This document shows positions 1 through 64,000 of a stretch of DNA of 64,000 nt, piece after piece. Source of the DNA: Alkalimarinus alittae (GTDB lineage: Bacteria; Pseudomonadota; Gammaproteobacteria; Pseudomonadales; Oleiphilaceae). The notes below the pieces were generated by a model. That model was not told the DNA's origin, searched no databases, and saw only the letters and a list, made by a program, of their open reading frames with translations. Position 1 is the stretch's first letter. Every line of letters begins with the position of its first letter. The stretch lies in assembly GCF_026016465.1 (NCBI RefSeq), contig NZ_CP100390.1, forward strand, positions 3,516,501-3,580,500, written 5' to 3'. Position numbers and translations under genes: made by a program.

Positions 1-273
1 GTCTACACGCTCCTTAACAATCGAGACACTAAAGACCGGCTGGTTATCTGCTAACAAAATACCATTTCGGTCATAAATCAGCCCTCTGGTCGGCGCTACA
101 GACTGGAGCTGCATTCTATTTTTGTCAGATAACGTGGTGTAATGGTCATAATCAACCACTTGAAGATAGTAAACTCGAGACACCAGTACTGCAGCCAGTA
201 ATATAATAAACAACATGGCCAGAACCGCACGAAAGGTAAAAATCCTTTTTTCTCTAATCGGATCTTTGATCAT
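1..273 (-). CDS. mrdA: Penicillin-binding protein 2, N-terminal part (cut by window edge)
   Basis: This is the first about 91 residues of the elongation transpeptidase PBP2, which cross-links peptidoglycan in the side wall together with RodA. The translation shows a short basic cytoplasmic start (MIKDPIREKRIF), one membrane anchor around residues 16-36 (VLAMLFIILLAAVLV), then the LQVVDYDHY segment and the conserved APTRGLIYDRNG block of the class B PBP pedestal. The catalytic domain lies outside the window. It follows rlmH on the same strand, the usual rsfS-rlmH-mrdA order. The ATG at 273 has AAGG directly against it, a poor spacing; an in-frame TTG at 288 has AGG about 8 bases upstream and is an alternative start. 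Family identity is firm, start less so. Confidence 0.9.
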   Translation of the reverse strand, partial: MIKDPIREKRIFTFRAVLAMLFIILLAAVLVSRVYYLQVVDYDHYTTLSDKNRMQLQSVAPTRGLIYDRNGILLADNQPVFSVSIVKERVD

Positions 274-352
274 CCTTGTAGCGTTCAATTTTTCAACCTG
301 CTACGCTTCAGCGTGCTGTTTTTCAAACTGTGAACCTTCGTATGAGAGTGGT

Positions 353-823
353 TTACTGTCTATGGTAAGGATGATTACGGGTGATGCTCCAGGCACGGTA
401 TAGCTGTTCAGCTAAGAGCACTCGCACCAAAGGATGTGGAAGCGTTAGTGGCGAAAGCGACCATTGCTGATCTGCTCGCGCACGGCAGCTATCAGACAGT
501 CCGTCTGGACCACCCACTAACAAAGCAACATTTCGACCGGCCATTTGCCAGACCTCTGCTTGCTTGGCTAGTTTCTCAGTAGTCCAATTACGGCCATTAA
601 CTTCAAGCGCAAGGACATAGTCTGATGACTCAACCGATGCAAGCATCTGTTCGCCTTCACGCTTAATAATACGGTCGATATCAGCGTTTTTGCCACGCTG
701 CCCTAGCGGAATCTCTATCAATTCAAGAGAAAACTCAGCAGGCATGCGTCTTGAGTACTCATTATACCCTTCGCTAACCCACGAAGGCATTCGAGTACCG
801 ACCGCTATTAGTTTAATTTTCAT
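353..823 (-). CDS. rlmH: 23S rRNA pseudouridine-1915 N3-methyltransferase RlmH
   Basis: RlmH methylates the pseudouridine at position 1915 in helix 69 of 23S rRNA, using SAM, on the assembled 70S ribosome. The 156-residue product has the expected length for this small SPOUT (knotted) methyltransferase. It starts [13 protein letters not shown] and carries the SAM-site GGPDGLS, the [20 protein letters not shown] block and the C-terminal NHPYHR motif that closes the active site. It lies 10 bases downstream of rsfS and about 80 bases upstream of mrdA, so it is probably cotranscribed in the nadD-rsfS-rlmH-mrdA run. Nothing looks odd. Confidence 0.97.
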
Positions 824-833
824 GAGGCGATTG

Positions 834-1181
834 CTAGCTCTGCTCTTCTACAACCTCAGGCCCATCAATCCAAAAGCGCTCAAGATCGTAGAACTCACGG
901 GCAGCAGGCATCATCACATGCACAACAATATCACCCAAATCAACTAACACCCAATCACTGCCCGCACCGCCTTCTATACCTAAAGGGCGAATACCGCTCT
1001 TTTTGACGTCATCAACAACATTGTCAGCAATCGATTTAACATGACGGTTCGAGGTACCAGACGCCACGATCATATATTCGGTCACACTGGTTCGCTCGCG
1101 TACATCCAATACATTGATGTCCTTCGCCTTCATATCATCCATAGCATTCACTACGATGTCTCTTAACTTTTCACTTTGCAT
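834..1181 (-). CDS. rsfS: Ribosomal silencing factor RsfS
   Basis: RsfS (formerly YbeB) binds ribosomal protein L14 and blocks 30S-50S joining when nutrients are short. The 115-residue product has the compact DUF143 fold: an N-terminal helix ([17 protein letters not shown]), the [17 protein letters not shown] strand region, the [12 protein letters not shown] helix and the C-terminal [15 protein letters not shown] and FYDLERFW blocks. Those last two are the most conserved parts of the family. It sits between nadD (88 bases upstream) and rlmH (10 bases downstream) in the standard proteobacterial arrangement. A short acidic tail (PEVVEEQS) ends the protein. Confidence 0.97.
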
Positions 1182-1269
1182 ATAATTTTCGTTCGGAAGA
1201 ATCTTGTAAGTCCAAGAGTTGCTCGGCTCATCTCAAGTTCGACAGCTTACGTCCTCTTGGAGGTTAATA

Positions 1270-1938
1270 TTAATAACATGATTTTTTATCGTCATAACCA
1301 TAAAGTTGATTATCACAGATGTAACGCCAAACAACATCCGACACCAAATACCGGGCAGACAACCCTTTTGAAATCGAAGATCTAACTTTTGAACTTGAAA
1401 TATCGAGCAATGACAACTCAAGCGGCAATATATACCCCGCAGCACATTCAAACAATGCTTCAATTTTTTCAACTCGGCAAGAATCGACAAGATCTTTTAA
1501 TTGCCCGCCAATTGATAATTCCCAGCTTGGCCTATTTAGAACAATTATATGGGCTAATGTTGGAATTTCCAGCCATTGATGCCAACTAGAAAGTCCATTA
1601 AAGGCATCAGTACCTAATACTAAAACAATGGGCTCATCATCACCATATTGCGCCCTCATCTCTTTGAGGGTATCCGCTGTGTAAGAAGGTCCCCCTCGAA
1701 GTATCTCACGCTGATCGACAATCACGTTAGATTCGCCTTCAGTCGCCAGCCTTAGCATTTCTGTCCGCTGCGCCGAAGACGCACCGGGTTGCCCCCGATG
1801 AACAGGATTATAACAAGGTAGTAGATGAACGTTCGTTTCTTTCTTGGTTTTACTCTTAAATAACTCACTTAATTCGAGTGCAGCCCGCAAGTGGCCAAGA
1901 TGCACGGGGTCATAAGTCCCTCCCATGACAATTTTCAT
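1270..1938 (-). CDS. nadD: Nicotinate-mononucleotide adenylyltransferase NadD
   Basis: NadD transfers AMP from ATP to nicotinate mononucleotide, giving deamido-NAD in the de novo and salvage routes to NAD. The 222-residue product begins MKIVMGGTYDPVHLGHLRAA, holding the nucleotidyltransferase HxGH-type signature within GTYDPVHLGH. Near the C-terminus is SSSKVRSSI, the counterpart of the ISSTxIR ATP-binding motif. The sequence between (VLVLGTDAFNGLSSWHQW) matches the substrate-pocket region. It lies 42 bases downstream of proA and upstream of rsfS; proA-nadD-rsfS is a common gammaproteobacterial order, so one transcript is likely. Confidence 0.96.
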   Translation of the reverse strand: MKIVMGGTYDPVHLGHLRAALELSELFKSKTKKETNVHLLPCYNPVHRGQPGASSAQRTEMLRLATEGESNVIVDQREILRGGPSYTADTLKEMRAQYGDDEPIVLVLGTDAFNGLSSWHQWLEIPTLAHIIVLNRPSWELSIGGQLKDLVDSCRVEKIEALFECAAGYILPLELSLLDISSSKVRSSISKGLSARYLVSDVVWRYICDNQLYGYDDKKSCY

Positions 1939-1980
1939 AAAACAGCCTTATGACACCTTAACGCACTCATTGAACAATAT

Positions 1981-3237
1981 TCACTGACGAATATGCCCGT
2001 CACCAAACACCACATATTTCTGCGAGGTCAAACCATCAAGTCCAACAGGTCCTCGCGCATGGATTTTATCAGTGGAAATACCAATTTCAGCACCTAACCC
2101 ATACTCAAAACCATCAGCAAAACGGGTAGACGCATTAATCATGACCGAGCTTGAGTCAACGGCAGTAATAAACTTACGACCACGCGTGTAATTCTCAGTA
2201 ATAATAGAGTCGGTGTGATGAGAGCCGTATTTATTAATATGGTCAATCGCCTCATCCATGTCTGAAACAACTTTAACTGACAGTACTGGGGCTAAATATT
2301 CAGTCGACCAATCTTCTTCTGTTGCAGCGTTAATACCTGTCAGAATTCGCCTTGTCGCATCACAACCTCTCAACTCTACGCCTTCCTGCTCAAACTTCAC
2401 CGCAAGTGTTGGCAAAACAAACTCGGCAATGGCCTCATCAACAAGTAATGTCTCCATTGTGTTACAAGTACCGTATCGATGAGTTTTTGCATTAAAGGCG
2501 ACATTAACCGCTTTTTCTCGGTCTGCATCACGGTCAATAAATACATGGCAAATACCGTCTAAGTGCTTAATTACTGCTACTTTGGCATCTCGACTCACTC
2601 GCTCAATTAAGCCTTTACCGCCACGAGGAACAATAACATCGACATACTCTGGCATCGTAATCAGCTCGCCTACGGCTGCACGATCAGTTGTTTTAATCAC
2701 CTGCACTGCATTAATAGGTAGTCCTGCTTGAGATAGCCCTTGGCTAATACACGCCGCAACGGCTTGATTTGAATGAATCGCTTCTGATCCACCTCGCAAG
2801 ATCGTCGCATTGCCTGACTTAAGGCACAAACTGGCCGCTTCTACCGTAACATTTGGGCGAGACTCATAAATAATTCCGACTACACCTAAGGGCACACGCA
2901 TTTTGCCAACTTGAATACCAGAAGGCATATATTTCATATCATCAATAATGCCGACAGGATCAGGAAGAGATGCAACTTGTCGCAGCCCTTCAATCATGGT
3001 ATCGATACGTGCTGGCGTTAGCTCCAAACGATCAAGCATTGCCGAATCAAGGCCATTATTTCGTCCGTTTTCCAAGTCCAACTCATTCGCTTTAGCTAAT
3101 TTATCACGCGCCAGATCTAACGCTTCAGCCATCGCAATCAATGCACGATTTTTTGCTTCTGTACTCGCCTGAGCAATTAGAGCAGATGCCTGACGGGCCT
3201 TTTCGCCCACGTCTACCATGTATGCTTTTACATCCAT
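1981..3237 (-). CDS. proA: Gamma-glutamyl phosphate reductase ProA
   Basis: ProA reduces gamma-glutamyl phosphate with NADPH to glutamate semialdehyde, the second step of proline synthesis. The 418-residue protein belongs to the aldehyde dehydrogenase superfamily. The catalytic cysteine is Cys258, within the [13 protein letters not shown] motif, and the cofactor region [16 protein letters not shown] is intact. The C-terminal block [10 protein letters not shown] and the [11 protein letters not shown] motif near the end are typical. It heads the leftward proA-nadD-rsfS-rlmH-mrdA run and is divergent from the GGDEF-like gene at 3439, with about 200 bases between them. proB is not in the window. 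Confidence 0.97.
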
Positions 3238-3343
3238 CGCCTGTTTTCAACCTATAAAGCTGCTACATTAAACAATATCAAACGAAAATTAAGACCTTAG
3301 AAGCAATCTAAGAGCAACAATCATTTATACGATACACCAAAAG

Positions 3344-3358
3344 AGGTTATTATAACCT
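3344..3358. repeat. Perfect 7-1-7 inverted repeat in proA/GGDEF divergent region
   Basis: AGGTTAT-T-ATAACCT reads the same on both strands and lies between the divergent proA and the first GGDEF-like gene. A second small hairpin (CTTAGA, five-base loop, TCTAAG) is at 3296-3312. The spacing and symmetry resemble a dimeric repressor site. No regulator is assigned; AT-rich palindromes of this size do arise by chance. Confidence 0.35.
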
Positions 3359-3438
3359 TCTGAACCAATGACACCAACGTTGAATTAAGGAACGACCTTA
3401 AAGAACCTAATTTAACAAGGATAATAACAAAGACGATT

Positions 3439-4476
3439 ATGCCTCAAACACGCTTAAGCAACACCATACGGACTCGCTCATACCAGTATGCAGCGGCTAT
3501 AACCGCATTTTTAGCGCTAGCCGGTTTATTAGTAGGAAAGCTAGAAGGCGCTATCGTTGCCGCCGTTTTTTCTATCCTACTTATATTGAATAGCCTCTTC
3601 GAGAAACAACGATTATTAGAAAAAGATCCGCAAAAAAGCTTACGCCGCAGTTCTTGGACCCATATCACCCTACTATTTTTAGCTGCTGTATCACTGCTTA
3701 GCGCGACAAATAGCGAATACGCAGCCAGCCCATGGAGTTTTATTTTGCCTTTGTTATTGCTGTTCTTTTATCCGCTAAAAACAGCACTTATAGCGACCGC
3801 AATCTATAGCTTCTGCTTAGTGGTTATACTCACTCAGATAAGTGATTCGGCAGAAAAATTAGAGCTTCTGATAAATTACATGTTATGCCTTGCTCTTACA
3901 GCAGGCTTTGTTTACTTGAGAGAAATAAAAGATCAACAACTTAAACCTTTACGGCGGACCGACAATCTTACCCAAGCATCTATTAAAGAGCGGTTGAACG
4001 ATGATCTAGTCAAAGAAATTCAACGCAGTGAAAGAGAAGGTACCGAACTAACGGTGATGGCGCTGGCGATAGATGACCAAGGTTTTGATCATATAGACGC
4101 CGCCGACCACGACGTACTGCTCAGTAAACTAGGACATGTACTACACGAAAACCTTCGCGCCTTTGACAGTTATTATCGATGGAAGGATCACGAATTTTTA
4201 ATCGTATTTCCCTATACCAACACTCAAGAAGGGATGAAAACCGCTGAGAATCTGCGAGTCATAGCTAAAGACTCGCTGAGTGATGCCAACATGCCCATTA
4301 CCGTCAGTATTGGTGCTGCAAGCCTTAATGTAGGCGATAATGCTGATTCCCTGCTAAAAAAATCGCTATCAGCGCTTCAACAAGCACAAAGAAGAGGTCA
4401 AAACCGAACCCGCTCTTATGTTGACGCAGAGACTAATACAAGTAAAGTCAGAGCCGCTACAGACACGCTTGGCTAG
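3439..4476 (+). CDS. Membrane protein with degenerate GGDEF domain (copy 1)
   Basis: The 345-residue protein has five or six predicted membrane segments in the first 165 residues, then a cytoplasmic GGDEF-type domain (about 170-335). The GGDEF signature itself is replaced by KDHEF at residues 249-253, and the metal and substrate motifs around IDDQGFDHI are also poor, so diguanylate cyclase activity is unlikely. The inhibitory-site motif RxxD is kept as RAFD at 240-243, exactly five residues before KDHEF. That combination is known from c-di-GMP receptors such as PelD. It is followed 71 bases later by a paralogue; both share an L-x-N-x-x-R-T-x-S-Y start and a QEGM motif after the signature. Function as a c-di-GMP sensor is inference. 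Confidence 0.8.
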   Translation: MPQTRLSNTIRTRSYQYAAAITAFLALAGLLVGKLEGAIVAAVFSILLILNSLFEKQRLLEKDPQKSLRRSSWTHITLLFLAAVSLLSATNSEYAASPWSFILPLLLLFFYPLKTALIATAIYSFCLVVILTQISDSAEKLELLINYMLCLALTAGFVYLREIKDQQLKPLRRTDNLTQASIKERLNDDLVKEIQRSEREGTELTVMALAIDDQGFDHIDAADHDVLLSKLGHVLHENLRAFDSYYRWKDHEFLIVFPYTNTQEGMKTAENLRVIAKDSLSDANMPITVSIGAASLNVGDNADSLLKKSLSALQQAQRRGQNRTRSYVDAETNTSKVRAATDTLG

Positions 4477-4547
4477 CACGGCAAACAACATAAACCCCAA
4501 AAAATAATTAGTTACTAGTTCCATATTAAATAAAAGGCACAGAAAGG

Positions 4548-5531
4548 ATGACTGATTCCCAACTTAAGAACATGACAAGAACAACGTCTTATGGCTTAAC
4601 CGCCTTTTTTATGTTCTTTCTGGCTATTCAAAATTACCGCTATGGCTTTTATGAGTTAGTTTACACCGCCACCTTTCTAATTCCCCTTTTAGGGTTTGGT
4701 ATTGCTTATACCTACGCACAAAGATTCTTTGAAATTAAAGACCACGCACACCCTATATTGCTTGCAGTCATGGTGGTTTTAATTGCCTCAAATATTAATG
4801 AAACATCATCCAATGCAACGCTTTGGCTATATCCAATCGGCTTACTGAGTTATTTAGTGCTCCCTTTTCGAATGTCAAACGTATTCAATGCCGGTGTACT
4901 GATATCACTCACCTTCTTTATTATGATTCAGCAAGGGTTATTTAACAGTCTATCATTCTTCACTAGCTATCTTCTGATTAGTAGCGTTGCGAGTATTTTC
5001 GCTTACCTTCACCACCATAAAAATCGCAAGTTAATTGAGCTATCACTTCATGATCCACTGACAGGGGCTTACAATATGAAGCACCTTGACGACACGCTGA
5101 CCAAAGAAATTAGCCGCTCTCATGTCACCGGAAACACACTATCGTTAATCGCACTGAAAGTTGACTACTTTGACCAATTTACCGATGTTCATGGTAACAA
5201 TGCAGCAAAAGATTTAACCATCGAGCTTTCAGAAATGCTAGGCGGCATGATCAGAGCCGGAGATAGCCACTACTACGACGATAACAGTTTATTTTATATG
5301 CTTTTACCCAACACCCCCCAAGAAGGGATGCTGATCATGACTGAGCGCGTGCGCAGAACCGTAGAAGAAACTAAGTGGCAAACGATAGGCACCATGACCG
5401 TTAGCGTAGGTTGCACCACATCAACTGAAAAACCAACCACCGCCGAAAGCCTTTTAAAAGAAGTTCAATGTGCTTTGAGTGATGCAGAAGCCAACGGACA
5501 CAATAGAGTTAACCATTTCACCCAACAATGA
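4548..5531 (+). CDS. Membrane protein with degenerate GGDEF domain (copy 2)
   Basis: This 327-residue protein repeats the layout of its upstream neighbour: about six membrane segments to residue 155, then a GGDEF-type domain opening with LSLHDPLTGAYN, a good match to the usual DxLTGxxN entry motif. The GGDEF signature has become DNSLF (residues 245-249), so the active site has lost both glycines and the catalytic acid. The RxxD inhibitory site is kept as RAGD (236-239), five residues upstream. KVDYFDQF preserves a possible metal aspartate. Its stop codon overlaps the start of the DedA-PAP2 gene by four bases (ATGA), so translation of the two is probably coupled. A c-di-GMP-binding sensor is the best guess; catalysis is unlikely. 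Confidence 0.8.
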   Translation: MTDSQLKNMTRTTSYGLTAFFMFFLAIQNYRYGFYELVYTATFLIPLLGFGIAYTYAQRFFEIKDHAHPILLAVMVVLIASNINETSSNATLWLYPIGLLSYLVLPFRMSNVFNAGVLISLTFFIMIQQGLFNSLSFFTSYLLISSVASIFAYLHHHKNRKLIELSLHDPLTGAYNMKHLDDTLTKEISRSHVTGNTLSLIALKVDYFDQFTDVHGNNAAKDLTIELSEMLGGMIRAGDSHYYDDNSLFYMLLPNTPQEGMLIMTERVRRTVEETKWQTIGTMTVSVGCTTSTEKPTTAESLLKEVQCALSDAEANGHNRVNHFTQQ

Positions 5532-6988
5532 ACTTATCTGACATTCAACCCCTAATAAATGGGCTCCAAGCGCACCCTAACTGGGTGGCATTTGCTATTT
5601 TTAGTATTTCCTTTGTCGAGTCTCTGGCCGTTGCAGGCGTTATCGTACCTGGCGTCATGTTGCTATTTATGGTGGCGGCTGTTGCTGGTGGAGGGGCGCT
5701 ATCGATAGAGGCATCTTTATTTTGGGCTTTTGCAGGCGCCGTTTCTGGTGACGGTCTGAGTTTCTTTCTCGGACGTTACTTTAAAGAATCTATTGCAACA
5801 GTCTGGCCTGTCCGCCGGTATCCTCAACTGCTTGATAGTGGAACACGTTTTTTTGATAAGCACGGGGGTAAAAGCGTACTAATTGGCCGTTTTGTAGGCC
5901 CTATTCGCCCTATCTTGCCCATGATTGCAGGCATGCTTCAAATGCCGCCCAAAAAATTCTTTATATTTAATATTGTTTCTGCCATTGGCTGGGCACCTAT
6001 TTATATATTGCCAGGCTTTCTTGTAGGTGCTTCAATATCTCTCGATATTGAATTACCACCGCATTTTTACCCTGTACTCCTTACCGCTTTAGGTGTGCTA
6101 TCTGCGACATACATATTATTTGTTCGCCTCCAGTGGGGGCTTCAGCAAAAAGGCAGGAGCTACAATTATATTAAGCGGATACTCATGCAATACCACTTTA
6201 CACAGCAGGTATGGAAAGGGTTGTCTAACAGAAGAGCCGATGGAGGAGAGTTTCCACTACCTTCATTGGTTCTTGCACTAATGACTCTAACGCTATTTAT
6301 TTTAGTCGCACAAGCGGTAAGCTACACCCACTGGTTTGATGTAATCAACCACCAGACATCAACGTTTTTTTCATTGCTCAGAAACCCTCTATACGACCCG
6401 CTGGTGATTGTGATCACCATGCTGGGAGACCCAAAGGTCTATTATATTGCGTTTCCTATCTTTGTGTCGTTATTACTCTTTCGTGGCTTCTACGCTGCAG
6501 CGACCCATATATCGCTAGCCGGCATTGCAACCGCCCTAATCACCCATGGACTAAAAGCATACTTTGATATTGCACGCCCCGACTTAGTCATCAATGGCCC
6601 CGCGTCAGCAGCCTTCCCTAGCGGTCACACTAGCGGCTCTGTCGTTTTTCTAGGGCTACTCGCGGCGTTTATTGCTCAAGAGATTCAGCAAAAGAAACGC
6701 TGGATGATTTACAGCCTCTTTAGTATACCGATGCTATTGATTGGCCTTAGTCGATTGTATCTAGGGGTTCACTGGGCAAGTGATATCGTTGGGGGCTTAC
6801 TGCTAGGCTTATGCATCTGCGCGTTGACACGAGTCAGCTATAGTCGTTACGACCGACAAGCGCTCACGCTAGATATGTTTACGATTTTGGCCGTCGGGCT
6901 TTGGGCCACATCTACAGTATTGTATATATGGCTAGGGTTACCTGAGGCGCTTTCTAACTATCAACCACTGTCTAACGTAAAACCTTAA
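5528..6988 (+). CDS. DedA-PAP2 fusion membrane protein
   Basis: The 486-residue integral membrane protein joins two families. Residues about 1-215 are DedA-like (now linked to lipid flipping, including undecaprenyl phosphate recycling): FVESLAVAGVIVPG near the start and the GRFVGPIRPILPMIAG motif. Residues about 240-470 are a PAP2 phosphatase with all three motifs intact: K343-x6-R350-P351, P364-S-G-H367-T and S408-R409-x5-H415-x3-D419. A substrate such as undecaprenyl pyrophosphate or phosphatidic acid fits; which one cannot be told. The start codon overlaps the stop of the preceding GGDEF-like gene, and its end is one base from the convergent LON-domain gene, leaving no room for a terminator. 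Confidence 0.9.
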   Translation: MNLSDIQPLINGLQAHPNWVAFAIFSISFVESLAVAGVIVPGVMLLFMVAAVAGGGALSIEASLFWAFAGAVSGDGLSFFLGRYFKESIATVWPVRRYPQLLDSGTRFFDKHGGKSVLIGRFVGPIRPILPMIAGMLQMPPKKFFIFNIVSAIGWAPIYILPGFLVGASISLDIELPPHFYPVLLTALGVLSATYILFVRLQWGLQQKGRSYNYIKRILMQYHFTQQVWKGLSNRRADGGEFPLPSLVLALMTLTLFILVAQAVSYTHWFDVINHQTSTFFSLLRNPLYDPLVIVITMLGDPKVYYIAFPIFVSLLLFRGFYAAATHISLAGIATALITHGLKAYFDIARPDLVINGPASAAFPSGHTSGSVVFLGLLAAFIAQEIQQKKRWMIYSLFSIPMLLIGLSRLYLGVHWASDIVGGLLLGLCICALTRVSYSRYDRQALTLDMFTILAVGLWATSTVLYIWLGLPEALSNYQPLSNVKP

Positions 6989-6989
6989 C

Positions 6990-7565
6990 TCACTGCTCCA
7001 TTAACGAGAGAAAGTCTTCTATCTGTTTAAGCCGCTCAAGTGGATCCGTTAACTCAAGTAGATGTTGTTTCTCTTTTTTCGTGAGCGGTAATAACTCAAC
7101 TAAACGCCAGCCCACCTGCCGACAATCCGCATAATCGACATCCATATTAAGCGCTTGAATAGCAGGATGCCTTTCTAGCTGTTCTAGTAGCGTGGCAAGC
7201 TCTAAGTATTCATCTGGAAGCGTTGCGTACGCTTCTTCGATTAAATGCTCTATACGTCCAGAATAAAGCCCATCAGCGCCTTGCGAAAAGTCTGTTAGCA
7301 GCACTTTTGATGTGCCTTCTATGGTTATACCCAATAAGCCGTTTTCGAGCTTACGAAAATCAACGAGCCGAACATACGTGCCGATGCTGTAAAAATCACA
7401 TCCCCCCCCCACCTCACTGCCTTCTTTAATAAGCACTACGACAAACCCTCGGTCTGTTTTCATACACTCAGAGAGCATATCGAGGTACCGAGGTTCAAAT
7501 AACTGTAGAGGTATTCTCCCCATTGGGCACAGCACTGAATTCAAAGGAAAGAGAGGTGTTTTCAT
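6990..7565 (-). CDS. LON substrate-binding domain protein
   Basis: The 191-residue protein is a stand-alone Lon N-terminal (PUA-like) domain without ATPase or protease parts. It opens MKTPLFPLNSVLCPMGRIPLQLFEPRYLDML, the usual start of this family, and continues with SIGTYVRLVDFRKLENGLLGI. The role of stand-alone LonN proteins is not established; peptide or ligand binding is presumed. Codons 52-55 (Val-Gly-Gly-Gly) contain a run of nine G (C9 on the plus strand at 7402-7410), a site where polymerase slippage would truncate the protein. The ATG overlaps the stop of the upstream thioesterase gene by one base (TAATG), implying coupling. Confidence 0.85.
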   Translation of the reverse strand: MKTPLFPLNSVLCPMGRIPLQLFEPRYLDMLSECMKTDRGFVVVLIKEGSEVGGGCDFYSIGTYVRLVDFRKLENGLLGITIEGTSKVLLTDFSQGADGLYSGRIEHLIEEAYATLPDEYLELATLLEQLERHPAIQALNMDVDYADCRQVGWRLVELLPLTKKEKQHLLELTDPLERLKQIEDFLSLMEQ

Positions 7566-8077
7566 TAAACTGATTGTTTATCCAATTGTTTTATAAAGCC
7601 TACCGGTACGGCCACGCTTTTTCGTAATGCGTAATCAAAAAACACAATACCTGTTTTTGCTAACGCAATGAACTCATCACTTTGTACATGATTACCACCA
7701 ATATCGCCACTACCTATGTCACCTTTTGCTTGTTCTGACGCACTCAACGCAGAAGAAACCACAGGCCTAACAACCCGATAAATAAACTGGCAACTTTTAC
7801 GAGAAATATCCTCTACCGAAATATCAAACCGCAAACAATCGCCGTAAAACGCTTCATTTTGATAGCTGATCGCTAAATCAGCCACAAGCGTACCGACCCC
7901 ATCGATATCCAGCTCTTCATAACCTAGTGCACGAAAAAACTGTATTCGAGCTTCATGAATCATCGTAATCATTCGATCATGCCCAAGGTGATTCCCTTGA
8001 TTGATATCCCCTACCCGTACCTGCAACTCGGTACTAAAATGAGTTACTTTCGGAAAATTTATTTCTACGCGCGACAT
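7565..8077 (-). CDS. Acyl-CoA thioesterase-like hot-dog protein
   Basis: The 170-residue product has a 4HBT (hot-dog) fold: VRVGDINQGNHLGHDRMITMIHEARIQFF matches the D-x-x-G-H-x-N-N region of YbgC/YbaW-like thioesterases, followed by VADLAISYQNEAFYGD and, near the end, KTGIVFFDY. Thioester hydrolysis of an acyl-CoA is the likely reaction; the substrate is unknown. About 25 Gly/Ser/Asp-rich residues between two predicted strands (around residues 119-144) are unusual. I start at 8077, not at the upstream in-frame codon at 8098, because AGGA sits 7 bases before that ATG. The stop overlaps the start of the LON-domain gene. Confidence 0.8.
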   Translation of the reverse strand: MSRVEINFPKVTHFSTELQVRVGDINQGNHLGHDRMITMIHEARIQFFRALGYEELDIDGVGTLVADLAISYQNEAFYGDCLRFDISVEDISRKSCQFIYRVVRPVVSSALSASEQAKGDIGSGDIGGNHVQSDEFIALAKTGIVFFDYALRKSVAVPVGFIKQLDKQSV

Positions 8078-8146
8078 TTTTAATCCTATAAATAACAAAC
8101 TGAAAAACCAACGACTGAGTGACGTCTATCTGATCAGCTCAATTAC

Positions 8147-8175
8147 TTGCAACAATATTCTGCTACTATTATATG
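8147..8175 (+). promoter_or_regulatory. Possible sigma-70 promoter of the ion channel gene
   Basis: TTGCAA at 8147-8152 is followed after 17 bases by TATATG at 8170-8175. The spacing is ideal and the -35 is good, while the -10 matches only at four of six positions. It lies about 30 bases upstream of the channel start. Confidence 0.35.
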
Positions 8176-8205
8176 ATCAAATAACTTTTAAGACCTTAAT
8201 AATCA

Positions 8206-9030
8206 ATGAGCAATCAGCCTTTCCCTCGCGTTATAGGATTAGCCGGCGTTGACCGGAACGAAAACTCTAAAGCGCTCAAATACGCAGGTCACTTAGAATG
8301 GCCAATGGTTCTTATGGCCATCTGGATCATTATTGAGTGGTACCTGCAGGCAAAAGGGGCTATTCCGGCTAACATTATTCTCGTGACAGATTGGTTAATA
8401 TGGTCCTTCTTTTTATTTGAAACCGTATTACTCACATCCTTAGTCCGGAATAAAAAACATTACCTTATCGGAAACTGGGTCAACCTAGTGATCATCCTTT
8501 TAGGCTTCCCGTTACTCTGGGAGGAGTTCCCCGCCGCGGGTGTACTTCGTACACTCCGCCTTATTGTCATGGGTGGAATCCTGATCCATATATCAAGCAC
8601 CGCTAAGCGAATATTGGCACGAAACCATCTCGGCACCACATTAATGATCGGGTTTATTATTACGGTAATGGCAGGCTTTCTAATCGCAGGTCTTGATCCG
8701 GCAATAGAAACCCCTTGGGAAGGTATATGGTGGGCTTGGGTAACGGTCACCACAGTGGGTTATGGCGATATTGTCCCCGTTAGTACAGAAGGCCGTTTAT
8801 TTGGCTCATTTTTAATTCTGATGGGGATTGGAATATTCTCGATGCTCACGGCCAGTTTTTCAGCCTTTTTTGTCTCTCGAGATGAAAAGCTAGTCGTTCA
8901 AAGAGAGCAGCAGATTCTCGCTAAACTTGAGTTAATTGAAATGAGAATTCATAAGATTGAAAATGATCTCAACAAAGTTGCTAAAGCACAGCAACAAGCC
9001 ATCAAAAACCCACCAACAGCGCCTTATTAG
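8206..9030 (+). CDS. Voltage-gated-like potassium channel
   Basis: The 274-residue protein resembles a bacterial Kv-type channel. Four hydrophobic segments in the first 140 residues form a voltage-sensor-like part, with a weak S4 (LRTLRLIVM, few arginines). Then come an S5 segment, the pore loop with selectivity filter T183-V-G-Y-G-D188, and S6 (LFGSFLILMGIGIFSMLTAS). A C-terminal helix from about residue 228 (REQQILAKLELIEMRIHKIEN) should form a tetramerising coiled coil. No RCK or cyclic-nucleotide domain is present. It is divergent from the thioesterase gene and convergent with the HDOD gene. Potassium selectivity rests on TVGYGD; the gating stimulus is not evident. Confidence 0.9.
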   Translation: MSNQPFPRVIGLAGVDRNENSKALKYAGHLEWPMVLMAIWIIIEWYLQAKGAIPANIILVTDWLIWSFFLFETVLLTSLVRNKKHYLIGNWVNLVIILLGFPLLWEEFPAAGVLRTLRLIVMGGILIHISSTAKRILARNHLGTTLMIGFIITVMAGFLIAGLDPAIETPWEGIWWAWVTVTTVGYGDIVPVSTEGRLFGSFLILMGIGIFSMLTASFSAFFVSRDEKLVVQREQQILAKLELIEMRIHKIENDLNKVAKAQQQAIKNPPTAPY

Positions 9031-9054
9031 CGCCTCTTTAGTTCTCACAACCGC

Positions 9055-10332
9055 TTATTCGCTCGACAAACTTGCAGGCCCTAAGACCTGTTGAATCTCT
9101 TCAATTTTATGTCGTGCCTCTACCATCACCTTTAAACTCCGCTCTGGCGTCAAACCACCGCTTGCCAATTTTCGAAATGCAGGCACTTTATTAAAAGGAG
9201 GTAAGTTATTTCGTTTAGGGCAGCTAATTAAGGCATGCATCTGCGCAACAATAATAATATCAGTATAACTCGGCTCATCACGCCCAGAATCAAAGCCCCA
9301 CTCTTCTGCTTTCGCCACAACTTCAATTAAGTCACTTGGGAAGCCCCACTGCTCAAGAATAGTGCAGCCAATTTCGCCTCTTAATTCATCAATCGCACCA
9401 TTGAGTGCTTTTTCATCAGCATAAAGTTCAGGGAAGTTTTCAGCGTAAGTAATAACCGGAATTGCACCAATATCATGAATCAAACCCGCAAGCATCGCAT
9501 GATCTTTATTTAATCCTGGCGTCTGCTCGGCGAGTACGTATGCAATCGAAGCAACTTCTCGCGAGTGTTGCCACAATTCAGACATTGCCTGTTTTAGCTC
9601 GGGTTTCTTACTCCTAAATAGCTCCCTCATGGAAAATACGGTCACTAACTGCTGAGTCGTTTGTATCCCCAACCGCACAACCGCATCTCGACAAGAAGAC
9701 ACTTCATTAAACCCCCTATATAAAGGGCTATTACATGATTTTATCAGCTTAACCGTCATGGCTGGATCAGTATTTACAACCTTTGAAATATCATCTGCGG
9801 AGGTTTCATTTTTACCGGCTATTTGGCGAATACGATAAGCAACGTCAGGTAAACTAGGCAATGTAAAATTATTAGATTTTAAGTCATGATAAAAACTCAT
9901 CAATACTTTAAAGGCGCCCTCAACATCTTCAGCGTCACCATCATCAAAACCTTCATCTGCCTCAAAGTTATGTACTGGCGCTTGCTTGAGTAAAATATTC
10001 AGTACATCTTTCTCAATTATCAGAAAATCAACGTCTGTCACCGCTTTAACGGTGTATTGCCGTGGCTGTAAGTGTGCAATTGCAGCATCCGCTTGCTCTG
10101 TGCCTGCGTCAATCTCTCTAGTGCGACCATCTGGGGCTTCTAATTCAATTTTGCCATTCAAAAGAAAATAGTCATGATGATCAAACGTTCCCCGCTCAAA
10201 AACGACCTTTTTCTTTTTAAAGGAAGAGAAGTGGGCTTTATGCGCAAGCAGTATCCGCTGATTTTCGGACAACCTATCGAGAGGTCGAAATTTTTTTAAC
10301 GCGTCAGCCGTAATTTCGATCGAAGCATGCAT
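9055..10332 (-). CDS. HDOD-domain regulator with N-terminal cNMP-like domain
   Basis: The 425-residue protein combines an N-terminal jelly-roll like that of cyclic-nucleotide-binding domains (about 15-120: LSENQRILLAHKAHFSSF, then YFLLNGKIELEA) with an HDOD domain (about 145-360: LPSLPDVAYRIRQI, AMTVKLIKSCNSPLYRG, LAGLIHDIGAIPVITYAE). HDOD is a catalytically dead relative of HD phosphohydrolases, used in signalling. The phosphate-binding cassette of the cNMP fold is not recognisable where GE-x-RxAT would be expected (IAHLQPRQYTVKAV), so cAMP binding is doubtful. It stands alone, convergent with the channel gene and divergent from ilvD. No specific partner can be named. Confidence 0.85.
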   Translation of the reverse strand: MHASIEITADALKKFRPLDRLSENQRILLAHKAHFSSFKKKKVVFERGTFDHHDYFLLNGKIELEAPDGRTREIDAGTEQADAAIAHLQPRQYTVKAVTDVDFLIIEKDVLNILLKQAPVHNFEADEGFDDGDAEDVEGAFKVLMSFYHDLKSNNFTLPSLPDVAYRIRQIAGKNETSADDISKVVNTDPAMTVKLIKSCNSPLYRGFNEVSSCRDAVVRLGIQTTQQLVTVFSMRELFRSKKPELKQAMSELWQHSREVASIAYVLAEQTPGLNKDHAMLAGLIHDIGAIPVITYAENFPELYADEKALNGAIDELRGEIGCTILEQWGFPSDLIEVVAKAEEWGFDSGRDEPSYTDIIIVAQMHALISCPKRNNLPPFNKVPAFRKLASGGLTPERSLKVMVEARHKIEEIQQVLGPASLSSE

Positions 10333-10666
10333 TAACAGGACCTATTCCTTATATATTGGTAAATCTACCCTAGCGTCCAAGACGACATTAACTCAACTAT
10401 ATTAAGATGCTCAATCAAAACAAGGAAACTCTCTGGACAAATTTGAGCAAGACCCCGTGGGCCGCTATCGTACTTTTGATACTAAACGCTAATAATTAAC
10501 ATGACGATAGAAAAGACTGATTAAAAGTTTAACAGGTATTTCTTTGATTGCATCAAAGTATTCGTACTTGAAGCTCAATAGAGTATTAAATCTACAGAAT
10601 ATCTCTGGTATGCTTGCTGTAGACAAGTTTACACTCTTTTATCGATCGTTTTACTGGAAGAATCTG
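10333..10666. other. Intergenic region between HDOD gene and ilvD (334 bp)
   Basis: This divergent region should hold promoters for both genes, but none is strong. On the plus strand TTGCTG, a 17-base gap and TTTTAT lie about 30 bases before ilvD, a modest candidate. A 7-bp inverted repeat (CTATCGT at 10464-10470, ACGATAG at 10503-10509) is present. In-frame codons extend upstream of ilvD to 10544, but they lack family similarity and were not used. No T-box or leader peptide rich in Ile, Leu and Val was seen. Confidence 0.5.
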
Positions 10667-12511
10667 ATGCCAATATATCGCTCAAAAACCTCTACCGCAG
10701 GCCGTAACATGGCTGGCGCTCGCGCTTTATGGCGCGCCACCGGAATGAAAGATGACGATTTTAAAAAGCCAATTATTGCTGTCGCCAACTCATTTACACA
10801 ATTTGTGCCTGGGCATGTCCACCTAAAAGACTTAGGCCAATTGGTTTGTAGAGAAATCGAAAAAGCTGGCGGGGTTGCAAAAGAATTTGACACTATCGCC
10901 ATCGATGACGGTATCGCGATGGGCCATGACGGCATGCTATACAGTCTTCCTTCTCGTGACCTTATTGCAGACTCTGTCGAATACATGGTTAACGGGCACT
11001 GTGCTGACGCACTCGTTTGTATATCTAATTGCGATAAAATCACACCCGGAATGGTTAATGCCGCTCTACGCTTAAATATTCCAACAATATTCGTATCGGG
11101 CGGTCCGATGGAAGCAGGTAAAACCAAGCTATCAGAACACAAGCTTGACCTCGTTGATGCTATGGTTATTGCAGCAGACCCAGACGCTGACGACGCTGCC
11201 GTTGAAGAGTATGAGCGTAGCGCTTGCCCAACCTGTGGTTCATGCTCAGGTATGTTTACAGCCAACTCAATGAACTGCCTAACCGAAGCCATTGGCCTTT
11301 CTCTACCAGGAAACGGCACAGTATTAGCCACTCACGCTGATCGTGAAGCGCTATTCCTGCAAGCAGGCAGAACCATTGTCGACATTACTCGTCGCTATTA
11401 CGAGCAAGACGATGAATCTGTATTGCCTCGCTCGATTGCTAGCTTCAAAGCGTTTGAAAACGCAATCACACTTGATGTGGCTATGGGTGGTTCCACCAAT
11501 ACCATTTTGCACCTACTAGCAGCAGCACAAGAAGCAGAGATTGATTTCACCCTTAAGCATATTAATGAGCTATCTCATAAGATACCTCAACTATGTAAAG
11601 TAGCGCCAAACTCACCTGACTACCATATGGAAGATGTCCACCGTGCAGGCGGCATCATGGGGATCTTAGGTGAACTCGATCGTGCAGGTTTACTGCATAC
11701 CGATCTACCTACGGTACACTCAAAAACGCTAGGTGAAGCGTTGGATAAGTGGGATATAATGCGTAATAACGACCCTGCTATTGCCGAGTTCTATAAAGCA
11801 GGCCCAGGCGGTATTCCAACACAAACAGCCTTTAGCCAGAGTACTCGTTGGCCAAGTTTGGACGGAAACAGAGAATCTGGCTGTATTCGCTCAAAAGAAA
11901 ATGCGTATTCACAAGAAGGGGGTCTAGCGGTCTTATACGGAAACATCGCTGAAGATGGATGTGTTGTGAAAACCGCAGGTGTAGATGAATCTATTTGGGT
12001 ATTCAATGGCACCGCTAGAATCTTCGAAAGCCAAGATTCTGCAGTAGAAGGCATTCTTAACGATGATGTGAAAGCGGGTGATGTAGTCATTATTCGGTAT
12101 GAAGGCCCCAAAGGCGGACCGGGCATGCAGGAAATGCTCTACCCAACAAGCTACCTAAAATCAAAGGGGCTAGGCGCAGCCTGTGCACTTCTGACTGATG
12201 GGCGTTTTTCAGGTGGAACATCGGGGTTGTCTATTGGGCATGCTTCACCAGAAGCCGCTTCTGGCGGCGCTATCGCTTTGATCGAAGAAGGCGACAGCAT
12301 CACTATCGATATCCCTAACAACGCGATCAACGTGAATGTAAGTGATGAAGTACTAGCAGAGCGCCGCGCAGCCATGAACGCAAAAGGTAAAGATGGCTGG
12401 AAACCAGCAGAACCTCGCAAACGCAAGGTATCTGCAGCGTTAAAAGCGTATGCGATGCTAGCAACTAGCGCCGATAAAGGCGCCGTAAGAAACTTGGATA
12501 TGCTAGATTAA
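10667..12511 (+). CDS. ilvD: Dihydroxy-acid dehydratase IlvD
   Basis: IlvD dehydrates dihydroxy acids to 2-keto acids in the valine, isoleucine and leucine pathway. The 614-residue product matches the family length (Escherichia coli 616). Iron-sulfur ligands are visible in [12 protein letters not shown] and [18 protein letters not shown], and the C-terminal part has [12 protein letters not shown] and [17 protein letters not shown] placed the start at 10667 ([17 protein letters not shown]) since it aligns with the E. coli start and GGAAG lies 6 bases upstream; the longer frame from 10544 adds 41 residues without family support. It is a single gene facing folA, with a nested palindrome between them. 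Confidence 0.97.
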
Positions 12512-12527
12512 CGTCCAGTCTATCTCA

Positions 12528-12611
12528 TAGCCGTGATAAAGAGAAACGGAATCAAGGGGGCTCAATGTTTACCCTCCTTGATTCCAGTCGTACCTCCCTG
12601 TATCACGGCTA
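12528..12611. repeat. Nested inverted repeats between ilvD and folA
   Basis: An outer perfect 11-bp stem (TAGCCGTGATA at 12528-12538, TATCACGGCTA at 12601-12611) encloses an inner hairpin (GGAATCAAGGGGG at 12548-12560 with CCCTCCTTGATTCC at 12572-12585, one mismatch, 11-base loop). It lies between convergent genes, the usual site of a bidirectional terminator, yet neither side has a T-run. It could be an RNA-processing or mRNA-stabilising structure, or a remnant of a palindromic repeat family. Confidence 0.75.
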
Positions 12612-12673
12612 CAAAATCGGTTCAAGCGCCCTTGTAAGCATGATGGCGTAAAACGCAATCAAGAGATTATCAA

Positions 12674-13177
12674 TTACTTGCGCTCATAAACAATAAAGCT
12701 ATAGTCATACGGGTTCGAGCCTTCTGCCTTAAAATCTTCTCGCGCAGTTTCTTCCCATTGCGGCCAGTCGACTTCAGTAAACCAAGCATCCCCTTCTACC
12801 TCTGCATGTACTTTTGTAAGATAAATTCTGTCCACCAAATCTAACGAACTTTGATAAATCTGATCACCACCAATAATCATCACTTCATCAACGCCATTAA
12901 TTAACGCCGTTGCCTCTGCTTTTGCAAAAGCCTCTTCAAACGTATGAACAACCGTAACACCGTCATGTTGCCATGCAGTATTTCTTGTAATCACCAAATT
13001 CAAACGACCCGGCAAAGGCTTACCAATTGACTCAAATGTTTTACGCCCCATAATGATGGGCTTGCCCATTGTGACTGACTTAAAATATTTTAGGTCATTA
13101 GGCAGATACCAAGGGAGTTTGTTATTTCTACCGATAACTCTATTTTCTGCCATCGCAACAATGATCGATTTCTTCAT
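12674..13177 (-). CDS. folA: Dihydrofolate reductase FolA
   Basis: FolA reduces dihydrofolate to tetrahydrofolate with NADPH, recycling the folate oxidised by thymidylate synthase. The 167-residue product opens KKSIIVAMAENRVIGRNNKLPWYLPNDLKYFK, with the substrate-pocket P-W-x-L-P-x-D motif, followed by GRKTFESIGKPLPGRLNLV (cofactor site) and VMIIGGDQIY. I chose the ATG at 13177; a GTG three codons upstream (13186) has GAGGTGA too close in front of it, so both starts remain possible. thyA lies on the same strand about 3.5 kb away, beyond the chemoreceptor gene. Confidence 0.95.
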   Translation of the reverse strand: MKKSIIVAMAENRVIGRNNKLPWYLPNDLKYFKSVTMGKPIIMGRKTFESIGKPLPGRLNLVITRNTAWQHDGVTVVHTFEEAFAKAEATALINGVDEVMIIGGDQIYQSSLDLVDRIYLTKVHAEVEGDAWFTEVDWPQWEETAREDFKAEGSNPYDYSFIVYERK

Positions 13178-13316
13178 TTTTATCACTCACCTCTGTACGT
13201 TTATCACGAATCACTATGCCTCTATTAATCGGCTTTTATAACATATAACCCTAGCAGACACCGCAAGAAACCTCGCGATTCGAAATATTGTGTCTATTCT
13301 TAAATAAATTAGTGTA

Positions 13317-13395
13317 AATAACGTTAAAGACACCTGATTAGGCAATAAAACCAAAGCAAACCTCCATCAAAAGTCGTTAAAAAAACAACGTTATT
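13317..13395. repeat. Spaced 9-bp inverted repeat upstream of chemoreceptor
   Basis: AATAACGTT at 13317-13325 is mirrored by AACGTTATT at 13387-13395, 61 bases apart, in the 267-bp gap between folA and the chemoreceptor gene. Each arm includes the palindrome AACGTT, so each half could itself be a binding site. AT-rich context weakens the case. Confidence 0.3.
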
Positions 13396-13444
13396 AAAAA
13401 CATAGCCATTGAAAAAATGAGTCATGCTCGGGAGCTTGGTAAAA

Positions 13445-16400
13445 ATGAAGATCAACATGCCGGTCACAGATAATGAGATTAGCTTTTCAGAAAATGACAC
13501 TCTCTTATCGACGACCGACCTCAAGGGGACTATCACCTACGTAAGCCAAGAGTTTATTACTGTAAGTGGCTTTAGTGAAGAAGAGCTTATTGGCGAAAAC
13601 CATAACATGGTGCGCCACCCCGACATGCCTCCCGAACTATTTGAAGACTTATGGAACACTTTAAAGTCTGGCAAACCTTGGGTACAAGTAATTAAAAACC
13701 GTTGCAAAAACGGTGATTATTATTGGGTTAAATCTAATATAACGCCGGTTCTTAAAGACGGTAATGTTGTCGAGTACATGTCTGTACGCGTAAAACCGAC
13801 ACGTGAAGAAATTGCCAACGCTGAAATAGCGATAAAGAAAATTAAAGATGGCAAGCTTCGAATTGAAAACGGCAACCTAATTAAACCGGGAGTTGCATCT
13901 CTTCTGGCTAAACTTGGCAATATTAAACTGACTCACCAGTTCATAGCGTTAGGGTTAGTTTTTACTTTCCTTGTAGCGACCATTGTCGTTCAACTCAACC
14001 TTCAAAAAGAGGATGTCAACTTCTCATCAAAAGAGCTGCTAGGTGTTGAGTATATAAAGCCTCTACGGGTTCTACTAGAACTCACACCGAAGCATCGAGG
14101 AATGACGAATGCATTCCTTAAGGGCGACACATCTTTCGAGAATAAAATACGAGCGCTTAGAGGCGATATACGTAAGGCTTTTACCTCAGCAAAAGAAGTT
14201 GATGAGCGCCTAGGCCGTTTATTAGACTCAACCCAAAGCCTCAAAATGCTATCTGAGGAGTGGGAGTCATTAGAATCAAGATCGCTAACACTGACGCCAG
14301 CTCAAAGCTTTGCACTGCACACCGACTTTATACATAATTTATTACAATTTATCGTGCATATAGGGGATACATCGAATCTCATTTTAGACCCAAAGCTAGA
14401 AAGCTTTTATAACATGGATTTAATTGTTAACCGCATCCCTCAATTAATCGAACTAATGGGGCGCACAAGAGGCCTAGCCACTGGAATTCTGGCAGAAGAT
14501 AAAGACACATCACTTGTTGAGCAAGGTCTACTTAGCGAGCTTACGGCAGAACTAGGTTTATCCAATAAACGTGTTTCTAGGTCTTACAATAGCAGCGCGA
14601 ATGCCAGCCAAGAAGCCTCTAAATTTTTAGCAAACCAAGGAAGAAAAACAGAGCTTGCTGTTGAAAACTTTATTAATTCAATCGCACATGTGAGAGACGG
14701 TAATTATATCGGAGATAGTTCAACCCTATTTGAATCAGGCACCTCCGCGATATCGGAGTCATTTGCGCTATATGACCAGTCAGTTCGCTTGCTCGAAACC
14801 CAGCTTCAGCGCCGTATCGACAATCTATCATTCATATTTTACAGCATCTCGCTAGCAACCATTATTTCAATATTCTTAGTCGCCAGTATCGGAATTGCCG
14901 TTAGCCGAAGAACCTTTAGTACAATTAATAAAAGCCTCGCGAACCTAGCCTCTATAAGCAACGGCGATTACAAGCAAACACTGGAGATGATTGGTAATAA
15001 CGAGCTATCAATGCTTACAAGAGGTATTACCTCTATGCGGATTAAAACGGGCTTTGCAGTCGACGACGCGACTAAAAAAGCAGCCGCCTCCACACGCATA
15101 AAAGAAGCATTGGATAATGTTAGCGCTAACGTAATGGTGGCAGACACTGACCGAAACATTATCTACATGAACGATGCCATCAACGCGACATTAAAAAATG
15201 CTGAAGCCGATATTCAAACAGAACTACCTAGGTTCAGTGTAGGAGAGCTATTAGGCGGTTCCTTAGATGCCCTGAATAAGAAGCCTGAGCAACAGGCTCG
15301 CCTACTGGAAACACTCACCACGACCCTCGAAACATCCTTATTTATTGGCGGACGCACTTTAGATTTATCAATTAACCCTGTTATCAATGAAAACAATGCG
15401 CGCTTAGGCACCGTTATTGAATTAAAAGATAGGACACTCGAAGTCGCCATCGAAAAAGAGATTGATGCGATTGTAGAGTCAGCTGCGCAAGGCGATTTAT
15501 CCAAACGTATTCCGCTAGGTGACAAAGATGGATTCTTTAAGAAGCTCAGCATTGGCCTTAATGACTTACTAGAGAGCTCATCCTCATTTGTTTCAGATAT
15601 AGGTCAGCTATTCGCCCAGCTTGCCGATGGAGATTTAACAAAGTCAATCAGCAACGAGTACGAAGGTGATTTCCAGCGCATTAAAGAAGATGCAAACGGC
15701 ACCGTTAGCCGACTGACCGATATTATTTCTCAAATAAGGGAGGCGGCCAATACTGTCCATACCGCCGCTAATGAAATAGCGCAAGGTAACACCGACCTCA
15801 GCCAGCGCACAGAGGAGCAGGCAAGCTCACTAGAAGAGACCGCGTCGAGTATGGAAGAGATAACTGCCACAGTTAAACAGAGTTCAGACAATGCAAGTGA
15901 AGCAAATCACCTCGCATTTGAAGCAAAGACCAAAGCTCAGCAAGGCGGTGAAACCGTGCAAGAAGCAGTCAAAGCAATGAAAGAAATACTGACGTCAAGC
16001 AATCGTATAAACGATATTATTGGTGTCATTGATGAAATTGCATTCCAAACCAACCTCCTCGCACTTAATGCAGCAGTAGAGGCCGCTAGAGCTGGCGAAC
16101 AGGGGCGCGGCTTTGCCGTGGTGGCAGGTGAAGTCAGGAGCTTATCTAAGCGGTCAGCGGATGCTGCAAAAGAAATCAAAGACCTAATCAGAGATAGTGT
16201 CGTTAAAGTAGAAACAGGATCAATGTTAGTGAATGAGTCAGGTGATACCCTCGGCGCCATTGTTCATGCTGTTGACCAAGTAGCAGGCATGATCAACGAA
16301 GTTAGCACTGCGGCCTCAGAACAGTCATCTGGCATCGAGCAAATTAACCAAGCCGTTGTACAAATGGATGAAATGACCCAACAAAATGCAGCCTTGGTAG

Positions 16401-16630
16401 AAGAAGCCTCTGCTGCTAGTGAGGCAATGTCAGAGCAAGCCTCTAGCATGAATAGGCTCATTGGTTTTTTTAAAGTAGACGCTTATACCGAGAACGCACC
16501 AACCTACGGTCAACGCCAATCAAATCAAGAAGCAATAAAGTCATACTACCCCCATCAGCTTCCGAAATCTGAAGCGGGGGGAGGCAATGCAGCCTCATTT
16601 TCTAACGATGATGACTGGGAAGATTTTTGA
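13445..16630 (+). CDS. Methyl-accepting chemotaxis protein, double PAS, Aer-like N-terminus
   Basis: The protein (about 1061 residues) is a large chemoreceptor. The order is: Aer-like PAS (about 5-120, with STTDLKGTITYVSQEF and NMVRHPDMP), membrane helix 165-185, a roughly 275-residue mostly helical periplasmic region, membrane helix 462-486, HAMP-like segment, second PAS (553-660), another HAMP-like stretch, and the signalling hairpin (from about 786; tip around IGVIDEIAFQTNLLALNAAVEAARAGE, 857 onward). The last residues, DWEDF, fit the xWxxF pattern of the CheR/CheB tether. The start at 13445 has GGGAG about 10 bases upstream; an ATG at 13424 is possible. It sits between thyA and folA. The ligand is unknown; redox or energy sensing through PAS is inferred. 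Confidence 0.92.
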   Translation: MKINMPVTDNEISFSENDTLLSTTDLKGTITYVSQEFITVSGFSEEELIGENHNMVRHPDMPPELFEDLWNTLKSGKPWVQVIKNRCKNGDYYWVKSNITPVLKDGNVVEYMSVRVKPTREEIANAEIAIKKIKDGKLRIENGNLIKPGVASLLAKLGNIKLTHQFIALGLVFTFLVATIVVQLNLQKEDVNFSSKELLGVEYIKPLRVLLELTPKHRGMTNAFLKGDTSFENKIRALRGDIRKAFTSAKEVDERLGRLLDSTQSLKMLSEEWESLESRSLTLTPAQSFALHTDFIHNLLQFIVHIGDTSNLILDPKLESFYNMDLIVNRIPQLIELMGRTRGLATGILAEDKDTSLVEQGLLSELTAELGLSNKRVSRSYNSSANASQEASKFLANQGRKTELAVENFINSIAHVRDGNYIGDSSTLFESGTSAISESFALYDQSVRLLETQLQRRIDNLSFIFYSISLATIISIFLVASIGIAVSRRTFSTINKSLANLASISNGDYKQTLEMIGNNELSMLTRGITSMRIKTGFAVDDATKKAAASTRIKEALDNVSANVMVADTDRNIIYMNDAINATLKNAEADIQTELPRFSVGELLGGSLDALNKKPEQQARLLETLTTTLETSLFIGGRTLDLSINPVINENNARLGTVIELKDRTLEVAIEKEIDAIVESAAQGDLSKRIPLGDKDGFFKKLSIGLNDLLESSSSFVSDIGQLFAQLADGDLTKSISNEYEGDFQRIKEDANGTVSRLTDIISQIREAANTVHTAANEIAQGNTDLSQRTEEQASSLEETASSMEEITATVKQSSDNASEANHLAFEAKTKAQQGGETVQEAVKAMKEILTSSNRINDIIGVIDEIAFQTNLLALNAAVEAARAGEQGRGFAVVAGEVRSLSKRSADAAKEIKDLIRDSVVKVETGSMLVNESGDTLGAIVHAVDQVAGMINEVSTAASEQSSGIEQINQAVVQMDEMTQQNAALVEEASAASEAMSEQASSMNRLIGFFKVDAYTENAPTYGQRQSNQEAIKSYYPHQLPKSEAGGGNAASFSNDDDWEDF

Positions 16631-16654
16631 TCTAAGCGGCGGCTATTAGAAAAT

Positions 16655-16701
16655 CAGCCAAAAAAAGGGAGCTACAACGCGTAGCTCCCTTTTTTTGGCT
16701 G
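16655..16701. terminator. Bidirectional terminator between chemoreceptor and thyA
   Basis: A perfect 21-bp stem (arms 16655-16675 and 16681-16701) closes a 5-base loop (AACGC). The arms contain A7 and T7 runs, so a GC core (GGGAGCTAC) is followed by T7 on whichever strand is read. It lies between convergent genes. Confidence 0.92.
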
Positions 16702-16744
16702 TAGTACAGATACTCACCACCGTGCTTATACTAAAGGCAAGATG

Positions 16745-17584
16745 TCATATTGCAATAGGCGCTCTGATCAGCCCTTCGGGCTCATATCCTTCAACTTCAA
16801 AATCTTCAAATTCATAGTCAAAAATACTCTCGGGCTTGCGCTTAATGAGCAACTGAGGAAGTTTGTGAGGCTCTCGCTTCAATTGCTTAAATACGATGTC
16901 TTCATTAAGATGATTCTGGTAAAGATGACAGTCTCCAAATGTATGAATAAACTCACCCACACCTAGCCCACACTGATCTGCAATCATGTGCGTTAACAAC
17001 GCATAGCTTGCAATATTAAAGGGCACACCTAAGAACAAATCAGCACTTCGCTGATATAGCTGACAAGATAATTTACCGTCTAAGACATAAAACTGAAATA
17101 AGCAATGGCAGGGTGCTAACGCCATTCTACCCTGTTCAACATTCGCTTGAGGTCCTATAGATTCATCCGGTAGCTCAGCTGGATTCCAGGCCGAAACAAT
17201 AAGCCGTCGTGAATCAGGCTTAGACTTAATCTGTTCGATTACATCCGTAATCTGGTCAACCGTCTCACCATTGGGTGCCATCCAACTACGCCACTGCTTA
17301 CCATAAATAGGCCCTAAATCACCCTTTTCAGTCGCCCAAGCATCCCAAATAGATACGCCGCGCTCTTGCAACCAATTATTATCCGTTGAGCCTTTTAGAA
17401 ACCAAAGCAGTTCGTAAATAACACTTTTTAGATGAATCTTTTTGGTGGTGACTAACGGAAAGCCTTTGGACAAATCAAAACGAATCTGTCGACCAAAAAC
17501 AGAACGCGTTCCAACACCGGTTCTATCTCCTTTGTCCGTTCCGTTATCAACTACATCCTGCATTAAATCCAAATATGCTTTCAT
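16745..17584 (-). CDS. thyA: Thymidylate synthase ThyA
   Basis: ThyA methylates dUMP to dTMP using methylene-tetrahydrofolate, leaving dihydrofolate for FolA. The 279-residue product is a little longer than the 264 of Escherichia coli, partly through an insertion ([13 protein letters not shown]) just before the active site. The nucleophile is Cys159 in [23 protein letters not shown] and the C-terminal HLYQNHL and substrate-closing PIAI tail are present. It follows lgt by 31 bases, an arrangement common in this group, so cotranscription is likely. It ends at a strong shared terminator facing the chemoreceptor gene. Confidence 0.97.
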
Positions 17585-17615
17585 TTATCACTACCTATAA
17601 TTTATGTCGTAATTC

Positions 17616-18431
17616 TTAAGCTTTGTCTGTCGCCGGCGCGCCAGTAATACTATTCATTTTGTAGGCCCAAACCATCATCCCAATACCTATCAATACCATC
17701 GGTAGCGATAGCAGCTGCCCCATGGTAAGCCAATCCCAGGCCAAATACCCTAAATGAGCATCAGGTTGACGGAAGAACTCTACTATAATTCTAAAGGCGC
17801 CGTAGCAAAGTAGGAATAAGCCTGAAACAGCCATTTTAGGACGCTGACGGGATGAAAACCACCATAACACCGCAAACAATGCGACACCTTCAAGCGCAAA
17901 TTGATAGAGTTGCGAAGGGTGTCTAAGTAGTTGCTCTGCATCTCGTGGAAAAATCATAGCCCATGAAACGTCTGTTTGCCTACCCCAAAGCTCGCCTCCA
18001 ATAAAGTTACCTAAACGCCCCATACCTAAACCCACAGGAACAAGAGGCGCAACAAAATCAGATATTTCGAAAAAGGTGCGCCCTAGCTGACGCCCAAACC
18101 AAAACATCGCCAGCATGACACCAATCAACCCACCATGAAACGACATGCCCCCTTCCCAAACCATAAATAACCACAATGGGTCATCTAAGAATCGATCAAA
18201 GTTATAGAAAAACACATAACCGAAACGACCGCCTAAGACGACCCCCATAGCGCAATAAAAGATAAGATCGCCCATCTGTTCTGGCTTTATCGGCGACCAC
18301 GATTTAGCTGCTCGCTTTGTGCCCAAAAACCATGCCGTTGCGAACCCGACTAAGTACATTAACCCGTACCAATGAACCTTTAGAGGCCCGATAGACACCG
18401 CAACAGGGTCAATTTGTGGATATTTCAACAT
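17616..18431 (-). CDS. lgt: Prolipoprotein diacylglyceryl transferase Lgt
   Basis: Lgt moves the diacylglyceryl group of phosphatidylglycerol onto the lipobox cysteine of prolipoproteins, the first step in lipoprotein maturation, in the inner membrane. The 271-residue protein has about seven membrane segments and the Lgt signature around [18 protein letters not shown], with conserved HGGLIG and WYGLMYL motifs upstream. The order TauE/SafE-lgt-thyA on one strand is typical of Pseudomonas-like genomes. LpoA at 55837 in this window is one of its probable clients. Confidence 0.97.
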
Positions 18432-18479
18432 TTACTCATTCCTTTATAGCCACGCTTATATGGCAAGTTTAAAATCTTA

Positions 18480-19274
18480 TTAGGCCAACAGAAACCTTAC
18501 ACCCACAAACAATAGCAATAGGGCAAAAATGCGTTTTAACTTTTCAGGGGACAGCCTATGCGCCAACGTTGCCCCTACTCGGGCAAAATAAACACTTGTT
18601 ATTACAATCCCGACAAAAGCAGGTAAATAGATAAAACCAGCGCTCCACTCAGGTAAGGCTGGATCCCCCCACCCTTTATATACATTTGTTATCGCTGCAG
18701 ATACAGCAATTGGCAAACCACACGCTGCAGAAGTACCTACAGCCTGCTGCATCCGCACATTACACCACGATAAGAAAGGAACCGATAACGACCCACCACC
18801 AATACCAAAAATAGCCGAGGCCCAACCAATACCGGCACCTACACCCACTAAGCCGCCGCGTCCCGGTATGCCTCGAGTGGGTTTAGGCTTTAACCCAAAC
18901 CCCATCTGAGCGGCCATTAAAATTGCAAAAACACCGATTATTTTTTGTAACACAGGACCACTAAGTTCCGCGGCTGTAAACACGCCAAGCACAGCCCCTA
19001 GCACAATCCCAATGGCCATGGGTTTAAACAAATCCCAACGAACACCGCCTTTTTCTTGGTGTGTTTTAACCGAGCTAATAGACGTAAACACAATCGTTGC
19101 TAGTGAGGTTCCCACCGCCATATGTGTTAATACGTCTGGTGAAATCCCCTGATACGCAAAGCTAAATACCAACACCGGTACAATAATTAGCCCGCCACCA
19201 ATACCAAACAAGCCCGCAAGTAATCCCGCGATAGCACCTAAGCCTAAATACAGTAGAAGAACCATGGTTGGCAT
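18480..19274 (-). CDS. TauE/SafE-family membrane permease
   Basis: The 264-residue protein has about eight membrane helices arranged as two similar halves, each with a glycine-rich motif: GLLAGLFGIGGGLIIVPVL near the start and GWASAIFGIGGGSLSVPFL at the middle. These are the TauE/SafE (DUF81) repeats. Members export sulfite, sulfoacetate or other small anions, but most are uncharacterised and the substrate cannot be told here. It lies 48 bases upstream of lgt, same strand, a position conserved in related genera without an obvious functional link. Confidence 0.9.
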   Translation of the reverse strand: MPTMVLLLYLGLGAIAGLLAGLFGIGGGLIIVPVLVFSFAYQGISPDVLTHMAVGTSLATIVFTSISSVKTHQEKGGVRWDLFKPMAIGIVLGAVLGVFTAAELSGPVLQKIIGVFAILMAAQMGFGLKPKPTRGIPGRGGLVGVGAGIGWASAIFGIGGGSLSVPFLSWCNVRMQQAVGTSAACGLPIAVSAAITNVYKGWGDPALPEWSAGFIYLPAFVGIVITSVYFARVGATLAHRLSPEKLKRIFALLLLFVGVRFLLA

Positions 19275-19416
19275 TGACCCTATTTATCATGAATAAACGG
19301 AAAATCAGGTGAGATGTATAATCTAACTATCAATTCTATAAAGAGTGGTATGATACAAGATTGCCACGAGCGTGGTAAGGATCACCGAAAGATTTAATAT
19401 TGTTGAGTATCGACAA

Positions 19417-20184
19417 ATGTGCCTTATTTTATTTGCTTGGAATCCCGATTCTGAGGAACAACTGATCGTCGCAGCCAACAGGGATGAGTTTTATAACCGC
19501 CCTAGCCAAACCGCTCACCGCTGGAAAGACAACCATCATATAATAGCAGGTAGAGACTTACAGCAGCAGGGTACTTGGCTAGGCATTACTCAATCAGGCA
19601 GGTTTGCCGCCGTCACTAATTACAGAGCAACCGATAACCGCCAGTATCCTTACTCTAGGGGCGCATTAACCAGCAGTTTCTTGAAAAGCGAACAAAGCCC
19701 TGAAGAATATTTACATCAGATTCATGATAGCCAACATCAATACGCAGGCTTTAACTTATTAGTAGGCGATACATCGTCTCTACACTATTTTTCGAACCGA
19801 AGCGAACAGCCCCCTCGACGTCTTGAGAAAGGTATTTATGGTCTTAGCAATCATTTATTAAATACGCCGTGGCCAAAAGTAACGACAGGCATTAAACAGT
19901 TTAGCCAAGTAGTAAATGGGCCATTAAAGGCGGGTACCGAGAAAGAGAAGGCGTTATTAAAATTACTTCAACATGACCAACCTGCAGATGACGCTCTATT
20001 GCCCGACACGGGGGTCGGTAAGATGCTTGAGAAGCTGCTATCCCCCTTGTTTATAAGAAGCCCGAGTTACGGGACGCGAGCCAGCACAGTCGTTCAAATA
20101 CAGCGCACCGGCAATCACTTCTTTTTAGAACAAAGCTATTCTGCAGAAGGAGAAACTGCAAGAAAAACAACCTATAAAAGTTAA
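19417..20184 (+). CDS. NRDE-family (TANGO2-like) protein
   Basis: The 255-residue product begins MCLILFAWN and has AANRDEFYNRP shortly after, the NRDE motif that names the family (transport and Golgi organisation 2 homologues). A cysteine at position 2 is a possible N-terminal nucleophile, because the fold is related to Ntn hydrolases; the GRDLQQQGTWLGI and FAAVTNYR blocks are also typical. I set the start at 19417 so that Cys2 is exposed; an upstream in-frame start at 19372 would bury it. The biochemical role is not established. It is convergent with the PilZ gene (20 bases apart). Confidence 0.85.
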   Translation: MCLILFAWNPDSEEQLIVAANRDEFYNRPSQTAHRWKDNHHIIAGRDLQQQGTWLGITQSGRFAAVTNYRATDNRQYPYSRGALTSSFLKSEQSPEEYLHQIHDSQHQYAGFNLLVGDTSSLHYFSNRSEQPPRRLEKGIYGLSNHLLNTPWPKVTTGIKQFSQVVNGPLKAGTEKEKALLKLLQHDQPADDALLPDTGVGKMLEKLLSPLFIRSPSYGTRASTVVQIQRTGNHFFLEQSYSAEGETARKTTYKS

Positions 20185-20204
20185 GGTACGCATAGCAGTA
20201 CTCG

Positions 20205-20786
20205 TTATTTTTGGCGCGACTCTCGCCTTTCTTTGAGCTGCATAGTCTGTCGCTTAATTATATGCTGTACGAGTACTTCTTGCTCATTACTACTTATATC
20301 CAGAAAATCAGCTCGTATAATATAAGCGTCATTACCTACAGGCTCTTCCAGCAACTCACTTCCGATCACAACCGACACCATTTTAAGGCAAATATTAGAC
20401 GGGAATAACGTCAGCTCAAGTAGAATTTTGTCATTTGGCTTCAGCTGCTCATTTGATGGAAATGCGATGCCGCAGGCACTGATATTAACTTGCTGCGCGC
20501 GCTTTATTTGATCGCTATCTGATTCAGATATTGAGTCATCCAACGCCAACACTAAATTGATTTTACGATTAAATAATTCTAATAATTCATGTACCTGAGG
20601 TTGAATAGAGCGCAACGTTTCAAGTGAAGCCGATATTTGATTTTCGAGCTGCACAACCAACGCTGCTGGCGAATTAATACCCAACCCGGCAGCGGCACCC
20701 TCTTCTTCAGATAATAGCCTGTAACTAATGGCCACTTGATCCACTATTCTAAAGTAACGTCTTCGCTCTTGGTTATTATTATGCAT
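20205..20786 (-). CDS. PilZ-domain protein, probable c-di-GMP effector
   Basis: The 193-residue product has both c-di-GMP motifs of PilZ domains, but far apart: RxxxR at R9-R13 (ERRRYFRI) and NxSxxG at N101-G106 (NISACG). About 85 mainly helical residues separate them, followed by the PilZ barrel (ILLELTLFPSNICLKMVSVV). I start at 20786 because AAGG lies 9 bases upstream; other in-frame starts reach 20828. It lies downstream of pomA and pomB on the same strand (75 bases after pomB), suggesting control of flagellar rotation or stator function in response to c-di-GMP, by analogy with YcgR; that role is inference. Confidence 0.82.
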   Translation of the reverse strand: MHNNNQERRRYFRIVDQVAISYRLLSEEEGAAAGLGINSPAALVVQLENQISASLETLRSIQPQVHELLELFNRKINLVLALDDSISESDSDQIKRAQQVNISACGIAFPSNEQLKPNDKILLELTLFPSNICLKMVSVVIGSELLEEPVGNDAYIIRADFLDISSNEQEVLVQHIIKRQTMQLKERRESRQK

Positions 20787-20861
20787 TTTTTTCTGCCTTA
20801 TACTCATGAATGACTGTTCCAAAAACACGCAACAATCAATGCTGAGTAACGTTATATCAAT

Positions 20862-21854
20862 TTAAAAAATATCATGGGGATCCAAGTCTTCAAAGCCTTC
20901 AAGCTCATCACCTCTAAGACTACCGGCATCCACTTCTCGCGCTTTACGAATACTGTCTTTTAACTCAGCGCCTGAAGGTTCTTGAAGGGTAATTTCAACC
21001 CTTCGATTTTTCGCCCTACCCTCTGGGGTGTCATTGGGAACCAACGGCTCGGTATCTGCCAGACCGACAACAGTAAAGCGCCCTTGATCTAACCCGCCAT
21101 CATCGAACAAACCGTGCGCCACTTCTAGCGCCCTTGCCACTGACAAATCCCAGTTTGATGGAAACTGATCCGTATTTATCGGTATGTTATCGGTATGCCC
21201 TTCTACGGTAATTTCGCCTTCAATCTCAGATAGCATTTGAATTAGTTTATCCAACACAGGTAAGAAATCTGACTGCAGCCGTGCCGACCCAGAAGAAAAA
21301 GAGCCTTGCTCTTGCACCCTTATGACAATTTTTCTACCGCGTGTTTCTATTTCGAGCATATCACTGCGAATTTCAGCCTCAAGCTTGGCCGCCATATCCA
21401 TCGCGTTGCTTTCAGTCTGTTCAACCAACTCCTTCAATTTATCTGCGACCGCTTCATTGACTGCCCGCCTTTCACCATCGGTATCAGAGCACTGATCTTC
21501 AATCGCTTTCTCTACCTCTGCATCACAAAGCACTTTTAACGTTGGCTGATTAGGGTCCGTCGTGTGCTGCATGACAATCTGTAAGGGTGATGGATCTGGC
21601 TTTCCCGGAGAAAATTCTTGCGCAATAATACTCGTCCCTTTAGGAACATCATTCACTTTAACCTGATTCTGGACACCGAACGACTCTCTCATAGAGCCAG
21701 CCAAGCGCTTAAATTTAAGCACATCCATTTCAGAAAAAGAGAGCAGCAATACAAAAAAGCACATCAGCAACGACATTAAGTCTGCAAATGTCGCTAACCA
21801 TGCAGGAAGACCCACGGGGCATTCGGGACAATCCTGTTCATCTTCATCACTCAT
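20862..21854 (-). CDS. pomB: Flagellar stator protein PomB/MotB
   Basis: With PomA this forms the ion-driven stator that turns the flagellar motor. The 330-residue protein has a short acidic N-terminus with two cysteines (CPEC), one membrane helix holding the ion-binding aspartate D25 (TFADLMSLLMCFFVLLLSF), a linker with the plug region (KGTSIIAQEFSPGKP), and a C-terminal OmpA-like peptidoglycan-binding domain (VEGHTDNIPI, NWDLSVARA, GLADTEPLVPNDTPEGRAKNRRVEI). The N-terminal part closely resembles Vibrio PomB, which uses sodium. It follows pomA after 84 bases. A charged insert at about 95-160 lengthens the linker. Confidence 0.95.
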   Translation of the reverse strand: MSDEDEQDCPECPVGLPAWLATFADLMSLLMCFFVLLLSFSEMDVLKFKRLAGSMRESFGVQNQVKVNDVPKGTSIIAQEFSPGKPDPSPLQIVMQHTTDPNQPTLKVLCDAEVEKAIEDQCSDTDGERRAVNEAVADKLKELVEQTESNAMDMAAKLEAEIRSDMLEIETRGRKIVIRVQEQGSFSSGSARLQSDFLPVLDKLIQMLSEIEGEITVEGHTDNIPINTDQFPSNWDLSVARALEVAHGLFDDGGLDQGRFTVVGLADTEPLVPNDTPEGRAKNRRVEITLQEPSGAELKDSIRKAREVDAGSLRGDELEGFEDLDPHDIF

Positions 21855-21938
21855 TCAAACAATCACTCACAGCACACTGTTTTTTGCTCAGCCTTAACGT
21901 TAAAGCAGTCAGCATATATTCTAAAAAGCCATTATGCA

Positions 21939-22703
21939 CTAGGCATCTGCATCAGCAGAGACTCGCTTACTCTCGGGTAAATATGTTCTCAACATCTGCT
22001 CAATGACTCGCGGGTTTTGCCCTGCTTGGATAGCTAACAATGCATCAATAATCATGGATTTTAGCAGTTGTTCTTCACCCATTCTTATTTTCAGTTTATC
22101 CGCAATAGGCAGCGCAATCATGTTACCCACCATGGCACCATAAAGGGTTGTTAGCAGTGCAACGGCCATTGATGGGCCTATGGATTTTGGATCATCCATA
22201 TTTGAGAGCATCGCCACTAGCCCCACCAATGTACCAATCATCCCCATTGCCGGGGCCACATCACCAATCGACATAAATACACTATTACCCAATTGATGCC
22301 GTTCTACTGCTAAATTTTTATCTTTGGTTAATAATGATTTGACCACATCAGCATCATGCCCATCCACCAATAACTGAATACCTTTAGCTAAAAAGTCATT
22401 ACTAATTTCTTTTCCTTCGAGAGAAAGTAAACCACCTTTACGAGCAGCGTCTGCCATCTCTACGATTTGCTCAATCAACTCTTCTGGCTTATCCATTTTG
22501 AACATAAAGGCTTTTGCTGCAACCTTTCCAGCGCCGAGGAATTGTCCTAGCGTGAACTTCATTAATGCAACAAAGACGGTGCCTACTATTACGATCAAGA
22601 ACGATGGCATATCAAGAAACAGTCCAATACCGCCTCCCAACACCATCGCCATTGCGACGATAGCAAAACCACCGATTAAGCCTATAAGGCTAGCTAAATC
22701 CAC
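21939..22703 (-). CDS. pomA: Flagellar stator protein PomA/MotA
   Basis: PomA is the four-helix channel subunit of the stator; its cytoplasmic loop contacts the rotor protein FliG. The 254-residue product begins MDLASLIGLIGGFAIVAMAMVLGGG and has the conserved loop (KMDKPEELIEQIVEMAD, RKGGLLSLE) and the third and fourth helices (DVAPAMGMIGTLVGLVAML, TTLYGAMVGNMIALPIADKL). Both resemble sodium-type PomA more than proton-type MotA. It uses a GTG start with GAGGAG 7 bases upstream. No clear sigma-28 promoter was found in the 323-bp divergent region before it. Confidence 0.95.
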   Translation of the reverse strand: MDLASLIGLIGGFAIVAMAMVLGGGIGLFLDMPSFLIVIVGTVFVALMKFTLGQFLGAGKVAAKAFMFKMDKPEELIEQIVEMADAARKGGLLSLEGKEISNDFLAKGIQLLVDGHDADVVKSLLTKDKNLAVERHQLGNSVFMSIGDVAPAMGMIGTLVGLVAMLSNMDDPKSIGPSMAVALLTTLYGAMVGNMIALPIADKLKIRMGEEQLLKSMIIDALLAIQAGQNPRVIEQMLRTYLPESKRVSADADA

Positions 22704-23026
22704 CCGTTACTCCTCACCTTGCTCATATTAATGATATTCGATCAACCAATGTACAGGTCATAAAAACCACAGCGTTCACCCGCTCTTCAAACCAAGAACG
22801 GCATTCATTTCCCGTTGTTATATACGCACAAACAAGGATAAAGAAAAATGATTTCGATTATTATGAGTCTGGTATAATGTAATCCACTCTATTATTGTAG
22901 CTACAATTCCTTAAAAATCATGAATAATTTTAATAATCTATGTTAGCTTTAATATTTATTATGTCAGCACTAAAGCAAACATTTATTGATATAAAATAGG
23001 TCGACTTAAAATAGGCTAGAAGTACA
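22704..23026. other. Divergent region pomA / xseB (323 bp)
   Basis: AT-rich region containing promoters in both directions. On the plus strand there is an extended -10 element (annotated separately). On the minus strand the strong GAGGAG ribosome site of pomA is next to its GTG start; no convincing sigma-28 element (TAAA, 15 bases, GCCGATAA) is visible. No open frame here looks genuine. Confidence 0.5.
22870..22878 (+). promoter_or_regulatory. Extended -10 promoter for xseB-ispA-dxs
   Basis: TGGTATAAT contains a perfect TATAAT with the TGn extension, which can compensate for a poor -35. It lies about 150 bases upstream of xseB and is the best promoter candidate in the region. Confidence 0.5.
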
Positions 23027-23290
23027 ATGTCTGATGAAATAAAAACAACCTTAAAAAGTGAACCCCCCCTTGATTTCGAGCAATCCTTACGTCAACTCGA
23101 AGACATTGTCCGAAAAATGGAGCAAGGAGAGCTAAGCCTTGAAAGCTCCTTAGGCGCATTCGAAGAGGGTGTTAAACTTACTCGGAATTGTCAGGCGGCA
23201 CTGCAAAGAGCTGAACAGAAAGTAAAAATCTTAATAGAGAATTCGGACGGTGAATTTTCATTAGCCGACTTCAACTCAACTAACGACTAA
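23027..23290 (+). CDS. xseB: Exodeoxyribonuclease VII small subunit XseB
   Basis: XseB is the small subunit of exonuclease VII, which degrades single-stranded DNA to oligonucleotides together with XseA. The 87-residue product has the expected size and the conserved core [29 protein letters not shown] followed by [22 protein letters not shown], two helices that form a coiled coil. It starts the xseB-ispA-dxs cluster, a linkage conserved across gammaproteobacteria even though xseA is elsewhere. Gap to ispA is 52 bases. Confidence 0.96.
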
Positions 23291-23342
23291 CTCACAGCCG
23301 TAATTAAGAAACACTAACGCTTATAGCAGGCCTCCGAGATAA

Positions 23343-24239
23343 ATGAATAACAACGACATCAATAACTATTTCACGCTATGTCAGCAACTTATTGATAGCA
23401 CCTTGAATGACTGGCTTGCGCCTAGCACTACAGAACCCTGCAAGCTCCATTCAGCTATTCGGTATAGCGTACTCTCGGGCGGTAAAAGAATTAGACCGGT
23501 ATTAGTGTTTGCGACCACAGAAGCATTTGGCCAAAGCCGAGAAAGAGCACTGGCAGCGGCTTGCGCAGTTGAGCTCATCCACGCCTACTCACTTATTCAT
23601 GATGATTTACCTGCGATGGATGATGACGACCTTCGTCGAGGCTTACCCACCTGTCATATCAAGTACGACGAAGCCACTGCAATTTTAGCTGGCGACGCGC
23701 TACAGGCAATGGCATTTGAAATACTCTGCGACAGAGGTGAGCATTCAGCTCAAGCGCGTTTAGATATGATTAAAACCCTAAGTGTCGCTAGTGGCAGCCT
23801 AGGCATGGTAGGAGGTCAAGCCATTGACCTTGACTCAGTGGGCCAACAAATCAGCCTGAACTCACTAGAGCGCATGCACAACTATAAAACAGGGGCACTA
23901 ATTGAAGCCAGTATTGTTTTGGGTGCACAAAGCACTGGGCTCGACAACCCCAAAACCCTGCATCCCCTTCAGCAATACGCGCGTGCCATCGGCCTCGCCT
24001 TTCAGGTTCAAGATGATATTTTAGATGTCACGAGTAATACCGAAACGCTTGGTAAAACCCAGGGTGCAGATGAGGCAAGAAACAAACCTACTTACCCATC
24101 TTTACTTGGGCTAGAGGGCGCACAGCAAAAAGCTCAAGCACTTCATCAATCGGCATTAACGGCATTGAATGACCTTGACAGCCTTAATACATCAAGGCTT
24201 GCACAAATCAGTGAGTTCATTATTAATCGCCCACGTTAA
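23343..24239 (+). CDS. ispA: Farnesyl diphosphate synthase IspA
   Basis: IspA condenses isopentenyl and dimethylallyl diphosphates to geranyl and farnesyl diphosphate, precursors of undecaprenyl phosphate and quinones. The 298-residue product has the first aspartate-rich motif (LIHDDLPAMDDDDLRRG), the second (FQVQDDILDV), and the substrate motifs GGKRIRPVL and YKTGAL. Length matches the bacterial short-chain prenyl synthases. It lies between xseB and dxs on the same strand; the gap to dxs is 169 bases and contains a separate possible promoter. Confidence 0.96.
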   Translation: MNNNDINNYFTLCQQLIDSTLNDWLAPSTTEPCKLHSAIRYSVLSGGKRIRPVLVFATTEAFGQSRERALAAACAVELIHAYSLIHDDLPAMDDDDLRRGLPTCHIKYDEATAILAGDALQAMAFEILCDRGEHSAQARLDMIKTLSVASGSLGMVGGQAIDLDSVGQQISLNSLERMHNYKTGALIEASIVLGAQSTGLDNPKTLHPLQQYARAIGLAFQVQDDILDVTSNTETLGKTQGADEARNKPTYPSLLGLEGAQQKAQALHQSALTALNDLDSLNTSRLAQISEFIINRPR

Positions 24240-24367
24240 TGTCTTAGATAACACGTGAAAGCGTTTATATCATGACAAATACCCAGAAACCGCAATAACA
24301 CGTATGAAAGCCTGCCTCTGTACTAAAAAAGTGCACGGCTTTATGTCAATTTGTTGAACATACGCGT

Positions 24368-24373
24368 TATAAT
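24368..24373 (+). promoter_or_regulatory. Possible -10 element before dxs
   Basis: A perfect TATAAT lies about 35 bases upstream of dxs. The -35 at 17 bases (GTCAAT) is weak, so an internal promoter is possible but unproven. Confidence 0.35.
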
Positions 24374-24408
24374 GGCCTTTTGTTGTTTCAACGGATTAAC
24401 ATCGCCGG

Positions 24409-26367
24409 ATGCTGCATTCTCACGTTTTTCAAGAAATACCGACTCACAGACCCAATACACCTCTTTTGGATAAGCTGGACTCGCCAGCCCAATTGCGTTT
24501 GTTGAGCGAAGATCAGTTACCCCAACTCGCACACGAGTTGCGCGCATTCCTGCTCTATAGTGTTGGGCAGTCAGGCGGGCACTTTGGTGCGGGTTTAGGC
24601 GTTATTGAGCTAACTATCGCCCTACACTTTGTATTTAATACGCCTGAAGACCGTTTAGTTTGGGATGTTGGGCACCAAGCATACCCTCATAAGATCCTTA
24701 CCGGTCGTCGTGACCAGATGACCAGAATCAGGCACAAAGAAGGGCTTGCGGCATTCCCTCGTCGATCAGAAAGTGAATTCGATACCTTTGGTGTTGGCCA
24801 CTCCAGCACATCGATCAGCGCTGCGCTGGGTATGGCGCTAGCAGCACGTTTGCAGAATATAAAACGACAGTCTATTGCTGTGATCGGTGATGGTGCATTA
24901 ACTGCCGGAATGGCATTTGAAGCACTTAGTCATGCGGGTGATGTTAGGCCAGATATGTTAGTTATCCTAAATGATAACGATATGGCGATATCCAATAGCG
25001 TGGGTGGACTTAACAAGCACCTAGCCAAAATACTTTCAGGCAAGGCTTACAACCACGTAAGAGATAGCAGCAAAAGTTTTTTGAGCCAAAATCCTAACCT
25101 AATGGAACTAGCCAGAAAAACTGAAGAGCACTTTAAAGGTATGGTGGCTCCCGGTACGCTATTTGAAGAGTTAGGCTTTAATTACATTGGTCCAATAGAC
25201 GGTCATGATTTACCGTCTATGATAGAAACACTCGAAAACATGAAAGAACTGAGCGGCCCTCAGTTTCTTCATGTCGTCACTAAGAAGGGTAAAGGCTTCG
25301 CGCCAGCAGAAAAAGACCCTATCGGCTATCATGCCATTAATAAAATTGATCCAAAACCAAAAGCGACCATTGCCACTGAAGAAAAACCTTCAAAACCAAA
25401 GTTTTCGAATGTCTTTGGCCAATGGTTATGCGATGTAGCAGAAACAGATCCTCGCATTGTGGGTATTACGCCTGCCATGAAAGAAGGTTCAGACCTAATT
25501 GCGTTTGCTGATCGATTTCCCGAACGCTACTTTGATGTTGCCATTGCCGAACAGCACGCCGTAACATTAGCGGCCGGTATGGCCTGTGATGGCGCAAAAC
25601 CGGTAGTCGCTATATATTCAACCTTTTTGCAGCGCGCTTATGATCAGCTTATTCATGATGTTTCGGTGCAAAATCTAGATGTTTTATTTGCCATAGATAG
25701 AGCAGGTTTGGTGGGCGAAGATGGCCCTACCCATGCAGGTAGCTTTGATATTTCTTATCTGCGCTGCATTCCTGAAATGTTGATCATGGCTCCTTCTGAC
25801 GAAAACGAATTAAGACAAATGCTCAACACCGGCTACCACCACCAAGGACCTGCTGCGGTTAGATACCCAAGAGGCACAGGTATCGGAGCAAAAATAGAAG
25901 AAACACTTGAGCGGTTACCTATCGGCAAAGGCCGCATAGTACGAGAGGGGTGCGATATCGCTATTCTAGCATTTGGAACATTACTCCATGACGCACTGCT
26001 AGCCGCAGAAGAGCTGAATGCCACAGTTATCGATATGCGTTTTGTAAAACCGCTAGATGCAGAACTCATTAGCCAGACCAGTAATACTCACTCACTACTG
26101 GTAACAATTGAAGAAAATGCGATTGCAGGCGGCGCAGGCAGTGGCGTCAATGAGTTTTTAAATACCGCGTCGATAGATACATCAATTATTAATCTAGGCT
26201 TACCTGATTATTACGTTGAACACGGCAAGCCTACAGAACTACTTAAAGAGTGTGGTCTTGATAAACAAGGTATCTTAAACTCAATTAAGACTAAATGGGA
26301 TCAACTACAACTGAAAAGCTCAGTTGCAGGCATAGGTGACAAATCTCACAAAGTCATCAATCAGTAA
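24409..26367 (+). CDS. dxs: 1-Deoxy-D-xylulose-5-phosphate synthase Dxs
   Basis: Dxs joins pyruvate and glyceraldehyde 3-phosphate, with thiamine diphosphate, to make DXP, the first step of the MEP isoprenoid route. The 652-residue product shows the TPP/Mg motif [12 protein letters not shown]...NDN, the early H-x-x-x-H region ([35 protein letters not shown]), the [12 protein letters not shown] motif of the pyrimidine domain and [15 protein letters not shown]. The start [15 protein letters not shown] is usual for the family. It is the last gene of its cluster and converges on ribA. Confidence 0.97.
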
Positions 26368-26373
26368 GAAAAA

Positions 26374-26414
26374 GATAACTTAGGAGTGATAAATCATCAC
26401 TCCTGAGGGTTATC
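26374..26414 (-). terminator. Terminator of ribA, overlapping its stop codon
   Basis: A 9-bp perfect stem (26382-26390 with 26396-26404) is extended by GATAAC/GTTATC (26374-26379 with 26409-26414). Read on the minus strand it is followed by TTTTTC. The ribA stop codon lies in the stem, so the terminator starts inside the coding region. Confidence 0.75.
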
Positions 26415-27011
26415 ATCCTGATGTGTTTTTAACCAATGCCCTAACTTATCGGCCTTAGTCGCAAGATACCCTTCATTGTAGGGATTCTTACCTACCTGAA
26501 GCGGAACTCGACTCACCACTTCCACACCAAACGTCTCTAATGCTTTAACCTTTCTTGGATTGTTGGTCATAAGCTTTACTTTTTCAACACCTAGATGCTT
26601 TAACATGCCTTGACACATGCTATAGTCACGAAGATCTGCAGCAAACCCAAGACGCTCATTGGCTTCTACCGTGTCAGCACCCTGATCTTGTAGGTGGTAG
26701 GCGCGAATTTTATTAAGCAGCCCTATTCCACGGCCTTCTTGCCTAAGATATAACAGAATACCTCGCCCCTCTTCAGCAATGCTTCTGAGTGCTTCTTCTA
26801 GCTGATAGCCACAATCACACCGCATACTAAACAACGCATCACCTGTCAGACACTCTGAGTGCGTTCTTGCAAGCACAGGCTCGCCATTAGAGATATCCCC
26901 TAGTGACAGAACAACATGTTCTTGACCTGTTTCTGTTTCTTCAAACCCATGCATTTCAAATACTGCAAACGGGGTAGGTAAACGACAAGTTTCAATAAAG
27001 CGAACAGACAC
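26397..27011 (-). CDS. ribA: GTP cyclohydrolase II RibA
   Basis: RibA opens GTP with release of formate and pyrophosphate, the first step of riboflavin synthesis. The 204-residue product is the stand-alone form (not fused to RibB). Zinc ligands lie in [34 protein letters not shown] and [14 protein letters not shown] are the substrate motifs. It uses a GTG start with GAGGA 6 bases upstream. It has its own promoter, with a leader of about 70 bases holding a direct repeat, and its own terminator. No FMN riboswitch was recognised. Confidence 0.96.
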
Positions 27012-27031
27012 TATACTTCCTCGACACTATT

Positions 27032-27067
27032 TTCATGGAGGCAACTATTATTCATGAAGGCAACTAT
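27032..27067. repeat. 17-bp direct repeat in the ribA leader
   Basis: Two copies (27032-27048 and 27051-27067) of a 17-base unit containing GGCAACTAT, with one mismatch and a period of 19 bases, lie between the ribA promoter and its ribosome site. Confidence 0.6.
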
Positions 27068-27086
27068 ATCTATTTAGTACAACAAT

Positions 27087-27115
27087 CGATAACACTGCAA
27101 ACGCGCGATAGTCAA
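27087..27115 (-). promoter_or_regulatory. sigma-70 promoter of ribA
   Basis: On the minus strand TTGACT (27115-27110) is followed after 17 bases by TTATCG (27092-27087). The -35 is near perfect. A second candidate, an extended -10 TGGTACAAT, lies further upstream on the same strand. Confidence 0.55.
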
Positions 27116-27224
27116 TTTAGCGCGGCATTGTACCATAATCCATATTCATGTGTGAGCTACATCACACCTAGCTGCGCCTCAATATTTACGCCAATATTTA
27201 ACCCTCAAGACGAATAATGCGTTA

Positions 27225-28250
27225 TCAGCCACCCGTCATATTCATAAACCTCAAGATCTGAGGGTCTTCATCATGATTAAAGTGATGTCGCTCTGGTTTT
27301 AGGTCCATTGCATCAATAATCACCTGTTTTAATCGCTCAGTATCACCTGGGTACGATCTCAGAATGTCTTTTAAATCAACTGAATGCTCATTACCTAAAC
27401 ACAGCAGCAAACGCCCTTCTACCGTCACTCTTACTCGATTACAATCACCGCAAAAGTTATGACTGTGCGGTGAAATAAACCCAATACGGGTTTTGGAATC
27501 GGTCATAGCATAGTACTTCGATGGGCCTCCTGTTGAGTCTTCAGTAGACGTCAACGGAAATATTTCTGAGATCGTTTTTAATATTTCATCACTGGAGCAA
27601 TACGCTTCGCCTCGGTCATGCGACGAAATGGCACCTAATGGCATTTCTTCAATAAAGCTAATATCAATGTGCTTTTCTCTCGCAAACTTTACAAGATCAA
27701 TAATCTCATCATCATTACGCCCTTTAAGTATCACGGCGTTCAGCTTTATTTTAGAAAAACCTGCAGCAATAGCAGCATCAATCCCACTTAAAACTGTGTC
27801 TAAGCTCCCGGTGCGAGTCAGTTGACGAAAGCGGTCAGGTTTAAGACTATCAAGACTGATATTAATTCGCTTAACACCAGCAGATACCAAGCCACCAGAG
27901 AATCTCGTTAATTGGGAGCCATTTGTAGTCAGTACTAATTCGTTTAACGTCGGCAGAGCACCAATCTCTTCAATTACACTCATGACATTGTTACGTATCA
28001 ATGGCTCCCCTCCAGTTAAGCGAATTTTACTGACGCCTAACTCGCTAAAAACCTGAGCCACTAAACCGATTTCTTCTAAAGACAGAATATCCGCTCGCGG
28101 TAAAAAGCTCATTTCTTCATCCATGCAATATACGCAGCGAAAGTCGCAGCGGTCTGTTACAGAGATTCGAACATAGGTTACCTGTCTACCAAACTTATCA
28201 ACGAGCTTAGTTTCCGGTGATTTTGTATCAATCATTTCATGACCGTTCAT
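27225..28250 (-). CDS. moaA: GTP 3',8-cyclase MoaA (molybdenum cofactor)
   Basis: MoaA is a radical SAM enzyme that converts GTP to 3',8-cyclo-GTP, the first step to molybdopterin; MoaC then makes cyclic pyranopterin monophosphate. The 341-residue product has the N-terminal cluster motif CDFRCVYC, the SAM-binding TGGEPLI, the C-terminal cluster ligands in [13 protein letters not shown] with a later cysteine in LLLCLG, and the essential double-glycine tail (MTGG). It lies 14 bases downstream of moaC on the same strand. Use of this pathway implies molybdoenzymes elsewhere in the genome. Confidence 0.97.
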
Positions 28251-28264
28251 AGCAATAACTCTAC

Positions 28265-28741
28265 TTATTCAGCTTTCCAATGCCCGGTACGCCCACCTTC
28301 TTTTTCAAGAAGTCTGATATTTTCAATCACCATTCCTTTGTCGACGGCTTTACACATATCATATAGCGTGAGTGCTGCTACACTTGCAGCGGTTAATGCC
28401 TCCATCTCAACACCTGTTTTGGCATCGAGTTTACACATTGTTTCGATCCTAACCCTTGCGTTTTCTGGCTCGGCAGTTAGATTCACTTTTACCGATGTTA
28501 GTAAAAGAGTATGACAGAGTGGAATCAACTCTGGGCATTTTTTAGCAGCCATGATGCCTGCAATTCGGGCCGTAGCAAATACATCACCTTTTTTATGTCG
28601 GCCTTCGGTAATCATGCTAAGCGTTTCTGACTTCATCGTAATATACGCTTCAGCCCTGGCAATCCGAGTCGTAACTGTTTTTTCTGACACATCAACCATA
28701 TGAGCTGAACCGGCCTCATCTAAATGAGTAAGCGTCGACAT
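28265..28741 (-). CDS. moaC: Cyclic pyranopterin monophosphate synthase MoaC
   Basis: MoaC turns the MoaA product into cyclic pyranopterin monophosphate. The 158-residue product has [21 protein letters not shown] at the start, [22 protein letters not shown], the LIPLCHTL motif and the C-terminal [22 protein letters not shown] block. I placed the start at 28741, where GAGG lies 5 bases upstream and alignment with Escherichia coli MoaC is best; an upstream in-frame ATG at 28756 has no ribosome site. moaA follows at once. Confidence 0.96.
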
Positions 28742-28813
28742 CATAACCTCTACCATTGTTTAATTAGACCACAAACGTAAGCTAAGCATTCAATTCTCTC
28801 TACAGAGCCCAAC

Positions 28814-29764
28814 CTACCACCAAGCACTTATTGCCGCGATACCTTGAGCACCATTAGTAATCGCTGTATTTATATCTGTTTCTTGCATGCCACCCAGCGC
28901 AAAAACTGGAAACGCAACCTGATCAGTTAGCGCCCGAAAGAGCGTCCAGCCAAGCGGCATTGCTTCTGGATGTGTACTGGTTTCTTTTATTGGAGAAAGT
29001 AATGCGTAATCGGGTGAAAGTCGACTCACCCAAGCCAATTCTTCTTTGTTATGGCAAGAAACCCCAAACCATTTATCTGTCGCTACAGGCCGTTCGTTAT
29101 ACCCTCGAGCCTCAGCAAAGGTTAAGTGTACCCCATCAGCGTCTGCCTCGTGCAAAATTGAGGGTTGAGCATTTAATATTAAACGGGCACCATTTCGGTC
29201 ACAGAGGCCCTTAATTTTTTTGACCTGCTTAATATATTCTGTCCGATCAGAGAGATATAACTCATGATGACGAAACTGAACTAGCGTTATATCATGATGC
29301 AAAATGGCGTTCTGCAGCTTTTGAATACAGTCGTCATTCGTTTTATACCCACCTGTTATCAAGTACTTATGAGGTAACATAATGGCTGAGATAATCGGCC
29401 TGTTAGCCGCAGGGAAATCAAACTCGGTTAAGTTAGCTTTTTCAACCCACTTGATAGGTTGACCTTCTGCGCCTTTAGCAACACCGCTAAAGCGGCTCAC
29501 CACCCAAACATCAAGCAAAACAGCTTTATCGCCATAATCATGGTGTATGCGTATTAACGGCTCAACACCCGCATGCACATCAACTTCAATATCGAGTTCT
29601 TCTTTTAGCTCGCGTTTCAATGCATGCTGGACGCTTTCATTTTTTTCGAGCTTCCCACCAGGAAACTCCCACAAACCACCCTGATGCACGCCATCAGGCC
29701 GCCGCGCTATCAAAACCTCGTTATCTCGCATGATAACCGCGACAGCTACATGAACTAACGACAT
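28814..29764 (-). CDS. Nudix (MutT-like) hydrolase fused to a ThiE/TenI-like domain
   Basis: Residues 1-130 are a MutT-type Nudix hydrolase: the Nudix box runs from G37 to I59 with E43, R51, E52, E55 and E56 all in place, in keeping with hydrolysis of 8-oxo-dGTP. Residues about 135-316 are a TIM barrel like thiamine phosphate synthase. In that half the usual catalytic and phosphate motifs are poor: FRH in place of REK, LILNAQ in place of the IINDR loop, and SPIKETSTHP where GPxFxTxTK is expected. The fusion is seen in Pseudomonas-like genomes, next to argJ and secA. Mutagenic nucleotide clean-up is likely for the first half; the second half may not make thiamine phosphate. Confidence 0.88.
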   Translation of the reverse strand: MSLVHVAVAVIMRDNEVLIARRPDGVHQGGLWEFPGGKLEKNESVQHALKRELKEELDIEVDVHAGVEPLIRIHHDYGDKAVLLDVWVVSRFSGVAKGAEGQPIKWVEKANLTEFDFPAANRPIISAIMLPHKYLITGGYKTNDDCIQKLQNAILHHDITLVQFRHHELYLSDRTEYIKQVKKIKGLCDRNGARLILNAQPSILHEADADGVHLTFAEARGYNERPVATDKWFGVSCHNKEELAWVSRLSPDYALLSPIKETSTHPEAMPLGWTLFRALTDQVAFPVFALGGMQETDINTAITNGAQGIAAISAWW

Positions 29765-29788
29765 ACTAACCTATCCCTACAGTACTAT

Positions 29789-31006
29789 TTATGAGCGGTA
29801 CTCTGCATTGATTGTGACATATTCGCGTGACAGATCCGTGGTCCATATTGTTTCAGAAGCACGCCCACGCCCTAACTGGATGCGAATGGTGATTTCCTCA
29901 CGATTCATCACTTGCTGGCCTTTCTCCTCAGTATATTCAGCGTCTCGGCCACCATTACTAACAATACAGACTTCATCTAGATGAATGATGATTGCATCCA
30001 AATCCAACTCGTTAACGCCCGCTCGACCCACTGCAGCCAGAATACGCCCCCAATTAGGATCACATGCAAACAATGCGGTCTTCACAAGCGGTGAATGCGC
30101 GACTGTGTAGGCAACGTCTAACGCTTCTTGCTGACTTTTCGCACTCTCGACAATGACCGAAACAAACTTTGTGGCACCCTCGCCATCTCGTACAATCGCT
30201 TGAGCTAACTCGACAAAAAGTGCTTTTAGCGCTGTCGTAAATTGCGCCAATTCTACCGTTCCGCGCTTCAATTCTGGCGCGTCACTTTTACCTGTTGCAA
30301 CAAGAATACAGGAGTCGTTAGTCGAGGTGTCACCATCTATGGTAATTCGATTAAAAGAAAGCCCTGCGCAGTCAGTAAGTATTTCCTGTAATAGTCCCTG
30401 CTCTATTTTGGCGTCGGTCGCAACAAACCCAAGCATGGTCGCCATATTAGGCATAATCATACCCGCACCTTTACTGACGCCGGAGATAGATATTCGATGA
30501 CCCGCGATATCGAGCACTTTAGATGCCCCCTTAGGCCTCGTATCCGTCGTCATGATACCTTCTGCAGCGTCTGCCCATGCAGCTTCATTTAAAGCTGACA
30601 GCGCGTCTGGCAGACCTTTTATAATCGAATTAACCGGTAAAGTCTCACCAATCACGCCCGTAGAAAAAGGCAATATAGTTGTATGAGCTACCTGCGTAAG
30701 CTCAGCGAGTGCCTGGCAACACTGCAAGGCGTCATTCATTCCTTGAGTGCCGGTTCCTGCATTGGCATTCCCCGTATTAATAAGTAGATAGCGTGGAGAA
30801 CTAGAGGCTAGATTTTGCTTGGATAGTACGACGGGTGCCGCACAAAATGCATTTTTAGTAAAAACACCTGCACTAGTGCAACCCTCGGCCAATTCAAATA
30901 CCACAAGATCTTTTCGGTCAGGGTATTTAATGCCTGCCTTTGCTACACCAATACGTACACCGTTGATTACTTGAAATTCAGGTAGTTCACCTTTTCCAAC
31001 CGCCAT
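29789..31006 (-). CDS. argJ: Bifunctional ornithine acetyltransferase/N-acetylglutamate synthase ArgJ
   Basis: ArgJ transfers the acetyl group from N-acetylornithine to glutamate, recycling it in arginine synthesis; some members also use acetyl-CoA. The 405-residue precursor cleaves itself into alpha and beta chains before the threonine of the PNMATMLGFVATDA motif, which is intact here. Other family blocks are TNTGNANAGTG-like (INTGNANAGTGTQG), SKGAGMI and ACDPNWGRILAAVGRAG. It lies downstream of secA with a terminator between them, and 24 bases upstream of the Nudix-ThiE gene, a conserved order. Confidence 0.97.
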   Translation of the reverse strand: MAVGKGELPEFQVINGVRIGVAKAGIKYPDRKDLVVFELAEGCTSAGVFTKNAFCAAPVVLSKQNLASSSPRYLLINTGNANAGTGTQGMNDALQCCQALAELTQVAHTTILPFSTGVIGETLPVNSIIKGLPDALSALNEAAWADAAEGIMTTDTRPKGASKVLDIAGHRISISGVSKGAGMIMPNMATMLGFVATDAKIEQGLLQEILTDCAGLSFNRITIDGDTSTNDSCILVATGKSDAPELKRGTVELAQFTTALKALFVELAQAIVRDGEGATKFVSVIVESAKSQQEALDVAYTVAHSPLVKTALFACDPNWGRILAAVGRAGVNELDLDAIIIHLDEVCIVSNGGRDAEYTEEKGQQVMNREEITIRIQLGRGRASETIWTTDLSREYVTINAEYRS

Positions 31007-31091
31007 TACTATTCTCTCTTATCACTTAAAAATAATCGTGCCTTAGCTAATATGCGCTAAGGCGGACTCGGGTACTCACCCTCTAAAACGA

Positions 31092-31127
31092 AATAAAGGG
31101 GTGAGCCTATCAGCTCACCCCTTTATT
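31092..31127 (-). terminator. Terminator of secA
   Basis: A perfect 15-bp stem (31092-31106 with 31113-31127) closes a 6-base loop. On the minus strand the GC core (GGGGTGAGC) is followed by TTTATTTCGTTTT. It lies 38 bases past the secA stop; the near symmetry could also work on the other strand. Confidence 0.88.
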
Positions 31128-31164
31128 GTTATCGGTAATAATTAAATTGGATAATTTAATTTGA

Positions 31165-33897
31165 TTACGCGATTTTACCGTGACACTGCTTAAACTTCTT
31201 ACCTGACCCACAAGGGCATACTTCATTCCGCCCAACTTTTCGTCCATCGCGAACAAACGGTTCAGGCTGCGCTTGCGCTTCTTTTGATTCCGTCTCTTCT
31301 GGCATTGCAGAGCCTTCTTCATGCTGCGCTTTAGCCGCTTGCATCTGTTGAGCTAATGCTTCTCTGCGTTGCTGCTCTATCCGCTCCAGCTCATCTTTGC
31401 TTTGAACCTGTACATGACATAGTACTCTAACCACGTCATGCTTAAGCGCATTTAATAGATTATTGAACAGTTCAAAAGATTCACGTTTATACTCTTGCTT
31501 CGGATTCTTACCCGCATAGCCTCGTAAATGAATACCTCTGCGCAAGTTATCCATTGATGCCAAGTGCTCTTTCCACAAAGTATCCAGTATTTGTAAGAAA
31601 ATCTGTTTTTCAAAGTTGCGCATAACTTCAGCGCCCGCAGATGCTTCTTTTGCTTCATACGCGGCAATGACCTCATCGCGAACTTTGGCGACTAGCGTCT
31701 CTTCATGCAAACTGTCGTCTTCGTCCAACCATTTCTGAACTGGAAGTGAAATAGCCATTTCTGACTCTAGGTGTTTCTCTAACCCTTCAACATCCCACTG
31801 CTCTTCAAGACTCTGAGGTGGAATAAAACCACTAACGACTTCATTAATAACATCTACACGAATAGTATTAATCATTTCGGAGATGTCATCATTGCTCATC
31901 ACTTCGTTGCGCTGCTCATACACAACCCGACGCTGATCGTTAGCAACATCATCATATTCTAATAGCGACTTACGAATATCAAAGTTACGCCCTTCAACCT
32001 TACGCTGAGCTTTTTCAATAGCATTACTTACCATGCGATGCTCTATTGCTTCACCTTTTTGCATGCCTAACGCCTGCATAAGGTTTTTCACACGGTCTGA
32101 AGCAAAAATACGCATTAAGCTATCTTCAAGAGACAGGAAGAATCGCGTACTACCGGGGTCCCCCTGACGACCCGCTCGGCCTCGCAGTTGGTTATCAATA
32201 CGTCGTGATTCGTGACGTTCGGTCCCCAATATATGCAAACCACCCGCATTAATGATGGCATCATGGCGTATCTGCCACTCTTGTTTAATTTTATCGATTT
32301 GTTCCTGAGTCGGGTTATTGAGCGTCGCAACTTCTGCTTCCCAGTTACCCCCTAGAACAATATCTGTTCCTCGACCCGCCATATTAGTCGCTATAGTGAC
32401 CGCGCCTGCACGTCCAGCCTGCGCAATAATTTGAGCTTCCTGAGCATGCTGCTTAGCGTTAAGAACATTATGCTTAATACCTGCCTTTTTGAGCGTGGCA
32501 GATAGAATCTCAGATGTTTCAATTGACGCTGTACCTACCAGTACAGGCCTCTCTTCAGCCGTAGCATCTTTGATTTCATCAACAATAGCCTGGAACTTTT
32601 CTTCTTCTGTCAAATAAACCAAGTCGTTATGGTCTATTCTTTGCACCGTCTTATTAGTTGGAATAACAACCACATCCAAACCATAAATCTGTTGGAATTC
32701 AAATGCTTCTGTATCAGCAGTACCGGTCATACCTGCCAATTTTTCATACAACCTAAAATAGTTCTGGAATGTGGTAGACGCTAACGTCTGACTTTCAGCC
32801 TGAATCGTCACGCCTTCTTTAGCCTCAATCGCTTGGTGCATACCTTCGCCCCAACGACGTCCAGGCATCGTTCGCCCGGTATGCTCATCAACAATAACAA
32901 TCTGACCATTCTGAACAATATAATCGACATCTTTTGTAAACAGTACGTGCGCTTTTAACGCCGCAGAGACGTGATGCAACAAGCCCAAGTTGATAGCAGA
33001 GTAAAGACTGTCGCCTTCTTGCAAAAGCCCTTCTTTCACTAACAGTTGCTCTATATAGGTATGACCTTCTTCTGTTAGATCGACTGACCGGCTTTTCTCA
33101 TCAACGATATAATGGCCTTCATCTGCAGCCTCCCCTTCTTCATTGACCTCCGCTCTTTTGAGCATTGGTGCTATCAGGTTCATCTGAGTATAAAGTTTTG
33201 AGCTGTCTTCTACTGCGCCAGAGATAACAAGCGGTGTTCGAGCTTCATCGATTAAAATAGAGTCGACTTCATCGACGATGGCATAATATAGGCCTCTCTG
33301 AGCTTTCTCGGATGAACTAAATGCCATATTATCGCGAAGGTAGTCAAAACCGAATTCGTTATTGGTACCGTAAGTAATATCACACTGATACGCTTGACGT
33401 TTCTCTTCCGCGTCTTGTCCGCCGTATATAACACCCACTTCCATACCGAGTGCGTTATAGAGTGGACGCATCCAGTCGGCATCTCGTTTAGCAAGATAAT
33501 CGTTTACGGTTACAACATGAACCCCTTTGCCTGCGAGTGCATTCAAATAAACAGGCAGTGTTGCAACAAGAGTTTTACCCTCACCAGTACGCATTTCAGC
33601 AATACGCCCTTCATGAAGAGTAATACCACCAATCATTTGCGTATCAAAATGACGCATTCCCATGGCCCGCTTACCGGCTTCTCGAACCACTGCAAACGCT
33701 TCTGGTAAAATTTGATCTAGTGACTCACCACTCGCCAGACGACCTTTTAGTTTTTCGGTCTGCCCCTTAAGCGCCTCATCGTCTAGCTTGGCTAATTCTT
33801 CTTCCATGGCATTAATCAGTGGAACGATTTTGCCCATTCTTTTCAGTTCACGGCTATTCTTGCTACCAAAGACCTTTTTTACCAAAGATGAAAACAT
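31165..33897 (-). CDS. secA: Preprotein translocase ATPase SecA
   Basis: SecA drives secretory preproteins through SecYEG using ATP. The 910-residue product has Walker A ([14 protein letters not shown]), the DEVD Walker B ([16 protein letters not shown]), the preprotein cross-linking domain, [10 protein letters not shown] and the [11 protein letters not shown] motif of the second nucleotide fold, plus a C-terminal zinc motif ([13 protein letters not shown]) that binds SecB and phospholipid. A promoter about 230 bases upstream gives a long leader without a SecM-like gene. A hairpin terminator follows. Neighbours argJ and an M23 peptidase are conserved in related genera. Confidence 0.98.
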
Positions 33898-34134
33898 AGT
33901 GCTCTTCTGTTTGATGTCTACGAAAATTAAATATGAGGATACTGGATGATATTAACCATCCTACGTGTTTTTACCCAGTATTTAAACCACTGTACGAATG
34001 TTACGATACCACTGATTTTTATCGCTATTTTACGCGGAACATAAAAATAGTTACTTGATCGTTCGCAACTAGCGCTGCCTGGCTACCATTATTTTTTGCC
34101 AAACAGAAATACAGATTCTTTTTATAAGCGCAAC

Positions 34135-34163
34135 ATTCTAACTCTATTTTAATCGAGCGACAA
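34135..34163 (-). promoter_or_regulatory. sigma-70 promoter of secA
   Basis: On the minus strand TTGTCG (34163-34158) is followed after exactly 17 bases by TAGAAT (34140-34135). It is the best match in the region. Confidence 0.55.
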
Positions 34164-34180
34164 AGTTTTTAGGTACTTGA

Positions 34181-34203
34181 TAGAAGGGCTGTGCGCCCTT
34201 CTA
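34181..34203 (-). terminator. Possible weak terminator after the M23 peptidase gene
   Basis: TAGAAGGGC and GCCCTTCTA form a 9-bp stem with a 5-base loop, 34 bases past the stop codon. No T-run follows on the minus strand, so it may instead be an mRNA end or a partial terminator. Confidence 0.4.
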
Positions 34204-34237
34204 GTGAGGAGAGAGATAACCGATAAAGCAAACCACG

Positions 34238-35179
34238 CTATCGACTGGCTCTATAGATGTACTTTTCAGGATTCTGCGTTTTGCTGTTTTTGATCACCTC
34301 AAAATGGACATGAGGCCCAGTAGATCTTCCTGTGCTACCCATCTTGGCAACAACTTGGCCTTTTTTGACAACCTCGCCAACATTGACCAATAGCTCTTTA
34401 CAATGCCCGTAGCGAGTAGTCACACCACCACCGTGATTAATTTCGATTAAATTTCCGTATCCGTAGCGATCAGAAGACCACGTAACTACACCTGACGCGA
34501 CTGCGACAATGTCACTTCCATCTTTACCCGCAAAATCAACACCGCCATGCCACGCCCGCTTACCTGAAAACGGGTCTGACCGATAACCATAACGTGACGA
34601 CATCCACCCCTTATGAATTGGGCGACCTGCTATAAATAAATCTTTCTGAATTTTCTGGCTAACAAATAGCTCGTCTAACACGTCCAGTTGCTGCTCCCGG
34701 TCTTTAATCTGGCTTTCAATTCTAGATAGGGACTCTTGCAAATCGGGTAAACGGTAAGACTCGGTATCATCCAAGGACTCAGGGCCACCCAGCGCAGGTG
34801 CATTTTCGAAATCAAACTCCCCTTTACCAATCTTAGCGACTTCAGTAAGCCTCTGACCTAATGCGTCGAGACGCAACAAACTCGCTTGAATTGACCCCAT
34901 ACGCAATGTTAGCGCATCCACTTGCTCGCCAGACACCTGCTTCAACTCACTAATTTGCTGCTGCTGCTCGGTCAATATTGTTTGCCAATACGCTATTGTT
35001 TTTCCACTGAACTCTTGAGGCAAATCACCTGTCACAGGTAATGCTGCCAACCTATAGGCTGAAAAAGCTACACCGGCAAGCAGCGCGATAAAGGCCAAGA
35101 CGGCCATGGTGATTTTGGTATTATCCATCACCATGGTTTTCGACTTGCCGTGATTACGTCCAACAAAAATAATATTCAT
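34238..35179 (-). CDS. M23 family metallopeptidase (membrane-anchored murein hydrolase-like)
   Basis: The 313-residue protein has a short cytoplasmic start, a membrane helix at about 24-44 (KITMAVLAFIALLAGVAFSA), a periplasmic coiled coil (about 60-165) and a C-terminal LytM domain. The zinc motifs are intact: HGGVDFAG (HxxxD) and GPHVHFEV (HxH). Active LytM enzymes cut peptidoglycan cross-bridges, and coiled-coil members often act near division sites. It lies between secA and the dciA-lpxC-ftsZ region, an arrangement common in Pseudomonas-like genomes. It is divergent from dciA. Confidence 0.92.
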   Translation of the reverse strand: MNIIFVGRNHGKSKTMVMDNTKITMAVLAFIALLAGVAFSAYRLAALPVTGDLPQEFSGKTIAYWQTILTEQQQQISELKQVSGEQVDALTLRMGSIQASLLRLDALGQRLTEVAKIGKGEFDFENAPALGGPESLDDTESYRLPDLQESLSRIESQIKDREQQLDVLDELFVSQKIQKDLFIAGRPIHKGWMSSRYGYRSDPFSGKRAWHGGVDFAGKDGSDIVAVASGVVTWSSDRYGYGNLIEINHGGGVTTRYGHCKELLVNVGEVVKKGQVVAKMGSTGRSTGPHVHFEVIKNSKTQNPEKYIYRASR

Positions 35180-35402
35180 TAACTATGTCTATCTCTCTTT
35201 ATCGCTTGCGCGTTTCAATAGCCGGCTAACCTATACTAACGACACCCCCGTATCACTAATATCTTTATAGCCCAAAACACTGCAAACTCAATATGGATGA
35301 GTTATCCTGACCTACTATTCATTTTTAACTATTTTACAATTAATGCTGTATATTCTTGTAACGACTTGTATTAAAAATGAACAATAGGGATCAACTACAC
35401 TC

Positions 35403-35424
35403 AAATAGCGCAAAGTAGCTATTT
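35403..35424 (+). promoter_or_regulatory. Small hairpin in the dciA leader
   Basis: AAATAGC (35403-35409) and GCTATTT (35418-35424) form a 7-bp stem about 40 bases before dciA. A 13-codon open frame (ATG at 35377, stop at 35416-35418) ends in its loop and right arm but has no ribosome site. A role in attenuation is only a possibility. Confidence 0.3.
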
Positions 35425-35463
35425 TCGCGTTTCTACGAACTTTTTTCAAATTTTTACGATTAT

Positions 35464-35925
35464 ATGAACAACGATAAACTGACAGAAAAGAGATCTTTAG
35501 CTCAAATAACCAGCAAAACCCATGATCTCAATCGACTTTTCAGAAAGGCTGATGCTATATCAAAACTTGATAAAGAGTTGGATATCGCGCTGCCAGATAG
35601 CCTAAAAGGTAAGTTTAAAATAGCAGGCTATAAAGATGGCGTACTAAAATTAGTCGTACATTCAGCTACGTCTGCAACACGATTAAAATTTGCTCAGAGC
35701 GAATTGATGAGCAAATTACGCTTAAACCCCATTTTAAAAGACCTACAGTCAATATCGATAAAAATAAGACCTGCACGCTACAAAAAGAAGCTTATACGAA
35801 AGTTACAACTGCTCAGTAATGAAAATGCCCAGCTACTAACAGAGGAAGCTGGGCAAACGAAGGATAAAGACCTTAGAGACGTTTTGTTACGGCTAGCAGC
35901 TCATACCAACCGCACACCGGAATAA
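35464..35925 (+). CDS. dciA: DciA family protein (DUF721), replicative helicase operator
   Basis: DciA is the ancestral loader or operator of the DnaB helicase in bacteria that lack DnaC/DnaI. The 153-residue product has the DUF721 core: LDKELDIALPDSLKGKFKIAGYKDGVLKLVVHSATSATRLKF, then MSKLRLNPILKDLQSISIKIRP. The basic, helical C-terminal tail (RYKKKLIRKLQLL onward) fits a flexible DNA- or DnaB-binding part. It lies next to lpxC and the M23 peptidase, the position where dciA is found in Pseudomonas and Vibrio. It converges on lpxC with a short hairpin between. Confidence 0.88.
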   Translation: MNNDKLTEKRSLAQITSKTHDLNRLFRKADAISKLDKELDIALPDSLKGKFKIAGYKDGVLKLVVHSATSATRLKFAQSELMSKLRLNPILKDLQSISIKIRPARYKKKLIRKLQLLSNENAQLLTEEAGQTKDKDLRDVLLRLAAHTNRTPE

Positions 35926-35945
35926 TGACCAACAATCATTATTCC
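35919..35945. terminator. Short hairpin between convergent dciA and lpxC
   Basis: GGAATAATGA and TCATTATTCC form a perfect 10-bp stem with a 7-base loop, beginning inside the last codons of dciA and ending 10 bases before lpxC ends. It is AT-rich and followed on the plus strand only by scattered T, so terminator strength is uncertain. Confidence 0.5.
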
Positions 35946-35955
35946 ACGTTCTTTA

Positions 35956-36870
35956 TTACTCTGCGGACAACAAAGGTCTCATATAAGAGATTGGCGCTGT
36001 TGAGGCATCATTGAATGTTTCAACATCCCATGCATCTTCTTGAGCAATAAGCGCTCTCAGCAGCTTATTGTTAAGGTCGTGACCTGACTTATGGCCTTTA
36101 AACTCGCCAATCAAGCTATTTCCTAACAAGTACAAATCACCAATAGCATCCAATACTTTATGCTTAACAAATTCATCTTCATAACGAAGGCCGTCCTCAT
36201 TTAGGACTTTAAATTCATCAACCACGATCGCATTATCAACACTTCCACCAAGGGCAAGGTTCATTGCGCGTAACTGCTCTATATCTCTCATAAAGCCAAA
36301 TGTTCTCGCTCGACTGACTTCTTTAACAAACGATGTACTTGAAAAGTCCACCGATGTTTCCTGGCTTCTTCCCTTGAAAGCAGGATGATCAAAATCAATC
36401 GTGAAGCTCACTTTGAACCCGTTAAACGGAACAAAGGTAGCCGTCTTATCACCATCTGATACTGTGATTTCTTTTTTTATACGAATGAACTTTTTCGGCG
36501 ACTCTTGCTCTTCTATTCCTGCAGACTGAATCAGAAATACAAAAGGTCCAGCACTTCCATCCATTATAGGCACTTCTTCAGCACTGACTTCTACATAGGC
36601 ATTATCGATGCCTAATCCTGCCATTGCAGAAAGTAGATGCTCAACTGTCGCCACTTTTACGCCATCTTTAACCAATGTGGTAGACAACGTAGTCTCACCC
36701 ACATTTTCGGCACGAGCTGGAATCTCAACAACAGGATCAAGATCTGTCCGACAGAACACAATACCGGTATCAATGGGCGCTGATTTCAAGGTCAAATAGA
36801 CCTTTTTACCACTGTGAAGACCCACGCCCGTTGCCCGGATTGTATTTTTTAAAGTCCTTTGTCTAATCAT
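35956..36870 (-). CDS. lpxC: UDP-3-O-acyl-N-acetylglucosamine deacetylase LpxC
   Basis: LpxC carries out the committed step of lipid A synthesis, removing acetate from UDP-3-O-acyl-GlcNAc. The 304-residue product starts [24 protein letters not shown] and shows the zinc and catalytic residues in [16 protein letters not shown] and [33 protein letters not shown] follows. It is the last gene of the long dcw run, after ftsZ. In Escherichia coli its level is set by FtsH proteolysis; the C-terminal tail here (YMRPLLSAE) is different from that degradation signal. Confidence 0.98.
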
Positions 36871-36988
36871 AAGGATGTAAACCGCTCAAAGATATTCAAT
36901 ATCACCGCACAAAATTAATCTGCACAAAATTTCGCAAATGATAGCAGAAATCAACAACTGACACCAATCAGAAGGTTATTACCATCTG

Positions 36989-38152
36989 TTAATCTGCCTG
37001 GCGTCTTAAAAACGCAGGGATATCCAAATACTCAACGCCTGTCTCGGCAGTCGCTGAAGCCTTGGTATCTACCGCTGCATTGCCATTACTCATTGGACGC
37101 TTTCTCATAACCGCTGGACGCTCCAACTGGTTATAATCAGTTGTGCCATCAACTGGTTTGGCCGTGTTATCAACCACCTTAACAGGTCGATCTATTAACT
37201 GACCTAGCCCTGTAGCAACAACAGTGACTTTTAGCTCGTCCTTCATTTCAGGGTCAATAACAGTCCCGACAACAACCGTTGCCGCATCAGATGCAAATTC
37301 TTCAATAATGTTACCCACTTCAGAGAACTCACCCAAGTTAAGGTCAATGCCTGCGGTAATATTAACCAAGATACCGCGAGCACCCTGAAGATTAACATCT
37401 TCAAGTAACGGGCTTCTAATAGCTGCTTCAGCCGCTTCTCTTGCACGGTTTTCACCCGTTGCAGTACCTGTTCCCATCATTGCCATGCCCATTTCAGACA
37501 TTACAGTTTTAACATCCGCGAAATCGACGTTTATCATACCAGGGCGAATAATAAGGTCTGCAATACCCTGAACAGCCCCTAGCAATACATCATTAGCTGC
37601 GCTAAACGCGTCTAATAAGCTTGTGTTTTTACCTAATACAGCCAATAGCTTTTCGTTAGGGATCGTAATTAAAGAATCCACATGCTCAGCTAACTCAGCT
37701 AGCCCTGCATCTGCAATCTTCATGCGCTTCCCACCTTCGAAAGGGAAAGGCTTAGTCACAACAGCGACTGTTAATATGCCTAAATCGCGAGCGACTTCAG
37801 CTACAATAGGCGCTCCACCAGTACCGGTGCCGCCACCCATACCAGCAGTAATAAATACCATATCAGCACCTTTAAGCGTTTCTGCTATGCGCTCACGGTC
37901 TTCAATAGCTGCTTGGCGACCAATTTCAGGGTTTGCACCTGCGCCTAGCCCTTTGGTGATGTTGTTGCCTAGTTGAATAATCGATTTAGCATCTAATTCT
38001 TTCAGCGCCTGCGCATCGGTATTAGCACAGATAAAATCAACGCCGTCGACTTCGCTTGCCAACATATGACGAACAGCATTACCGCCACCGCCACCTACAC
38101 CAACAACTCTAATTACGGCATTTTGTGGTACATTATCTACGAGCTCAAACAT
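36989..38152 (-). CDS. ftsZ: Cell division GTPase FtsZ
   Basis: FtsZ polymerises into the ring that organises septation. The 387-residue product has the tubulin signature [18 protein letters not shown], the synergy-loop segment [18 protein letters not shown], and the conserved C-terminal peptide DIPAFLRRQ that binds FtsA and ZipA. The linker between (about 320-370) is variable as usual. It lies after ftsA (85 bases) and before lpxC. No promoter could be picked out with confidence, though internal ones near ftsQAZ are common in this cluster. Confidence 0.99.
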
Positions 38153-38237
38153 TGCCCTTCTCCTTCCTGTTTTACTTCAGTCTGTTAGTTTTGAAATTTC
38201 TATTCTTTTTATTGCCCATTAAATAGGCTCTTATTTT

Positions 38238-39461
38238 TTAAAAATTTCCGGTAAACCAGCTTTTTAAACGTTCCATGATATTTTCTCCTCCCTCTGGTTT
38301 AACGGGGGGCACTATCCCCATTCCCTGCTGCTTTAATCCATACATCAGCAGCCCTACGCCTGTTGAAAACATAGGGTTATTAACCACATCTGTTAAACCA
38401 GAAATGCCTTGCGGCGATGCTAATCTAACAGGCATGTGGAAAATCTCTTCAGCTAGCTCTACAGCGCCTTCCATCTTAGAAGTACCGCCTGTTAAGACAA
38501 TGCCAGCTGCGATCAGATCTTCGAATCCACTGCGACGAAGCTCTGATTGAATTAATGTAAATAGTTCTTCGTATCGAGGCTCCACTACTTCAGCCAACGC
38601 TTGGCGAGATAAATCTCTAGGCGGTCTATCGCCAACACTCGGTACTTTTATCGTCTCATCTGCACCCGCTAACTGCGTGAGTGCGCATGCATACTTGATC
38701 TTTATTTCATCTGCATTTTGAGTGGGTGTTCTGAGTGCCATTGCGATGTCATTAGTCACCTGATCACCCGCAATCGGGATAACTGCAGTGTGACGAATTG
38801 ACCCCCCAGTAAAGATTGCAACATCTGTGGTGCCACCACCAATATCAACAACGCACACACCAAGCTCTTTCTCATCATCAGTTAACACGGCATAACTTGA
38901 AGCCAACTGCTCTAAAATAATATCATCAACTTCTAGGCCACAGCGTTTCACGCACTTTTCTATATTCTGTGCGGCATTAACGGCACAAGTCACCAAGTGC
39001 ACTTTCGCCTCAAGACGAACGCCCGACATACCTAGTGGTTCTTTAATGCCTTCTTGACTATCAATTACGTACTCTTGAGGCAGTATATGCAGAATCTTTT
39101 GATCAGCCGGAATGGCTACGGCTTGCGCCGCATCGATCACTCTGTCGATATCTGCCTGAACTACTTCGCGCTCTCTTACGGCCACAATACCGTGAGAGTT
39201 AAGGCTGCGAATATGGCTACCCGCTATACCGGCATAAACTGAATGAATTTCACATCCAGCCATCAGCTCGGCTTCTTCTATTGCGCGCTGTATTGCCTGC
39301 ACGGTGACTTCTATGTTGACGACAACACCGCGTTTAAGGCCTTTGGATGGATGAGACCCAATCCCGATAACCTCAACACCACCATCTGGTGTTTCTTGGC
39401 CAACGATCGCCACAACTTTTGATGTTCCTATATCCAGTCCTACAATCATTTTGCTACTCAC
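38238..39461 (-). CDS. ftsA: Cell division protein FtsA
   Basis: FtsA is an actin-like ATPase that tethers FtsZ to the membrane and recruits later divisome parts. The 407-residue product begins MIVGLDIGTSKVVAIVGQE (after MSSK), has the phosphate motif VVDIGGGTTDVAIF and adenosine motif GIVLTGGTSKMEGA, and ends in an amphipathic membrane helix (NIMERLKSWFTGNF). It follows ftsQ by 82 bases. All parts of the family are intact. Confidence 0.98.
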   Translation of the reverse strand: MSSKMIVGLDIGTSKVVAIVGQETPDGGVEVIGIGSHPSKGLKRGVVVNIEVTVQAIQRAIEEAELMAGCEIHSVYAGIAGSHIRSLNSHGIVAVREREVVQADIDRVIDAAQAVAIPADQKILHILPQEYVIDSQEGIKEPLGMSGVRLEAKVHLVTCAVNAAQNIEKCVKRCGLEVDDIILEQLASSYAVLTDDEKELGVCVVDIGGGTTDVAIFTGGSIRHTAVIPIAGDQVTNDIAMALRTPTQNADEIKIKYACALTQLAGADETIKVPSVGDRPPRDLSRQALAEVVEPRYEELFTLIQSELRRSGFEDLIAAGIVLTGGTSKMEGAVELAEEIFHMPVRLASPQGISGLTDVVNNPMFSTGVGLLMYGLKQQGMGIVPPVKPEGGENIMERLKSWFTGNF

Positions 39462-39543
39462 TAACTCTGATATCTCAGATTCTTGTCGCTAGTGACCCTA
39501 AACATGATCACTAACATTTATTTATTTATCTATGTCTTTTGAC

Positions 39544-40386
39544 CTAGATCGATCCGGCCTTCTCGCCTTCACTCTCAGCTGTTTCTTTCCACTTCACCGC
39601 TATACCGTTGGTGTAGCGCGCATCAATAGACTTAATCTCACTCGCCTTACTATTCAAACCCTGCTTGTATGCCCGCAAAAAACGATTAAGTTTTTCATCT
39701 AGCGGCGCTCTACCAAGCTTTATATCTATTCCACTCTGTAGTGTTAAACGCCAAGCCCCTCGGGTTTCTAGGCTCAACACCGCAATACGCTCATTAACCG
39801 CTGCTAGTTCATCTCGATAACTAACATATTGCTTCAGCACGTCTTTCGCTCTACCTATTGGCCCTGAAAGATCAGGAACCTCATCGACTTCAATGCTCTC
39901 TGGGGGTCGAAACGTTTCCCCATACTCATTCAGATAAAACACTTCATTCCAGCTTGCTACGGGATACTGCTCTTTCACTGTAATCACCACTGTGCCTGGC
40001 CAGCGCCGCCTAAGCGATGCACTGTAAATCCAAGGCATGGCTTCTACTTCTTTTTTTACGGCATTTAAATTCAGCGAAAGAAACCCTTCTCCTAAGTGCC
40101 TATTAAGCGCTTCTTGAAGTGCTTCGGGCTGCTGATAGTTAAGCGTCCCTCTTACCTCTATTCTGGTCACTTCACGGTCAAGATTTCTGACCATTTCATC
40201 CCAGTAAATTGTCAGCCCTGCTCCGACAACACACACCATCATCACTATAATGACCGGCAACCACTTAATGTTTTTTACGCCACTTAATCTTGACGTATCG
40301 ATCTTAAATGATCGCTTTACTTTCTGCGGTCTTAAAGTAGCGCCCTGCGCCTTTGCCGGCTTAGGTTCATGATCTCGACGAGCCAC
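39544..40386 (-). CDS. ftsQ: Cell division protein FtsQ
   Basis: FtsQ links cytoplasmic and periplasmic parts of the divisome together with FtsB and FtsL. The 280-residue protein has a basic cytoplasmic start, one membrane helix at about 43-63 (WLPVIIVMMVCVVGAGLTIYW), a POTRA domain (ITRIEVRGTLNYQQPEALQEAL) and the FtsQ/DivIB beta domain (RRRWPGTVVITVKEQYPVASW; PPESIEVDEVPDLSGPIG). Its position between ddlB and ftsA is standard. Confidence 0.96.
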   Translation of the reverse strand: MARRDHEPKPAKAQGATLRPQKVKRSFKIDTSRLSGVKNIKWLPVIIVMMVCVVGAGLTIYWDEMVRNLDREVTRIEVRGTLNYQQPEALQEALNRHLGEGFLSLNLNAVKKEVEAMPWIYSASLRRRWPGTVVITVKEQYPVASWNEVFYLNEYGETFRPPESIEVDEVPDLSGPIGRAKDVLKQYVSYRDELAAVNERIAVLSLETRGAWRLTLQSGIDIKLGRAPLDEKLNRFLRAYKQGLNSKASEIKSIDARYTNGIAVKWKETAESEGEKAGSI

Positions 40387-40419
40387 TATAAATACCCAAT
40401 CACTGCAGATCCCCTACCA

Positions 40420-42842
<2,423 letters not shown>

Positions 42843-42850
<8 letters not shown>

Positions 42851-43925
42851 TACACGCCTCCATACAATAAGAAACCACTTTTTCGGTGGCGTCTGGTCTG
42901 GCCAATTTTCTAGCCGCTTGAGCCATACTCGTCATTAGTTCTTTCTTCTCGATCAATGTTTTCAACTTTTCACTCAGGGCTGAGGCGGTCAGTTCATGCT
43001 GAGGCATTAATTCAGCTGCACCCGACTCAACCATAAAGCCTGCATTTTTAGTCTGGTGATCATCCACTGCATGAGGATAAGGGATTAGAATAGCCCCCAC
43101 GCCTGCCATACATAATTCTGAAATAGTCAATGCGCCCGCTCTACAAATAACCACATCAGCCCATTCATAAGCTGATTTCATATCATCAATAAAGGGAACA
43201 ACATCTGCTTTAATCCCTGCCTGCTGATAGCTAGTTTGTGTATCTTCTAGGTTTTTTTTACCTGTCTGATGAGTAATTTCAAACTGTGTTTCATCACCTA
43301 GTTGTTTCATGGCTTCTGGCACAACCTGATTGATTGCCACTGCCCCCAAGCTACCGCCTAGCACTAAAATTTTCAGACTATAACGGGCATCTTGCTTCAA
43401 CTGCCTAATGGGCAGATCACAAATATCTTTTCTTACTGGGTTGCCAGTCACCACTGTTTTCACATCTGACGGAAACGAGTTAGGAAACGCCTCCATCACA
43501 ACAGTTGCATACTTAGACAGCAGCTTATTCGTCATTCCTGCTACAGCATTCTGCTCATGAATCAACAGAGGTTTACCCATCAGCCATGCCGCCAATCCAC
43601 CAGGCCCTGTAACAAAACCGCCCATACCCAATACACCGTCCGGTTTGACAGAACGGATAACCAAAACGGCCTGAATCAGAGCGTTGACTAACTTAAAAGG
43701 TGCCGCTAGTAAGGCCAATTTACCCTTACCTCTAAGGCCTGATATGGAGATGCACGAAACCGGTATGTCTGTGGCTGAAATCAAATCCACTTCCATTCCG
43801 TTTACTGAACCTAACCAGTGCACTTTTACACCTTGCTCTTGAAGCATTCGAGCGGTTGCCAACGCAGGAAAGACATGCCCCCCTGTTCCACCAGCCATAA
43901 TTAAAAAGGTTTTATTTTTATCCAC
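42843..43925 (-). CDS. murG: Lipid II synthase MurG
   Basis: MurG transfers GlcNAc to lipid I, giving lipid II on the inner face of the membrane. From the GTG at 43925 the product is 360 residues, close to Escherichia coli (355), and starts [22 protein letters not shown] with the G-loop [40 protein letters not shown] and [14 protein letters not shown] follow. I prefer this GTG because GGAGG lies 5-6 bases upstream; the ATG at 43955 would add ten residues and has no such site. With the GTG the overlap with ftsW is 8 bases. Confidence 0.96.
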
Positions 43926-45111
43926 CTTTCCCTCCGGCTGCTGTTTTACTGTCATCCGCTATAAACTGACAGCGCTCTAAATTAATTCTCACTAAAACAC
44001 CAATACACATACAGCTAACCACTAAACTACTTCCACCATAACTAACCAACGGAAGCGTCAGCCCCTTAGTAGGTAACAGTCCAGTATTTACACCCATATT
44101 AATTAAGGCTTGGCCGCCTATTAACAACCCAATACCATAAGCAAAATAAGCGGCGAATCTTTGGTTAGCCTTCTCAGCTTTAATACCTATTTTTAATGCT
44201 CTAAATACCAACAAAGAGAACAAACCGATAACCACAAAACATCCTAATAAACCAAACTCTTCTGCTAATATGGCAAACACAAAATCAGTATGTGCCTCTG
44301 GTAGGTAAAACAGCTTTTGTATGCTGTTACCGAGCCCTAGGCCTGTCCACTCTCCTCGGCCAAATGCAATTAAGGCCTGAGATAACTGATACCCACTACC
44401 AAACTGATCTGCCCATGGGTCGGTATACCCAGTAAAGCGTTTCAATCGATAGGGCTGAGACATCACCAACAAAACTGCAGTAATACTGCACCCAACAATC
44501 AATACTGAAAACTGACCGATGCGCGCACCACTCAGAAAAATCATTCCCAACACAGCCGACGCAATTACAACAGTTGCACCAAAATCAGGCTCCATCAGTA
44601 AGAGAAATGCAGCCATAAACATCACCAGCATGGGCTTAACAAAGCCCCACCAGCTCGCCATCACTTCTTCTCTTCGTCTATCTAGATAACTTGCCATGTA
44701 CGCGATCAAAAACAACTTAGCTAACTCTGAAACCTGTAGATTAAGGCCACCAAAACCAATCCACCGGGTACTACCATTCACTGTTCGCCCAACACCAGGC
44801 AATAGCACCAAAACCAGTAATGCGAGCGATACAAACAGTAGTAACCAGCCACTTTTCATCCACCATGCTACAGGTACATTAACAACGGCAAAGCCTGCAA
44901 CCAAACCCACTATCAAAAACGTTCCATGTCTCATGACATAGAAGAATGGGTTGTCATTTCGCACATCGGCGATATCAATCGACGCTGATGAGATCATAAT
45001 CAGGCCAATCATTAATAATGAACCCGCGGCACCCAACAACCAAAAGTCGATGCCTTTATCTAGCGTCAGCAATTGCTTTTCTGGCGCACTTGTAGCGGCG
45101 AGGCTGCTCAT
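43918..45111 (-). CDS. ftsW: Septal peptidoglycan polymerase FtsW
   Basis: FtsW is the SEDS glycosyltransferase that polymerises lipid II at the septum with FtsI. The 397-residue protein has about ten membrane helices and family motifs: VGRTVNGSTRWIG after the fourth helix region, LLLMEPDFGATVVI, YQLSQALIAFGRGEWTGLGLGNS, FLPEAHTDF-like (YLPEAHTDFVFAILAEE), and GLLPTKGLTLPLVSYGGSS. It overlaps murD by four bases and murG by about eight. Confidence 0.98.
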   Translation of the reverse strand: MSSLAATSAPEKQLLTLDKGIDFWLLGAAGSLLMIGLIMISSASIDIADVRNDNPFFYVMRHGTFLIVGLVAGFAVVNVPVAWWMKSGWLLLFVSLALLVLVLLPGVGRTVNGSTRWIGFGGLNLQVSELAKLFLIAYMASYLDRRREEVMASWWGFVKPMLVMFMAAFLLLMEPDFGATVVIASAVLGMIFLSGARIGQFSVLIVGCSITAVLLVMSQPYRLKRFTGYTDPWADQFGSGYQLSQALIAFGRGEWTGLGLGNSIQKLFYLPEAHTDFVFAILAEEFGLLGCFVVIGLFSLLVFRALKIGIKAEKANQRFAAYFAYGIGLLIGGQALINMGVNTGLLPTKGLTLPLVSYGGSSLVVSCMCIGVLVRINLERCQFIADDSKTAAGGKGG

Positions 45112-46451
45112 AGCTGCTCCACCACATTCACAAAGACATCACCACGCGCCTCAAAATTACGGAACATATCAAAGCTGGCACAAGCGGGTGACATCAACAC
45201 GGTATCGCCTGTTTGCGCAATTTTTTGGGCTTCTTTTACGGCTTCTGCTAACGAGTTAACACGTATCACCTGAGCGGCATCTGCTAAATCTGACTTGATC
45301 TTATCCGCATCACGCCCAAACAAAATAACCACACGTCCATAAGCCGAAATTACTTCACGCAATGGAGAGAAATCTGCGCCTTTACCTTCACCACCAGCAA
45401 TTAATACAACTTTACCTGCGCTCGTTTGCCCAAAACTTTCAACCGCAGTCACTGTCGCACCAACGTTGGTCCCTTTAGAGTCATTGATGTAATCAACGCC
45501 ATCAATACGCCTAACCCACTGACAACGATGAGCAAGCCCTGTGTAATGCCTCAACGTTTCAAGCATGGCATCCATCCCAATGCCTGCAGCGTGACCTAAA
45601 CTTAAAGCAGCCAGGGCATTACTAATATTATGGGTTCCTTTGATTGCCACATCGTTGACATTAATAAGTGACTCAAACCCATAACAAATGAAACAATCAT
45701 CACCTTCGCTTATTGTGCTGAATTTACGAATATCAGGTTTACCAACACCAAACCTAACGGGCTCCATACCTTGTGCGAGCAACGGCTCACTGAGAACATC
45801 ATCTTCATTTACGATGACATACCGACACCCCTGAAATACTTTCTGTTTGGCTTGCAAATACGCTAATTTATTTGGATATCGATCCATATGGTCTTCTGAA
45901 ATATTCAGAATTGTTGCGGCCAATGCATTCAGTTGCTGAGTCGTTTCTAGCTGAAAACTCGATAATTCCACAACATACAATTCCACACTGTCATCTAGCA
46001 GGTCTAAAACAGGAATCCCAAGGTTGCCGCCAACGGCAACGTTGATGCCTGCTTGTTTAGCCATCTCTGCTAACAATGTGGTAACAGTACTTTTTCCGTT
46101 TGAACCTGTAATCGCGACAATAGGTGCTTTAACTAACTCACGAAAAATATCTACATCGCCTCTTACATCAACTCCGCGACATTTAGCCTCTTGAATTGAA
46201 GGCTCCGCGATCGATACACCAGGGCTCACGATCAACTGTGTCGCTGAAGCCAATAACTCGACATTAAAAGCACCACACTCAATATGCACATCAGGAAACT
46301 CATATCTGCATGCATCTATGCCTGGAGGATTTTCGCGGCTATCAACCACAACAACTTGGTGCCCTTTAGACTTCAGATAACGCACGCAGGAAAGCCCGGT
46401 AATACCGAGCCCCACTACAATACTTCTGTTATCTGTTGCTATAAGTGACAC
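45108..46451 (-). CDS. murD: UDP-N-acetylmuramoyl-L-alanine-D-glutamate ligase MurD
   Basis: MurD adds D-glutamate to UDP-MurNAc-L-Ala. The 447-residue product has the N-terminal nucleotide-sugar domain (IVVGLGITGLSCVRYL), the P-loop TGSNGKSTVTTLLAEM, and INDSKGTNVGATVTAVESF and VLIAGGEGKGADFSPL in the C-terminal domain; LMSPACASFDMFRNFEARG near the end is typical. It follows mraY by about 40 bases and its stop overlaps the ftsW start (ATGA). Confidence 0.98.
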   Translation of the reverse strand: MSLIATDNRSIVVGLGITGLSCVRYLKSKGHQVVVVDSRENPPGIDACRYEFPDVHIECGAFNVELLASATQLIVSPGVSIAEPSIQEAKCRGVDVRGDVDIFRELVKAPIVAITGSNGKSTVTTLLAEMAKQAGINVAVGGNLGIPVLDLLDDSVELYVVELSSFQLETTQQLNALAATILNISEDHMDRYPNKLAYLQAKQKVFQGCRYVIVNEDDVLSEPLLAQGMEPVRFGVGKPDIRKFSTISEGDDCFICYGFESLINVNDVAIKGTHNISNALAALSLGHAAGIGMDAMLETLRHYTGLAHRCQWVRRIDGVDYINDSKGTNVGATVTAVESFGQTSAGKVVLIAGGEGKGADFSPLREVISAYGRVVILFGRDADKIKSDLADAAQVIRVNSLAEAVKEAQKIAQTGDTVLMSPACASFDMFRNFEARGDVFVNVVEQL

Positions 46452-46492
46452 AAACTAACTCCTAATGTTTATTCAACGACTTAACGTTTAAT

Positions 46493-47575
46493 TTAACGCA
46501 ATTTTAGTGTTGCCAGGCCTACCAATACCAAGACCACTGTTATTACCCAAAACCGGACGATTACACGAGGTTCAGGCCAACCTTTTAATTCAAAATGATG
46601 ATGTAATGGCGCCATTCTAAAGATTCTTCGGCCGGTTAATTTATATGAGCCGACCTGAAGAATGACAGACACCGTTTCCATAACAAAAACGCCGCCCATG
46701 ATAAACAGTACGATTTCTTGCCTTACAATGACCGCAACAATGCCCAACGCAGCACCTAGTGCCAATGCACCTACATCTCCCATAAAGACTTGAGCTGGAT
46801 ACGTGTTAAACCATAGAAAGCCAAGGCCTGCGCCCACTAATGCTCCACAAAAAATAATAAGCTCGCCTGCGCCTGGTAGATATGGGATATGAAGATAATC
46901 AGCAAAACGAACATTACCTGATAGATAGCAAAAGATTGCCAATGCACCGGCAACCATTACCGTTGGCATGATTGCCAACCCATCCAGTCCATCCGTTAGG
47001 TTTACAGCATTACTACTACCCACGATGACAAAATAGCTTAGCAAGATAAATAGCGGCCCCATCTCAAGCGCAAAGTCTTTAAACACAGGCACGATTAGCG
47101 TTGTTTCTTGTGGCAATGTCGCGGTGCTATAGAGTGCAAATGCAGCCCCTAAACCAAATACTGACTGCCAAAAATATTTCCACTTTCCTGGTAGCCCTCT
47201 TGAATTTTTTTCAACGACTTTTCGGTAGTCATCAACCCAACCAATAGCACCAAAAAGCAGTGTCACCAAAAGCGTTATCCAGACATAACGATTACTCAAG
47301 TCTGCCCACATTAATGTACTAACAGCAACAGCCACTAAAATAAGCGCGCCACCCATTGTTGGTGTGCCGGCTTTACTAAGGTGCGATTGCGGCCCGTCAC
47401 CTCTAACTGACTGCCCTATTTGATACTGGCTTAGTTTCCTGATCATAATCGGACCGACAATCAGTGCGATAGTAAGGGACGTTAGTACACCCAAGATGCC
47501 TCTTAACGTCAGGTACTTAAATACACCAAATACACTGATATACTGAGATAGAAAATCAGCTAACCAAACTAACAT
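46493..47575 (-). CDS. mraY: Phospho-MurNAc-pentapeptide translocase MraY
   Basis: MraY couples phospho-MurNAc-pentapeptide to undecaprenyl phosphate, making lipid I. The 360-residue protein has ten predicted membrane helices and the family motifs [19 protein letters not shown] (aspartate pair), [15 protein letters not shown] and [14 protein letters not shown], with [13 protein letters not shown] near the end. The start overlaps the stop of murF by one base. All residues known to matter look present. Confidence 0.98.
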
Positions 47576-48939
47576 TACGCAACCACCTTTTGTTTTAGCA
47601 TTTCTTCTACAATTGTTTCCATTGCAGAGCTTCTAGACCCTTTCACCAAATAGGTAGCGTCTTCCCTTATTTCTTTCTTAAGCACGTCTATCAAATCCTG
47701 CTTGCTATTAAATTCTTGTGCCTTACTGCCAAAGCCTTTCACAGTATCCTTGGCATATTGACCAAAGGCATATAGAGCATCAACACCCGCGTCTTTGGCA
47801 TAAAGCCCTATTTCATGATGCATATCTGCTGCATCCTCCCCCAACTCTGCCATATCGCCCAACACAGCAACTCTAAAACCATTCGAACTCACTAACACGT
47901 CCAATGCAGCTCTAGTAGATGAAGGGTTCGCATTGTAGGTATCATTAATAACCGTATAACCCTGCTCCGATGTAGCGAGTTCAAGTCGCCCTTTAATACT
48001 CTTCAATTCGCTTAATATTTTTTTAATGGCCTGCCAGCTAACACCTAACACATTGGCTGCACTAGACGCTGCCAATGCATTAGCGATATTGTGCTCTCCT
48101 GGTAAAGGTAACGATATTGAAACTCTCCCTTCACTCCAGCACAGTTCAAAACTTGAACCATTAGGTCTTAGATCAATGGATTCAGCCCAAACATCCGCAC
48201 CAGCATTTGCATTAAGACTAAACGCGCACGTTTTGCGAAAGCCGGCTATCTTTTTCCATTGTTCAAACGCAGGATCATCAGCATTTAAAATCGCCACACC
48301 GTCTTCATCTAAAGCACTAATAATTTCACTTTTTGCTTGAACAATATTCTCGTAACTACCAAAACCCTCTAAGTGAGCATTACCTGCATTAGTAAGAATC
48401 GATACATCAGGTTTAGCAAGTGATGCGGTGTAGTTGATTTCGCCAACGCCACTAGCACCCAGCTCTACCACTGCAAACTTGTGCTCTTCACTAATCCTGA
48501 GCAAGGTCAATGGCGCGCCAATATGATTATTTAAATTACCCTTGGTCGCTAAAGTATTACCCTGCTCACTCAATAGTTCAGCTAGCATTTCCTTGACAGA
48601 TGTTTTGCCACTACTGCCCGTAATTGCCGCAATACGTCCGCTAAACAATTGACGGTTGTAACTGGCTAAAACCCCTAGTGCTTTTAATGTATCGGTCACC
48701 TGAACTTGAGGGATATCCACATCCTGATACGTATCAACTAGTGCTGCAACAGCCCCTTGTTCTTTTGCGCTAATAACATACTGATTGCCATCAAAGTTAG
48801 GACCTTGCAACGCAACAAAAAGATCGCCTGCCTGAATACTACGAGTATCCGTGCTGACAGACCTAAATACGCAGTCTTCACCAAACGCATCACCACTGGT
48901 GATGCTTGCAAGCGTTGCTAATGAGCAATCATTAATCAT
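47575..48939 (-). CDS. murF: UDP-MurNAc-tripeptide D-alanyl-D-alanine ligase MurF
   Basis: MurF adds D-Ala-D-Ala to complete the pentapeptide. The 454-residue product has the N-terminal domain ([22 protein letters not shown]), the P-loop [17 protein letters not shown] and [26 protein letters not shown] in the ATPase and C-terminal parts; [12 protein letters not shown] is also family-specific. It overlaps murE by four bases and mraY by one. Confidence 0.98.
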
Positions 48940-50432
48940 TTCGACACACCTACACCCAAATAGCGCTCAACTACGTCTATATCGCTATAACTTAACCGCT
49001 GCCCCTCAATTTCTTGGTAGTCCTCATGCCCCTTACCTGCCACCAATACCATATCGTTAATACAGGCATTAGACATGCAATACTCAATCGCAGATTGACG
49101 ATCATGAATCACACTAACATCTGCGCTTTTGCTGAATCCAAAAATAATATCTTCAACGATATCTTCCGGCTTTTCACCTCTAGGGTTATCATCTGTCACC
49201 ACAATCACATCGGCATAGTCTTCGGCTATTGCAGCCATCATGGCGCGTTTGCCAGCATCACGATCCCCGCCGCACCCAAAAACACACCATACGCTACCCG
49301 TGCAATGCTGCTTTACGGCTTGTAGTGCATTTTTTAGCGCATCTGGTGTGTGCGCATAGTCGACGATTACGCCAGGCTGCCCTTCGACATTGTAGGCCTG
49401 CATTCTTCCTGTAACAGGCGTCAACTCTGCTGTAGCCTGACAAATTTCTTCTATGCCATACCCCATAGCAAACGCAACACCTATTACTGCCATGACGTTA
49501 CTAAGATTAAACGCCCCCATTAACTGGCAGTTTAATGTTGTTGTCCCCCAAGGCCCTGATAACTCGGCGTTAATTCCTTGCTTGGTGTACTGAATACGAT
49601 CTACTGAAATATCGGCGGGCTCACTGATTCCGTAGCTGATGACTTTGGTTGTATCTGCAATAGATCCTACTAACTCACGACCATATTCATCATCAAAGTT
49701 GATCACTGCAAACGACAAACCAGGCTTTTGAAACAAGGCTTTCTTAGCATTACCATACGCTTCCATCGACTCATGATAATCAAGATGATCTCTGGATAAG
49801 TTTGTAAATACTGCTCCAGCAAAGTTAACTTCATCTACACGGCCTTGATCTAGTCCGTGTGAAGAAACCTCCATCGCAGCACAGCTTGCTCCGCGACCTT
49901 TTAGGTTTGCTAAAATTTGCTGCACCTTAACAACGTCTGGTGTGGTATGCGTTGCCACCTCTAGATCATCAAGCAACCCATAACCCAACGTACCAATAAC
50001 CCCTGTTTTATCTCCTAGTCCGCTTAGCACTTGAGCCAAGTACTGTGAAACTGTGGTTTTCCCATTCGTACCGGTTACCCCCACAACCCTCATATGTTTT
50101 GAAGGCGCACCAAAGAATCGAGACGCAATTTCGCCGACATGCGCTTTCAAGCCAGGAACAAACAATTCTACGGAATCACCGTCTTCGCAAATACTCAAAA
50201 CGTCTTTATCACTATCCACTAATACCGCAACAGCACCATTGGCGACAGCTTGAGGTACATGCGCGCGCGCCGAAGCGCTAAACCCTTTCAGCGCGATAAA
50301 CAAATCACCCTTCTTTACCTTTCGACTATCAAGCGCAACACCATAAACTCGGCAATCTAGCACCGATGGCAAAACACAAATGCCTTTTAACAACGCACTC
50401 AATGTATGTTCGCGGGGTTCTATCGCCATCAT
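48936..50432 (-). CDS. murE: UDP-MurNAc-tripeptide synthetase MurE (meso-DAP type)
   Basis: MurE adds the third residue of the stem peptide. The product (498 residues from the ATG at 50432) has YGVALDSRKVKKGDLFIALKG, the P-loop TGTNGKTTVSQYLAQ, and VDYAHTPDALKNAL. The motif DDNPRGEKP contains DNPR, the signature for meso-diaminopimelate as substrate, so the wall is of the usual Gram-negative type. I chose 50432 because AAGGG lies 6 bases upstream; a TTG at 50438 overlapping the ftsI stop is possible. Confidence 0.98.
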   Translation of the reverse strand: MMAIEPREHTLSALLKGICVLPSVLDCRVYGVALDSRKVKKGDLFIALKGFSASARAHVPQAVANGAVAVLVDSDKDVLSICEDGDSVELFVPGLKAHVGEIASRFFGAPSKHMRVVGVTGTNGKTTVSQYLAQVLSGLGDKTGVIGTLGYGLLDDLEVATHTTPDVVKVQQILANLKGRGASCAAMEVSSHGLDQGRVDEVNFAGAVFTNLSRDHLDYHESMEAYGNAKKALFQKPGLSFAVINFDDEYGRELVGSIADTTKVISYGISEPADISVDRIQYTKQGINAELSGPWGTTTLNCQLMGAFNLSNVMAVIGVAFAMGYGIEEICQATAELTPVTGRMQAYNVEGQPGVIVDYAHTPDALKNALQAVKQHCTGSVWCVFGCGGDRDAGKRAMMAAIAEDYADVIVVTDDNPRGEKPEDIVEDIIFGFSKSADVSVIHDRQSAIEYCMSNACINDMVLVAGKGHEDYQEIEGQRLSYSDIDVVERYLGVGVSK

Positions 50433-50434
50433 GA

Positions 50435-52210
50435 TCAACCCTTCACTCTGCCATTATCAGTTGAATTAGTTTGCTTTCTATCTAAAGAAAGCGTCCGCTG
50501 ATCTGCCATTAGAGGTAAATTATCAGGTGTAACATTTAACAAGCGCATTGCACCCGACATGACTCTTGAGAAAATTGGTGCCGCAACCTCCCCACCGTAA
50601 TACTCCTGACCTTGAGGCCCATCGATCACGACTACCGCGGCTACTCGTGGGTTATCAATCGGTGCAACCCCTGCAAACAAAGCCTTATACTGACTATCTT
50701 CATACCCATTACGCCCAACACTATGAACCGTGCCAGACTTTCCACCTACATCATAAGTAGCGACTCGAGCTCTTGTGCCTGTACCACCTTTTTCTACTAC
50801 CTTTTGCAGCATTAGGCGTACATTTTTGGCAACAACGGCATCCATCACCTTCTCTGCTGCGATATTACCTTCTGTTTTTATAAGGCTAACCGGAGGCTTC
50901 ATGCCATTATTACCCAAAACCATATACATCTGCGCTAATTGAAGTGCATTAACACTAACACCGTAACCATACGACATAGTGGCAACCTCTATGGGTCGCC
51001 ACTTAACTGGATTTCTTAATAAACCAATGCTTTCACCAGGAAAGCCCGTGCCTGTTGCCTGCCCAAACCCTAATCGGTAAAACATATCCCACACGACTTC
51101 TCCGCTGAGATCTAGCGCAATCTTACTAGTTCCAACGTTGCTTGATTTTGAGATGATCGTCGACAGATCAATAACACCGTAATCACGATGGTCTCTTATC
51201 GACTTACGCCCAACTCTAAAATAACCTGGCGTTGTATCTATTTTTGTCCCTGGCGAGTAATCACCTGTTTCTAATGCAGCCGCAATTGTAACCGGTTTTA
51301 CTGTCGAACCCGGTTCAAACACATCTGTAATGGCTCGGTTACGTAACGCCGAGGTCGAAAGTTTTGAACGGTTGTTAGGGTTATAAGAAGGCTGATTAAC
51401 CATCGCCAACACTTCACCCGTCGCCACATCAAGAATAACCATTGAACCTGCTTTTGCTCGATGCGCCATAACAGCCGCTTTAAGCTCTCGATAAGCGAGA
51501 TATTGAACGCGCATATCAAGGCTAAGACTTAACGATCTGCCGGGCTGAGCGTCGCGAACAAGATCTAAATTCTTAATCACCGACCCACGTCTATTTTTTA
51601 AAACACGCTTTTTACCTGGATGCCCAATAAGCCATTCGTCGTAAGCGAGCTCAACGCCTTCTTGCCCCATTTCATCGATATTGGTAAACCCTACAACGTG
51701 AGACGCAACCTCTCCTGCTGGGTAAAATCGCTTATATTCCCGGCGGCTATACACCCCCGGTAAATCTAAATCTGTAACGCGGGCCGCCTGAGCTGGCGAA
51801 ATCTTGCGTTTTAGATAAATAAACTCTCTCGACTTATTGCTATTAATTCTTTTAGTTAACCAGGTCTCACTTACTTCAAGCCTGTTGGCCAACTCGCGAA
51901 GACCCCTTGCGTCATACTGCATTTCTTGAGGGTTAGCCCACACAGTTTCAACCGGAGTGCTAACGGCTAAAGGCTCACCAAATCGGTCTGTGATCATGCC
52001 TCTATGAGCATCGATCTTCTCATGTCGAATAGTGCGTGCATCGCCTTGCCCTTTTAAAAACTGCTGATCTACTACTTGTAATTCTACCGCACGATACATG
52101 AGCACAATCACAGCAAAAGAAAGAACAGACACAACAAACCAGAACCGCCATACTGCGACCCCTTGCTCGTCATCTAACTGTTCATTTTTTGCGTCAATCT
52201 TGCCGCTCAT
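50435..52210 (-). CDS. ftsI: Septal transpeptidase FtsI (PBP3)
   Basis: FtsI cross-links septal peptidoglycan with FtsW. The 591-residue protein has a cytoplasmic start, one membrane helix at about 23-42 (WFVVSVLSFAVIVLMYRAV), a pedestal domain (AHRGMITDRFGEPLAVSTP) and the transpeptidase domain. Active-site motifs are S302-T-V-K, SSN (KSSNVGTSK) and KSGT (VGGKSGTVH). The stop lies next to the murE start, with overlap only if the TTG start of murE is used. Length and motifs match the family. Confidence 0.98.
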   Translation of the reverse strand: MSGKIDAKNEQLDDEQGVAVWRFWFVVSVLSFAVIVLMYRAVELQVVDQQFLKGQGDARTIRHEKIDAHRGMITDRFGEPLAVSTPVETVWANPQEMQYDARGLRELANRLEVSETWLTKRINSNKSREFIYLKRKISPAQAARVTDLDLPGVYSRREYKRFYPAGEVASHVVGFTNIDEMGQEGVELAYDEWLIGHPGKKRVLKNRRGSVIKNLDLVRDAQPGRSLSLSLDMRVQYLAYRELKAAVMAHRAKAGSMVILDVATGEVLAMVNQPSYNPNNRSKLSTSALRNRAITDVFEPGSTVKPVTIAAALETGDYSPGTKIDTTPGYFRVGRKSIRDHRDYGVIDLSTIISKSSNVGTSKIALDLSGEVVWDMFYRLGFGQATGTGFPGESIGLLRNPVKWRPIEVATMSYGYGVSVNALQLAQMYMVLGNNGMKPPVSLIKTEGNIAAEKVMDAVVAKNVRLMLQKVVEKGGTGTRARVATYDVGGKSGTVHSVGRNGYEDSQYKALFAGVAPIDNPRVAAVVVIDGPQGQEYYGGEVAAPIFSRVMSGAMRLLNVTPDNLPLMADQRTLSLDRKQTNSTDNGRVKG

Positions 52211-52260
52211 TTTTTATTTCCCTTAAAGGGCGTCCGTCTATTCTTATTGTCAATCGCCGA

Positions 52261-52581
52261 TTACTTAATGACGATAATGTCTGCTGCTTCTGGAATTTTC
52301 ATATCCAATTTAGTAATGGCTACATGCTCTATTCTTCCATGTGCGCTCCATGCGCTTTGTTCAAGGAGCAACTGGCTCCACTCCATTTCGTATGCATCTC
52401 TCTCCGACTGCAACACCGATAACTCAGTAAACAGCTGACGATTAAGGTGCGAAGCATAAATCACCCCAACCGCACTCGCGATTAACGCAATGCACATAAA
52501 AAATGTTATTACTGACGATTTTCCTAGCAATGCGCCTGATATCGCCTTGAAGAAAAGCCACCAATCTTTCAGTGCATTCAA
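52261..52581 (-). CDS. ftsL: Cell division protein FtsL
   Basis: FtsL forms a complex with FtsB and FtsQ and activates FtsWI. The 106-residue protein has a cytoplasmic start, one membrane helix at about 22-43 ([22 protein letters not shown]) and a periplasmic coiled coil ([23 protein letters not shown]), as expected. Sequence is poorly conserved in this family, so identity rests on size, topology and its place between rsmH (four-base overlap) and ftsI (50 bases). Confidence 0.94.
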
Positions 52582-53546
52582 CCAAGCTTCTCCATCACTC
52601 GCATTACCGCACTTCGAGACCTAACATTACGCTCAACCTCTTGTTTACTTGGTTTAATTGCCTTACCCACTAGTGCAAAGTGCCGTTCAATTTGATCTTC
52701 TCTTACAGGCACGCCAGCCGGTGGCTCATTACCTTTTACTTTATTTCTCATAAAGCGTTTAACCATACGATCTTCAAGAGAGTGAAAACTAATTACCACT
52801 AATCGACCACCTGGTTTAAGCGCTTCTGCTGCTGTTTCTAGCACTTCTTCTAAGTCAGTTAACTCGTCGTTCACTTTGATACGAATAGCTTGAAAGGCTC
52901 TTGTTGCTGGGTTTTTGCCTTTTTCCCATGCGGGGTTTGCTTCAGCTACAATTTTTTGTAATTTCGCAGTCGTATCAATCACACCTTTGTCGCGCGCCTC
53001 TACAATTGCACCTGCAATCCGTTTAGCAAAACGCTCTTCGCCGTACTCTTTAAGTACCGTTATAATTTCTTTTACATCTGCACAGGCAATCCACTGCTGT
53101 GCACTTAGCCCCTTTTCAGGATTCATTCTCATATCAAGAGGGCCGTCGTTAAGAAAACTAAACCCTCTACTGGCATCATCAATCTGCGGGGATGACACAC
53201 CTAAATCTAATAAAATACCGGTTACGCCTTCCCAACCCTGCTCTTTAGCGGCGTCATCTAATTCTTTAAATGAACCGTGATGAATTGAAAAACGCGCATC
53301 TTCTTTTTTCAGCGCTTCACCGGATAAAATAGCCTCTGGATCTTTATCTACGCCTAATAGCCGCCCTTCTTCGGTAAGCTCACCAAGAATTTTTCGGCTA
53401 TGGCCTCCGCGACCAAAAGTGCCATCAATATAGACACCTGACTTATCTTTAACGAGCTCAGCGACTGCCTCTTCTAACAAAACAGTTAAATGCGCCACAC
53501 CGGAGCCGTTTTCTGAGCCTGATTCAATATCTACACTTGTTGCCAC
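52578..53546 (-). CDS. rsmH: 16S rRNA m4C1402 methyltransferase RsmH
   Basis: RsmH (MraW) methylates N4 of C1402 in 16S rRNA; RsmI, also in this window, methylates the ribose of the same nucleotide. The 322-residue product has the SAM motif [43 protein letters not shown], and [20 protein letters not shown] with [16 protein letters not shown]. It follows mraZ by 37 bases and overlaps ftsL by four. Confidence 0.98.
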
Positions 53547-53583
53547 AATAAACCCGTCATTAAATGAAGCTTCAGTTAAAATT

Positions 53584-54024
53584 CTATAAAGATAAGTTGT
53601 TCATTTCTTCTGGCATAAACCCATCATCAGGTTCGTCCAACATGTCGTTCCAGCTTTGCTCACTCCAAAGCTCTGCTTTATCGCCCAACCCGACAAGCAT
53701 TACTTTTTTATCTAAGTTTGCAAAAGCTCTAAGCGTTGGCGGTAGCAGCAACCGGCCATTACCATCCATTTCTAGTTCACTCGCATTACCCAGCACTAAG
53801 CGCTGCATACGCCTTACTTTTGGATTGCTGTTAGGCAGATCTTCAAGCGTCTTCTTTACTTCTTTCCATTGAGGCTCAGGGTATACAAATAAACACCGCT
53901 CATATGGACTTGCAGTAACAACCAAACGTCCATCACAGGCGTCAGCAAGCATTTCACGATACCGGCTAGGTACCGCAACACGCCCTTTTACATCCAAATT
54001 TATGGATTGGCTGCCCTGAAACAC
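53584..54024 (-). CDS. mraZ: Transcriptional regulator MraZ
   Basis: MraZ is a DNA-binding ring protein that represses its own dcw promoter. The 146-residue product has two SpoVT/AbrB-like halves, each with the family motif: [17 protein letters not shown] near the start and [20 protein letters not shown] in the second half. It starts the cluster that ends at lpxC. Its promoter and a five-copy operator lie just upstream (see 54075-54145). The protein ends before rsmH with a 37-base gap. Confidence 0.98.
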
Positions 54025-54074
54025 GTTTTTCGTCCTCTAAAATCGTAGGTTTTGGTGAGTTTTTTCTAAAAACA

Positions 54075-54118
54075 CCACAAAAACACACTTTTTTCCACTT
54101 TTCACCACTATCACACAC
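54075..54118 (-). promoter_or_regulatory. MraZ-type operator: five GTG(G/T) repeats at 10-bp spacing
   Basis: Read on the minus strand, GTGT, GTGG, GTGG, GTGT and GTGG begin at 54118, 54108, 54098, 54088 and 54078, each 10 bases from the next. MraZ is known to bind tandem 10-bp-period boxes (TGGG-type in Escherichia coli, AAAGTG-type in mycoplasmas). The array begins in the -10 element and runs into the start of the transcript. Confidence 0.8.
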
Positions 54119-54145
54119 TATAGGAATTGAGACAAAACAATGCAA
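54117..54145 (-). promoter_or_regulatory. sigma-70 promoter of the mra/dcw cluster
   Basis: On the minus strand TTGCAT (54145-54140), 17 bases, TATAGT (54122-54117). Transcription would begin within the MraZ repeats, leaving a leader of about 85 bases before mraZ. Confidence 0.7.
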
Positions 54146-54350
54146 GATAAAATAGAGATATAAAGAAGGAAGATTTGGCTAAAAAGCCCATCAGTTAACG
54201 CTTTAGGGAGGTTGTTAGAGGGTTAATCGAAGCAATTAGCGCTTATAATCACAGAGATACAGATAACTCTTAAGAAACCACTTTAAGTTTAAGAATATTT
54301 GGCTATAAAAACAGGAAGCTAATTTGAAAAAGATGAGAATAAAGAAGAAT

Positions 54351-54698
54351 TGAGTTCGCCGATAAGCCGGGTTCTGTCGTGGACAGTCATTCATCTGGGA
54401 TATGCGTCACCGCATACCTCAAGCAACCTACCCGGATCCAGTGCGGGTCACACCAATGGATCCCTATTTGGTCTTGCTCCGAGTGGGGTTTACCATCGCC
54501 ATGAACTGTTGCCAGTCATGCGGTGCGCTCTTACCGCACCATTTCACCCTTACCGTCAGCCGAAGCTGCTTAGGCGGTATACTCTCTGCTGCACTGGCCG
54601 TAGGCTCGCGCCCCCCAGGTGTTACCTGGCACTCTACCCTTTGGAGCCCGGACTTTCCTCCACCTATTTACATAGATAGCGACTGCCTGGCGAACTCA
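54351..54698 (-). ncRNA. rnpB: RNase P RNA (bacterial type A)
   Basis: RNase P RNA cuts the 5' leader of tRNA precursors, with the RnpA protein. The minus strand contains the universal segments GAGGAAAGTCCGGGCTCC near the 5' end (about 54660-54642) and ACAGAACCCGGCTTATCGG near the 3' end (about 54376-54358), plus the internal AAGGGTGAAA and GAGCAAGACCAAATAGG elements seen in gammaproteobacterial rnpB. The ends pair as helix P1: GAGTTCGCC (54697-54689) with GGCGAACTC (54360-54352). Length of about 348 bases is right for type A. Apparent open frames here on the plus strand are not genes. Confidence 0.97.
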
Positions 54699-54704
54699 GA
54701 CGAC

Positions 54705-54733
54705 AAGATACCCTGATCACCTCAGTTGGGCAA
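54705..54733 (-). promoter_or_regulatory. sigma-70 promoter of rnpB
   Basis: On the minus strand TTGCCC (54733-54728), 17 bases, TATCTT (54710-54705), then 7 bases to the first base of helix P1. Position fits the RNA start exactly. A run of nine C (plus strand, 54767-54775) lies upstream. Confidence 0.65.
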
Positions 54734-54786
54734 GAAATTTTCACCCTATGTGAGAGTATCTTTTTACCCCCCCCCACTCAAGCCAC

Positions 54787-55650
54787 TTAGCCATCAACCT
54801 TACTGCCTGCTCGCCCCTGCTTCTCAAGCGCGCGCTGATATAAATCTTTTTTGTTTCCACCCACCAGCTCAGACACTATTTTGCTCGCTTTCTTTATTGG
54901 CATTTCTGCCATAAGCAAGGTGAGCATTTTATCCTGCTCTATCGTTGACACATCGGGACTCTCGACCACACCCTCCAACAGCAGAACAAATTCACCTTTT
55001 TGCTGATTGAGGTCGCCATCCACCCATTCACGCAACGCACCTAGCGAATCTCCTTTGATGGTTTCGAAGGTCTTAGTCAACTCCCTTGCGATAACCAAAT
55101 AGCGCTCAGAGCCATATACCTCATCCATTGCCTCCAAGGTATCCACGATTCGGTGAGGCGACTCATAAAAAATAACCGTACGCGTCTCATACAAAAACGC
55201 TTCTAAGCGTTTTATTTTACCACCCTGCTTGGCGGGCAAAAAACCTTCAAATACGAATCGGTCTGAAGGCAACCCAGAGACACTCAACGCAGTAACAACT
55301 GCAGAAACACCTGGAATGGGCACCACTCTTACCCCTTGCTCTCTCGCTAGCTTAACTAAAAAGTATCCTGGGTCTGATATAAGAGGTGTACCGGCATCTG
55401 AAACTAAAGCAATACTTTTACCCTCTTTGATTTTATCAATCAACGCTTGAGACTTATCTCTTTCGTTATGCTCATGCAGCGCCATCATTCGGGCTGTCAC
55501 GCCAAGGTGGTTCATCAACCTCTGACTGTGCCTAGTATCTTCGGCCGCAATAAAGTCTACCTTCTTTAGTATTTCAACCGCCCTTAACGTAATATCATCT
55601 AAATTACCGATGGGCGTTGCCACAATATACAAACTTGCTTCTGTATTCAC
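54787..55650 (-). CDS. rsmI: 16S rRNA 2'-O-ribose C1402 methyltransferase RsmI
   Basis: RsmI methylates the ribose of C1402 in 16S rRNA, the partner modification to that of RsmH. The 287-residue product begins with SLYIVATPIGNLDDITLRA and has DFIAAEDTRHSQRLMNH, ALVSDAGTPLISDPGYFLV, and GFLPAKQGGKIKRLE with VIFYESPHRIVDTL, all family hallmarks of tetrapyrrole-methylase-like folds. It is divergent from lpoA, an arrangement conserved in gammaproteobacteria, and lies upstream of rnpB on the same strand. Confidence 0.97.
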   Translation of the reverse strand: MNTEASLYIVATPIGNLDDITLRAVEILKKVDFIAAEDTRHSQRLMNHLGVTARMMALHEHNERDKSQALIDKIKEGKSIALVSDAGTPLISDPGYFLVKLAREQGVRVVPIPGVSAVVTALSVSGLPSDRFVFEGFLPAKQGGKIKRLEAFLYETRTVIFYESPHRIVDTLEAMDEVYGSERYLVIARELTKTFETIKGDSLGALREWVDGDLNQQKGEFVLLLEGVVESPDVSTIEQDKMLTLLMAEMPIKKASKIVSELVGGNKKDLYQRALEKQGRAGSKVDG

Positions 55651-55836
55651 CGAATGCCTTCCAATACCATTTACTTTATTTAGAAGTCTTCAGAGAAACA
55701 AAAGACCTCCCAAAATAATCAATTTTTATCAATCAATCGACCACACGCCAAGCGTTATTTGTTATTCTACAGGATTATCCTAACAACATCTGTCCAACCT
55801 TAGAGACAGGTAGTATTTAACGGTTATCATTTGACT

Positions 55837-57657
55837 ATGCACAATTTTATAAAAGCCGGACTCATACTTCTCACTATTTTTTCTGTCGGGTGCGCAACGA
55901 CCCCCTTAGAAGAGAGTCAAGAGGCTTCCAGAAAAATTGCTGATGAAGATTTTTCATCTATAACATCACTACTTAAACAAGCGGCCAATGCAGCAGATCC
56001 CATCACTAGAGCTAAATTCCAACTACAAGCTGCAGAAGCATTCCGTCAAAATGACGACCGAGCACAAGCTCAAACACTCTTACAAACAGTAGATTACCCT
56101 GTGTTGCCTCAAGACATGAAGGAGCAATACATCCTTATCGCCCTTTCTATGTCAGTACAAGATGCAAACATAGAACAAACAACACTACTGCTCACCAACA
56201 TTCCTGACCATTTCTTTCAACAAGTACCGCCTGACATTCAACGCCAAGCAGGTGAGTTAAAAGCCCAAGGATACGATTTAACTAAGCAATACTTTTTTGC
56301 AGCAAAAGAACGCATTAATAACTCAGCATTTTTTTCAGGTGATGAGTACTGGAGTAATCACGAACGAATTTGGCAATCTTTAAGTAAAGCTCAAACTTCG
56401 GAGTTGAGCCAACAACAAGCAGGCGCAAACAATTACGAACTGAAAGGATGGCTACAGCTTGCAACAGGTATTAAACAAAATCAAATCAGTCTTGAGCAAC
56501 AACTTTCCAGCCTATCCGAGTGGCTTGCTCAATGGCCAGAGCACCCGGCTGCATTAAAGCTACCGGAGGAACTTGAACTGTTATCAACACTCCCAGACAG
56601 GCGACCCGACAGTATAGCTCTCGCACTCCCTTTAACAGGCCCTCTAGCTAAGGCCGGAGAAGCTATCCGCGATGGTTTTTTAGCGACATATTACGCCGAC
56701 AAATATCACACAACTAGCAATACAGAAATAACACTTTATGACACAAACCAGCGAAGCTTTAATGAAGTGTACCAAGAGATTCTAAGCAACGCGCCAGACT
56801 TAATAATAGGCCCTTTAGACAAAGGGTCTTTAATGGCACTCGAAAAAATAGGGGCTCTGACAACACCTGTACTTGCTTTAAACTATCTTAATGACGATGC
56901 AATCGCACCCTTACAACTTTATCAGTTTGGACTATCTGCTGAAGACGAAGCTCGTCAGCTCGTTAATAAAATATGGTCTACCGGCGCTCGACAAGTCATT
57001 ACTGTAATGCCCGAGACTGATTGGGGTCAGCGCATTTATGACGCATTTTCTAAAGAATGGCTAAGTCGAAATGGCGAAATTGTAGACAGCGCTTTCTTCA
57101 CCACAGATAAACTATCTAGCGTGGTTGAAAGTTTACTAGCCGTCGATAAAAGCAAGCAAAGAGCAAGGCAGGTTAGAAACACGGTAGTCGAGTCACTTGA
57201 GTTCACACCAAGACGACGCCAAGATATCGATGCCATTGTTCTCATTTCAAAACCCGAAACAGCTAGGCAATTAAAACCTCTATTCTCGTTTCATTATGCG
57301 AGCGACATCCCGATTTATTCAACCTCTCATATATACTCTGGCACGCCATCACCACAAAAGGATAACGACTTAAACGGCATCAAGTTTATTGAAACGCCAT
57401 GGGTACTAAGCCAAACCAACGCCATCAAGCATCAAGTACATAAGTTAATGCCGCGACGCGCCCAGTACTATGATCGCCTGTTTGCATTAGGCTCTGACGC
57501 TTATACACTAGCCCCTCGCCTTATCTTGCTAGAACGAATTGAAGGCAGCCAAGTAAATGGTCAAACAGGCTTATTAACAATGAATGAGAAAAAACAAATC
57601 ATAAGGACGCTTGACTGGGCTCGCTTTGTTCGCGGAGAAGCTAGAGCGGAAAGATAA
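55837..57657 (+). CDS. lpoA: Penicillin-binding protein activator LpoA
   Basis: LpoA is an outer-membrane lipoprotein that spans the periplasm and activates PBP1A. The 606-residue product has a signal peptide ending in a lipobox (FSVGC, Cys19; the -3 residue is Ser, slightly unusual), an N-terminal helical TPR-like domain (about 30-250) and a C-terminal periplasmic-binding-protein-like domain (from about 255: PDSIALALPLTGPLAKAGEAIRDGFLA). The YraM/LpoA order rsmI-lpoA-yraN-diaA is conserved. I use the ATG at 55837; a TTG at 55831 is possible and neither has a strong ribosome site. Confidence 0.93.
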   Translation: MHNFIKAGLILLTIFSVGCATTPLEESQEASRKIADEDFSSITSLLKQAANAADPITRAKFQLQAAEAFRQNDDRAQAQTLLQTVDYPVLPQDMKEQYILIALSMSVQDANIEQTTLLLTNIPDHFFQQVPPDIQRQAGELKAQGYDLTKQYFFAAKERINNSAFFSGDEYWSNHERIWQSLSKAQTSELSQQQAGANNYELKGWLQLATGIKQNQISLEQQLSSLSEWLAQWPEHPAALKLPEELELLSTLPDRRPDSIALALPLTGPLAKAGEAIRDGFLATYYADKYHTTSNTEITLYDTNQRSFNEVYQEILSNAPDLIIGPLDKGSLMALEKIGALTTPVLALNYLNDDAIAPLQLYQFGLSAEDEARQLVNKIWSTGARQVITVMPETDWGQRIYDAFSKEWLSRNGEIVDSAFFTTDKLSSVVESLLAVDKSKQRARQVRNTVVESLEFTPRRRQDIDAIVLISKPETARQLKPLFSFHYASDIPIYSTSHIYSGTPSPQKDNDLNGIKFIETPWVLSQTNAIKHQVHKLMPRRAQYYDRLFALGSDAYTLAPRLILLERIEGSQVNGQTGLLTMNEKKQIIRTLDWARFVRGEARAER

Positions 57658-57690
57658 ACCATACAACGCAACACTCTCAAGGATGAGATA

Positions 57691-58056
57691 ATGAGCAACA
57701 CGACTGAACAAGGGTCCTTCTATGAGGAGATGGCGCACCGCTACCTTCAAAAACAAGGACTCACACTACTAGAAAAGAACTTTCGCCATAGACAAGGTGA
57801 AATTGATCTTATTATGCGCCACGACAACACGCTTGTTTTTGTTGAAGTCAGGTACCGAAAGCAAGACTTTTTCGGATCTGCTGAAGAAAGCATTACCTAC
57901 AGAAAACAGCAAAGTATCATTTCGACTGCAAATTACTTTCTCATGAAAAAGAAACTATGGGATACCTCATGCCGTTTTGACGCAATTACAATTAAACCGT
58001 CAAAGAGGCCTTTTCAGTCACATGATATCAATTGGATTGTTTCTGCCTTCTGTTAA
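57691..58056 (+). CDS. yraN: YraN family protein (UPF0102, nuclease-like fold)
   Basis: The 121-residue product matches the UPF0102 family: FYEEMAHRYLQKQGLTLLEKNFRHRQGEIDLI and LVFVEVRYRKQDFFG. GEIDLI and VEVRYR are the acidic and lysine/arginine positions of a PD-(D/E)XK-like nuclease fold, but cleavage has not been shown for the family. AAGGA lies 7 bases before the ATG. It follows lpoA by 33 bases, the usual neighbour. Confidence 0.93.
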   Translation: MSNTTEQGSFYEEMAHRYLQKQGLTLLEKNFRHRQGEIDLIMRHDNTLVFVEVRYRKQDFFGSAEESITYRKQQSIISTANYFLMKKKLWDTSCRFDAITIKPSKRPFQSHDINWIVSAFC

Positions 58057-58163
58057 GGTACATTAAATGACCCCTTAGGCCTCCAATACTTAACAACTAG
58101 CCTGCCAAGGCAATAAAGCGGCTAAGTTTTATAAAAAATTAGAGCGATTAATAGAGAAATAGA

Positions 58164-58754
58164 ATGCATCCTGAAGATACCGCTAGAAGAATAATTTGCG
58201 ACAGCATAGATTCACTGACCGACATACTGGAAACATTACCCCAGAATGTAACCGCAGCAAGTCAAGTAATGGTCAACTGCTTACTAAATGATGGGAAGGT
58301 TGTCGTATGCGCTAACGGAAACAGCGCACCATTAGCTAGCTTTTTAACAACCAGCCTTATGAATAGACACGAGCACGAAAGACCTGGGCTTCCAGCTATC
58401 AACCTTTCATCAAACATTTCAACCATCACCGCAATCTCGCGCGACTCTAACTACAACGATATCTTCTCCAAACAGATACGTGCGATAGGCCAAGCGAAAG
58501 ATACATTAATTGTTTTAACAGAAGACGGAAATTGCGCCAGCGCCATACAGGCCATTCAAGCGGCACACGATAAAGAAATGAAGATCGTTGCCTTAACAGG
58601 CGTAGATGGAGGCCACCTATCCTCACTACTTCAACCTGAAGACGTTGAAGTTAGGATTACATCCAATTCAGGCGCTAGGATTCAGGAAGGACATCTACTA
58701 GCGATTAACACAATATGCTCGCTTATAGATCAGCAAATATTTGGCGTGGGATAG
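58164..58754 (+). CDS. diaA: DnaA initiator-associating protein DiaA (SIS domain)
   Basis: DiaA is a tetrameric SIS-domain protein that helps DnaA assemble at oriC. The 196-residue product is like sedoheptulose-phosphate isomerase GmhA (VVVCANGNSAPLASFLTTSL, ERPGLPAINLS, ALTGVDGGHLSSLLQPEDVEVRI), but the two GmhA catalytic positions are changed: the glutamate region is Thr/Ser (F60-L-T-T-S64) and the late histidine is N182 (LLAINTICSLID). Escherichia coli DiaA has the same kind of change, so DiaA, not an isomerase, is the better call. It lies in the rsmI-lpoA-yraN-diaA run; the dolP gene that often follows is missing here. Confidence 0.87.
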   Translation: MHPEDTARRIICDSIDSLTDILETLPQNVTAASQVMVNCLLNDGKVVVCANGNSAPLASFLTTSLMNRHEHERPGLPAINLSSNISTITAISRDSNYNDIFSKQIRAIGQAKDTLIVLTEDGNCASAIQAIQAAHDKEMKIVALTGVDGGHLSSLLQPEDVEVRITSNSGARIQEGHLLAINTICSLIDQQIFGVG

Positions 58755-58799
58755 GTAGAACTTTACACTTTTAGCATTATCACAGTAAAACCAAAGCAA

Positions 58800-58828
58800 G
58801 CAGCTGCACCCTAAAAGCGTGCAACTGC
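58800..58828. terminator. Possible terminator between diaA and sspB
   Basis: GCAGCTGCAC (58800-58809) and GTGCAACTGC (58819-58828) pair with one mismatch around a 9-base loop, between the convergent genes. No clear T-run follows on either strand, so it may be only partly effective. Confidence 0.4.
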
Positions 58829-58840
58829 TATACCCTTACA

Positions 58841-59227
58841 CTACTTCACAACCTTCAATGAAGGCTTGGTTGACTTCTCTTTTTTAACGTCAGCAGGCCC
58901 CTCTGGGTCCGGCACCCCAGGCTCAGAACCAAACACCATCCCCTGACCGTTCTCTTTCGCATAAATAGCCATGATAGCGATAAAAGGAACATATATCTGC
59001 ATAGGTACTCCGCCAAAACGAGCACTAAACATCACCGCTTCATTATCAATAGTCAGCCCAACAACTGCAGTAGGACAGATATTCAAGACAATTTGACCGT
59101 CAGTTACGAACTCTCTAGGCACTTCTACACCCGCTATACCCGCATCAACAACTAGGTAAGGGGTCATACCATTATCAAGAATCCACTCATTGAGAGCTCT
59201 TATTAAATAAGGACGACTTGGCGTCAT
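58841..59227 (-). CDS. sspB: ClpXP protease specificity-enhancing factor SspB
   Basis: SspB delivers ssrA-tagged and other proteins to ClpXP. The 128-residue product begins MTPSRPYLIRALNEWILDN, has the peptide-binding groove segment YLVVDAGIAGVEVPREFVTDGQIVLNI, SARFGGVPMQIYVPFIAIMAIYA, and a flexible tail ending in a ClpX-binding segment (KPSLKVVK). I chose 59227 since GGAG lies 7 bases upstream; in-frame codons reach 59251. It follows sspA with a terminator between, so expression may come partly from its own promoter. Confidence 0.95.
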   Translation of the reverse strand: MTPSRPYLIRALNEWILDNGMTPYLVVDAGIAGVEVPREFVTDGQIVLNICPTAVVGLTIDNEAVMFSARFGGVPMQIYVPFIAIMAIYAKENGQGMVFGSEPGVPDPEGPADVKKEKSTKPSLKVVK

Positions 59228-59320
59228 TATATTTCTCCACAAACAGTGCAATACGAATAATTAGACTGATATTAACGATTAATCTGAACCAACTAAAGAA
59301 GATATAAAATCAACTCAAAG

Positions 59321-59346
59321 AAAAAGGGATGCGAACATCCCTTTTT
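59321..59346 (-). terminator. Terminator of sspA
   Basis: On the minus strand a GGGATG/CATCCC stem (11 bp with flanking A/T) has a TTCG loop and is followed by TTTTTCTTT. It lies 20 bases past sspA and before sspB. Confidence 0.85.
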
Positions 59347-59365
59347 AGCATGCTTCTTTAAAACA

Positions 59366-59995
59366 CTAGAGTCTCATTTCAAGCTCTGCGTCAGAAAGAC
59401 TTGCCTTGAAAGACTCTCTTTCAAACAGCCTTTCCATATAAGCCTCAATCAACGCCTCTTGCTTTTCTGGGAGCTCAATGCCTAATAAAGGAAGTCTCCA
59501 TAATAACGGCGCTACACAGCAATCAACGATTGTAAATTCCTCACTCATGAAATAAGGCTTCTCGTTGAAAATAGGCGCTGTTGCAATAAGGCTTTCTCTA
59601 AACTCTTTACGAGCCTTATCGACTGCCGCTTCATCTTTACCTAGCAAAATCGTATCAACGAAGTCACACCAGTCTTTTTGAATGCGATGCATCATTAGTC
59701 GACTCTGGGCGCGAGCTACTGGATACACAGGCAATAAAGGAGGATGCGGGAAACGCTCATCCAAATACTCCATCATAATATTGGCCTCATAAAGCACCAA
59801 TTCACGATCGACAAGCGTTGGTAAAGCATTGTAAGGATTCAGATCTGCCAATTCTTCAGGCTTGTTATCAGGATCAACATCAATCACGTCGACAGCAACA
59901 CCTTTCTCTGCCAACACAATTCTAACCCGATGACTATAATGACTTTGACCATCTGAGAAAAAGGTCATCGAAGACCGTTTGGTCACAACACCCAT
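59366..59995 (-). CDS. sspA: Stringent starvation protein A
   Basis: SspA binds RNA polymerase and affects transcription under starvation and of virulence or phage genes. The 209-residue product is a glutathione-S-transferase fold: thioredoxin-like N-terminus ([49 protein letters not shown]) and helical C-terminal half with the [18 protein letters not shown] segment. The catalytic residues of GST are not expected in this family. It lies between petC and sspB, the standard neighbourhood. Confidence 0.96.
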
Positions 59996-60028
59996 AGAGC
60001 TACCCCATAATATCGACGTTTCTATATC

Positions 60029-60034
60029 ATTATA
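60029..60034 (-). promoter_or_regulatory. Possible -10 element of sspA
   Basis: A perfect TATAAT on the minus strand lies about 35 bases before the sspA start and just after the petABC terminator. No good -35 is at the right distance. Confidence 0.4.
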
Positions 60035-60044
60035 AAAACGGATG

Positions 60045-60080
60045 AAAAAATCCAGCGAATGGAGTTACCCACGCGCTGGA
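60045..60080 (-). terminator. Terminator of petABC
   Basis: On the minus strand TCCAGCG and CGCTGGA (60080-60074 and 60057-60051) form a 7-bp GC-rich stem with a 16-base loop, then TTTTTT. It lies 34 bases past petC. Confidence 0.75.
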
Positions 60081-60113
60081 CACAAGAAAGTTAACGAATT
60101 ATACACCAATTAT

Positions 60114-60869
60114 CTAGTGAACGTCTTTCCAGTATTCTTTGTTCAAGAAATATGCAGGTATAAATAGGATTACTAAGAATAGAAGAACCCATTTACCCAA
60201 GCTTTCGCTTTCCATTCGAGAAGGCTCACCCATGTAGACCATAAAGTTAACTAGGTCATATATGGTTTCGTCATACTCTTCTTTGGTCATACTTCCTTCA
60301 GTGGCATAAGTTGAACAACCACTATCTGAAACAATACGGCCACTTAATGGATCTACCACTGGCTCCGCACCCGTTTCAGGCTTATGAGCACAAACTCCTT
60401 GCAACCCTGCTAGAACATGAGGCATACCCACATCCTTAAACACAGAATTATTCACGCCATAAGGGCGGGCAGGATCAGCATAGAAACCACGCATATAGCT
60501 ATAAAGCCAATCAGGTCCACGAAGACGCGCTTCCAATGTTAGATCTGGTGGTGGGTTACCAAACCAGTTTTTAGCCTGAGAAGGCTGCATTGCAATATTC
60601 ATTAGTTCGCCAATTTTAGCGTCACTGAATATTAAGTTCTCTTCGTAAGCTGCCAAAGGAATACCTAAATCGGTAGCAACACGCTCATATCGAGCATACT
60701 TCATGGAGTGACACCCCATGCAGTAGTTAGTAAATGTTGCAGCACCCTTTTGAAGTGATGCTTTATCCGAAAGATCTGGCTTCATGTGATCTAATGGAAC
60801 CCCCCCACCAGCAGCAAAAGCAAACGCAGGTAAGACTGCAAACACCATAGTTACAAGTATCTTTTTCAT
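60114..60869 (-). CDS. petC: Ubiquinol-cytochrome c reductase, cytochrome c1 subunit
   Basis: Cytochrome c1 takes electrons from the Rieske protein and passes them to a soluble cytochrome c. The 251-residue product has a signal peptide (MKKILVTMVFAVLPAFAFA), the heme attachment site CMGCH, PPDLTLEARLRGPDWLYSYMRGFY and a C-terminal membrane anchor (WVLLFLVILFIPAYFLNKEYW). Its ATG overlaps the stop of petB by one base. The bc1 complex implies aerobic or denitrifying respiration with cytochrome c. Confidence 0.97.
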   Translation of the reverse strand: MKKILVTMVFAVLPAFAFAAGGGVPLDHMKPDLSDKASLQKGAATFTNYCMGCHSMKYARYERVATDLGIPLAAYEENLIFSDAKIGELMNIAMQPSQAKNWFGNPPPDLTLEARLRGPDWLYSYMRGFYADPARPYGVNNSVFKDVGMPHVLAGLQGVCAHKPETGAEPVVDPLSGRIVSDSGCSTYATEGSMTKEEYDETIYDLVNFMVYMGEPSRMESESLGKWVLLFLVILFIPAYFLNKEYWKDVH

Positions 60870-62101
60870 TAGCCTGTCACCCTTTCTGGTACTGGTTTAG
60901 TTTTATCGATTCGGCTATACCAAGGCATCAAGATGAAAAATGCGAAATAGATAAACGTCAGTATTTGAGCCAAGGTTGTTTTTCCAGGCGTACTCGGCAC
61001 AGCACCTAAATAACCCAGAACAACAAAGCTGATAGCAAATGCAATAAGTGCAATTTTACTGATCCACCCTTTATATCGAATAGATTTAACCGGGCTACGA
61101 TCTAACCATGGCAATACAAACAAGATAGCAATTGCAGCACCCATTACAACAACACCCCAGAACTTAGCAGGTAAGCCTAAGATACCCACAGTAACAGCAC
61201 GTAGCATCGCGTAGTAGGGCGTAAAATACCATACAGGTGCAATATGCTCTGGAGTTTTCAAAGGATTCGCAGGTTCAAAGTTGGGTTTTTCAAGCGCATA
61301 ACCGCCCATCTCTGGGAAGAAAAACACAACGGTACAGAAAACAAACAAAAATACGACCACCGCCACAATGTCATGAACAGTGTAATAAGGATGGAAAGGA
61401 ATACCATCTTTAGGAATACCGTTTTCGTCTTTGTTTTTCTTTATTTCAATACCATCTGGATTGTTTGAGCCTACTTCGTGTAATGCTAATAAGTGCAAAA
61501 CAACTAAAGCGAGCAATACAATTGGTAGCGCCACAACATGAAGTGCGAAGAATCGGTTTAATGTAACACCTGAAATTAGGTAATCACCGCGTATCCACAA
61601 AGAAAGGTCTTCACCTACAACAGGAATAGCACCAAATAAATTGATGATAACCTGTGCCCCCCAATAAGACATTTGCCCCCAAGGAAGCAAGTAACCCATA
61701 AAGGCTTCAGCCATCAAGACTAGGTAGATTGTCATACCAAAAATCCACACTAGCTCACGCGGCTTACGATAAGACCCATACATCAAGCCACGGAACATAT
61801 GTAGATAAACAACAACGAAGAACGCTGACGCGCCCGTTGAGTGCAAGTAGCGAAGCAACCAACCGTATTCAACATCACGCATGATGTATTCAATTGACGC
61901 AAACGCACCTTCTGCAGATGGGTTATAACTCATCGTTAACCAAATACCGGTTAACAACTGGTTAACAAGCACCAACATTGATAGCGAACCGAAGAAATAC
62001 ATAATGTTAAAGTTCTTCGGAGCATAATACTTGCTCATGTGCTTTTCATAAGCGGTGACAACAGGTAACCGCTCGTCAATCCATTCAATCAACTTTTGCA
62101 T
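60869..62101 (-). CDS. petB: Ubiquinol-cytochrome c reductase, cytochrome b subunit
   Basis: Cytochrome b carries the two quinone sites and two b-type hemes of the bc1 complex. The 410-residue protein has eight or nine membrane helices; heme-ligand histidines are seen in RYLHSTGASAFFVVVYLHMFR and FALHVVALPIVLLALVVLHLLALH, and the PEW-equivalent quinol motif in HIAPVWYFTPYYAMLRA. Start and stop each overlap neighbouring genes by one base, so petA, petB and petC are translated together. Confidence 0.97.
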   Translation of the reverse strand: MQKLIEWIDERLPVVTAYEKHMSKYYAPKNFNIMYFFGSLSMLVLVNQLLTGIWLTMSYNPSAEGAFASIEYIMRDVEYGWLLRYLHSTGASAFFVVVYLHMFRGLMYGSYRKPRELVWIFGMTIYLVLMAEAFMGYLLPWGQMSYWGAQVIINLFGAIPVVGEDLSLWIRGDYLISGVTLNRFFALHVVALPIVLLALVVLHLLALHEVGSNNPDGIEIKKNKDENGIPKDGIPFHPYYTVHDIVAVVVFLFVFCTVVFFFPEMGGYALEKPNFEPANPLKTPEHIAPVWYFTPYYAMLRAVTVGILGLPAKFWGVVVMGAAIAILFVLPWLDRSPVKSIRYKGWISKIALIAFAISFVVLGYLGAVPSTPGKTTLAQILTFIYFAFFILMPWYSRIDKTKPVPERVTG

Positions 62102-62694
62102 TACGCGGTCTCCTCATCAACACCAATAATTAGATTATTGTCATCAATATATTTGTATGGAGGCACTTCTAGATTTAAAGGCGCCGGAACCCCTTTAAAT
62201 ACACGACCAGACAAATCAAACTTTGACCCATGACAAGGGCAGAAAAAGCCACCCAACCAATCAGCACCTAAATCGGCCGCTTCTACTTCTGGACGGTATT
62301 GAGGTGAACAACCTAGATGTGTACAAATCCCAACAAGCACTGCAAACTCAGGACGAGAGGCACGATAAATACCTGTAATATATTCAGGCTGCTGAGGCTC
62401 TAGAGAATCAGGATCCAAAACTTTATCGTTCATTTTCTCAATGTTGTCGATCATTTCTTGTGTTCGACGAACAATCCATACCGGTTTACCACGCCATTCC
62501 ACTGTCATTTGCTGGCCCGGCTCAATCTTACTTATATTGGCCGTAACCGGCGCACCTGCAGCTTTCGCTTTCGCACTTGGATTCCAAGACGCGACGAACG
62601 GTACTGCAGCTCCGACAGCCCCAACCCCACCTACTACGGAGGTCGCGCCGATTAAAAATCGACGTCGGCCGGCGTTAACTTCGCCATTACTCAT
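62101..62694 (-). CDS. petA: Ubiquinol-cytochrome c reductase, Rieske iron-sulfur subunit
   Basis: The Rieske protein shuttles electrons from quinol to cytochrome c1. The 197-residue product has an N-terminal twin-arginine-type anchor (GRRRFLIGATSVVGGVGAVGAAVPF) and the cluster ligands CTHLGCSPQ and CPCHGSKFD, then the FKGVPAPLNL motif. I chose the ATG at 62694, with GGAG 8 bases upstream; in-frame codons reach 62721. It opens the petABC operon, preceded by a good promoter and an inverted repeat. Confidence 0.96.
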   Translation of the reverse strand: MSNGEVNAGRRRFLIGATSVVGGVGAVGAAVPFVASWNPSAKAKAAGAPVTANISKIEPGQQMTVEWRGKPVWIVRRTQEMIDNIEKMNDKVLDPDSLEPQQPEYITGIYRASRPEFAVLVGICTHLGCSPQYRPEVEAADLGADWLGGFFCPCHGSKFDLSGRVFKGVPAPLNLEVPPYKYIDDNNLIIGVDEETA

Positions 62695-62784
62695 ACTGGC
62701 TTCTCCCATCAAGCAGCTCACAACCCTTTAAAGAGTCATTTTTTAGTTTAAAAACTTTAGGACCCAAAAATTTAAACGGCACAA

Positions 62785-62813
62785 ATAGTAAAGAAAATAA
62801 GCATTTTCTTCAA
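62785..62813 (-). promoter_or_regulatory. sigma-70 promoter of petABC
   Basis: On the minus strand TTGAAG (62813-62808), 17 bases, TACTAT (62790-62785), about 85 bases before petA. Confidence 0.55.
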
Positions 62814-62830
62814 GAAATTTGGCACTTTAA

Positions 62831-62857
62831 TCGTTGAGCGTTGCGCTAAATCAACGA
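62831..62857. repeat. Inverted repeat upstream of the petA promoter
   Basis: TCGTTGA (62831-62837) and TCAACGA (62851-62857) flank a second small palindrome (GCG-TTG-CGC). The centre is about 66 bases before the predicted start of transcription, where activators often bind. Which protein, if any, is unknown. Confidence 0.45.
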
Positions 62858-62883
62858 TATGCAGTTGACAGCACCCCATAAAC

Positions 62884-62920
62884 AAAAAAACGCCCGAAAG
62901 GATATCCCTTCGGGCGTTTT
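62884..62920 (-). terminator. Terminator of rplM-rpsI
   Basis: On the minus strand a long stem with core CGCCCGAA/TTCGGGCG, one mismatch further in and an ATAT loop is followed by T7. It lies 22 bases past rpsI. Confidence 0.92.
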
Positions 62921-62942
62921 AAGACTGCATCCGAAGCGTAAA

Positions 62943-63335
62943 TTAACGCTTGGAGAACTGTGGACGCTTACGCGCTTTGCGTAGACCCACTTTCTTACGC
63001 TCAACTTTACGTGCATCACGAGTAACATAACCCGCACCACGAAGAGCTGGACGCAATGTCTCATCATATTCCATCAACGCACGTGTAATACCGTGACGAA
63101 TCGCACCAGCTTGACCAGTGTTACCACCACCAACAACAGTAACTTTGATATCAAACTTATCAGCCATTCCAACCAACTCTAGAGGCTGACGAACAACCAT
63201 GCGAGCAGTCTCACGACCGAAAAACTCGTCCAAAGGACGGTCATTAACAACTATCTGACCACTGCCCGACTTGATAAATACACGAGCTGTAGATGTCTTA
63301 CGGCGACCTGTACCGTAGTTAAAATTAGTCGACAT
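62943..63335 (-). CDS. rpsI: 30S ribosomal protein S9
   Basis: S9 lies in the head of the small subunit; its C-terminal tail reaches the P-site tRNA. The 130-residue product has [21 protein letters not shown] at the start, the [20 protein letters not shown] block and the universal basic tail ending [17 protein letters not shown]. It lies 12 bases downstream of rplM in the usual two-gene operon. Confidence 0.99.
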
Positions 63336-63347
63336 AATCGGCTCCCG

Positions 63348-63776
63348 TTAGATATCCAGTTGTTGCGGCTGCTGAGCAGTATGAGGATGCTCTGTGCCAG
63401 CGTACACTTTCATTTTTTTGAACATTGCACGACCCAAAGGCCCTTTTGGCAACATTCCCTTAACAGATGTCTGAATAACTCGCTCAGGCGCTTTCTCAAT
63501 CAACTTTTCAAAAGAAATCGACTTAATACCACCCATGTAACCAGTGTGGCTGTAGTACATCTTATCTTTCTGTTTCTTGCCTGTTACGCGAACTTTCTCA
63601 CAATTGATTACAACTATGTAGTCACCAGTATCAACATGTGGAGTATACTCTGGCTTATGCTTGCCCCTAAGGCGTCGGGCAATTTCAGTCGATAAACGAC
63701 CAAGCGTTTTGCCAGCAGCATCAACTACGAACCAGTCACGTTTTACGGTTTCTGGCTTTGCACTTAATGTTTTCAT
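63348..63776 (-). CDS. rplM: 50S ribosomal protein L13
   Basis: L13 is an early assembly protein of the large subunit. The 142-residue product has the family signature parts [45 protein letters not shown], and [28 protein letters not shown]. It is the first gene of rplM-rpsI. A leader of about 145 bases lies between the probable -10 element and the ATG; in Escherichia coli L13 represses its own mRNA through the leader, which may apply here too but is not shown. Confidence 0.99.
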
Positions 63777-63927
63777 TAAATCCCGCCTTTAAATATATAA
63801 AAGGTCTTCCAGCCACTCAAGTATTAAACTCAAGCCTAGGAATCAGTTCAAGATTGCTAAAAATGCTCGACCGGCAGGAAACGGGGCAGGTTCCATTCAG
63901 CAAAGCGTTAAAAAATTCAGGGCGCAA

Positions 63928-63933
63928 ATTATA
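63928..63933 (-). promoter_or_regulatory. -10 element of rplM-rpsI
   Basis: A perfect TATAAT on the minus strand, with a weak -35 (TGGCAC or GGCACT) at 17-18 bases. The leader after it contains a doubled CTTGAGT near 63820-63835, about 50 bases before rplM. Confidence 0.5.
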
Positions 63934-64000
63934 AAACAAATAAAAGATAAAGTGCCAGCTTTATTTGGCTCAAAATCAACTTATTTGCTTATAAGCTCAC

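Follow-up and report, generated by a model that had tools for sequence, protein, structure and literature searches.

A tandem pair of degenerate GGDEF membrane proteins as a candidate c-di-GMP receptor

Two neighbouring genes in the 64,000-nt stretch of Alkalimarinus alittae DNA analysed here (the window) encode membrane proteins, A and B, with a C-terminal domain of the diguanylate cyclase type. In both proteins the catalytic GGDEF motif has been replaced (KDHEF in A, DNSLF in B) and the RxxD motif of the primary I-site is still present (RAFD in A, RAGD in B), and this raises the question of what such proteins do. A preliminary description had reported these motifs, with exactly five residues between RAFD and KDHEF in A and between RAGD and DNSLF in B, all of which proved exact, and had read the pair as c-di-GMP receptors. 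Our comparative analysis suggests, with a probability of about 0.6, that A and B, dead relatives of cyclases, serve as a receptor for c-di-GMP in the membrane, with an A:B complex as the likeliest form. Features of the locus are collected in Table 1.

Table 1. Features of the A-B locus, numbered from the first base of the window
Feature	Position	Strand	Basis
proA, divergent neighbour anchoring the locus	1981..3237	-	ORF, synteny
ORF A, 345 aa, membrane domain and degenerate GGDEF domain	3439..4476	+	ORF and Pfam
A membrane domain, MASE6-like, about residues 17-165	3487..3933	+	Pfam, hydrophobicity, model
A GGDEF-fold domain, residues 174-323	3958..4407	+	Pfam GGDEF 58 bits
A helix-A arginines R196 and R199, candidate secondary I-site	4024..4035	+	alignment, conservation
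A primary I-site RAFD 240-243 (R240, D243)	4156..4167	+	motif, conservation
A degenerate catalytic motif KDHEF 249-253	4183..4197	+	motif
ORF B, 327 aa, membrane domain and degenerate GGDEF domain	4548..5531	+	ORF and Pfam
B membrane domain, homologous to the one in A, about residues 13-160	4584..5027	+	profile comparison, model
B GGDEF-fold domain, residues 167-320	5046..5507	+	Pfam GGDEF 74.8 bits
B R190, PleD R313 equivalent	5115..5117	+	gap-free PleD alignment, conservation
B primary I-site RAGD 236-239 (R236, D239)	5253..5264	+	motif, conservation, PleD alignment
B degenerate catalytic motif DNSLF 245-249	5280..5294	+	motif
B R267, PleD R390 equivalent	5346..5348	+	PleD alignment, conservation
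DedA (VTT)-PAP2 fusion, operon neighbour of B, functional link uncertain	5528..6988	+	Pfam; start overlaps B stop by 4 bp

The two genes lie on the plus strand, separated by 71 bp, and both products match the Pfam GGDEF family (PF00990) above its curated cut-off of 23.8 bits. A and B share 29% identity over residues 2-330, and a profile-profile comparison pairs their N-terminal membrane domains with a probability of 97.4 (E 9e-12, 159 columns); judged by these comparisons, A and B are paralogues along their length, in agreement with the adjacent membrane paralogues described beforehand. Against Pfam MASE6 (PF20966, curated cut-off 27.4 bits), A of the window scores 26.8 bits, just below the cut-off, two A relatives pass it (30.1 and 28.7 bits) and another A reaches 16.9, with scores of 10 for B of the window and 17.6 and 14.3 for B relatives. 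A survey of open-licence literature on MASE6 returned unrelated work only. The membrane domain of A has five hydrophobic segments, and six helices in its low-confidence model. AlphaFold models of the two proteins from 6-sequence alignments were both of low confidence (pLDDT 66 and 59, pTM 0.41 and 0.39). Modelling of the GGDEF domains had been proposed earlier as a check; with Foldseek, the low-confidence B model found only the expected GGDEF structures among the 50 matches listed. By name, the nearest matches of ORF B belong to metagenome assemblies that carry the label Oleiphilaceae (82% identity) or Hahellaceae (68%).

Searching with either protein at E<=1e-25 in 38 genomes, i.e. the source genome and its nearest relatives, we found A in 24 and B in 25, and the 13 genomes of other families among the 38 gave zero matches to A or B at this threshold. 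With a profile of the B membrane domain, 30 of 293 genomes of the order were matched (13 of family f1, nine of them new; 9 of f206; and 8 singles), together with two of 274 genomes of the class, namely the source genome and one weak match. A lies beside B in all f1 (13/13) and f206 (9/9) loci from the order-wide search. Moreover, in one genome of a third family (f7, G030) a diverged A-B pair fills the gap between proA and DedA-PAP2, and a second f7 genome (G342) also holds the pair; the order-wide profile search missed the pair present in G030, so that absences elsewhere are soft. The gene proA adjoins A in 21/24 f1 loci (two loci from a single genus lack it and a contig end intervenes in one), in 9/9 f206 loci and in both f7 genomes, so the search for the tandem in related genomes, suggested at the outset, located it beside proA in three families. 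The 8 order singles and the weak class match are of another kind: 6/9 have RxxD together with GG(D/E)EF and look active, the motif being unresolved in the other three. A and B were adjacent wherever checked in f1, f206 and f7 loci, and on these comparisons the A-B tandem is a conserved, ancient locus of three families of the order. One genome of the same family encodes, apart from its tandem, a second and solitary B-like protein with 26% identity (L058, G012:C1:355052-355924).

We built a tree from 33 A and 34 B sequences with 4 outgroup proteins, without f7 and nine later f1 rows; A forms one clade in it (99/98) and B another (99/93). Each clade holds f1 and f206 members, hence the duplication predates the divergence of these two families. 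The preliminary description had offered a heteromeric sensor or a diverged duplication; the duplication stands, whereas the choice between the two does not, as the copies have been kept side by side.

Conservation was read from 44 A (33 f1, 9 f206, 2 f7) and 45 B sequences (34 f1, 9 f206, 2 f7), with G010 out of the A count because its A is interrupted by a contig end. These rows are not all independent, as both proteins are the same in two of the f206 genomes. The Arg and Asp of RxxD are invariant (44/44 A, 45/45 B) and the letters in between vary; conservation among orthologues was one of the points on which the receptor reading had been made to depend, and on this point the reading held. 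From residue 165 onward, they make up two of the six invariant columns of A (E193, R199, R240, D243, P258 and D300; 44 rows) and two of the nine of B (L184, E187, R190, R236, D239, L253, P254, E266 and W277; 45 rows). The canonical motif [GSA]G[DE]EF occurs in 0/42 A and 0/43 B rows, i.e. those collected before f7 was added, and the two added f7 rows likewise lack a canonical GGDEF motif, which bears out the proposed loss of the catalytic motif. Entropies from the same 42 A and 43 B rows, f7 left out, are 2.1-2.81 bits (A) and 2.21-2.95 bits (B) for columns 1-4 of the catalytic motif, above the domain means of 1.77 and 1.78, and column five (F) is conserved (0.16 in A, 0.6 in B). In the comparison proposed beforehand, RxxD is therefore more conserved than GGDEF.

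The metal position points the same way in B, where it is a variable column; in A the profile alignment places A210 there (mostly A or G), and a BLAST of A against PleD, with its register shifted by two, could put Asp212 on the PleD metal Asp327, so that loss of the metal Asp is less certain for A than for B. The combination of an active cyclase, GG(D/E)EF or a close variant plus the metal Asp, was found in neither the 42 A nor the 43 B sequences. The f7 A (L182:4145-5074) has no Pfam GGDEF match at E<=1 and keeps RPFD and both helix-A arginines, and the f7 B is still matched by Pfam GGDEF. A and B are, on sequence grounds, probably catalytically dead relatives of diguanylate cyclases. That they are pseudogene-like remnants, or cyclases still weakly active, is hardly credible: rare non-canonical motifs are reportedly active, e.g. 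VCA0965 with AGDEF, and the one BLAST register that brings Asp212 onto the metal position would suit some activity in A, but the profile alignment and the variable column of B speak against it, and remnants would not be expected to persist as ORFs across three families with invariant I-sites.

How informative an invariant RxxD is depends on how often the motif occurs in other GGDEF domains of the same genome. With the one domain that is divided over two matches counted once, the 56 GGDEF matches of this 4.25-Mb single-contig genome amount to 55 domains, 53 of them besides A and B. Canonical [GSA]G[DE]EF domains account for 38/53 and have RxxD in 31/38; the other degenerate domains (15/53) have it in 4/15, a count in which 3 of the 15 carry long inserts at the motif region and are possibly misaligned. 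Hence the fold does not force RxxD. Active domains have commonly inherited the motif and dead ones have mostly lost it, so that finding it invariant in A and B is informative. These numbers bear on the improbable alternative that RxxD and the helix-A arginines persist because folding, or salt bridges joining A to B, requires them, and not because they hold a nucleotide. Invariant charged residues can serve an interface, and invariant residues outside the I-site do exist (E193 and D300 in A; E187, E266 and W277 in B), but 7/38 canonical and 11/15 other degenerate domains do without RxxD, i.e. the fold needs none, and known ligand-contacting positions lie within the invariant set.

The four other degenerate domains with RxxD have the motifs SDKRI, DDERF, SESQF and SSDEF, and are found at L179 (G000:C1:1385147-1385587), L175 (4193265-4193720), L180 (1464194-1464607) and L156 (564738-565202). 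L179, where the three arginines of the secondary site are likewise all present, is a further candidate receptor.

We compared the arginines of the secondary site with those of PleD. The alignment of B to PleD covers 92 residues with zero gaps and equates R190 with R313, R236 with R359, D239 with D362 and R267 with R390. In A, the profile alignment and equal spacing put R196 at the PleD R313 position and R199 three residues further, which we take to be the position of WspR R198; the BLAST of A against PleD begins past helix A and is two off in register, thus this mapping is less certain than that of B. R196 is present in 43/44 A and R199 in 44/44, and at the PleD R390 position A of the window has N271, with Arg in 4/44. 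In B, R190 is present in 45/45, R267 is kept in 43/45 and replaced by Lys in 2/45 (both f7 rows), and the position equivalent to R199 is Arg in 1/45. For the 38 canonical domains of the genome, Arg occurs at the R313-, R199- and R390-type positions in 13, 32 and 17, respectively. On these alignments, A has the primary site and two helix-A arginines and has lost the R390 equivalent, and B has the full PleD-like set of I-site residues and has lost the R199 equivalent. In PleD, the arginine that the GGDEF domain contributes to the secondary I-site is R313 (PMC8457831), and the c-di-GMP dimer is buttressed by R390 (PMC3838380). The receptor reading of the preliminary description is thus supported by comparative conservation of the primary site, with secondary-site arginines kept as well, though unequally in A and B.

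Unequal sites could also mean that only B binds c-di-GMP and that A is a structural or regulatory partner which no longer binds. B has the primary site and the R313 and R390 equivalents, whereas A lacks the last of these, and A drifts further, the f7 A being unseen by the Pfam GGDEF model that sees the f7 B. We consider this reading rather unlikely, because none of the 44 A sequences departs from R240, D243 or R199, which is hard to explain if the site is unused. In a receptor formed by both proteins, the arrangement may follow product-inhibited PleD, in which a c-di-GMP dimer cross-links the primary site (Ip) of one GGDEF domain to the secondary site (Is) of its neighbour (PMC8457831). An intercalated c-di-GMP dimer would sit on RxxD of one domain and on the helix-A arginines of the partner, as in PleD, so that high c-di-GMP would lock the two pseudo-cyclase domains together; the short linker could then relay the change at the clamp to the membrane parts of A and B and so shift them. 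A stronger version is that the pair is an obligate two-gene receptor, in which two dead paralogues each hold a part of what was the I-site of a cyclase dimer and the c-di-GMP dimer clamps A to B. This version derives from the R199-type Arg being kept only by A and the R390-type Arg only by B, and we hold it tentatively, as possible though doubtful.

As for the ligand, c-di-GMP is likely, since residues of the c-di-GMP site are kept and 38 canonical GGDEF domains are encoded in the genome. Specificity of the site is not readable from sequence, and PleD has been solved with (p)ppGpp in addition to c-di-GMP, so another guanine nucleotide or dinucleotide, e.g. ppGpp or cGAMP, might be bound instead; given the same two observations, we regard this as very unlikely.

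A DedA-PAP2 gene follows B on the same strand in 21/24 f1 loci and also in f7 G030. In f206, a DedA-only gene is nearby in 6/9 loci, directly after B in one. PAP2-fused DedA proteins have been proposed (PMC10127716, PMC12893004) to be carrier-lipid flippases with a phosphatase, which makes a link to envelope polymer supply plausible, and we treat DedA-PAP2 (predicted carrier-lipid flippase and phosphatase) as a candidate output partner of A and B only. It was rejected as a proven output, as three f1 genomes (G012, G016 and G023; G016 is 88% complete) keep A and B with zero DedA-PAP2 match at E<=1e-10, and DedA stands directly beside proA, divergent and too close to leave space for the pair, in 5/20 genomes and likewise in 6/29 proA loci. 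The proA-DedA neighbourhood thus occurs without the pair, and A and B look inserted into it. In the open-licence literature we found no DedA-GGDEF-undecaprenyl phosphate link and no paper on a GGDEF locus with proA and nadD, and for degenerate GGDEF proteins in Marinobacter it yielded a review only.

In three of the other f206 loci checked, a gene of the leucine carboxyl methyltransferase type (Pfam LCM) comes after B, in between, and runs in the opposite direction (L118:8855-9763, L122:8713-9675 and L120:5765-6757). A few genes downstream of the pair, positions 9055-10332 of the window encode a cyclic-nucleotide-binding domain fused to HDOD, and the HDOD match recurs in many same-family loci.

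For this locus, which belongs to bacteria rich in c-di-GMP enzymes, the annotation 'diguanylate cyclase' is probably wrong. Two dead cyclases, long preserved together and with unequal site residues, would show how an enzyme's feedback site becomes a dedicated sensor, and if the divided site is real, what was product inhibition in an enzyme would now act purely as a switch in the membrane. No inactive-GGDEF heterodimer with a c-di-GMP I-site was found in the open-licence literature.

Of the systems described so far, PelD (Pseudomonas aeruginosa, Bacillus cereus) resembles A and B in having membrane helices, a dead GGDEF domain and RxxD, and its binding needs RxxD plus a further Arg (PMC2170427, PMC7112168, PMC8461298); R367A, D370A and R402A each abolish c-di-GMP binding (PMC2170427). 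We infer that PelD R402 is the equivalent of PleD R390. PelD has a GAF domain and is encoded in the pel polysaccharide operon, whereas A and B are two paralogues without GAF. The identification of A and B as PelD was rejected: the PelD_GGDEF model (PF16963) had zero match to the window proteins at E<=10 and reached 12.8-13.8 bits in three relatives, below its cut-off of 27. PelD was not among the PDB profile matches at E<=0.001, which counts against the receptor reading. YdaK of Bacillus, likened here by description and not by sequence, also joins transmembrane regions to a dead GGDEF domain and has Ip and Is (PMC9800504), but it is a single protein of an exopolysaccharide operon. YfiN is a caution: according to PMC3838380, it keeps RxxD, has lost the secondary site and its HAMP-GGDEF part does not bind c-di-GMP, so RxxD alone would be no proof of binding. 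The missing R390-type Arg of A counts against the receptor reading in this light, but A and B keep secondary-site arginines too, in unequal sets. Like A (N271), YfiN has Asn at the PleD R390 position; in the same source it is an active cyclase that has lost the helix-A arginine, which A keeps. PleD, to which B aligns without gaps, and WspR are active homodimeric enzymes, whereas A and B are different proteins and both, as judged from their motifs, inactive. Degenerate-GGDEF receptors are already known as single proteins (PelD, YdaK), and the novel part of this locus would be the divided site.
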